Assembly (NCBI GenBank): GCA_029933125.1
Contig: JAOZOU010000013.1
Span: forward strand, 1 to 34,689
DNA: 34,689 nucleotides
DNA from: a bacterium
GTDB taxonomy: Bacteria > Arandabacterota > Arandabacteria > Arandabacterales > Arandabacteraceae
Direction: 5' to 3'
Each line of letters opens with the position of its first letter. Position 1 is the stretch's first letter. The notes below the pieces were generated by a model. It saw nothing but the letters and a program-made list of their open reading frames with translations, searched no databases and was not told the DNA's origin. The position numbers were made by a program, and so were the translations under genes. Positions 1 through 34,689 of the stretch are shown here, in pieces.

Positions 1-1266
1 AAAGCGGCAATTGATTCAGCGACCGCTGGTGACACTATTATGGTAGCCTGTGGCACCTACTACGAATATGACATCCACATCAAGTCGGGCATCTATCTTA
101 CCAGTGAGACCGGAAGTTCTGATTGCGTCACTATCGACGCCCAGGATCTCGGGAGGGTCTTCATTTGTGACTATGTTGAAAGCACGACGAGCATTGTAGG
201 CTTCAAAGCTATCCACGGTCGGATCTACGAAGAAAATGGAGGGGGACTTTACTGCTGGTACTCCGATCCGAGAGTGACCAATTGCTCATTCCGGTACAAC
301 TTCGCAGAGCAAAATGGTGGGGGTGCGTGGCTGAGAAGCAGCTCGCCAGTGTTTACTAATTGTGATTTCTCGTGGAACAGAGTCAATTCTTACAGTTCGG
401 CAGGCGCTGGAGTGAATTGTACCTTTGGGTCGCCAACCTTCATCAACTGCACTTTTTCACACAACACATGGTCCACTTGTAAGGGAGGCGGCTTATCAGC
501 AAGTTGTGACAGTCTGACTTTCACGGGTTGTGTATTTACAAAGAATGAAGGTGGGGGGCTGTCTCTGGGTGGTGGTGTCTATAGGCTGACAAACTGTACA
601 ATAGCGGCGAACGACGGATCGGCTGCAACTTCCGGGGGGATCGCGGTCGAGTACAGGAATCAGATGTACATCGACAATTGTATTATTGCCTTCGATAATG
701 ACGGTCCTGCAATTCGTTGGACGTGCGCTGATCCTAGCCAGCCTACTCTTACCTGTTGTGACCTTTATGGGAATGCTGGTGGTGATTGGGTTGGGCTTAT
801 TGCGGATCACTATGGTGTGAATGGTAACATCTCCTCTGATCCGTTATTTTGTGATCTTGCCAACGATGATTTTACGCTCGATAGTGCCTCAGTATGTCTC
901 GATGTGCCTGGCTGTGGATTGATAGGGGCGTTGGGAGCGGGTTGTCGTAAGTTTGCCGGCGTTGAGATTGAGAACGTCTCAGACCTCCCGCGCAACTTCT
1001 TCCTGTCAGAGAGCGTACCGAACCCATTTAGCTCCAACACGGTGATTCACTTCGGTGTACCTCGGGCGACTGAGGTCACCCTGACTGCACATGACGTGAG
1101 TGGCAGGCAGATTGATCTCCTTGCCCAAGTTCGAGCTGTTGGAGAGTTTACGGTGAGGTGGGATGGCACGGACACCTCCGGCAGGAGAGTCAGTCCAGGC
1201 ATCTACTTCGTTCGGATGCAAGCTGATGGATTCTCAGCGGTAAGAAAGATCATACTGCTCCGGTAG
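1..1266 (+). CDS. Secreted right-handed beta-helix protein with C-terminal FlgD-Ig-like sorting domain (5' end outside window)
   Basis: The reading frame is open from the first base, so the true N-terminus lies upstream; the ATG at 40 is internal. The first residues (AAIDSATAGDTIMVACGTYY) match the opening of pectate-lyase-like parallel beta-helix domains. About 300 residues of short Asn/Cys/Gly-rich rungs follow, such as VTNCSF, FTNCDF, FINCTF, FTGCVF, LTNCTI and IDNCII. The last ~80 residues form a FlgD-Ig-like/type IX-style domain: LSESVPNPFSSNTVIHFGVP, then VSGRQID, WDGTDTSGRRVSPGIYFVRM and a basic RKIILLR end. Such proteins are secreted or surface-attached in FCB-type bacteria. The substrate cannot be told from sequence. 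A stop codon follows the sorting domain directly, so the 3' end is complete. Confidence 0.9.
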   Translation, partial: KAAIDSATAGDTIMVACGTYYEYDIHIKSGIYLTSETGSSDCVTIDAQDLGRVFICDYVESTTSIVGFKAIHGRIYEENGGGLYCWYSDPRVTNCSFRYNFAEQNGGGAWLRSSSPVFTNCDFSWNRVNSYSSAGAGVNCTFGSPTFINCTFSHNTWSTCKGGGLSASCDSLTFTGCVFTKNEGGGLSLGGGVYRLTNCTIAANDGSAATSGGIAVEYRNQMYIDNCIIAFDNDGPAIRWTCADPSQPTLTCCDLYGNAGGDWVGLIADHYGVNGNISSDPLFCDLANDDFTLDSASVCLDVPGCGLIGALGAGCRKFAGVEIENVSDLPRNFFLSESVPNPFSSNTVIHFGVPRATEVTLTAHDVSGRQIDLLAQVRAVGEFTVRWDGTDTSGRRVSPGIYFVRMQADGFSAVRKIILLR

Positions 1267-1365
1267 AAGCGACGACTCGTAGGCTGTGTAGTGAGCGCAG
1301 AGAATACCCCACGGGTCCGAGCGTGAATTCTGAATTGTGCGTTGTGAGTTCTTATACTGGGTGGC

Positions 1366-1988
1366 CTAGAACTTGTAGCTTACCGACAGGTCGAAATTGT
1401 AGAAATACAGGTCACGAGCGTTATGGTAGGGTTGAGGTTCCCTTTCTTTGAAATAGTCGCAGAAGAACTCCACAAAGAGGCGTTTCGGTAGTCTGAAGCG
1501 GTAGGTGAGCTGCATTCCGAAGTCTTCCCCAAGGTTTCCTCTAAAGATTCATTCTTCGTTGTAGATATCTTCTTTCTTGCCGACGGATGTATCGTAGGCT
1601 TTTGTTCCGATGGAGATGTGGTATGGCATAAGGGTTAGTTTGAGGAGATGTCCTTTTGAAGTATACGCTATACCGAATCAATCTGGGGTGGAAGTGTGTT
1701 CCTCTTTCGATGACTTTGTTGACTTTGTTCCAATCAGTGTTATCGACATAGGAGTTTGCAAGGAATCGGGGTTCGACGCATAGTTCCAGTTTTTTGGATT
1801 TTAAGGGGAATAGATAGTCTGTGTAGCAGCCCATGTATCTGATACCAGCCAGGGGGAGCATCATTCTTGCACGGTATTCAAAGACATTGCGGTATCCGAA
1901 AACTGCTCCAAGGTAGGAGCCAGCGTTATTTCCACTGTAGCAGATAGGATAGCCGAAGGTAACCGGAAACCCCAGAGCTACACGCAAA
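1366..1988 (-). pseudogene. Decayed 5'-truncated copy of the outer-membrane protein at 5663-6715
   Basis: Read on the minus strand this aligns with the C-terminal half of the intact gene at 5663-6715: shared blocks include FGYRNVFEY, MMLPLAGIRY, NKVIERGTHFHPR and a terminal LSVSYKF resembling LSLNYQF. Two lesions are visible. A 4-bp tandem duplication (aatc aatc, 1676-1683) shifts the frame after THFHPR. A CGA codon of the paralogue has become TGA at 1549-1551 (NEE-stop-IFRG). The signal peptide and N-terminal half are missing; similarity ends near 1988. The last codon before the stop is Phe, as in outer-membrane barrels. This is a dead paralogue left by duplication. Confidence 0.88.
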
Positions 1989-2248
1989 GCTCATCGCGAG
2001 GGCAAGATGTAGGGAGCGTGGGCGAAGCTCACGAGAACGGGAAAGGCCCTATCGGGGCATAGAGTGTAGGATCAAGACAGGGAGGATTCAAGTGCGCAGC
2101 CACCGCGGCAGCAGTCCCGAGGAGACAGGCTTCAGACACTCTTGTGTCCAAGAAAGACTGCTTGCGGCGTGTGGAACTGGTTTCGAGATCGCTTTGGGCA
2201 TGTACGCAAGAATTTAACCGAGGACAACCCGTCGGCGGAGGTTTGAAC

Positions 2249-3061
2249 TCAGGAAGAGAGGACTTGGCTATCTCCCTGTTTGGATAACTGTGAAGCTTCT
2301 CCCTGTGCTTCACCTTTTCTCCAGGCAAGCAGATGGTCAAGGACGTCGGTCTTAAGTCTCGACTTAAGAAGGAAATCCCTGATGCGAATACCGGCCTCGA
2401 TCTCGTTACGCCAATCGTCGATATAGCCACTCTCGATTTCTATATCGCCCCTGGGTGCAAGCAGAATCTGACGGCGATCAGTTCGCACGAAGATCGCAGC
2501 ATCCTCTAGTAGATTCGCTTTCCACTTTGCACGTCCTATCGTTGTTGAGGCATTGAATTCAATGACATTGGGATCGTCTTGAGGTTTCCTTTTCGAAATA
2601 TCCCTCGCGAGACTGTCTATCTCACCCAGGATTCTCTTGCAAGGTTTAGCAATAGGACGCTTGAGCATGATTCCGTGGAACTTAAGGTACTTTCTACCCC
2701 AGTCTATCTGGAATATACCGAGTATCGCGAAAAAGACGTTAAATGCGCTGAACTTTCCTGAGGCGATGGACCCGGCAATGTTCCAAATCCCTATCGCAAC
2801 TATTGTGATTCCGTCGATGCGAAGAAGGGCAAGCGATGGAGACGCAATCATCAGTATGCCTTCCAGAAACAGAAAACATCCAAACAGTCCCAATGCTATG
2901 TCGGAAAGCGTTGGTTCACGTACTCCGAAGCCAGCCAAAAGTGCTAATGCGCCGAAGATAATGCTCCCGACACCCGGTGATGACAGTAGTCTCTTCAGTG
3001 AGTAATAGTTGAAAAACTTCTCCAGCTGCTCATATCCGTAATGGGAGAGAAGCGTTGCCAT
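2249..3061 (-). CDS. Membrane protein of unknown function with cytosolic C-terminal domain
   Basis: This 270-residue ORF starts at an ATG preceded by a good SD (aggaggctctttc-ATG). Hydrophobic segments lie at about residues 31-47, 53-76, 83-99 and 104-118 (for example VGSIIFGALALLAGFGV and IALGLFGCFLFLEGILMI), so three or four membrane helices are likely. The remaining ~150 residues are soluble, basic then acidic, and probably cytosolic, with a stretch EDAAIFVRTDRRQILLAPRG that looks like a small beta domain. I do not recognise the family. It stands alone: the decayed outer-membrane copy lies downstream and a gap of about 310 bp separates it from the divergent glycohydrolase gene. That gap (3062-3373) shows nothing I can name. 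Confidence 0.75.
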   Translation of the reverse strand: MATLLSHYGYEQLEKFFNYYSLKRLLSSPGVGSIIFGALALLAGFGVREPTLSDIALGLFGCFLFLEGILMIASPSLALLRIDGITIVAIGIWNIAGSIASGKFSAFNVFFAILGIFQIDWGRKYLKFHGIMLKRPIAKPCKRILGEIDSLARDISKRKPQDDPNVIEFNASTTIGRAKWKANLLEDAAIFVRTDRRQILLAPRGDIEIESGYIDDWRNEIEAGIRIRDFLLKSRLKTDVLDHLLAWRKGEAQGEASQLSKQGDSQVLSS

Positions 3062-3373
3062 GAAAGAGCCTCCTGTTCAGGTCCCGTGTATGGTTCGCAA
3101 GCCCGCAGGTTACGCTGCCATCATAGCTTCTCCTTGGCTTGTTGTCAACCGCAGAACAAAAATATTGAAGTCAGCGTGTGTATACATTTGTGAGCGCAGA
3201 AAGGTTACTCAAGATAACGGGTTTGACATCGCGGGTTGCTCAATGGTACATAGAGATGATGGCGGTTGAGATGCAAAGAGGGGATGTTCTCTTGCAGATA
3301 GCCAGGGCACTCTCCAGGGCATCGTCTCGGGGGTCGGCTCTTCTGTGTCTTGAGGGAAGAAAGGGGATTGAAG

Positions 3374-4324
3374 GTGGATAAGCGTTCACGGGTCTTGGGA
3401 GGTATTCTCGGACTCTGTGTGGGTGATGCCCTTGGTGTTCCAGTCGAGGGTGCGCCGAGGGAGGCACTCAAGCAGAAGCCGATAACGGGTATGGTAGGCT
3501 ACGGGACTTATAATGTGCCTCCTGGGACCTGGTCGGACGACAGTTCACTCGCACTTTGTCTTGCTGAGGTGCTGGCAGGGGGCAGGCTTGAGCTCAGTGA
3601 AGTGGCACGGAGGTTCGTGAGCTGGTTGGACGAGGGCTATTGGACGCCCTATGGCAACGCATTCGACGTCGGGAGGGCGACCTGGGAGGCAATCAAGCGT
3701 CTCAAGGCGGGAGTTGAACCCCGAGAAGCCGGTGGAAAGCGGGAGTTTGATAACGGCAATGGCTCACTCATGAGGATCCTCCCTCTTGTCTTCTACCTTG
3801 AATCGAAGCCCCGTGAGGAGCAGTTCACGACAACACACGATGTCTCGTGTCTCACTCATGCTCACCCTCGGTCACAGATTGCATGTGGCATATACATCCA
3901 GGTGGCATTGAACTTACTTAAGGGAGACGAGCCGAAGACGGCATACGAAGATGCCAAGGCAGTGTGTGAGCGTTACTATGAGAACAGCGATTTCGCCGCT
4001 GAGCTTCCTCACTTCAAGCGAATCCTCAAAAGTGACGTAGCACGGTTTCGTGAGAGTGAAATAGTGTCAAGCGGCTATGTTGTCCATACGCTTGAAGCAT
4101 CACTGTGGTGTCTTCTGCGGCATGACTCTTACAAGGATACAGTCCTGGCAGCGGTGAATCTTGGTGGAGATACTGATACGACAGGTGCGGTTGCAGGAGG
4201 TCTGGCGGGTATCCACTACGGACAGGAGTCCATTCCAGAGGACTGGGTGGCTCAGCTTGCGAGAGTGGATGACATAACTGCACTCTGTGAGCGCCTTTAT
4301 GAGGCGATGTACGGGGGAGGCTAG
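3374..4324 (+). CDS. ADP-ribosylglycohydrolase family protein (DraG-like)
   Basis: The product belongs to the ADP-ribosylglycohydrolase/DraG family, which removes ADP-ribose from proteins or small molecules using a binuclear metal centre. The signature blocks are all present: GGILGLCVGDALGVPVEG at the N-terminus, GTWSDDSSLALCLAEVL (metal-binding Asp pair), FDNGNGSLMRILPL in the middle, and GGDTDTTGAVAGGLAGIHYG near the C-terminus. Length, about 316 residues, is normal. The frame also opens at TTG 3350, but GTG 3374 has the best-placed SD (aagggg, 7 nt upstream) and fits the family N-terminus. The gene is monocistronic. Its target is unknown; no partner ADP-ribosyltransferase is seen in the window. 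Confidence 0.93.
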   Translation: MDKRSRVLGGILGLCVGDALGVPVEGAPREALKQKPITGMVGYGTYNVPPGTWSDDSSLALCLAEVLAGGRLELSEVARRFVSWLDEGYWTPYGNAFDVGRATWEAIKRLKAGVEPREAGGKREFDNGNGSLMRILPLVFYLESKPREEQFTTTHDVSCLTHAHPRSQIACGIYIQVALNLLKGDEPKTAYEDAKAVCERYYENSDFAAELPHFKRILKSDVARFRESEIVSSGYVVHTLEASLWCLLRHDSYKDTVLAAVNLGGDTDTTGAVAGGLAGIHYGQESIPEDWVAQLARVDDITALCERLYEAMYGGG

Positions 4325-4597
4325 GCGAGAGCAATTGTAGTCGTGGGAGACAGGGGGTAGGTCTGGTACGGGTGAGACTGAGGGAATGTTCGAGATTAAC
4401 GAGCCCATGGCGCAATCCGAAAGTGTAGCACGATCCGCGCATCGATTCAAGTGGTTGGCAGGGTAAAGGTCTGGATACTGGTTCTTGAGCCACTCAAGGA
4501 CATCTATTCGAAACTCCTCTGCGGTCTTTTGGCTTCTCGCTTCTCAGATTCCTCCGCTTAGCCAATGTATCACCTCATTCAATCGACTATTAGGATC

Positions 4598-4634
4598 GAC
4601 TACAATGTGTAGTCAATTAACTACAATTTGTAGT
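4598..4634. promoter_or_regulatory. Two tandem TACA/TGTA dyads, BlaI/MecI/CopY-like operator
   Basis: Two inverted repeats lie side by side: GACTACA-ATG-TGTAGTC (4598-4614, perfect 7-bp arms) and ACTACA-ATT-TGTAGT (4620-4634, perfect 6-bp arms). Their centres are 21 bp apart, two helical turns, so two dimers would bind the same DNA face. ACTACA/TGTAGT half-sites resemble those of the BlaI/MecI/CopY winged-helix repressors, though those usually have a 2-nt rather than 3-nt centre. A weak promoter (TTGTAG at 4628, 17 nt, GATATC at 4651) would be covered by the second dyad. No such repressor gene is in the window. The rest of 4325-4800 holds only a short ORF and a small inverted repeat (TATCGC/GCGATA, 4653-4675). 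Confidence 0.55.
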
Positions 4635-4687
4635 CGTCTAGGTCGAGCAAGATATCGCACGTTATTGTCGCGATAAGGGAGTTTCGC

Positions 4688-4756
4688 ATGGAAACTTGCA
4701 AAGCTCAGGCGATCAGATATGATTGGCGTGACGTACTGAGCTGGGCGGTGAGGTAG
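4688..4756 (+). CDS. Possible 22-residue ORF downstream of the dyads
   Basis: A 22-codon ORF begins METCKAQAIRYDWRDV and has a well-placed SD (aaggga, about 7 nt before ATG). It is the first ORF after the tandem dyads and their putative promoter. It may be a leader peptide, the surviving start of a lost operator-controlled gene, or chance. No homology is recognised. Confidence 0.25.
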   Translation: METCKAQAIRYDWRDVLSWAVR

Positions 4757-4800
4757 GTGAGCTGGATCTAGGGTTCGTCAATAGGTCTGGTATCTTTGGG

Positions 4801-5658
4801 ATGAATTGCGGGGGGTGGATTGTGGCAAAGGGTGCGGATTTTGAGTGGTTGAGGGGAATAGCGGGGGACGAGGCGAGTCGGGAGTGGGTATTGAGGATCG
4901 AGGAGTGGCATAGGCTTGCCCTTGGAGAAGGCAAGTACCTCGAGGACATGGACTTCTTCTGGCTTTCCCTCGGCAACTACAAGATATGGCTCAGGAAGTG
5001 CAATGCGTTCTCTTCAATGGACATCTATACGGAGATATTTAAGGACGGCGAACACTTTCGGGTGCCAGGCTTTTCTGGTGAGGATGTGGATCTGGTGATT
5101 GACCTGGGTGCCAACGAGGGCTTTTACACCCTCAAAGTGAAGGAGAACAATCCACACTGCAGAGTGATTGCAGTCGAGCCCAATCCGCTGGCGTTTGAGG
5201 TTCTCGAGAAGAATGTCACATCGAATGGGCTAACAGATGTCATCCTCGTGAATAAGGCTATCTGTGACAGGGAAGGGACGATGCCCTTTCAGATTGTTCC
5301 TCACGTGAGTGCCATTGGGGCACGGGATCTATCGTTGCAGCAGCGACCTTGGCTCAAGCAAGAGATGATCAGAGTGGTTGATGTCGAGTGCATGACTTTG
5401 CCTCGACTCTTTGACGAGTACGGTGTGGACAGGGTTGGTGTCATGAAACTGGATGTGGAGGGGATGGAGCTCGACATCCTCGAGGGCGGGGAAACGGTCT
5501 TGCCGAGGATTGAGAGAATTGTGGTTGAATGTCATAGTCAGGAGATAAGGGATGGGCTTAAGCCGCTCCTCGGTCAGAAGGGCTTCGACCTTGTCTTTGA
5601 AGAGGAGAGCGAATGCGGCGACCTCTATTTCGCCAGGCACCCTCTAGAGGCAGGGTAA
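4801..5658 (+). CDS. FkbM family SAM-dependent methyltransferase
   Basis: The core is a class I methyltransferase of the FkbM type. Motif I is DLVIDLGANEGFYTLKV (about residues 97-113), followed by the acidic ribose-binding strand RVIAVEPNPLAFEVLEKNV (about 122-140), a NKAICDREGTM segment, and MKLDVEGMELDILEGGE, the hallmark D-x-E-G block of FkbM proteins. Family members O-methylate sugars or small molecules, often with glycan or natural-product genes; no glycan cluster surrounds this one. The ATG at 4801 lacks a good SD; GTG 4822 (MAKGADFEWLRG) sits behind ggggggtgg and may be the real start. Length (~280 aa) is normal. Confidence 0.88.
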   Translation: MNCGGWIVAKGADFEWLRGIAGDEASREWVLRIEEWHRLALGEGKYLEDMDFFWLSLGNYKIWLRKCNAFSSMDIYTEIFKDGEHFRVPGFSGEDVDLVIDLGANEGFYTLKVKENNPHCRVIAVEPNPLAFEVLEKNVTSNGLTDVILVNKAICDREGTMPFQIVPHVSAIGARDLSLQQRPWLKQEMIRVVDVECMTLPRLFDEYGVDRVGVMKLDVEGMELDILEGGETVLPRIERIVVECHSQEIRDGLKPLLGQKGFDLVFEEESECGDLYFARHPLEAG

Positions 5659-5662
5659 CCAA

Positions 5663-6715
5663 TCAAAATTGATAGTTGAGCGAAAGGTCGAAGTTGTGGA
5701 AATAGAGATCACGTGCCCCGTGGTAAGGCTGGAGTTCAGGTTCTCTTTCCTTGACGAAGTCGTAAAAGAACTCAAGATATAGGCGCCTTGGCAGTGTGAA
5801 ACGATAGGTGAATTGGACTGCGTAGTCTTCACCAATCTTGCCCCTGAAGATTCGTTCTTCTTCGTAGACACTGCCCTTCTCGCAAATAGCGGTATCATAA
5901 GCCTTCGTCCCGACATAGATGTGGTACGGCATGAGGGTTAGTTTGAAGAGGTGTCCTTTGGAGGCGTATGCTATGCCAAATCTGGGATGAAAGTGAGTTC
6001 CTCTTTCGATGACCTTGTTGACCTTTTCCCAATCCACGTCGTCAACATAGCAGCTCGCAAGAAACCCAAGCCCGAGATAGAGCTCGAGATTTCTGGAATG
6101 CAGTGGGACTATGTAATCCGTGTAGAAGTTTATGTATCTGATGCCTGCGAGGGGGAGCATCATTTTGGCATAGTATTCAAAGACATTGCGGTATCCGAAG
6201 GTGAGTCCTAAGTAGGATCCTGTATCGTTTCCATTGTAAGACAGGGGCAGACCATCTCTTGTGTATATGCAGGTTCTATAGTTGAATGAATGTACGGCAA
6301 CGAAGGGACCAAAGAAACTGTCGTCATCTTCTGAGTCTCTCGCATCGAGTACACTGTTTATGTAGTTGAGCAAGATCATGGCTTCAAGCCAGTACTGCAG
6401 TTCTCTGTAGAGTGGGATGTTTTTCCGTTTGACCTCATATTCGAAACTGCCAGGGGTGAGATTGTAGTCCACATCTTCCTGCCATCTTGCTATCGTCGCA
6501 TTTGGTTCAGCGATAGCCCATATAGCCATAAAGACGTTCCAAAGATCAGATACCCCTTTCCTCCATTGTCCCTTGCTGAAATGACCATAGCTCGGAATGA
6601 GATATGAGAACTTCAGGGACTGATCTCTGCCTTTGGTGTCGGATGCTGACAAGTCTGACGGGATCACTGCCAGTGTTATCAAGACGAAGGCTATGAGATT
6701 TCTGAGGATGCGCAT
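5663..6715 (-). CDS. Outer-membrane protein, probably beta-barrel (DUF5683-like N-terminus)
   Basis: The start is set at ATG 6715 (MRILRNLIAFVLITLAVIPS), a clear signal peptide, because an SD (gagggggttgagt-ATG) precedes it; the upstream in-frame extension to 6973 is low-complexity and has no RBS. After the signal, LKFSYLIPSYGHFSKGQWRKG resembles the P-x-x-G-q-f-xx-G-x-x-x-K-G motif of DUF5683-type envelope proteins. Alternating aromatic/polar strands follow and the protein ends in SLNYQF; a terminal Phe is typical of outer-membrane barrels. The product is 350 residues. A truncated, frameshifted paralogue is at 1366-1988. The function is unknown, and the gene converges with the FkbM gene, only 4 bp away. 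Confidence 0.78.
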   Translation of the reverse strand: MRILRNLIAFVLITLAVIPSDLSASDTKGRDQSLKFSYLIPSYGHFSKGQWRKGVSDLWNVFMAIWAIAEPNATIARWQEDVDYNLTPGSFEYEVKRKNIPLYRELQYWLEAMILLNYINSVLDARDSEDDDSFFGPFVAVHSFNYRTCIYTRDGLPLSYNGNDTGSYLGLTFGYRNVFEYYAKMMLPLAGIRYINFYTDYIVPLHSRNLELYLGLGFLASCYVDDVDWEKVNKVIERGTHFHPRFGIAYASKGHLFKLTLMPYHIYVGTKAYDTAICEKGSVYEEERIFRGKIGEDYAVQFTYRFTLPRRLYLEFFYDFVKEREPELQPYHGARDLYFHNFDLSLNYQF

Positions 6716-7363
6716 ACTCAACCCCCTCAATAGCCCAAAACCTCGTCGCCTGACTGATGTGCCTATGTCCGGAAAACTCGCGACCCCGTGGATCGAACCC
6801 CCCGACCCTTTTTTCGGCAATTGAGCTGTAGCTTGAGAGCTTGAACGTCGTTTGCCCCGTGTGCCTGATGCGGGCGCCTGGTCAGCCGCAGCCATTGTAC
6901 CCAGAGGCTTGCCATGTTTCCGTGCGTCAGCCGTCCACGCGCTTCTCAAGCCAGGTTCTGGCAAGTGCTTCAAAGTCCTTCCTCCGGATGTCGAGGAGGG
7001 CTTGGGGACTCATCTTGCGGCTTGCGACAATGTGTTTGGTGGGTTTCCTCAAGCCCCGCGTTTGTCCAAAGTTGCTGGATGACTGCTGATCCATAGCCCT
7101 GGGGGTATCAGGTACAAGGCAATGGCTTCGACACAACTCTACTGGCTTTGGGTTGGCTTTGCAATTGTTTTGAAAGCGTGTCGGGCTTGATCTTTGCAGG
7201 AGTTTGGGGTAGCGAGTTGGAGAGGGAGGGGGTTGGATGTGATGGTGGGATGAGGTGGGTTGGGAGGCGACTCTGGTAGGTGGCTCAACACCAAAGACGG
7301 GAGTGAGATGTTGTCAGGATCGGCGGCTAAGCTCCCGGGTGTCTAAAGAGTGAGGTGGAAGCT
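6716..7363. other. 650-bp intergenic stretch, no convincing gene
   Basis: The 5' half is GC-rich and carries only the unused in-frame extension of the outer-membrane gene. A minus-strand ORF at 6927-7136 contains a protein-like tail (KHIVASRKMSPQALLDIRRK) but has no good RBS and may be a gene remnant. From 7140 to 7350 the sequence is G-rich with nothing recognisable. The promoter and RBS of the PD40 gene at 7364 must lie at its end. Confidence 0.4.
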
Positions 7364-8473
7364 ATGATGAAGAGCATCCGAGCATGTATCGAGTCCTTGC
7401 CAGTCTTGGCAAACTTTTGGCGGGCATGGCGTTTGACTCGAAGGCAGAAAGCCGCTCTCAGTGCTTGCGCCCTCTTGCTGGTCATCATTGTGAGCCTAGA
7501 GGGATGTGGGAGCGACAATCCAGTTGAGCCCGACTGGGACAGTCTGAGGATCATATTCGAGAGCCGAAGAGATGTGCCGAGCGGAGCTGATAATCCCCAG
7601 ATCTATGTCGAGCTCTACACAATGGCTCCTGATGGTACCGATCTCATGAGGATCACGAGCAATCGCTACTGGGAACACAAGCCGCAGGTCTCACCTGACG
7701 GCACCAGGATTCTGATTACCATCCACCAGTCACCTGAGCATGTCGATGAGACCGATCCGGGGTGGGAAATTGCTGTCATGAACTGGGACGGCACGGGACT
7801 TACCCTTCTAACCGACAATGACTTCCTAGACACCAATGCAAGATGGAATAGTGACGGTACAAGAATAGTCTTCGTATCCGATTCCAATGAACGAACCTCA
7901 GAAGATCTCGAAAACGGTCTCATCCAGCAACTCGACATCTATGTCATGAATGCTGACGGTACTGGCAGAACGAGGCTCACTTTCGGAGAGACCGGTGATG
8001 TCAATGCCGACCCCTGTTTCTCACCCGACGGCTACATCTACTACACCCATTCAGAAGGGTTCTCAGGTAACTTCGATCTGTGGAGGATGAAAGCGGACGG
8101 GACGGAAAAGACCTGCTTCCTTGCACACAATGATTCCCTTAGAGCCATAAATGATCCGTGCGTTTCAAGCGATGGGGAGACCATCATCTTTGAAGCGAGG
8201 GTGAGTGCTGATGGGGAGGAGCCAAGGAGATATAACCTCTTTACCATTGACTGCAACGGGCAGAACCTGACGAGAATAACCCACGACGATGGCGAGGCAG
8301 ACATCTGGCCCAGCTTCTCTCCCGACGGCAATCACATCGTCTATTTCACTTACAAGTGGGATGGGACTGGAGGACACACCGAGAGGATAAGGGTTGCCAA
8401 GCCTGATGGCAGCCAGGAACGCGTGATATCAAGCTTCCCCTGGGAGGCTTTTCCGAGCTGGTATGTGGAATAG
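7364..8473 (+). CDS. PD40/TolB-like beta-propeller lipoprotein
   Basis: A signal peptide with lipobox is present (ALLLVIIVSLEGC, then GSDNPVEP), so the protein is exported and lipid-anchored. At least five WD40-like PD40 repeats follow: SPDGTRILIT, NSDGTRIVFVSD, SPDGYIYYTH, SSDGETIIFEA and SPDGNHIVYF, separated by blocks such as MNADGTGRTRLTFG. This is the repeat of the TolB C-terminal propeller. It lacks the TolB N-terminal domain and is not in a tol-pal operon, so it is a stand-alone periplasmic or surface propeller. Start: ATG 7364, behind gaggtgg; the GTG at 7355 is in frame but overlaps that SD. It is a paralogue of the next gene. Confidence 0.87.
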   Translation: MMKSIRACIESLPVLANFWRAWRLTRRQKAALSACALLLVIIVSLEGCGSDNPVEPDWDSLRIIFESRRDVPSGADNPQIYVELYTMAPDGTDLMRITSNRYWEHKPQVSPDGTRILITIHQSPEHVDETDPGWEIAVMNWDGTGLTLLTDNDFLDTNARWNSDGTRIVFVSDSNERTSEDLENGLIQQLDIYVMNADGTGRTRLTFGETGDVNADPCFSPDGYIYYTHSEGFSGNFDLWRMKADGTEKTCFLAHNDSLRAINDPCVSSDGETIIFEARVSADGEEPRRYNLFTIDCNGQNLTRITHDDGEADIWPSFSPDGNHIVYFTYKWDGTGGHTERIRVAKPDGSQERVISSFPWEAFPSWYVE

Positions 8474-8700
8474 GTTTAGTGGAGGGCTGGAGCTGTGGAA
8501 GAATCAAGCTACCCGGCGATGATAGAGAACGGGATGGCAATGATGGAACCGGCTCAAAGGGCTCTGAGGGCGACCGAATTCTGCCGATATCTGGGAGGGA
8601 GGCAATACAGGCGCAGAGTTCGATATGTGACCGCGGTCAGCATCGAGAGATATCAAGAGCTGCCAGTTGTGACCGCTGGGGAAGGAAGGTGACGAGTATC

Positions 8701-9798
8701 ATGTCAAGACACATGCATGCTGTCCTGCTGTTATGTGTGGCTCTATTGCTGGTTTCGGTGAGTGGTTGTGCCGAGCACAGTGCAACCGAATCGGTGATGG
8801 AAGGCTACGTGCTCAAGCGGATAGATGTAATAGTCGGACGGAACGGTGGCAGGGTGGATTGGTCGCACGCCAACAATGTCATCGCTCACAGCCGCTATGG
8901 TGAGGATGGCTACTATGACCTCTGGGTAATGAATCCCGATGGGTCAGATGCCAGATGTCTGACGTGCGACAATCCCGGAATCCCTCAGCTCCACAATGGT
9001 CAGCCCGCTTGGCATCCAAGCGGCAGGTGGATCGTCTTTCAGTCGCAGGATCCTTCACTTCCTCACACGCCAGAGACGGATTATGCCTTCACGCAGCCCG
9101 GTCATGGCTTGCACAATAACCTCTGGATCACCGATCCAGCAGGTACAACCTTTTATCAGCTGACACACATTGAACAGGGACGGGCTGTGCTGCATCCAGC
9201 GTTCTCCCACGATGGTACGAAGCTCGTGTGGTCGGAGAAGATCGGCGACGATGTGCTGGATTGGGCAATCAAGATTGCTGATTTCGTCGAGTCTCCCGAA
9301 CCCCATCTCGAAAATGTGGAGGCCTATCAGCCTGCTGGGGAGGTCTGGTACGAAACGCATGGGTTCTCGGTCGATGATTCGAAAATACTCTGCACCATTG
9401 CTGTTGGCACGGAGGCGTATACCAACTACGACATTTGGGAGATGGATATAGCCACCCGTGAACTGACCCAGCTAACCGACACGCCCGATGAGTGGGATGA
9501 GCACGCTCACTATTCACCCGATGCTGAGAAGATCGTTTGGGTTTCAAGCCATGGCTATCCCTACGATCCCGAGTCCTGGGCGCAAACGCTCAGAACGGAT
9601 CTGTGGATAATGGATGCTGACGGCACGAACAAGCAGCGGGTTACCTACTTCAATGAGCCTGGCCATCCGGAGTATGCAGGCCAAAGGGTGATCATGTCCG
9701 ACAATAGCTGGAGCCCGGACGGCAAGAAGGTGGTTGCCCTGATAAGCTTGGGTGGTGGGCGTGAGTCCGCCGAGATACTCATTATCGAATTCGAATAG
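8701..9798 (+). CDS. PD40/TolB-like beta-propeller lipoprotein, second copy
   Basis: Start at ATG 8701 (MSRHMHAVLLLCVALLLVSV then SGC lipobox) with SD ggaaggtg; the in-frame upstream extension to 8479 is unlikely to be translated. The mature protein carries PD40 repeats: HPSGRWIVFQS, SHDGTKLVWSE, SPDAEKIVWVS and SPDGKKVVALI, joined by DLWIMDADGTNKQRVTY-type linkers, as in the TolB propeller. It is 365 residues, ending with ILIIEFE. It follows the previous propeller gene on the same strand after 227 bp, so the pair probably arose by duplication. Likely periplasmic or surface ligand-binding; the ligand is unknown. Confidence 0.85.
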   Translation: MSRHMHAVLLLCVALLLVSVSGCAEHSATESVMEGYVLKRIDVIVGRNGGRVDWSHANNVIAHSRYGEDGYYDLWVMNPDGSDARCLTCDNPGIPQLHNGQPAWHPSGRWIVFQSQDPSLPHTPETDYAFTQPGHGLHNNLWITDPAGTTFYQLTHIEQGRAVLHPAFSHDGTKLVWSEKIGDDVLDWAIKIADFVESPEPHLENVEAYQPAGEVWYETHGFSVDDSKILCTIAVGTEAYTNYDIWEMDIATRELTQLTDTPDEWDEHAHYSPDAEKIVWVSSHGYPYDPESWAQTLRTDLWIMDADGTNKQRVTYFNEPGHPEYAGQRVIMSDNSWSPDGKKVVALISLGGGRESAEILIIEFE

Positions 9799-10348
9799 TG
9801 CCGGCGAGAAGATCAAGGGCTGACTCAGATCTCTTGACTTCGATCGCGAACCGAGCAGTACGCCATCCCGGTTCTGGATTCCGATAGGAGCCCACACTGC
9901 ATTTCTTGCTTGCAGCATCAACCCTTCATGTGCCTAATATTGCGATGCATGGTTAAGTCGCTTGATGTGGGGTCACTAACGCCTCGAGTACGGAGATCAG
10001 TCATGAAGACGCTGGTCATTCTTGGCTCATCGAGAGAGCTCCCGTGTAGATACCTCACCGCCGATGCACTTTCCCCTAACTGGGTTCTTCAGCTCCACAT
10101 CAGGCAAGTTATTGGAATGTGTGGCTGTACTGATCCCTATTGCATCAAAAGCGAGATAGAGACATCTATCTTAGCCCCGTCCGACCCCAACACCAGACGG
10201 GAAGAGCGGATGTCGCGCTGGCTAGATGCTTGTGTCCCTGTCCCGCCATTTGCTCATCCGATCGCTCTTGAGGATTTCATATAGATGCTAGACACCGAGC
10301 GACATCCCTGATCAGCCGCATCGGAATCTGAGTGAAAGGAGGAGTCCC
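9799..10348. other. 550-bp intergenic stretch with one doubtful small ORF
   Basis: An ORF from ATG 10003 to 10284 (MKTLVILGSSRELPCRYLTA) has a modest SD (ggag, 7 nt before) and encodes about 93 residues with several Cys and Pro but no recognised motif. Its composition does not resemble the neighbouring genes, so I do not call it. The region ends with the RBS of the DUF4932 gene. No RNA gene or repeat was seen. Confidence 0.35.
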
Positions 10349-12037
10349 ATGAAAGCCATATGGATGGTCGTTGTGGTAGTAGTCTTGGCAGCCATGCTGC
10401 CAGGCAATATGCTCGGGAAGGGTTCTCCCCAGAAGATGGCGGACGCCACTGAACGGGTTGGAACAGCGGGAGCAGTCTCACGGAAAACCGTCTCCATCGC
10501 CGTAGATCCCCGAATTGAACTCTTGGCTGTAGTTCAGCACTTCACTGGATGGGCGCAGAAGGGACACATAAAGAGTAAGACAGCATACAAGAGTGACATT
10601 GATCGGTACTTTGGACAATTCAAGGATCATCCAGCGATTGCCTATGCAGAGAGCCTCTTCAATTCGAATTTTACTTACGATGCACCTGTCCAGTTTGTCC
10701 TCTGCCATGGCAGTCCTCCAGCGCTTGAGCAGAAAGTCCCGTATTCTGATTACCTGATCGCCAGGGCGGGTGGAGAGCCTGTTCTTGTCCGATTCGCCGA
10801 GGAGCTCAGGGATTTTGCACGCAAGACTGACTTCTCTCGCTTTTATGAAGCTCATAGCACTCTTTACGAAACCCTGGCTACTGAGGTGGGCATACTGTTT
10901 GAGGATAAGAACTATGCCGAGGCTCTTGAGGACTTCTATGGCGAATCGATGGGGAGCTACAATCTTGTTCTTGCGCCTCTTTTCTCGGGCAACTACGGTA
11001 TTTCCGTAGAGGGCGACCAGGGTGAGGACCTGTATTGTGTCATGGGACCATGTTCACTCAAGGGCGACCGGACGACATTCGCCTGCCTAAACTACCTCGA
11101 AAGCATGATACTGCATGAATGGAGTCACCCCTTCGTGAACCCGCTGGTGGATGAGAATTATGAGCTTTTTGAAAGATCTATTCACCTCTTTGAGCCAATC
11201 AAGAGAATGATGCAGCGGCAGGCGTACCCGACCTGGAGGATTACTCTCTACGAGCATCTCGTGCGTGCTTGCGGCGAGATCCATCTTCGAGCTCAGCTGG
11301 ATGAGGCTTTTGATAGGGCAGAGTACTTGAGATACCACGAGGGAAAGGGGTTCTGGTATGTAGGCTGCATTGACAGTCTCCTCGACATTTATGAGCGCAA
11401 GCGGGAGCGCTACCCCCAGTTTAAGGACTTTGTACCCATTATTGCTGCGAGGTTGAGCGAGATGTCCCTCGAAGACCTGCCAGACAGGATAACTGCTTTC
11501 ACGGGTCCTCTGGACGCCATTTTTAATCGTACCGATTGTATCTATCTTGTATATCCAACTGGCATTGACGAGGCTTCAACCAATCAGATCAAGCGGGATT
11601 TGCAGCACTTTGCTGGATTTCTGTCATCGGCACGAATAAAGCCCGTTATCGTCAGTGACGAGGAGGCAGTTGAGATTGAATGGCAGGACAAGGTTGCCTT
11701 TGTGTACGGAACTCCCGGGGCGAACTGTTTCTTGGAACGGCTGAGTGTTTCGATTCCGCTGGGCTTCCATGGCGGGGTAATCGAATTTGGAGGAGAAAAA
11801 TATGATGGCGATGTGTTCCTGATCACCTGTCTGCCGAATCCATTCAACAGGAGACTTCCGTTTGCTTTCTGTGTCGCTAACAGGCCTGAAGATCTTGTCG
11901 GGATCGCATCGAAGATCCAGAGTCCTGCTGAGTGGTCCTTGGACTACATTCTCTTTAGAGGTAATGAGAAGCTCTTCGGTGGGTTGTACAGGAAGGAGCA
12001 GGACCGCTGGCTGGTTACTCCTCAGGAAAAGCAGTGA
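10349..12037 (+). CDS. DUF4932 family putative zinc metallopeptidase, exported
   Basis: The start is ATG 10349 after a strong SD (aaaggaggagtccc). A signal peptide covers residues 1 to about 23 (MKAIWMVVVVVVLAAMLPGN). The body matches DUF4932, a family inferred to be zinc metallopeptidases: SMILHEWSHPFVNPLVDENY holds an HExxH motif at about residues 256-260 with the characteristic SHxFVNP continuation. A second half (about 390-560) with an IYLVYPTG strand and EEAVEIEWQDKVAFVYGTPG looks like an additional alpha/beta domain seen in some members. It would act in the periplasm or outside the cell. The next gene follows after 3 bp, implying an operon. Confidence 0.8.
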   Translation: MKAIWMVVVVVVLAAMLPGNMLGKGSPQKMADATERVGTAGAVSRKTVSIAVDPRIELLAVVQHFTGWAQKGHIKSKTAYKSDIDRYFGQFKDHPAIAYAESLFNSNFTYDAPVQFVLCHGSPPALEQKVPYSDYLIARAGGEPVLVRFAEELRDFARKTDFSRFYEAHSTLYETLATEVGILFEDKNYAEALEDFYGESMGSYNLVLAPLFSGNYGISVEGDQGEDLYCVMGPCSLKGDRTTFACLNYLESMILHEWSHPFVNPLVDENYELFERSIHLFEPIKRMMQRQAYPTWRITLYEHLVRACGEIHLRAQLDEAFDRAEYLRYHEGKGFWYVGCIDSLLDIYERKRERYPQFKDFVPIIAARLSEMSLEDLPDRITAFTGPLDAIFNRTDCIYLVYPTGIDEASTNQIKRDLQHFAGFLSSARIKPVIVSDEEAVEIEWQDKVAFVYGTPGANCFLERLSVSIPLGFHGGVIEFGGEKYDGDVFLITCLPNPFNRRLPFAFCVANRPEDLVGIASKIQSPAEWSLDYILFRGNEKLFGGLYRKEQDRWLVTPQEKQ

Positions 12038-12040
12038 AAG

Positions 12041-12319
12041 ATGGGATCCGAAAGCCTAATCACATATTGCGGTCTCTACTGTGGGAACTGCGCAAGGTGG
12101 TGTAGTCATCCAGTTCTTAGGAAGCTGGCAAGGGTTCTGGCAGAGTTGGTCGATGGTCAGGGCTTTGAGCACTGGATGACAGGATTAGAAGAGTTTGACT
12201 ACCGTGAGTTCAGAAAAGGACTGACCTTCCTTGGCGATGAGGGGACATGGCTTGTCTGTCGGAAGGGTTGTAGGGAGGGCGATGGCAGGCCGGATTGCGA
12301 TCTCCGGACTGGACGGTGA
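12041..12319 (+). CDS. Short DUF3795-type Cys-rich protein, probably truncated
   Basis: The N-terminus ITYCGLYCGNCARW is the CGLxCxxC signature of DUF3795 proteins, which are thought to bind metal or Fe-S through many Cys residues. The product is only 92 residues and stops after CREGDGRPDCDLRTGR, just where the family normally continues with another Cys pair (CxIRxCC). No Cys-rich continuation was found in the other frames before 12456, so the C-terminus has probably been lost. It starts 3 bp after the DUF4932 stop and is likely co-transcribed. The role is unknown. Confidence 0.65.
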   Translation: MGSESLITYCGLYCGNCARWCSHPVLRKLARVLAELVDGQGFEHWMTGLEEFDYREFRKGLTFLGDEGTWLVCRKGCREGDGRPDCDLRTGR

Positions 12320-12455
12320 AAGTGAAGCAGAAATGGCCCTGCCTAATCCTGTTTGTCAACGAGTCTTGCTCGGAGTAATATTGGGGCACGAGTTACCTTC
12401 TCGTCATGAACCGGATGGAACATTTGATAACGGTGCTGAGGTTGGGTGAACCACA

Positions 12456-12848
12456 GTGGGATGTGAACACGGGGTAATATGCAAGAAGTGTGGACATCGA
12501 TTCACTGCGAGGTTCGGAGGGGGTCTCACCTTTCATCTACTTCATTGTGATCGTTGCGGTAAAGAGCGAGTTGTCTGGTTCCGTGAACTGGGTGAACTTC
12601 ACCTGAGATATCTGAAAGGACTGGATGGACCGTATTGCGTTGCAACCACGAACCACGACAGGTGGGTGCAAGAAAACTACCCCGGTGAACCGATAGGCAA
12701 GGAGGAATACCTACAAGGTGTGGAGAGGTTTGCTGGGAAGTGTATCTGTGGAGGCAAGTTCCGATTTGATGCTTCTCCGAGATGCCCAAAATGCGGTTCG
12801 GACGACTTTGAGATGGACCCAGATGCTCCCATGGCCTATTACGACTGA
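12456..12848 (+). CDS. Small double zinc-ribbon protein
   Basis: This 130-residue protein starts at GTG 12456 (gaggttgg upstream) and has two Cys-rich knuckles: CEHGVICKKCGHRF with HCDRCGKER near the N-terminus and CICGGKFRFDASPRCPKCGS near the C-terminus, followed by an acidic DDFEMDPDAP tail. The paired CxxC motifs indicate structural zinc. It is not one of the standard ribosomal or RNA-polymerase ribbons. It lies 136 bp after the DUF3795-type gene on the same strand. Function unknown. Confidence 0.72.
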   Translation: MGCEHGVICKKCGHRFTARFGGGLTFHLLHCDRCGKERVVWFRELGELHLRYLKGLDGPYCVATTNHDRWVQENYPGEPIGKEEYLQGVERFAGKCICGGKFRFDASPRCPKCGSDDFEMDPDAPMAYYD

Positions 12849-12962
12849 TGTTATTGGATCTCTCCAGCGGTCCCGCCTTCTGGAAACATTTACAAGGTGA
12901 GCGCGCCCGCAGATTCGTCCCATTGACATTCATCGAGGTGCTATGCGGGTACCAAAGTCACA

Positions 12963-13112
12963 ATGCTTGGCTTATTATTTTCTGAAGTTCCAACCGGTTG
13001 CGACGACTCGGATGTCCTTGATTTGGAGAAACCGATTACCGAGTATCAACGGGCTATTGAGGCGCAGAGGATCAGGGGAAGTGTGCAGGGATGCTCATTA
13101 TGGGGCTCTTGA
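12963..13112 (+). other. Protein-like 49-codon ORF, possible gene remnant
   Basis: The ORF contains VLDLEKPITEYQRAIEAQR, which looks like real protein and vaguely recalls the N-terminal helix of acetyl-CoA carboxylase carboxyltransferase subunits. It has no SD and runs into the first 20-aa peptide ORF in another frame. It may be a gene fragment onto which the peptide array was inserted. Weak evidence only. Confidence 0.25.
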
Positions 13113-13162
13113 TCAACCGGCTATGCTTGTGGTTCCACGGCTTCCGGGACGGAAACCTCTAG
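13100..13162 (+). CDS. Tandem Trp-rich 20-aa peptide, copy 1 (diverged)
   Basis: The ORF encodes MGLLINRLCLWFHGFRDGNL (20 residues), with an in-frame ATG 9 nt upstream as an alternative start. It has exactly the length of copies 2 and 3 and shares M-x-L-L-x-N-x-L, G-F/Y-x-D-G and the final L/I followed by TAG. Against copy 3, codons 3, 4, 8, 14, 18 and 20 differ only synonymously. It has lost the Trp at positions 9 and 16 (TGC and CGG for TGG) and carries His at 13; its SD (aggg) is weaker than the others. It looks like the oldest, possibly decaying member of the array. Confidence 0.55.
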   Translation: MGLLINRLCLWFHGFRDGNL

Positions 13163-13297
13163 CACAAGCGTTCCTCTGGTTTGGGATTCTTTCCGCTACA
13201 CGGCACCCCTAGCGTTGCCTTTTGCAATGCCGGCGAATTGCTGGGTTACGCGCCATTGGCAGGGTGAGAGGGTCAAGTAGCATGAAGGAGGTCGCCT

Positions 13298-13360
13298 ATG
13301 GAGCTCTTGCCTAACAGGTTGTGGTTGTTCCTGCTTGGTTACTGGGATGGCAAAATATAG
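13298..13360 (+). CDS. Tandem Trp-rich 20-aa peptide, copy 2
   Basis: The ORF encodes MELLPNRLWLFLLGYWDGKI. A canonical SD (gaaggagg, 13284-13291) lies 6 nt before the ATG. Compared with copy 3, codons 3, 4, 8, 13, 14 and 17 differ synonymously and positions 10, 11, 15 and 20 are conservative replacements (L/F, F/W, Y/F, I/L), the pattern of selection on the peptide. The peptide is hydrophobic and Trp-rich with a polar WDG near the C-terminus; it could span or lie on a membrane. Possible roles include type I toxin-like peptide, signalling peptide or small membrane-protein subunit; none is proven. Confidence 0.7.
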   Translation: MELLPNRLWLFLLGYWDGKI

Positions 13361-13467
13361 AGTATGGTATTTGCTGTAATTACAAGGAGTTATGGATGCC
13401 CCTGGCGGGATTGAGTGGTGGAAACAAGGTTGTAATACTCTAGGCAGCAGGACATGAGAGAAAAGGG

Positions 13468-13496
13468 TTGACAAGGTTTGCGGATTTTGGTAGATG
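13468..13496 (+). promoter_or_regulatory. Putative sigma-70-type promoter (first of a duplicated pair)
   Basis: TTGACA (13468-13473), 17 nt, TAGATG (13491-13496). The segment shares TTGACA-x-GG, TTTG-x-GG and TGGTAG with the second promoter at 13543-13572, so the two look like copies of one promoter unit. The -35 is perfect; the -10 is weak. Confidence 0.45.
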
Positions 13497-13542
13497 TTAG
13501 ACGAGGGCGGGGAAGGGTTGTGAAGGAGGTTGAAAAAAAAGC

Positions 13543-13572
13543 TTGACAGGGATTTGTGGGTTGTGGTAGGGT
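13543..13572 (+). promoter_or_regulatory. Putative promoter of peptide copy 3
   Basis: TTGACA (13543-13548), 18 nt, TAGGGT (13567-13572), about 37 nt before the ATG of copy 3. The trailing tagggtgaaag resembles cagggtgagag found about 40 nt before copy 2 (13257 onward), suggesting each peptide unit carries its own promoter. Confidence 0.5.
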
Positions 13573-13608
13573 GAAAGTGCTCGGGGAGAGTGTACAAGGA
13601 GGTTTGTG

Positions 13609-13671
13609 ATGGAGCTGCTCATCAACTGGCTCTGGTTCTGGCTGCTAGGGTTCTGGGACGGCATCTTGTAG
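13609..13671 (+). CDS. Tandem Trp-rich 20-aa peptide, copy 3
   Basis: The ORF encodes MELLINWLWFWLLGFWDGIL: 20 residues with five Trp. A strong SD (aaggagg, 13596-13602) is 6 nt from the ATG, a TTGACA promoter lies just upstream, and a hairpin plus T-run terminator follows 35 nt after the stop, so it forms a complete minimal transcription unit of about 150 nt. It shares length, start context (ggagg..ATGGAGCT) and the G-[FY]-W-D-G C-terminus with copy 2. I know of no family with this sequence. Its hydrophobicity suggests a membrane location. Confidence 0.72.
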   Translation: MELLINWLWFWLLGFWDGIL

Positions 13672-13705
13672 CTGTCAGTTGTAGTTTGGTCTTAGGCTGC
13701 TTATG

Positions 13706-13733
13706 AGGGCGCTCGTGTGTTGCGCCCTTTTTT
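13706..13733 (+). terminator. Rho-independent terminator after the peptide array
   Basis: GGGCGC (13707-13712) and GCGCCC (13722-13727) form a perfect 6-bp GC stem, extended by an A-T pair, with a 9-nt loop, followed directly by TTTTTT (13728-13733). It closes the transcript of peptide copy 3. Confidence 0.85.
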
Positions 13734-13862
13734 GCATTCTGCAATCCTGGTTGCTTTTTGCAACTCATTGATCTCAACGTACTCCTGCCTCTTGTCTTCG
13801 ATTTCTTTCCTATGTCTGCGTCTCCCATAGGCTAGAGAGTTTCACTCACATCTTGTAAACCC

Positions 13863-13878
13863 TGGCACGAGACTTGCG
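13863..13878 (+). promoter_or_regulatory. Sigma-54 (-24/-12) promoter of the HD-GYP gene
   Basis: TGGCACG-AGAC-TTGCG matches the RpoN consensus TGGCACG-N4-TTGCW at all but the last base, with GG (13864) and GC (13876) 10 nt apart. Transcription would start near 13889, about 28 nt before the GTG start at 13917. No copy of the TGTCACG/CGTGACA enhancer seen at 20832-20850 was found upstream, so a different activator, or a site I cannot see, would be needed. Confidence 0.75.
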
Positions 13879-13916
13879 ACTGAGGCGATCGGATATATGT
13901 GCCAAGGGGAGGATTG

Positions 13917-16754
13917 GTGCGTCCGAGGTTTGTCATCTTCACGTTGCTGCTCGGCATAGCGGGCATTACCACCCTGATTGCGACTGCCCGGCCAGCCGTG
14001 GCTGTCTTCACAGTCTCGCCCGCTAGCTTTTTCTTTGTCGGCTTGGCTCTGCTCGTTACAGTGTTGCCAGTTCGTGGACTCCGCGGTGTTTCGAGGCTCG
14101 ATTTGACTCCGCTACCGCTTCTTACAATGGCACTCCTTTACGGGACTGCGGCAGCGACAGTCACTGCATGGGCAAGTGGTGCGATTGCGAGTTTAGCTTC
14201 GCCGACTGGAAAAGCCAAATCCGACGCCCTCAGGGTGGTCTTCAACAGTAGCAAGCGCTCACTTTGTGTGCTGGCAGCTGGGTTGCTTCTATGGGGAAGA
14301 GACCCTGGGAGCGGTCTTGGTGAGCTACCAGGCTGGCATATTCTTGCCCGCCTGCTCATAGCTCACGCTGCCTACTTCTCGATATCGACGTGGCTGCTTT
14401 CATTTGGTCTCTGGCTCAGAGATGGAAGGAATCCTTTCCAGGTATGGCGTGCCAACTTTCGCTGGGGTGCACTGGTCTCCTGGAGCACACCTCTGGGTGC
14501 ATATCTGCTTGCCCTCTTCTGTCTCCGCGGTGGGTTTCTGCTGATCGGTATCCTCATCGGAGTGGGCCTTCTTGGAATCTACGTCGCCCGTGATCATGTC
14601 CGTATTTACACATCCTTCCTCAACCTGGTAGATGCCTTGCGCATGGCTCGTGATGGTAACCTGCCACACCTTAAGGGTGAGACAGAGCGGGTGGTAGATC
14701 TCGCAACAAGGCTGGCTCAGCGCATGAAGCTTCCCCGTCGCGCTGTAGAGCTGGTTGAGCGAGCAGCAATGCTTCACAACGTTGGCTACATATCGGTTGA
14801 CAGAGACACTGTGCTGAAGCCTGCCAAACTCACTGAGAGTGAGATGGGCGAGATCCGGGGTCATCCGGAAAGTGGCATGCGCATCCTTCGTGAAGTCGAA
14901 GGACTTGACGAAGTTGCTCAAATTGTCCTCAACCATCATGAGAGCCCGGACGGCAGCGGCTATCCCAAAGGTCTCAGACTGGAGCAGATACCGCTCGAAG
15001 CTTCCATAGTGAAGGTGGCAGAGGCTTATGTGGCAATGCGGAGTGAGCGTCCCCACCGAGCCAGACCTCTGACTCACGAGGAAGCGCTCGAGGTAATAGC
15101 TGATGAGAGTGGCAGGAGTTTTGATGCTACCGTTGCCTACTATCTCTTCGATCTCTTGGGACGCTCTGACCTGGCTGAGCGGGTCTCCGGTGGCTTTGGC
15201 GCGCCGAGGCGAGCTGAGCTCAGGCGAAGGCTCTTGCCAAAGCAGTCCAGGCCGGTGCGCTTCCTACCCGAGTCCCCTGAGGAGCGGATTCTCATGCTCA
15301 AGGGGGCTGGACTGGTTGCAGTGACGACGATCCTGGTTGTTATCTTCGGGAGACTGCGGTTTGCTGGAGCAACCGAAGGGCTCGATGCAACTGTGAGTAT
15401 CTTCTTCGCCGCCCTCCTCGGGCTTGCTGGTTTGCGAGCTGTGCGACTTTCCTGGGGTGCATATGTCTCAGCGTCAACGGCAATAGTCCTGCCAATGGCA
15501 CTTCTGGGCGGACCCATCTACGCTGTGCTTTTTGGATTGGGAGCAATAGGCTGGGGGCTAATCCACGAGCCAGACAAGGCACTCGGAAAGCACTCAAGAC
15601 CCAATCCTGTCCCGAAGGCGGCAAGCAATGGTGGCATAGCGGGTCTTATCAAGGCGAAAGCTCGGGCGCATAGACTCTCACCTGTTACGAGCTACGGTCT
15701 GGTCTTATCGGTAGCCGGAGTGGCTAGCTCAGTGACCCACAGACTTGGCATGAGGCTTGGAAGTGCCCTTATGCAGATCGGGCTGGGAGGATGGAGCTGG
15801 GATCTCTTGGGCTTTCTCTTCACAGTTACCACATTCTATCTCATCGAGACCGGGCTCATGAGTGCACTGCTCTCCCGAGATGGCATGCACCTTTCACCCT
15901 GGCGCCTCTGGCAGCGCAACTATCTCAAGATCTTTCCTGAGCCTCTTACCTATGCCGTCTGCGGTTATGCCATCTATCTGGGCTATGGCATGCTCGGACT
16001 TTGGGCTACGCTCCCGCTCTTCCTCTTCCCCACTTTCTGGCGACACCTGGCACTCCTGAGAAGAGTCGAGCTCGTCAAGATAAAGGATAGCCTCCTCAGA
16101 GCCATCGCAAAAGCAATCGACGAGAAGGATCGCTACACTGGCGGACACTCCGCAAGTGTCGTTGAACTCAGTGTAGCCATTGCGCGAGAGATGGGTATGA
16201 GTGAACGCTTCGTTGAGGAACTTGAAGAAGCTGCAATCAGACATGACCTGGGCAAGGTTTCCTGGCCTAACCAGGTGCTCCGGAAGCCAGCCCGTCTGAA
16301 TGAGCACGAAGAGGAGACCTACAAGCTAACTCATCCTGACGTGAGCGCTGAGATAGCTCGCCGGGCAGGCTCATCCGGGTCAGTGTGCGACATGATAAAG
16401 TATCACCACGAGCGCTGGGATGGAGAGGGCTATCCTCACAGACTTAAAGGTGAGGAGATACCTGTGGGTGCGCGTATTCTTTGTGTTGCCGATTCCTTCG
16501 ATGCAATGATCCACGATCGCTGGTATCGGAGACGTCGCATGCTCGATGATGCTATCGAGGAACTCAAGCGCTGTAGCGGTAGCCAATTTGACCCACAGGT
16601 TGTTGGAGCTTTCATGCGCCTTACCACAAAGATCGATCTTGAGCAGCTTGTCGGCAGGGTGGAGGCTGAAGTCAAGATCACCCCGCCTCTTGAGCAACTC
16701 GAGGAGCAGCCCGCAGAACGCATCTCCGAGGTCACCACCCAGTCCCGAGCGTAG
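13917..16754 (+). CDS. Two-module membrane HD-GYP domain protein
   Basis: The protein has two repeats of [membrane helices + HD-GYP]. Module 1: helices in residues 5-235, then an HD-GYP domain with MLHN (287-288 in place of HD), NHHESPDGSGYPKG (HHE at 340, DGSGYP at 345). Module 2: helices in about 455-715, then a complete domain with IRHDLGK (HD at 776-777), YHHERWDGEGYP and an IPVGARILCVADSFDAM tail. HD-GYP proteins hydrolyse cyclic di-GMP or related dinucleotides at a metal centre. Module 1 lacks the catalytic Asp and is probably regulatory. GTG 13917 follows aaggggagg; GTG 13899 is also in frame. Length, 945 residues, is about twice a single-module protein. Transcription is probably sigma-54 dependent. 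Confidence 0.9.
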   Translation: MRPRFVIFTLLLGIAGITTLIATARPAVAVFTVSPASFFFVGLALLVTVLPVRGLRGVSRLDLTPLPLLTMALLYGTAAATVTAWASGAIASLASPTGKAKSDALRVVFNSSKRSLCVLAAGLLLWGRDPGSGLGELPGWHILARLLIAHAAYFSISTWLLSFGLWLRDGRNPFQVWRANFRWGALVSWSTPLGAYLLALFCLRGGFLLIGILIGVGLLGIYVARDHVRIYTSFLNLVDALRMARDGNLPHLKGETERVVDLATRLAQRMKLPRRAVELVERAAMLHNVGYISVDRDTVLKPAKLTESEMGEIRGHPESGMRILREVEGLDEVAQIVLNHHESPDGSGYPKGLRLEQIPLEASIVKVAEAYVAMRSERPHRARPLTHEEALEVIADESGRSFDATVAYYLFDLLGRSDLAERVSGGFGAPRRAELRRRLLPKQSRPVRFLPESPEERILMLKGAGLVAVTTILVVIFGRLRFAGATEGLDATVSIFFAALLGLAGLRAVRLSWGAYVSASTAIVLPMALLGGPIYAVLFGLGAIGWGLIHEPDKALGKHSRPNPVPKAASNGGIAGLIKAKARAHRLSPVTSYGLVLSVAGVASSVTHRLGMRLGSALMQIGLGGWSWDLLGFLFTVTTFYLIETGLMSALLSRDGMHLSPWRLWQRNYLKIFPEPLTYAVCGYAIYLGYGMLGLWATLPLFLFPTFWRHLALLRRVELVKIKDSLLRAIAKAIDEKDRYTGGHSASVVELSVAIAREMGMSERFVEELEEAAIRHDLGKVSWPNQVLRKPARLNEHEEETYKLTHPDVSAEIARRAGSSGSVCDMIKYHHERWDGEGYPHRLKGEEIPVGARILCVADSFDAMIHDRWYRRRRMLDDAIEELKRCSGSQFDPQVVGAFMRLTTKIDLEQLVGRVEAEVKITPPLEQLEEQPAERISEVTTQSRA

Positions 16755-16832
16755 TCTGGCCGCTAGGCAAGGAGAACGGGTATGAAATGCCGCGCCTTAT
16801 GGATCTAATCAGAAGCTAGCCGAATGTCAGTG

Positions 16833-17564
16833 TCACCGCGATACAGGCGCCATTAGTTCTTCACGATCAAGGCGAAAACTTGCGAGACATAGGAATCCGA
16901 TCAGCAGCAGGCAGAAAATAGCCACCAATCCCAGTAGCTTCCAGCTCACCATCAGATGCCGTGCGGCGAGTACGGGAACGATGAAGCAAGCGCTGGCGGC
17001 ACCGCCACTGGCAAAGCGGGAGAGCACCGCATGTGAAGTACGCAGGTGGAAGAATCCCGTGGCTGCAGAGACTGAAAAGGCTAAAACGGGAAAGAGGCAG
17101 AAGAAGAACACGAAGCCTTGGGCAGTCGGCAGAAATATAGGCGCCGATGGACCTCGAAATAGATTGATCACCAATGTTGACATCCAGACTATGAATGTTG
17201 CGAAAGAATAGCTGACTATGAAAACAAAAAGGGTCTTGCCCAGCCAGACCGAGACCGGGCGCAATGGGGTTGCAAGAAGTACTTCAATAGTCCCTGAGAG
17301 CCGTTCCTTATCGAAGACGGCAGTTGTGAAAATCGTCGAAGCGATAAGGTAAGCCGCAAATGAAAAGAAAGTGTAGAGCGTGCCCCTCGTCAGCTCCACA
17401 CCATGTTGAAGACCACTTCGGAGGAAGAGAAGCGGTGGAAAGGAAAAGCTTGGTATGGAGACTATGGATGCAACAAGCGTGGCGATTAGCATTGTTCGCT
17501 TGTCTCGCTGCTCGCTAAATTCCTTCCATAGAATGACCAGTGCTTGCTGCCACGTTGAGTTCAT
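16833..17564 (-). CDS. ABC-2 type transporter permease
   Basis: The true start is ATG 17564 (MNSTWQQALVILWKEFSEQR), overlapping the ATPase stop by 4 nt (ATGA), so the two are translationally coupled. The 243-residue product has about six hydrophobic helices and the ABC-2/NatB-like block FDKERLSGTIEVLLATPLRP after the second one, which contacts the ATPase. It ends with a basic SFRLDREELMAPVSR. With the ATPase it forms an exporter. The link to a SPASM maturase relic and small-peptide genes upstream suggests peptide export or immunity; that is inferred from context. Confidence 0.88.
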   Translation of the reverse strand: MNSTWQQALVILWKEFSEQRDKRTMLIATLVASIVSIPSFSFPPLLFLRSGLQHGVELTRGTLYTFFSFAAYLIASTIFTTAVFDKERLSGTIEVLLATPLRPVSVWLGKTLFVFIVSYSFATFIVWMSTLVINLFRGPSAPIFLPTAQGFVFFFCLFPVLAFSVSAATGFFHLRTSHAVLSRFASGGAASACFIVPVLAARHLMVSWKLLGLVAIFCLLLIGFLCLASFRLDREELMAPVSR

Positions 17565-18508
17565 TCGCCTATCCTCAACTGATAATAGTCGGTGAGGTTG
17601 CACTGCTCGACCTCGATCGATCTTACCCTTATCCCATCGTGTTGCAGTCTAGAGGACAGGTCATCCGGCATGTTGCGCTCTTTCAGGAGAACTTCCACAT
17701 AACCGTCGCGGGGAATTGCGAAGTGCACAATCGGTATGGAAAGAAGGGCATTCCTGAGATCATCAACCTTTTCGCTCTCGCTCGGCACGATTCTGAGCTT
17801 GCAACCTTCAAGGCGCTTCAGAAGATCTGCAGGCTTGCCTTCACTGCAAATCCTCCCCCTGGCGATGAAAATAACACGGTCGCAGATCTCTTCTATCTCA
17901 TGCAGGTTATGGGAGCTCAGCAGCACAGCTCCACCATTGCGTGCGAATTCCCTCAAGAGTTCCCGGACAAACTGTTGCTGCCTGGGGTCGAGCCCAGATG
18001 TAGGTTCATCCAGAAGCAGCAGCTCGGGATCGTGCACGAAAAGCCGTGCCAGCAAGAGCCTTTGCCGCATACCCTTGGACAGGGTACCAGCCAGGCGGTG
18101 TGCCAGATGGGCAATGTCAAACTGTTGCAGGAGCTTGCTAATCCTGCCGTGTGGGTCATCGAGGCGATGAATCTTAGCAAAGAGAAGTAGGTTGTTGTAT
18201 ACCGTGAGATCATCGTAGGGGTGAGGAACTTCGGGTAGAAACGCAAATCTTGTGCGTGCTGGTGAGGTCTCAGGCCATGGATCAGTCATAAACACCTGGA
18301 CAGTGCCCTTGGTAGGCTTGAGGAGACCGGCGATCAGTCGAATGGTCGTTGTCTTGCCTGCTCCGTTGGGACCGACATAGCCCAGAATCTCGCCGCGATC
18401 CAGCCAGAGGTCAACGTCCTCAAGAGCTGGGATGTGGTTGAAACATTTGCTTACCCCACTCAGCAAGACTACTTTTTCGCTACTGACAAGCTTAGAGTCG
18501 CTGGTCAT
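17561..18508 (-). CDS. ABC transporter ATP-binding protein
   Basis: This is a 315-residue ABC ATPase of the ABC-2 exporter type. Walker A is GPNGAGKTT (46-54), signature LSKGMRQR (143-150), Walker B LLLLDEP (163-169) and H-loop His200 (SSHNLHE). The extra ~90 C-terminal residues are common in CcmA/NatA-type subunits. Start: ATG 18508 (MTSDSKLVSSEK) with SD gcagga; the upstream in-frame extension to 18577 overlaps the maturase relic in another frame and is not used. The relic's stop (18492-18494) lies 17 nt inside this gene, the arrangement of a translationally coupled operon. Confidence 0.93.
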   Translation of the reverse strand: MTSDSKLVSSEKVVLLSGVSKCFNHIPALEDVDLWLDRGEILGYVGPNGAGKTTTIRLIAGLLKPTKGTVQVFMTDPWPETSPARTRFAFLPEVPHPYDDLTVYNNLLLFAKIHRLDDPHGRISKLLQQFDIAHLAHRLAGTLSKGMRQRLLLARLFVHDPELLLLDEPTSGLDPRQQQFVRELLREFARNGGAVLLSSHNLHEIEEICDRVIFIARGRICSEGKPADLLKRLEGCKLRIVPSESEKVDDLRNALLSIPIVHFAIPRDGYVEVLLKERNMPDDLSSRLQHDGIRVRSIEVEQCNLTDYYQLRIGE

Positions 18509-18701
18509 TGCTATGCTCCTGCCCTGCGAAGATGGAGACCATACCACAGTTCTGCTCAGCCCATCGGCAGGTAACATCTTCTCGCTGGATCACACTCATA
18601 GCTCTCAATGGGCAGTATGCACAATACGCACTGTATTTGCAAGGCTGACACTGCTCCGGTCTCGGAACCTTAACCTCACGAAGTGTGTGGAGTATATCTT
18701 C
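18492..18701 (-). pseudogene. C-terminal relic of a radical SAM/SPASM peptide maturase
   Basis: This 69-codon open stretch has no start codon before its motif and is bounded upstream by an in-frame TAA (18702-18704). It reads EDILHTLREVKVPRPEQCQP, then CKYSAYCAYCPLRAM, then EDVTCRWAEQNC: Cys at 18, 21, 27, 30, 45 and 52. C-x2-C-x5-C-x2-C-P-x-x-A with a later C-R-x-A is the auxiliary Fe-S cluster tail of SPASM radical SAM enzymes that modify ribosomal peptides. The same frame stays open 23 codons beyond the TAA, but nothing there resembles the radical SAM core. Its stop overlaps the ABC ATPase start by 17 nt, so an ancestral maturase-exporter operon is likely. Position and motif support the call; the family is not certain. 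Confidence 0.65.
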
Positions 18702-18757
18702 TTATCTCATTCGTGGCACTAGGAGGTTGTCGAGTTCTCGTTCGGCTCTTACCCAAC

Positions 18758-18958
18758 TTAGGAGTGACTAGCAACCCACCGGATCAAATCCGCAACGAGC
18801 TGAGTGATCATATGACCACCGAAGATCATGAATGTGAATACCACGAATGCCTTCACGGACTCCCTCGGGTCAGCAAATGTGACTTTACGGTTCCAAACCA
18901 GCGTGGAAAAGGCTAGTGCACCGGCGCAACTGCCGATGACCAGGATCAACCTACCCAT
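18758..18958 (-). CDS. Small two-helix membrane protein
   Basis: A 66-residue protein (MGRLILVIGSCAGALAFSTL...) with a perfect SD (aaggaggttacatt-ATG). Helix 1 is about residues 4-21. After a polar loop (NRKVTFADPRESVK), helix 2 is about 37-60 with an internal GG. The R-x-S-V-K plus GG pattern also occurs in the next small protein upstream (19213-19401: IRSVRG...LGG), so they may be distant homologues. It lies in the putative sigma-54 operon, directly before the maturase relic and exporter. Function unknown; immunity protein, substrate or accessory subunit are options. Confidence 0.6.
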   Translation of the reverse strand: MGRLILVIGSCAGALAFSTLVWNRKVTFADPRESVKAFVVFTFMIFGGHMITQLVADLIRWVASHS

Positions 18959-19212
18959 AATGTAACCTCCTTATGTTGGTACTGTCAGGAAACCCTTGTT
19001 CATGGCAATCCTGGGACACTGAGCATCGGTAGTCCTTCCTATTGTCAATGATTCCATATTTCTTGCACCAGCAATTCTCTTGGCAAAGCTGGCTTTTCTC
19101 TGCCTGTCTCAGTACTAGGATTTGTCAATGCAAGTGTTGCGATTTGCTGTTGCAGAGCTCCAGCAGCCTGCCGCGAGCAGCGCTTTGGCTAGGCGCTTCC
19201 GAAGAAACGATG

Positions 19213-19401
19213 TTACCAGCTGAATATCCTCGTTCTGATGGTTTCGGCTATCCAAATGCCGCCCAAATCTGCTAGCAGCAAAGGAACTATACCCCTGACG
19301 CTACGGATAAAGTCGACTCCAGTGCGCTTGACAACAAACTCCAAGTAGATGTATGTCCCGAGACTCACACCAATGATAATATCTATTAGTGTCTTGTTCA
19401 C
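19213..19401 (-). CDS. Small two-helix membrane protein
   Basis: A 62-residue ORF from GTG 19401 with SD ggaggtgg 6 nt upstream. It reads MNKTLIDIIIGVSLGTYIYL, a first helix, then a basic loop (VVKRTGVDFIRSVRG) and a second hydrophobic stretch IVPLLLADLGGIWIAETI. It is on the same strand as, and similar in size and layout to, the small protein at 18758. No database family is recognised. The 254 bp between them contain no other gene that I can support. Confidence 0.55.
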   Translation of the reverse strand: MNKTLIDIIIGVSLGTYIYLEFVVKRTGVDFIRSVRGIVPLLLADLGGIWIAETIRTRIFSW

Positions 19402-19437
19402 GTAACCACCTCCGGTGCTTTGAAGAATAGTAGTTGG

Positions 19438-19647
19438 CTACTTCACCAAACATATACCATATCGACTATGATGCAATTCGCCGGAATGCTCCTGCCATGC
19501 TCCACAGAGAGCCCCGAGCGTACTGGCAGCTGCGCCACCACCGGGGACTTCCCGGAAGATATCCTGCCAGCCGCTGTCACTACGCGTAGCTTCGACGATA
19601 CCGACGGTTAGTCTACTATCTGAGCAATCCCAGGAAGCCACATGCAC
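19438..19647 (-). CDS. Possible small peptide precursor with double-glycine motif
   Basis: The ORF starts at GTG 19647, 8 nt after an AGGAGG that lies inside the end of the lipoprotein gene, and overlaps that gene by 32 nt. It encodes 69 residues: an N-terminal part (MHVASWDCSDSRLTVGIVEA...), then IFREVPGGGAAASTLGALCG and a polar Cys/His-containing tail. V-x-GG followed by a small-residue stretch resembles double-glycine leader cleavage sites of bacteriocins. Against this, the N-terminal part is unlike known leaders and nothing proves translation. It lies between the lipoprotein and the small membrane proteins. Confidence 0.35.
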   Translation of the reverse strand: MHVASWDCSDSRLTVGIVEATRSDSGWQDIFREVPGGGAAASTLGALCGAWQEHSGELHHSRYGICLVK

Positions 19648-20383
19648 TGGTAGCACCTCCTATTATCAGTCCATCTACAATTGCATCCGTAGCGCTATTG
19701 CCGGATCTGTAGCTCACGATACCACCAGCAACTCCTCCGATAACATCCATACCGGCAATAAGTAGCGGCGGGGCAACTGACAGCATTGGGAATGGGTCAG
19801 TGCTACAAGATGCTTGCTCCCAGAGTTCCTTACTGTGCCGTGCAATTGCCACCTGAAGCAGGAGCAAGTCCTTCTCAATCACAGGAATCTCAGCCGTGTC
19901 TACCTTCACGCAAATAGCATTGAGAAGATGAGTCGAAGCTTGAGAATCGATTGCATCAAGTATCTCAAGACTGAGCTCTGAGAAGCGCCTCGAGAGAGCT
20001 CCCTCACTCTGAAGAGAATCTAGGAAGCTGATGTAGCGCTCTCTGCCGCCATATGCAAGATTCAGTACAAACTCAAGAAGTTCGGCAGGAGGAAACCCGC
20101 GCGGGTGGGGGATACCTGTGAGAATAGCCAGATCTTTGTTGGAGCCGAAGTACTCTTGGACTAGATTGATGGCATCAATCGCTTGCCATTGACTGTCAGG
20201 ATGGGCAGCTACCCTGTCCATCACATAACTGATGCACTCGTTGTGCTCCTTGCCAACCCAGTCGTACGGATTACGGAAAGCTTCGGTTTCCGTTGGCTGG
20301 GTTACGTCAGTCTCGCATCCGAGAACCAAAGCTATCATAGCCAAACTGAGTGTCAAGTATCCTCTTAGCTTTGTGCGGTACAT
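19616..20383 (-). CDS. Lipoprotein with Gly-rich hydrophobic C-terminus
   Basis: ATG 20383 has a strong SD (gaaaggaggttacggca-ATG). Residues 1-23 are a lipoprotein signal (YLTLSLAMIALVLGC, Cys23). The mature start has NPYDWVGKEHNECISYV, a motif I have seen in hypothetical lipoproteins of FCB bacteria, followed by a helical body. The last ~48 residues are unusual: LLIAGMDVIGGVAGGIVSYR, then DAIVDGLIIGGATSACGFLG, a glycine-zipper-like membrane segment reminiscent of class IIb bacteriocins. The gene is the first large one after the sigma-54 promoter at 20677-20692. It could be a peptide precursor, a pore-forming effector or a surface protein; the sequence alone does not decide. Confidence 0.7.
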   Translation of the reverse strand: MYRTKLRGYLTLSLAMIALVLGCETDVTQPTETEAFRNPYDWVGKEHNECISYVMDRVAAHPDSQWQAIDAINLVQEYFGSNKDLAILTGIPHPRGFPPAELLEFVLNLAYGGRERYISFLDSLQSEGALSRRFSELSLEILDAIDSQASTHLLNAICVKVDTAEIPVIEKDLLLLQVAIARHSKELWEQASCSTDPFPMLSVAPPLLIAGMDVIGGVAGGIVSYRSGNSATDAIVDGLIIGGATSACGFLGLLR

Positions 20384-20569
20384 TGCCGTAACCTCCTTTC
20401 TGAACTTGGGGTGTGGGTTGCCCCCAGACTTGGGTTGACCCGTTGCCCACCCCGGGGTGCCAATGGGCGGGCTGTCATTCGACGACCTTGGATGGAGCGG
20501 CCGCTCTGGGGCACAGGTGTCCACGAAGCCCAGACTGAACACTTTCGATGCGCCGCTACTCTTGCTCAT
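20384..20569 (-). other. 62-codon in-frame ORF extension with its own extended SD
   Basis: Upstream of the lipoprotein start the frame stays open to ATG 20569 (MSKSSGASKVFSLGFVDTCA...GTPGWATGQPKSGGNPHPKF). A ten-base SD match (aaaggaggtga) precedes it, though 13-16 nt from this ATG, longer than usual. It has no stop of its own and runs into the lipoprotein. It could be a separately acting leader, an alternative N-terminus, or a chance open frame through GC-rich palindromic DNA (CACCCCGGGGTG at 20448-20459). Confidence 0.3.
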
Positions 20570-20610
20570 CTGTGATGTTGTGTCACCTCCTTTCCCCTGG
20601 TTAGTCTGCT

Positions 20611-20633
20611 GGGGTGATTGCTCTGGTCACCCC
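20611..20633 (-). other. 5' UTR hairpin downstream of the sigma-54 promoter
   Basis: On the transcribed strand GGGGTGA-N9-TCACCCC forms a perfect 7-bp stem, about 35-55 nt after the expected transcription start and before the SD. No T-run follows, so it is not a terminator. It may stabilise or regulate the leader. Confidence 0.5.
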
Positions 20634-20676
20634 ATTACCCACTCTACCACGACGCTCTGCCTCGTCCAGGCTCATG

Positions 20677-20692
20677 AGCAAGCGATGTGCCA
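20677..20692 (-). promoter_or_regulatory. Sigma-54 (-24/-12) promoter of the lipoprotein/small-protein operon
   Basis: The minus strand reads TGGCACA-TCGC-TTGCT: GG and GC are 10 nt apart and 11 of 12 consensus bases match. Transcription would begin near 20666 and run into the lipoprotein, the small proteins and probably the ABC genes. A gene for a GAFTGA-type activator lies immediately upstream. Confidence 0.82.
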
Positions 20693-20824
20693 GCTTGTAC
20701 GTAAACTCCAAAACGAGTGAGCTACTCGACTAACTGACTATCCTCAAAGTAGTTACGGTTGACGCGAGGTGGTCATCGGCGTCAAGATATCCAGCTCTAA
20801 AAGGGTGCAGGTGTAACAACCGGT

Positions 20825-20850
20825 GTGACAGTGTCACGTCACACGTGACA
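20825..20850. promoter_or_regulatory. Palindromic enhancer (upstream activating sequence) candidate
   Basis: GTGACA-G-TGTCAC (20825-20837) overlaps TGTCACG-N5-CGTGACA (20832-20850); both dyads are perfect. The cluster lies about 160-185 bp upstream of the predicted sigma-54 start, the usual place for activator binding, and suits a Fis-type helix-turn-helix dimer. It is probably bound by the adjacent regulator (inference). Confidence 0.7.
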
Positions 20851-21043
20851 GTCTGGCTGTCTTGGTTGTGGGTGCTTGGATCGAAGTGGCAAGAGAACGT
20901 AATGAGCCAGAATCACCCGAGGTTCGGACCGGCGCTAGACTGTAGGGAGAAATAGCGAGCCAATAGTTCCGGTGGGTAGAGATTGGTTGACCATACTGAA
21001 ATTGGGCAACTGAGGTGCAAAGGGCGGGAAAAGGTCGGCCGCT

Positions 21044-23284
21044 TTAGCGGATGCGCTTCAGCCAGCGATAAAGTGTCTGCCTGCTTACACCCAATCTCCT
21101 TGCGGCCAGGCTTAGGTTGCCATTGGTTGCAGTAAGAGTCTGCCTGAGGACAGTAGAATCGATATTACCCCTATCTGGCTTGTTTCTCCTGGGGTTACCC
21201 CTGTCCAACAGTGGTTCAATGTCTTCTGGCTCGATTGCGCCACCGCGGCCTCCCACGAGGGCTTCAATCACATTTTTGAGTTCTCTCACATTGCCAGGCC
21301 AACTGTAGGTGAGAAGCCTCTGGCGTGCATCTTCAGTCAAAGTCACCCTGACACCATAACTCGTGCAGTATTGATCAAGATAGTAGTCGATGAGGAGCTC
21401 AATATCATAAGGACGCTCTCTTAAGGATGGGATTCTCAGGAGCACACCCTTTAGCCTGTAGTAGAGGTCTTTTCTGAACTTGCCAGCCTCTACCTCAGCC
21501 CAGAGATCCCTTGTTGTTGCACTCAGGACCCTTATGTCTATCTTTCTTTGCTCATCGCTGCCCACTCGCCTCACCGAGCCTTCCTCAAGCACTCTCAGGA
21601 GCTTTACCTGGAGACCTTCAGAAAGCTCACCCACCTCATCGAGCAGGAGGGTTCCACCATTAGCACTCTCGATGAGTCCAACTCGCTCCCTGACAGCACC
21701 GGTGAAGGCACCTTTGGCATGACCGAAGAGTTCACTCTCTGCAAGGGTTTCTGAGAGGCTGCCACAGTCTATGACCACAAAGGGCTCCTCCCTGCGCCTG
21801 CTCATCCTGTGCATTGCTCGGGCAAGGAGTTCCTTGCCAACACCAGTCTCACCCTCAATCAAGACTCTCACATCCGTTGCTCCCCACTGCTTGAGATCTC
21901 CTGCTATGCGCTCATCAGCAGTAACAATGCCAAAGCGAGCAAGATCAGTCATGGGGGCATCAGCAGTCGATGGCGACTTGGGCACCGAGGACGAAGCGGC
22001 TACCACACAAGGCGGGCTGTGACTCATCATGTCTGACACGATTTCATCGACTCGGCGAACCAGGAGGCTGATGCCAAGGCTGGAGAATATACGGCGAGAA
22101 CTCAACAGGTGGACTAAGGCGTCTCCCCTAGACGCGACTGACTCACACTTCGCCATAGCCTTCCCAAGTGCGAATTCGCTCAGAGCCAGTTCATGAGACC
22201 AGGATGAAAGTGATGATAACGTTTCAATCGATTGTCTCAGATGGCTCATAGCAAGCGACGCTAAACCTTCTCGCAGGGACACCTCACCGAGTATTCTAAG
22301 GTAGATACCGACCTCGTACAGATCCTGGAGTTTCTTCGCCAACATGAGCCCCTTCTCGGCACATGCTCTTGCCTGTGATACTCGACCAAGTCTGAGATTC
22401 ATGGCCGCAACTCGTCTGAGTAACTCGCACTCTAGGTCGGTGTCTGGATAAGAAGCACGAACCTTGGAGGCAGTTTCCATATAGATATCGAGTGCGTCTG
22501 TGCTTTCTCCTGTGGCTGCCCTGAGATCGCCGCGGATTTCGTTGGCAATAATCATTTCGCGTGCGTATCCATGTTCTTCAGCAATTCTCTGAGCGTCATT
22601 GAGACAGTCTTTGCAGCCATCAAAGTCTCTCCGAATGATCGATATGTTAGCTAGCTCCAGCTTCATTCGACACTTAAGTATGGTCGCCTTGCATCTTTCT
22701 GCTAAGTCGAGTACTTCGGTGCATAGCCTTTCTGCCTCATCGAGCTTACCCTCTTTGCGCAAGAGTATCCCCAGGTTCGATGCAACCCGCAGCCTGCTTG
22801 TCAAGTCAGCTTCATCACTGGTTATCTCTAGGGCTGTTCTCAAATTCCTCTCCGCATCAGCCCACAGGCCGAGGTTCTTGCATGCAAGCCCAAGGTTATT
22901 GTAACTATCGCGTTCCAAGATGGGATCGCGCATCTCCCACTTCGCAAAATAGCTTGCTGCCTCGGCGTGAGCTTTGGCTTTCTCGTAGTGACCTGTCCTG
23001 AGGTAGAGCCCAGACAGCAGGACATGCACTTTTGCGAGAAGGTTACGATCTTGGAGATTCTCTGCCGCCTGGAATGCTTTCTGCGCTATGCTAACCGCGT
23101 CGGCGTATCTGTTTTGAGCACCTGCAAGCCGTGCCTTCAGGAGGAGCAACCAAGCCTTTCCTTGGGCATTTCCTGAGCGCGCCACTTCCTGCTCAAGGGT
23201 TCTCAGCTGGGTGTCTACACCGTCAATGTTCCCCCTCGCTATATTCCTCTCGATAGTCTTTATGTGTTTTGACCAGTCCTTCAT
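21044..23284 (-). CDS. Sigma-54-dependent transcriptional activator with N-terminal TPR domain
   Basis: The 746-residue product has a TPR-like helical sensor (about 1-420, e.g. [20 protein letters not shown]), an AAA+ domain with Walker A GETGVGKE (478-485), intact GAFTGA (525-530) that contacts sigma-54, Walker B LLLDE (546-550), and a C-terminal Fis-type helix-turn-helix ([20 protein letters not shown], about 721-740). It has no receiver or GAF domain, so control is probably by protein or peptide binding to the TPRs. Its ATG overlaps the stop of the small secreted-protein gene by 4 nt (ATGA). Downstream on the same strand are the palindromic enhancer and sigma-54 promoter of the lipoprotein operon, its most likely target. 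Confidence 0.93.
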
Positions 23285-23604
23285 GGCTGAAAGGAAAATG
23301 GCGTCAGGATGATCTTGAATTGTCCCCTACTCGTAGACTGTGGCTTCCGTGCACAACGATCGCATGGTGAGGGTGAAAGACAACCGTGGACCTCATACAG
23401 GTTGCTCCTCTTATCCCTCAGTTCCGATGCCAGGATGGGCTGGAAGTTATTACTCGGTCCATCTGCAAAGGCTGGTGAGTCAGGATCCCCCAACCAAATG
23501 GGTATTGCAACATCCCTTGCGGGAGGACGGATTGCAACCGAATCGGACGCGAGTACTGCGAGTATGAGTCCCACCACAGCAATCGTGATCAATAACCTTC
23601 TCAT
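23281..23604 (-). CDS. Small secreted protein co-translated with the sigma-54 activator
   Basis: The start is ATG 23604 with a strong SD (aagggggg, 6 nt). The 107-residue product begins with a signal peptide (MRRLLITIAVVGLILAVLAS) and then IPIWLGDPDSPAFADGPSNN. The rest is polar, with three Cys (HGCLSPSPCDRC) and a basic tail. I know no family. Its stop overlaps the regulator start as ATGA, so the two are made together. It may be the signal, ligand or antagonist of the regulator, or simply a co-expressed envelope protein. Confidence 0.6.
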   Translation of the reverse strand: MRRLLITIAVVGLILAVLASDSVAIRPPARDVAIPIWLGDPDSPAFADGPSNNFQPILASELRDKRSNLYEVHGCLSPSPCDRCARKPQSTSRGQFKIILTPFSFQP

Positions 23605-23626
23605 ATTAATCCCCCCTTCTTGATGT

Positions 23627-23661
23627 ACCACCGGTGGTGGGACCTAAAAGAGAAAGGTCCC
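23627..23661. promoter_or_regulatory. Two palindromes in the leader of the regulator operon
   Basis: ACCACCGGTGGT (23627-23638) is a perfect 12-bp palindrome, directly followed by GGGACCT-N9-AGGTCCC (23639-23661), a perfect 7-bp inverted repeat. Both lie 23-57 bp before the secreted-protein start and could be an operator pair or an mRNA leader structure. The rest of 23662-23909 shows nothing recognisable. Confidence 0.45.
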
Positions 23662-23909
23662 AACGACGCGCTCCAATTGGAGGTATCGTCAGGACTCGAG
23701 AAGTGCTTGAAGATTTCGGTCGATACGCCACACATTTCCGCAGCCCTCACTTCTCTTCCTTTTTAGCACAAACCTACCCACAATGTCAAGATTTTCTCGG
23801 GTGGTGTGGTCGCAGGAGCGCTAGGGGCCGATCTCTGTGTTGACAGACGACAGCACTCGGCTAAGCTCCCATCCATTGGCCATGGAAACGCACCTAATAG
23901 GGGGGTCAT

Positions 23910-24410
23910 ATGAGGATAGTCAAGAGCTCGAGACACAGCAAAACAATCGGTGACTTCGGGGAGAGTCTGGTCTGCAACTGGTTGTCCCGATCCGGATTTG
24001 AAGTAGTTTGGGTTGATCACACAGGGATAGACCTCATTGCGTACAGCCCATCTGCGAAGAGGAGACTTGGCATCACCGTCAAGTCACGCACGAGAACCCG
24101 TGGGAAAGAGGAAGAGCCGGTACACATATTCGTGTATGGGAAACGTAACGACCGCAAAAGGCTACTCGATGCTTGCAAAGCGTTTGCCTGTGAACCGTGG
24201 ATAGCGGTCTATGTCGAAACGGTAACGTCGGCAGATATCTATCTAACCAGTTTGGAAAACTATGACATGAAATACCGCGGGAAGGCGGGCAGGGCTCGTG
24301 ATGCCTGGAAGATGAAAAGGAGAAACAGGGAAGAGTATGATAAGGATCCAAATGTGATGCACATGAGGATTAAGTTTCATGTAACCAATTGGGACTGGCA
24401 CCAGCGATAG
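23910..24410 (+). CDS. Predicted PD-(D/E)XK-fold nuclease-like protein
   Basis: ATG 23910 follows aggggggtcat. The 166-residue protein has the N-terminal arrangement of restriction-endonuclease-like nucleases: GDFGESLVCNWLSRSGFEVV with Glu18 in the first helix, then HTGIDLIAY with Asp41, then RLGITVKSRT with Lys58, giving the E...D...x-x-K active-site set seen in Mrr, Holliday-resolvase and YraN-like proteins. The C-terminal half is basic (RRNREEYDKDPNVMHM...). It is a single gene with no methylase or defence partner, so its target (repair, or an orphan restriction-type role) is unknown. Confidence 0.65.
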   Translation: MRIVKSSRHSKTIGDFGESLVCNWLSRSGFEVVWVDHTGIDLIAYSPSAKRRLGITVKSRTRTRGKEEEPVHIFVYGKRNDRKRLLDACKAFACEPWIAVYVETVTSADIYLTSLENYDMKYRGKAGRARDAWKMKRRNREEYDKDPNVMHMRIKFHVTNWDWHQR

Positions 24411-24708
24411 TGCAATGCTGCTTGGCGGAAGTTGCAGCTAGGTCGCACCTCTCCTTGTCTTCGTGGCTGTGTTTTCCACCCCGTTTGTGGTTTCACCATC
24501 GAACCGGAGAAAGATTGGGTGGAGGAGTGGGGGATTGATGTGTAGACTTTTGCGAAGACGCGGTCGTGCCAGCATAGGTGTTTCATAACCACGGGTTGTT
24601 TCATACAACCGTGATCGGGTCTCGTCCGAGGGAACTGGACACGAGGACTTGTGCAAAGTCAGAGGGATTGACAATGGCTATGAGATTGGACTGTTGGGGA
24701 CTTGTCGA

Positions 24709-24870
24709 ATGTTTGTTGATCGCAACCTTCGCTGGACCTTCCAGCCGGGGAACGATCTCTTTGTGGTCTGGAATCATGACTGGGAACGTCCGGCTGATGA
24801 CACTGGACTGACACTTCTTCCGGTGAGCGATCAGTTCGTGGTCAAACTCCGCTGGACGTTCAGAAGATAA
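24709..24870 (+). pseudogene. C-terminal fragment of a DUF5916-type outer-membrane protein
   Basis: The last 53 codons before TAA 24868 read MFVDRNLRWTFQPGNDLFVV, WNHDWERP and ending QFVVKLRWTFRR. This matches the final barrel strands of DUF5916 (carbohydrate-binding, SusC-like) proteins: LRWxFxPGxDLFxVW...VVKLRxxFR. Nothing of the remaining several hundred residues is present upstream, and no RBS exists, so it is a relic. The stretch 24411-24708 otherwise holds no gene. Confidence 0.7.
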
Positions 24871-24899
24871 CCCTCGGCGCTGATTCAGAATCTAACTGG

Positions 24900-25718
24900 C
24901 TACGGTATCTCAAATGTTAGGGTTGCAGTGTAGCTCAACTGGTTGCATTCGTCCTTAAGCTCATCAGGAGCAGGCAGGCGCAGTTTAGCCTTTATCAGCC
25001 ACATACCCCAGTGAAGGAGTCTGATTTTGGCGATCCCCTCGTCGTCGGTAGTTGTCGTGTAGGCGTAGTCATCACCTGCAGAAAAGCCAGCGTAGGTTGC
25101 AAATACCTGACAGTATGAAGCCGGTCTACCATCGAATAAGACCATGATTGGAAGGAAACGCCCGCCGCAGGCAGGCAGCTTGTACGGATTGTCCAGGGGG
25201 ACAATTTCTAGTTTGTGCCCAATGGGTCTCGAGAAGGTATCGCTTTCTGCCCGTCCGGCGTTGATAAGGCATTTTGCGTATTGCTCATAATAGAGACTCC
25301 GGATGACTCCATCTAGTCCTGTCTTCGGTCCGGCCCTGTGACGAATGATACCATTATCAACGAACATGGTGTAGAACCCCGGCTTTGTGCTTGCTGAGAC
25401 CCAATAGAGACCAGGGACTTCAAGCTCAATATGTGTTGCCAGGAATCCACCGGGATTGGGAATCAGTTCGACGGCTGTGCCATTGGGCTTGATCAGACGG
25501 AACTCGTCTAAGTTATCCTCAGGGAAGAAGTCATCTACGGGATAGTGATGACCCCAGCCAAAATAGACGTTTGTACTTGCGTGAGCACTGCCGGGCTCGG
25601 GTTCCGGGCTATAGTCTGAAGCACTAAGCCACAGGGTGTGAGCATGGGCGGCGGGAGCAAACATGATGCAGATGGAGAAGAGTGAAGCAAGTATGAATTG
25701 CTGGGGAGCCTTCATCAT
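24900..25718 (-). CDS. DUF4198 family periplasmic protein
   Basis: The start is ATG 25718 (MMKAPQQFILASLFSICIMF) with SD ggaggtg. After the signal peptide the mature protein begins HAHTLWLSASDYSP, the His-initiated N-terminus typical of DUF4198 proteins linked to nickel/cobalt and other metal uptake. The middle has LEVPGLYWVSASTKPGFYTM and the C-terminal half YAGFSAGDDYAYTTTTDDEG, followed by a KIRLLHWGMWLIKAKLRLP strand, as in the family. It lies 99 bp downstream of the outer-membrane protein gene and probably belongs to the same DtxR-regulated transcript. Confidence 0.82.
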   Translation of the reverse strand: MMKAPQQFILASLFSICIMFAPAAHAHTLWLSASDYSPEPEPGSAHASTNVYFGWGHHYPVDDFFPEDNLDEFRLIKPNGTAVELIPNPGGFLATHIELEVPGLYWVSASTKPGFYTMFVDNGIIRHRAGPKTGLDGVIRSLYYEQYAKCLINAGRAESDTFSRPIGHKLEIVPLDNPYKLPACGGRFLPIMVLFDGRPASYCQVFATYAGFSAGDDYAYTTTTDDEGIAKIRLLHWGMWLIKAKLRLPAPDELKDECNQLSYTATLTFEIP

Positions 25719-25817
25719 TTCACACCTCCATTTTGACCGGGCACATCTCATTTCTTGCCACACCGAGGGATTGGAATCTTGCTTGGGACAAAGTCAGAGA
25801 TTTCGCCGGTGCGTCTC

Positions 25818-26750
25818 CTAGAATGTCCACATGAATACCACCTTCATGGAATAATCGGGAGAAAAACTCTTCTTGGCGCTGTATGGGATATCTATGCCGA
25901 TAGAGATTTTCTTGTGATCACGCTCGTTCCCAGTGGGAAGATAGAGCAACTTGACCGCGATAGAGTGGCTGTAGAACCTACCGGGCGTTCTTGAGCCGTC
26001 GGCACTTTTCGTCTCTACGACTTCAGTCCATCCTATTGGCCCCGCGGAGATCCTGAACCTGGAACCAAGGCTGTACTCTGCTATGAACTTGTAGCCAATC
26101 CGGTCTCCGTAATTCCAGTCGGACTTTTTCCATCCTTGGATGCGACGCGCCTTACCGAGCCAGTCATAGTAGATGTGGTTGCAGAGATGAAGTGTGTTAG
26201 TAAGATGCTCGTGGGAAAGGAGGACAATTCTTATTCCTTTTGCGCCGTCTCCAATCCCGTTCTTGACTGAGTTATCTGAAGCAGTATCGAGATTAAAGCC
26301 AAGACCCAGCTTGGCGGCTTCCAGTGTGGCACTATCGGGATTGTCCACGAATTTCCAAGCCACCGCTATCCAGATATCTTCAAGTCCCTGGCTGTCCTTG
26401 GTAATCCATTCACCCTTCTCCTTCTTTCTCATGTCAAGATGCTTGTAGGGGAGGACCAGGCCCACCTCGACGATATCGCTCAGTCCGTAGCCGATACGTG
26501 TCGTAAACTTCGATACGCTTTGGTGCCAGCCCTCAGGTAGAACCTCCATCGCATCGGTCTGCGAATTGTAGTACTCGTCAGCGTCGGAACTCGTGAAGAG
26601 CCCCTTTATCCAGATTCCTCCTTTTCTAAGACCCAGGGGACATCCAGTGACGGTCTCAGCGCATGCATCGTGTATCAGGGTGGTAATCAGAGACAAGAGT
26701 AGCAACCCGAGTAGCAATGTTGGCCGCAAGAGTATTTTGCTCAACATCAT
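25818..26750 (-). CDS. Outer-membrane transporter-like protein (MetA-pathway phenol/transporter family)
   Basis: The product is 310 residues with a signal peptide (LLRPTLLLGLLLLSLITTLI...ACA). Long beta strands follow: TTRIGYGLSDIVEVGLVLPY, IAVAWKFVD, RFRISAGPIGW, SIAVKLLYLP. It ends VVFMWTF, with terminal Phe as in barrels. The pattern resembles the transporter family annotated as putative MetA-pathway/alpha-amylase-like outer-membrane proteins, often paired with metal-uptake genes. Two ATGs (26750 and 26747) follow ggaggtga; the second has better spacing. A DtxR-type operator lies 170 bp upstream. Confidence 0.75.
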   Translation of the reverse strand: MMLSKILLRPTLLLGLLLLSLITTLIHDACAETVTGCPLGLRKGGIWIKGLFTSSDADEYYNSQTDAMEVLPEGWHQSVSKFTTRIGYGLSDIVEVGLVLPYKHLDMRKKEKGEWITKDSQGLEDIWIAVAWKFVDNPDSATLEAAKLGLGFNLDTASDNSVKNGIGDGAKGIRIVLLSHEHLTNTLHLCNHIYYDWLGKARRIQGWKKSDWNYGDRIGYKFIAEYSLGSRFRISAGPIGWTEVVETKSADGSRTPGRFYSHSIAVKLLYLPTGNERDHKKISIGIDIPYSAKKSFSPDYSMKVVFMWTF

Positions 26751-26920
26751 TCACCTCCGGTTTTCTGTGCGCGGTCATGTGATCGCATGCTTTGCTCAAG
26801 GCAAGGGCTTACAACGCCCGTTGCTGAAGAAAGCTTTCGGGAAGGAAGGCGGGATCGGTATGGTCTCATGCTGATACCTTCATCATTCGTCACCTCCTTC
26901 ACATTCTGGGTTGTGCTAAA

Positions 26921-26936
26921 GTTAGGGTTGCCTAAC
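26921..26936. promoter_or_regulatory. DtxR-type operator upstream of the metal outer-membrane operon
   Basis: GTTAGG-GTTG-CCTAAC is a perfect 6-bp inverted repeat, matching the DtxR/IdeR box half-site TTAGG/CCTAA. It shares TTAGG-N4-CCTAAC with the site in front of the dtxR-like gene. It lies upstream of the gene at 26750 and downstream of the regulator's stop. Confidence 0.72.
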
Positions 26937-26995
26937 ATTTTGGCTAAAGAAATCATGTGTCATCAAACGCCTTTCCTGTTACAACTTCGCCATTC

Positions 26996-27478
26996 TCATC
27001 GCGGATGCTTGGCTCTGGATTTCGGGGGTCTCTTCCTGTGCTTAACAAAATAGTGGAAACTACTTAGCCACTCAGGAGGATCGAGAGGGCATGTTTCTAT
27101 GAACTTTATGAATTTGACAATTCTTTCGAATGTCTCACGACTTAGGTAGTGTTCGATCTTGCAGGCGTCCTCCTCTGATGTCTTCTCATCGATTCCCAAG
27201 ACCTCGTGAAAGAACCTTGTCAATGTGTTGTGTCTCTCGTAAAGAGTCTTTGCGACATTGGTACCTTCTGGGGTTAGTTCAACATAGCCATAATGTTGCT
27301 GAACGATGAGCTTCCTTTCCTTTAGCTTCTGTAAAGCCTCTACTACGGATGATGCTCTGACATTGAGGAGCTTTGCCAGGTCCTTCACCCTGACGATACC
27401 TTTCTTCTCCTTAACTATGAGAACGCCCTCCAGGTAGTCTTCAAGGGAGGGGCTTATTCTTGCCGTAGTTGCTACCAT
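26996..27478 (-). CDS. DtxR/MntR family metal-dependent transcriptional repressor
   Basis: This 160-residue protein has an N-terminal winged helix (SPSLEDYLEGVLIVKEKKGI, VRVKDLAKLLNVRASSVVEA, YGYVELTPEGTNVAKTLYER) and a metal-binding dimerisation domain (HNTLTRFFHEVLGIDEKTSE, then EDACKIEHYLSRETFERIVK). It lacks the C-terminal SH3-like domain, as in MntR. Ligand positions are mixed: SLEDYLE keeps the MntR Asp8/Glu11 pair, while C-x-x-E-H resembles DtxR Cys102/Glu105/His106, so the metal (Fe or Mn) cannot be fixed from sequence. SD ggggagg is 7 nt before the ATG. A matching operator in its promoter implies autoregulation. Confidence 0.93.
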   Translation of the reverse strand: MVATTARISPSLEDYLEGVLIVKEKKGIVRVKDLAKLLNVRASSVVEALQKLKERKLIVQQHYGYVELTPEGTNVAKTLYERHNTLTRFFHEVLGIDEKTSEEDACKIEHYLSRETFERIVKFIKFIETCPLDPPEWLSSFHYFVKHRKRPPKSRAKHPR

Positions 27479-27514
27479 TGCATTGCCTCCCCAAGCTAGG
27501 GCTGCCCAAATATA

Positions 27515-27528
27515 TTAGGCAAGCCTAA
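27515..27528. promoter_or_regulatory. DtxR-type operator in the regulator's own promoter
   Basis: TTAGGC-AA-GCCTAA is a perfect 6-bp inverted repeat 37 bp before the regulator start. With the site at 26921-26936 it defines a shared pattern TTAGG-S-WW-GCCTAAC. Confidence 0.75.
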
Positions 27529-27685
27529 CTTCTGTCAAGCTCGATTTTTTGGTGTCGTCCTCGAACTCAAGCCGTGGGGTGTCTAAGACGGGTTCCAGTC
27601 GTTTTGGAAAGGGTATCGCATAGGCACTCGTGCTTTACCCATCTTGTTTGTGCACCGCATAGAAGGGACAGACCGTGCGGGCTGA

Positions 27686-27711
27686 GTGTGCAGGTTTTTA
27701 GCTCCGACCCC
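27686..27711. repeat. 26-bp segment shared with the thioredoxin relic at 29545-29570
   Basis: Both read GTGTGCAGsTTTTTAGCTCCGAC followed by sCC, identical at 24 of 26 positions. In the relic this encodes the last residues of the thioredoxin-like protein (VGAKKLHT); here VGAKNLHT can be read on the minus strand. It is probably the stub of a second lost copy. Confidence 0.5.
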
Positions 27712-27826
27712 AGGTGAGATAGTTGCAGGTTTTGAGTGTTTGGTCGCTTGCTGGGGTGTATACTGAGCGTGACGAGCAAGTGATCGGTCACCACAGAAAG
27801 ATGACCCTACGAAGGGAGGTGAAACT

Positions 27827-28378
27827 ATGGCAAAAGTTACACGGGAGATGGTTGAGAGAGCGGGCGTGGATGTGGAGAAGCTGGTAGAGCTTCTTGTCAA
27901 GAACGCAGCGGCAGAGCTTACGACCTACTATTACTACACGATCCTGCGCGTTAACCTCATCGGATTGCAGGGAGAAAGTCTCAAAGAGATCGCCGAGGTT
28001 GCCCGGATAGAGGACCGGAACCACTTCGAAGCTCTGATCCCCCGCATCTATGAGGTGGGAGGCAGGTTGCCGGATGATATGAAAGTATTTCACGACATGT
28101 CAGCATGTCCTCCGGCAAGATTGCCCAAGGACCCAACCGATGTGAATGCCATTCTGAAGGTGCTTGTCGAAGCAGAACGATGTGCGGTTAGAGGCTACAC
28201 TCAGATCTGCAACATGACTGCTGGAAAAGATCACAGAACGTACGATCTGGCACTGGCGATTCTCAATGAAGAGATTGAGCATGAATCCTGGTTCTCGGAG
28301 TTCCTCGGCGAAGGACCATCCGGTCATTTCATGCGGAGGGGTGAGAGTTCGCCTTTCGTATCGAAGTTCCTGAGATAG
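27827..28378 (+). CDS. Dps-like thioferritin (DPSL family)
   Basis: The start is ATG 27827 with SD gggaggtg. The 183-residue protein is a four-helix ferritin-like protein with NAAAELTTYYYYTILRVNLI and EVARIEDRNHFEALIPRIYE for two metal-ligand helices, and VEAERCAVRGYTQICNMTAG with NEEIEHESWFSEFLGEG for the others. The pair Cys in AERC-x6-C is the thioferritin motif of DPSL proteins, which store iron and detoxify peroxide. The segment CPPARLPKDPTD is also typical. It lies beside a DtxR-type regulator and ahead of a ZIP transporter, which fits iron and oxidative-stress handling. Confidence 0.88.
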   Translation: MAKVTREMVERAGVDVEKLVELLVKNAAAELTTYYYYTILRVNLIGLQGESLKEIAEVARIEDRNHFEALIPRIYEVGGRLPDDMKVFHDMSACPPARLPKDPTDVNAILKVLVEAERCAVRGYTQICNMTAGKDHRTYDLALAILNEEIEHESWFSEFLGEGPSGHFMRRGESSPFVSKFLR

Positions 28379-28429
28379 GAATCAAGGAAGCCTCTTTCAG
28401 ATGACTGCAGACCACTTAAGTGAGGTGGG

Positions 28430-28678
28430 ATGAGGGCTCTAACAATATCGGAACTCAAGCAATACGACGGCAGGGGAGGCAGGCCAGCATATGTGGCCTA
28501 CAGGGGGAAGGTATATGACGTAAGCCAAAGCTTTCTATGGAAAGGCGGGACGCATCAGGCACTTCATGATGCGGGTCGAGATTTGACGGCTGAGATCAAT
28601 GACGCTCCCCATGGAGATGAATTCATCACGAGATTTCCGGTTGTAGGCGAGCTCATAGAGGGACCCAATGAGTCTTGA
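28430..28678 (+). CDS. Small cytochrome b5-like heme-binding domain protein
   Basis: An 82-residue protein: MRALTISELKQYDGRGGRPA, YVAYRGKVYDVSQSFLWKGG, then THQALHDAGRDLTAEINDAP and HGDEFITRFPVVGEL. It is the Cyt-b5-like domain, with His in GGTHQ and APHG as candidate axial ligands, as in small prokaryotic b5-like proteins. SD gaggtggg lies before the ATG. Its 3' end overlaps the ZIP transporter gene by 11 nt, implying coupled translation; it may supply heme or redox function next to metal uptake. Confidence 0.88.
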   Translation: MRALTISELKQYDGRGGRPAYVAYRGKVYDVSQSFLWKGGTHQALHDAGRDLTAEINDAPHGDEFITRFPVVGELIEGPNES

Positions 28679-29477
28679 CTTTACCACACTTCCCCCGACT
28701 GTACAGGCACTTGTTGCAACCATCTTCACGTGGGCTGTGACAGCTGTTGGCGCCGCGGTTGTCTTCCTCAAGAAGGACATCGATCGGAGGGCGCTTGATG
28801 CTTCACTGGGCTTTGCAGCCGGGGTGATGATTGCTGCGAGCTTCTGGTCCTTGCTTCTGCCTGCGGTCGAGCTCGGCTCGCATGGGACGCTACCAGCATG
28901 GCTTGTGGTCACGGTGGGATTTCTCCTCGGTGGTTTCTTCCTCAGACTTCTCGACCGTCTGATTCCGCATCTTCACCTGTTCCTGCCGGAGGAGCAGGCG
29001 GAAGGTTTGCCTACCAATCTGCGCAAAACCACTCTTCTTATTATCGCAGTGACAATCCACAACTTTCCTGAAGGGCTGGCAATCGGTGTAGCGTTTGGCA
29101 GTGCTGCCGCAACTGGTGGAGTTGGTATCGCCGGGGCAATCGCTTTGACTATCGGTATCGCGATTCAGAACTTTCCTGAGGGTATGGCAGTCTCAATGCC
29201 GCTCAGGCGAGAGGGGTTTTCGCGGTCGAAGAGTTTCTGGTATGGTCAACTATCCGCAGTGGTTGAGCCTGCTGGCAGCGTTCTTGGAGCTGCGCTTGTG
29301 ATGCTTTCAAGACCAATTCTGCCTTACGCGCTTGCCTTTGCAGCTGGTGCAATGATCTTCGTGGTGATTGAGGAGCTCATACCCGAATCGCAGAGTGGGC
29401 AACATGCGGACATAGCGACCACCGGTGCTCTAGTAGGGTTCTCGTTGATGACGATTCTCGATCTGGCCTTTGGTTAG
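28668..29477 (+). CDS. ZIP family divalent metal transporter (GufA-like)
   Basis: A 269-residue membrane protein of the ZIP/GufA type. The two metal-binding helices are clear: VTIHNFPEGLAIGVAFGSAA (helix 4) and IGIAIQNFPEGMAVSMPLRR (helix 5), with a further IFVVIEELIPES in helix 7 and eight predicted helices in all. ZIP proteins import Zn, Fe or Mn; the neighbours (DtxR family regulator, thioferritin) suggest iron or manganese. It overlaps the cytochrome b5-like gene and is probably in one operon with it and the thioferritin gene. Confidence 0.93.
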   Translation: MSLDFTTLPPTVQALVATIFTWAVTAVGAAVVFLKKDIDRRALDASLGFAAGVMIAASFWSLLLPAVELGSHGTLPAWLVVTVGFLLGGFFLRLLDRLIPHLHLFLPEEQAEGLPTNLRKTTLLIIAVTIHNFPEGLAIGVAFGSAAATGGVGIAGAIALTIGIAIQNFPEGMAVSMPLRREGFSRSKSFWYGQLSAVVEPAGSVLGAALVMLSRPILPYALAFAAGAMIFVVIEELIPESQSGQHADIATTGALVGFSLMTILDLAFG

Positions 29478-29540
29478 TAAGCGGTCTCCCTGGGGATTTT
29501 CTCGTCAGGCCGGGGATGTATGACCACTGCGATAGCCAGT

Positions 29541-29714
29541 CTATGTGTGCAGCTTTTTAGCTCCGACGCCTGCTGCGCGGAGGCTGGCTTCGTCAACTCC
29601 ACCTCCGGCACAGCATTGAGCCAGCTTCCCATCAACAACGACTGCTGGCACTGAGCGTATCCCGAGCTCAGCCGCACGCCTCGCTACGTCCGGATCGTGC
29701 ATGTCAAGGATCAT
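29541..29714 (-). pseudogene. C-terminal half of a thioredoxin-fold protein of mercury/metal-resistance type
   Basis: On the minus strand the frame reads SEVMILDMHDPDVARRAAEL, then GIRSVPAVVVDGKLAQCCAG and ASLRAAGVGAKKLHT-stop. The cis-Pro loop (SVPAVVVDGK) and the CC-AG-G end are those of the glutaredoxin/thioredoxin-like proteins encoded beside merR. The N-terminal half with the CxxC centre is missing; the fragment overlaps the frameshifted MerR relic by 11 nt, so a deletion joined the two genes. Confidence 0.75.
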
Positions 29715-29886
29715 AACCTCGGATGAATCGGATTCTCCTCACGGCTTCAGATGAATATATTCGGTAGCCGGAAGGTTTTCGTGGCGGCTTCTCAAGGAGT
29801 CCCATTCTTTCATAGAAGCGAATCGTTTCGGCACCAAGCCGTTATGCTCGGCCACCTTTGCAATCGACAGTGGCGCAATGTCACTC
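29704..29886 (-). pseudogene. Frameshifted and truncated MerR family regulator
   Basis: Minus strand: APLSIAKVAEHNGL, then after a 1-nt deletion (about 29854) GAETIRFYERMGLLEKPPRK and PSGYRIYSSEAVRRIRFIRG, the helix-turn-helix and wing of MerR proteins. The frame then stops at 29704 inside the thioredoxin relic. The entire effector-binding C-terminal half, where Cys ligands lie, is deleted. The promoter in front is still intact (29905-29936). Confidence 0.8.
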
Positions 29887-29904
29887 TCCTATCTCATCTA
29901 CCCT

Positions 29905-29936
29905 ATTCTACGGTCTGTACCACACTACAGGGTCAA
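29905..29936 (-). promoter_or_regulatory. MerR-type promoter/operator with 20-bp spacer
   Basis: Minus strand: TTGACC, 20 nt, TAGAAT, with the dyad CTGTA-N6-TACAG lying inside the spacer. An over-long 19-20-bp spacer holding a dyad is the hallmark of promoters controlled by MerR-family activators. It precedes the broken merR gene. Confidence 0.72.
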
Positions 29937-29949
29937 GTCTTTTTGAAGA

Positions 29950-30011
29950 GGCCAGTCTCAGTCACATTGGTAGGAAACAGGGCCGGTCTCAGTGAGATTG
30001 GTTGGAAACAA
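29950..30011. repeat. Direct tandem repeat, 2 x 31 bp
   Basis: Two adjacent 31-bp units (29950-29980 and 29981-30011) are identical at 26 positions; both run from GGCC-GTCTCAGT to TTGGT-GGAAACA. They lie between the MerR-type promoter and the convergent membrane protein gene. Function unknown. Confidence 0.7.
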
Positions 30012-30072
30012 GGCTCGAGATGTGGGCTTCGTCGCTGTCCGATCTCTCCGGTTTAGCATTGAGCCCGTGTGC

Positions 30073-30477
30073 TCAGGCAAGCAGGTGCTTCCATGAGTAA
30101 GTCCAGAGGATAAGTTGACCAAGAGTAGCAGCGATGCTCACGATTCTTCGAGCAAGCATCTTCTTGGGCGTGGACGTTGGTTTTTCCCGAGCATGTGAGG
30201 TGCCGGATTGATGATGGCGAAGGGTGACATAGATTGCCCACGATGAGACTACGACCAGGACGAGTCCCAGAGCAAACCAGAACCTGCCCCACAGAGCAAG
30301 ATTGCGAGCGAGCATGGAGACGATTCCCAGCACGAGGACCCGGGTATATGCAGTCGACTCATAGCGGAGAAGCTGGTGGGGATGCTTCTGGCCTGGCGGT
30401 AACGTGGGCTTAACCTTGGTAACAATTTCGGAAACCATCAGGCCAATGCCAGCGAGAAATACTATCCAGCCTTTCAT
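30073..30477 (-). CDS. Small membrane protein, unknown function
   Basis: The start is ATG 30477 (MKGWIVFLAGIGLMVSEIVT) after ggagagcgt; the extension to 30534 lacks an RBS. The 134-residue product has about four hydrophobic segments, including TRVLVLGIVSMLARNLALWG, FALGLVLVVVSSWAIYV and a last one before WTYSWKHLLA, with a basic loop HHQSGTSHAREKPTSTPKK. It may be related to the ICMT/PEMT-like membrane methyltransferases but lacks their catalytic RHPxY and EE. It stands alone. Confidence 0.6.
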   Translation of the reverse strand: MKGWIVFLAGIGLMVSEIVTKVKPTLPPGQKHPHQLLRYESTAYTRVLVLGIVSMLARNLALWGRFWFALGLVLVVVSSWAIYVTLRHHQSGTSHAREKPTSTPKKMLARRIVSIAATLGQLILWTYSWKHLLA

Positions 30478-30671
30478 ACGCTCTCCAGGGTTTGGTGCCG
30501 GTCCAGGAGTTCCCTGCGGGATCGCTTGCTGCATTGACTATATCAGAAACCAGCTCCATTGCAAGGCTGGTAGGAGTATAGTGGAAAAGTCAACAGCCAA
30601 TTCGGTAGTATGTGAAGAGAGGGGCTAATTCGGTTGCTGTTCATAACCAATCGGGAACTGGGTGACTCAAT

Positions 30672-31435
30672 ATGGGATATCGAGCCGGAGCGCGATTCTA
30701 TGACCTTTTTGATACCAAGGGGAACATCGATTTCTATGTAGATCTTGCCAGAGTGACTGACGGGTCTGTTCTCGAGCTGGGTGTGGGTACGGGGTGGGTT
30801 CTCTTCGAAATTGCTCGATTGGGAAAGCAAGTCGTTGGAATCGACACGTCACCAGCCGTGTTGGAAGTTGCAAGAGCCAAGCTGAGAGGAGCCTATGCGG
30901 AGCTGCAGTCACATTGTCGATTGATCGAGCAGGATATGAAGTCATTTGATCTCGATGAATCATTTGGTCTTATCTATTCAGCCTCATCCGGGTTGCAGGA
31001 GGTCCGGGCAGAGGATGTGCCGCGTGTTTTGGGTGTGTAGCCAAGGATCTTGCTGATCATGGAGTGGCCGCTTTTGACGTGGTTTCGCCAACTTTACTAA
31101 GGAAGTCGTCGTCACGGCTTGCGGGGAGCAGCGAGCTCCACGATGGCAGGAAGGTGGTTCGTTACATCGAGCAAGTGTATGACAAAGAGCCTGATCGAAC
31201 ATCGGTCACAATCACTTACGAGATTGTCAACGCTGACGGCAAGGTGGTTGAGAAGTTTGAGGAATCGGGGAAGTTAACGATCCTTACTCGAGAGATGATC
31301 GAGGGCATGCTCACTGAGGCTGGTCTCAAGATCAAGGCAGTCTATGGTGACTTCACAGGGGGATCGCATAACGAGGCAAGTCCATGGTTGGTTGTTGTCG
31401 CGGGCAAGAGACAAGCCGTGGCGGGAGGGACATGA
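30672..31435 (+). pseudogene. Class I SAM-dependent methyltransferase with a single frameshift
   Basis: Frame 1 (30672-31040) gives MGYRAGARFYDLFDTKGNID, motif I VLELGVGTGWVLFEIARLGK, acidic VVGIDTSPAVLEVARAKL and a FGLIYSASSGLQEV strand. It hits a stop at 31038 just after PRVLGV. From the GGG run at about 31029-31031 another frame continues perfectly: CVAKDLADHGVAAFDVVSPT, VSVTITYEIV-type strands and TREMIEGMLTEAGLKIKAVY. One lost G explains the break, so it is either a recent pseudogene or a base-calling error. The intact protein would be about 254 residues. Its stop overlaps the next gene's ATG by 3 nt. Confidence 0.82.
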
Positions 31436-31995
31436 TGTGGAGATTCATAATTTATGCTGGCATGTGGGTTGTAATCGTTTTGCCCTGGCTTGTTGGAGCA
31501 ATTAGCAAGCGGGTGGTTCACGAGATCTTTGCTGCTCTGGGGTTCGGGATTGCTTTTGCTTTGTTGATTCTTATGTGGTTGGGTTATCTGCCTCCCCGCC
31601 AGACCTCTTTCTTTGTGGCCCTTGACCTCATAGGTCGTTTTGTGGCAATTCTCATACCTGTGCTTTTCATCGCATCGGTCGTGGCTCTCAAGCGCAAGGG
31701 CAAGCCCGAGCATGGCTGGGAGCACACTACCACTTTGGTGGATACAGGCATATACGGGATTATTCGGCATCCGGTATACCTGGCCGGGGCTGTATGGAGC
31801 ATCGTTCTCATCCTGTGGACTCAATCCTTGCTTCCTCTTGTCTTCGGGCTTGCAGCAGCGGTCTTCTGGTGGATGGCTTCCAAGGAGGAAGATCGATTTA
31901 ACCTGGAGAAGTTTGGCGATGAGTATAGATCCTACATGGCGAGAGTCCCCATGTGGAACATCTTCAGGGGACTCTTCAACCTGAGGAAACGCTGA
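31432..31995 (+). CDS. ICMT/PEMT-like membrane methyltransferase
   Basis: The start is ATG 31432, overlapping the methyltransferase stop as ATGA. Residues 1-90 form three membrane helices (MMWRFIIYAGMWVVIVLPWL...). The conserved C-terminal block of isoprenylcysteine carboxyl methyltransferase/phospholipid methyltransferase proteins is present: LVDTGIYGIIRHPVYLAGAV with RHPxY, then ASKEEDRFNLEKFGDEYRSY with the EE pair that binds SAM. Such bacterial proteins methylate lipids or small molecules in the membrane. Co-translation with a soluble methyltransferase suggests a two-step modification. Confidence 0.87.
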   Translation: MMWRFIIYAGMWVVIVLPWLVGAISKRVVHEIFAALGFGIAFALLILMWLGYLPPRQTSFFVALDLIGRFVAILIPVLFIASVVALKRKGKPEHGWEHTTTLVDTGIYGIIRHPVYLAGAVWSIVLILWTQSLLPLVFGLAAAVFWWMASKEEDRFNLEKFGDEYRSYMARVPMWNIFRGLFNLRKR

Positions 31996-32051
31996 CCTGG
32001 CGCATGGCTTGGATGCAGGGCGTGCTGGCGTAGTTTGGGTGTCCCTCCCGA

Positions 32052-33371
32052 TCAGCTCTCAACGAAGATGGGCTCCTCAGTCACAGCAAGTGCGCTTGCG
32101 TCGGCAGTCGCGCTTGAGCCTTTACCATCATAGACTTTGACTTCACCTGAGATCTCAGATGAGAAATCAATGACCTGGGTTTCACTCCAGGACCAGAGGA
32201 CATAGATGGGTGAGTCGCTTGTTCGCCTGAATCTGTAGCAGGCTATACCATCTGCAATTGAGACCTCGGTGTCATACTCGGCTTGCTTGAGAAGCTGTGG
32301 CATCTCAGGATAGGTATAGGGATAAGGTTCGCCAACGTCCCAGCTGAAAGAGCTCTCCCCAGGGTGGCTTTCTTCCCACTCGAAGAATTCACTGGCAACC
32401 TCGGTTGCTGAAGCATACTCAGCAATGACCCAGCCGGTTGGAGTCCTCTTTCCAATGAAGTTGGCATTGAGCCACATTAGCATCGTGTCGATGTAGGCTC
32501 GGTTTGGGGCGTTGTAGCAATCGTGAGTTGCGATTCCGAAGACCCAGACCTTCTTGGGAAGACCCTGACGCTGGTGATGCAACCATTCAATGTATTCCAT
32601 AAGGAAGTACTTCTGGTTGGTTCCAAGTGATCTAGGACCTGAGGGACCTGGATTGGGCTCAAGTTGGGGATAGTGGGGTATCAGAACGTATTGCGTCTGA
32701 TTGAGATCTTCCTTGAGATATTTTCCCGGTAGGGCTGTGGGACGGAAGGGATTGAATGGATAGTGACCGAGGTTTTCATATGCCAGGATGCCCGCGGGCT
32801 CGGTGAGGGCAGTCTCAATATGGAAGTTGAACTCGCGCATGAGATCGACCATGAGGGGTTGGTGGGTCTGATAGGGTGCAACACCGTAATTGTTCTCGCT
32901 GCCGATGATGTGGTCGACGGCATCGACGTTGGTTTGCCAGATGAGAAGAACTGTGTCAGGTGGAGTATCGGGTGGCATCAGAACCCAATCGTGACGACCT
33001 CTTCGCCAGAGGGGATGGATATGGGTTCCCCAGTCGAAACCTGCATCAAGATATGATTCGACAAGATCCTCATCGCCAAAGTCCTCAATCCATTCCATGA
33101 ACTCGCCGTTTGATGCTAGGCTGAGCTTGGCTCCATACTCGAGTGCCTTATCGCGTAGCCACCGCAGTTCCTGCCGCCTTGCACCATAGTCGTAGCCAAA
33201 CTCGGGCAGGAACGGCTCTACATGGATGGCAAAGATGACATTTATGGGATCCTGAGTCGCATTGGTTTCCTGTTTCGGTTCACCAGGGGACGAGCAGGCA
33301 AGGGTGGAGATTGCAAGTGTTGCGACCAGGAATAAGAGTATGCGAACATTTGTGGCGTGGCATCGGTTCAT
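32052..33371 (-). CDS. Lipoprotein with polysaccharide deacetylase-like fold
   Basis: The start is ATG 33371 (MNRCHATNVRILLFLVATLA) with SD aaggagg; the upstream extension to 33413 is not needed. A lipobox (STLAC) precedes a linker and the strand INVIFAIHVEPFLPEFGYDY. GFDWGTHIHPLWRRGRHDW holds an HxH and the overall layout resembles NodB-type or glycoside-hydrolase/deacetylase (beta/alpha) barrels, with FGIATHDCYNAPN later. Catalytic Asp-Asp of classical NodB deacetylases is not seen, so activity is uncertain. The C-terminal ~90 residues form a beta domain. At 439 residues it is a stand-alone gene. Confidence 0.68.
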   Translation of the reverse strand: MNRCHATNVRILLFLVATLAISTLACSSPGEPKQETNATQDPINVIFAIHVEPFLPEFGYDYGARRQELRWLRDKALEYGAKLSLASNGEFMEWIEDFGDEDLVESYLDAGFDWGTHIHPLWRRGRHDWVLMPPDTPPDTVLLIWQTNVDAVDHIIGSENNYGVAPYQTHQPLMVDLMREFNFHIETALTEPAGILAYENLGHYPFNPFRPTALPGKYLKEDLNQTQYVLIPHYPQLEPNPGPSGPRSLGTNQKYFLMEYIEWLHHQRQGLPKKVWVFGIATHDCYNAPNRAYIDTMLMWLNANFIGKRTPTGWVIAEYASATEVASEFFEWEESHPGESSFSWDVGEPYPYTYPEMPQLLKQAEYDTEVSIADGIACYRFRRTSDSPIYVLWSWSETQVIDFSSEISGEVKVYDGKGSSATADASALAVTEEPIFVES

Positions 33372-33551
33372 CGCAGCCTCCTTTCTCATCTCACCAGGAA
33401 CTACACCTACCATAAGATTTCGGCAGATAACAATGGAGAATTTCGGGCGATTGTTGGGGTGTAGAGGTTTAACGTTTGGTGGCTACTCTTACAGCGCGAT
33501 GAGGGGGCCTCGCTTGACTCAGGCTTTCGGGTGGATCCAAATGCTCAATCT

Positions 33552-33896
33552 TTAGCTTTGGCTGCCACGGATTGCACCGCCCACGGCTCCACCAACGAGT
33601 CCAAGGATGCCCTGGTAGAGACTGCCCAGGACGATAACGAAGCCAATTGAGCCTCCCAGAATGGTTCCCATTATGGGTCTGCAGGCTATCGCACCCATAA
33701 AGCCGACACCAATGGCTACGAAGAATGCGATGATGAGAGCACCCAGGATACCGGCAAGAAAACCAGCCTTGAGGCCCTTGACAGCACCACCCCCGCAAAT
33801 CACGCCAGCAACGAAGCCGGCAAGGATTGGACCTAAGATAGGGAGAGGTGAAAGGACTATCATCGCAACAAAACCGATAACGACACCGAGTAGCAT
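33552..33896 (-). CDS. DUF5518-like Gly-rich membrane protein
   Basis: The start is ATG 33896 (MLLGVVIGFVAMIVLSPLPI) with SD gaggaggtg. The 114 residues are almost all hydrophobic with many Gly: ILAGFVAGVICGGGAVKGLK, AGFLAGILGALIIAFFVAIG and LGLVGGAVGGAIRGSQS. The layout of four glycine-zipper helices matches DUF5518, a small integral membrane family common in archaea and some bacteria. No partner genes are evident. The 138 bp to the lipoprotein gene hold nothing recognised. Confidence 0.78.
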   Translation of the reverse strand: MLLGVVIGFVAMIVLSPLPILGPILAGFVAGVICGGGAVKGLKAGFLAGILGALIIAFFVAIGVGFMGAIACRPIMGTILGGSIGFVIVLGSLYQGILGLVGGAVGGAIRGSQS

Positions 33897-34359
33897 GCCG
33901 CACCTCCTCTGAGAAGTCACAGCAAACGTACCGAGGAGAACCGGAGCTCACACAGATCTAGCTACGGTTGCTCTCTCTTCGCTTTCCACCTTAACCCAAA
34001 TACCCTTGCGTTGCAACAACCTCAAAGATGCGGAGCTTATGTTGGCAGAGCCTGGGGTCGTCGGATACTGAGCGGCAGCCATCGTATATGTTACGGGGAT
34101 CGTGGGCAGGTTACATGGGAGTGAGCTGGCCCTGTGGATCCCTGGCATAAGCTTCTAGGGTGGGTGCTTGTAGTGTCATCATAGATTTGTCCTCGTAGAG
34201 TACGGGTTTATTAATGTATCCTGAGTCGCTTCTAACTTTCGAACATGGGCTCCCCGAGAACTGCCTATCTTCATATCCCACTGACCCCGCAACAAAACCT
34301 GTCCGACAACGGCCGCTGAACACCGCTCGACAAGCAGCACAGGCACAAGAACGGTGCGG
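33897..34359. other. Intergenic stretch without recognisable genes
   Basis: After the RBS of the DUF5518 gene I see no convincing ORF on either strand. Short open frames are shadows with no SD or protein-like composition. Confidence 0.5.
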
Positions 34360-34689
34360 TGACAACGCTGGCCCAACGCACTCATTTACCAAGATCCGAG
34401 CAAAACTCTTCATCCAACAGCGCTCACGTTGGAAGACTGCTCCAACAGCATTGGCTCAACAGCAGCCAGGCAATAACAGTAATGCACCAGCACTCATCCG
34501 ACATCCTCATGTAACGCCGCACGCGCACGAAGCCTGATGCCACAACACTCACGCCACAACAGTCACGCAGCAACAGTCATCCGGCAACAGTCAGCAAACA
34601 ACGCCCTTCATCACCCATGGCATCACACCCCGGAGTACCCATGATGCAGTGTCCTGCGGTGCCTATAACGGAGCAACACCCAACACCCA
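34360..34689. repeat. Degenerate 14-nt tandem repeat tract (CAACAGTCA core), running off the window
   Basis: CAACAGTCA recurs at 34557, 34571 and 34585, exactly 14 nt apart, preceded in phase by CAACACTCA at 34543. Further CAACAG or CAACGC units lie at 34415, 34443, 34457 and 34599 in the same 14-nt phase (give or take one base elsewhere). The + strand is strongly A/C-rich. A 14-nt unit is not a multiple of three, so the tract is not a simple protein repeat. Confidence 0.6.

Follow-up and report, generated by a model that had tools for sequence, protein, structure and literature searches.

A 63-nt open reading frame encoding a 20-residue hydrophobic peptide is, on comparative sequence evidence, almost certainly a real small gene, and together with the adjacent gene for a membrane HD-GYP-type protein it forms the pair that stays together while the neighbours change. 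It is the last of three tandem copies in the window, the whole 34,689-nucleotide stretch of DNA that was analyzed.

Tandem copies in the window and selection on the peptide

The three ORFs lie on the plus strand where the first-pass annotation had placed them and encode the peptides it described: copy 1 at 13100..13162 (MGLLINRLCLWFHGFRDGNL), copy 2 at 13298..13360 (MELLPNRLWLFLLGYWDGKI) and copy 3 at 13609..13671 (MELLINWLWFWLLGFWDGIL), each 20 codons long and intact in copies 2 and 3. The Shine-Dalgarno sequence noted 6 nt before the ATG of the latter two is AAGGAGG in both (13285..13291 and 13596..13602, plus strand); the exact string AAGGAGG-N6-ATGGAGCT occurs in the window at these copies only. 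Nine ORFs of 12-40 codons in the window begin with ATG and have a good Shine-Dalgarno sequence, and these copies are two of the nine. Copy 3 is a full unit with a promoter and terminator of its own, as had been proposed: a sigma70 promoter at 13543..13572 (+; TTGACA-18-TAGGGT, with a TG before the -10) and, from folding, an intrinsic hairpin terminator at 13705..13731 (+; GAGGGCGC-loop-GCGCCCTT-TTTT) that lies 33 nt past the stop codon. A second sigma70-like promoter, TTGACA-17-TAGATG, is located upstream at 13468..13496 (+), and the congeneric genome G001 has one too.

The initial description of the copies as self-contained tandem units fits copy 3 but not the other two. At copy 2 the promoter is poor, as the conserved promoter position is empty and the best candidate would start transcription within the Shine-Dalgarno region, while at copy 1 neither a Shine-Dalgarno sequence nor a promoter was detected and the codon tests were not significant (P 0.07-0.34). 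Because copy 1 is without significant constraint, Shine-Dalgarno sequence and promoter, and copy 2 is without a promoter at the conserved place, the array, judged by these signals, is one healthy gene accompanied by one partly decayed and one largely, and probably, decayed copy.

That selection acts on the peptide, as first suggested, is borne out by codon simulations on copies 2 and 3 and the second copy of G001. The 20 nucleotide differences between copies 2 and 3 cause 7 amino acid changes compared with 11.7 expected (P=0.0035), and the 11 differences between copy 3 and G001 copy 2 cause 3 changes compared with 7.3 expected, a number as low as this being reached in 0 of 4000 simulations, consistent with purifying selection on copy 3. 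The codon comparisons display both a third-position excess and a synonymous bias, the periodicity that had been suggested as a test. The earlier tally for copies 2 and 3, six synonymous codon differences and four conservative replacements (L/F, F/W, Y/F and I/L), was correct as far as it went but omitted three further replacements (P/I, R/W and K/I), so that seven codons differ by replacement. It is very improbable that these frames are open by chance, or that what is conserved is a non-coding RNA with an incidental ORF: the ORFs are indeed very short, but beyond the synonymous bias and third-position excess, the intact copies have exactly 20 codons and a constant Shine-Dalgarno sequence, the ORF is more conserved than its surroundings (83% identity between genus members compared with 43-53% for the downstream flanks), and, apart from the terminator, folding shows no conservation (z -1.1 to -2.3).

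Homologues and distribution of the peptide family

The search for related 20-residue ORFs that the first-pass annotation had proposed was made in the phylum, represented by eight genomes (the window genome comprising 176 contigs), and beyond it, and found such ORFs in G001, G002 and one contig of G155. G001, from the same genus (contig C361, JALGWB010000008.1, 21,188 bp), harbors a second tandem pair, 80-85% identical, in which the two units, M(V)ELLINWLWFWLVDFWDGEF (L005 3348) and (M)MELLINWLWFWLVGFWDGEF (L005 3745/3748), lie 397 bp apart. The start of these copies possibly lies one codon earlier. G002, from another genus of the family, has a single unit before its HD gene (MLLSMGWWIISYLGFFDGEL; L030 906-844, minus strand), and a 5.6-kb contig of G155 also carries a single unit (MLLSMGWWIISYLGFFDGEF); the peptides of these two, MLLSMGWWIISYLGFFDGE(L/F), occupy the same place as in the window. 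The tandem array is a genus-level duplication that includes decayed copies, with the second genus being single-copy. In the other five phylum genomes, the profile search did not find the peptide. A 30-nt direct repeat, TTTGCTG..AT..C..GGGATTACGC, precedes each G001 unit (L005 2982-3011 and 3510-3539; 80% identical), and a weaker likeness to it is present past window copy 2, at approximately 13369-13397.

The G155 contig (G155:C100, L065) is nominally outside the phylum. The neighbouring MFS gene shares 96% identity with that of G002, on which ground the contig is most likely a mis-binned piece from this phylum. Between the G002 (L030) and G155 contigs the peptide is 95% identical and the N-terminal part of the HD protein 66%, a mosaic divergence that seems to reflect a recombination point or a paralogue just past the palindromes described below.

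The G002 peptide escaped a profile built from the window genus only (E<=1); once position had singled out the candidate, the residue-shuffle P was 0.0010-0.0016. Given this value, the shared position and the alignment of every other locus element, the second-genus peptide is very likely homologous to that of the window. The part conserved across genera is the C-terminal [LV]-G-[FY]-[WF]-D-G-x-[LIF], as copy 3 and the G002 peptide are identical at 6 of the last 8 residues in the alignment compared with 2 of the 11 that follow the initial Met. Of the Trp-rich consensus drawn up initially, the C-terminal end is therefore conserved but the Trp-rich middle is not, with four Trp in copy 3, two in copy 2 and two in G002.

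Significant matches in a profile search of 337 genomes were confined to this phylum and the G155 contig, and a pattern of Shine-Dalgarno sequence, start and ...G[FY][WF..]DGxx-stop occurred in the same genomes there and at two unrelated places. When 84,980 species genomes were scanned with a degenerate pattern, only the sister genome G001 and two chance matches were returned. One match in Mailhella (L014), ending LGFWDGAF-stop, was rejected; its frame runs across other ORFs, and the 18 other genomes of that genus that were searched do not have it. Viral contigs gave 2 and 28 pattern matches with no homologue among them once translated, phages and plasmids contained no homologue, no match was present in Pfam, NCBIfam or Rfam, and a phylum screen for TTGACA...RGGAGG...ATG provided 30 loci that were read and held no further copy. 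Literature on the GFWDG motif, and on a small protein combined with HD-GYP, included nothing relevant. Within the collections searched and at these sensitivities, the peptide family is lineage-restricted and new, in keeping with its initial designation as apparently undescribed, although its kind, the small hydrophobic proteins, is known.

Shared locus order and the HD-GYP-type neighbour

The order of promoter, 20-residue ORF, terminator, TTGC-N5-GCAA palindromes, sigma54 promoter and membrane HD-GYP-type gene is common to all four genomes in which the locus can be compared. The intact units of G000, G001 (both), G002 and G155 have a TTGACA-17/18-TANNNT promoter from which transcription is predicted to begin 29-31 nt ahead of the ORF, AGGAGG and then the 20 codons are aligned across loci, and a terminator hairpin lies 28-33 nt past the stop in four of four loci, the scan having also found it in G001, G002 and G155. 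Next are two TTGC-N5-GCAA palindromes (13732..13763, +), kept in the four-way alignment, and the sigma54 promoter of the HD gene (13862..13877, +; CTGGCACgagacTTGC), whose GG-N10-GC core is retained at every locus. With separate promoters, sigma70 for the peptide and sigma54 for the HD gene, the two are not co-transcribed. All four HD orthologues with readable upstream DNA carry the peptide unit, and the units of G001 directly precede the gene; farther genes on both sides differ between the window and G001. Neither the pattern scans nor the profile search of the genomes examined located the peptide away from the HD gene. G004 and G006 have a clear HD orthologue, but their contigs begin or end inside the gene, placing the upstream DNA outside the comparison.

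The paired palindromes of the window and of L005 (3865-3899) are positioned approximately 100-130 bp before the conserved sigma54 (-24/-12) promoter. Sites for enhancer-binding proteins are usually arranged in this way, and the TTGC-N5-GCAA elements are candidate sites of this type. Similar palindromes in G002 and G155 also occur upstream of the peptide unit. Elsewhere in the window, 21044-23284 (-) encodes an enhancer-binding protein for sigma54 that has a TPR region at its N-terminus and a Fis-type HTH and is a candidate activator of the sigma54 promoter; the short ORF preceding its gene (23281-23631, -) has a signal-like start (MRRLLITIAVVGLILAVLA...).

The HD gene (13917..16754, +), its start set at the GTG at 13917 that aligns with G001, encodes a membrane protein of two halves, each with a hydrophobic transmembrane region before an HD domain (Pfam HD_5/HD), the second of which is HD-GYP-like. 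The protein is 68% identical to that of G001 and has orthologues in the phylum; outside it, the sole orthologue at E<=1e-55 was that of the G155 contig. The second HD domain keeps HDLGK and HHERWDGEGYP and the first has HNVGY; because the HD-GYP motif residues are kept there, catalysis probably resides in the second half. The structure predicted for the first half is of low confidence (pLDDT 59), and its N-terminal domain might be a ligand-binding membrane domain. Weak Foldseek matches of this helical domain (13917-14600) were to the ECF-transporter S components RibU and ThiT (probability 0.8-0.9, E ~1).

Possible roles of the peptide

We tentatively favor a small membrane-inserting peptide that acts with or on the neighbouring HD-GYP protein. 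Transcription from the sigma70 promoter would yield an mRNA of approximately 150 nt, with a 30-nt leader, a strong Shine-Dalgarno sequence, the 20-codon ORF and a terminator about 30 nt on. The predicted product is hydrophobic and aromatic (GRAVY 0.4-1.2 over 20 residues), neutral to negative in net charge, and ends in the conserved octapeptide. For residues 1-16 of copy 3, G001 copy 2 and G002, Wimley-White octanol values lie between -12 and -14 kcal/mol and favor membrane insertion. Since an ordinary transmembrane span is longer than the hydrophobic stretch of approximately 14 residues, the peptide would probably reside at the inner membrane or be half-inserted in it. A role as small membrane partner or tuning ligand of the HD-GYP protein is suggested by its retention just upstream of that gene while other neighbours change, a linkage that comprises four genomes of one phylum, including the probably mis-binned G155 contig. 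Small regulatory membrane proteins are known, with MgrB acting on PhoQ and AcrZ on AcrB. The window peptide resembles these as a very short hydrophobic protein with a proposed action on a large membrane protein, but it has only 20 residues, no full-length transmembrane span, a putative partner and no homology to either.

A type I toxin of the Ibs/Ldr/Zor sort, whose overproduced peptide would depolarize the membrane unless restrained by an antisense RNA unrecognized here, is an unlikely alternative given that such toxins need an antitoxin RNA. Across six units at four loci, the sense promoter is conserved while no clear sigma70-type minus-strand promoter is conserved in position over or after the ORF, only scattered candidates being present, and Rfam returned no match; folding does not place the Shine-Dalgarno sequence in a conserved structure, and the peptide has a single constant chromosomal neighbour instead of a scattered distribution. 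The initial comparison to Ibs/Sib stands in part. As with Ibs/Sib of E. coli, and also Ldr/Rdl and Zor/Orz, a hydrophobic peptide of approximately 20 residues is encoded in a short, self-contained transcription unit with tandem duplicate copies. In length and hydrophobicity the window peptide falls within the short hydrophobic peptides of the Ibs type, as exemplified by IbsC, which has 19 residues, needs at least 10 hydrophobic residues and likewise is without a positively charged C-terminus (PMC8309996). It differs from them in its richness in Trp and Phe, its DG end and its constant position next to one gene, and no sequence similarity to them was recognized.

The greater conservation of the C-terminus is the feature expected of a signalling-peptide precursor. 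In such a precursor the variable hydrophobic N-terminus would serve as a leader, and the last eight residues, [LV]G[FY][WF]DGx[LIF], would form the active segment, sensed by the HD-GYP protein, a large adjacent membrane protein and possible receptor, or by another receptor. Short hydrophobic pheromones (SHP) form an established class, described from Gram-positive bacteria in the literature consulted, and the streptococcal SHP share with the window peptide a length of approximately 20 residues and conservation at the C-terminal end. However, the sequence is different, the host is outside Bacillota, no exporter or protease gene is found at a conserved place, and the neighbours are the HD protein and varying genes with no adjoining Rgg or other RRNPP-type regulator, making such a precursor quite unlikely. 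An attenuator, with translation of a Trp-rich ORF switching termination ahead of the HD gene, is improbable and not supported by the data. The short ORF with four Trp codons and a terminator 28-33 nt on is reminiscent of trpL-type leaders, but antiterminator pairing was observed at none of four loci (complementarity to the terminator arm being no better than in shuffles, P 0.43-1.0), the Trp codons are not conserved (two in the second genus), and past the terminator a separate sigma54 promoter serves the HD gene.

The membrane peptide acting with the HD-GYP protein remains the reading we prefer. In a more specific and speculative form, which we regard as unlikely, the peptide, membrane-inserted or exported, would be a cognate ligand that directly sets the adjacent receptor-like HD-GYP phosphodiesterase, the two genes constituting a module; we are not aware of any account of a signalling module in which two genes pair a peptide ligand with a cyclic-dinucleotide phosphodiesterase. 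The locus adds a conserved 20-residue gene family, shorter than gene callers report, to a phylum for which eight genomes were compared, and its fixed position provides a concrete candidate partner. Should the two genes prove to work together, they would illustrate how a peptide encoded by a gene can control an HD-GYP-type phosphodiesterase.
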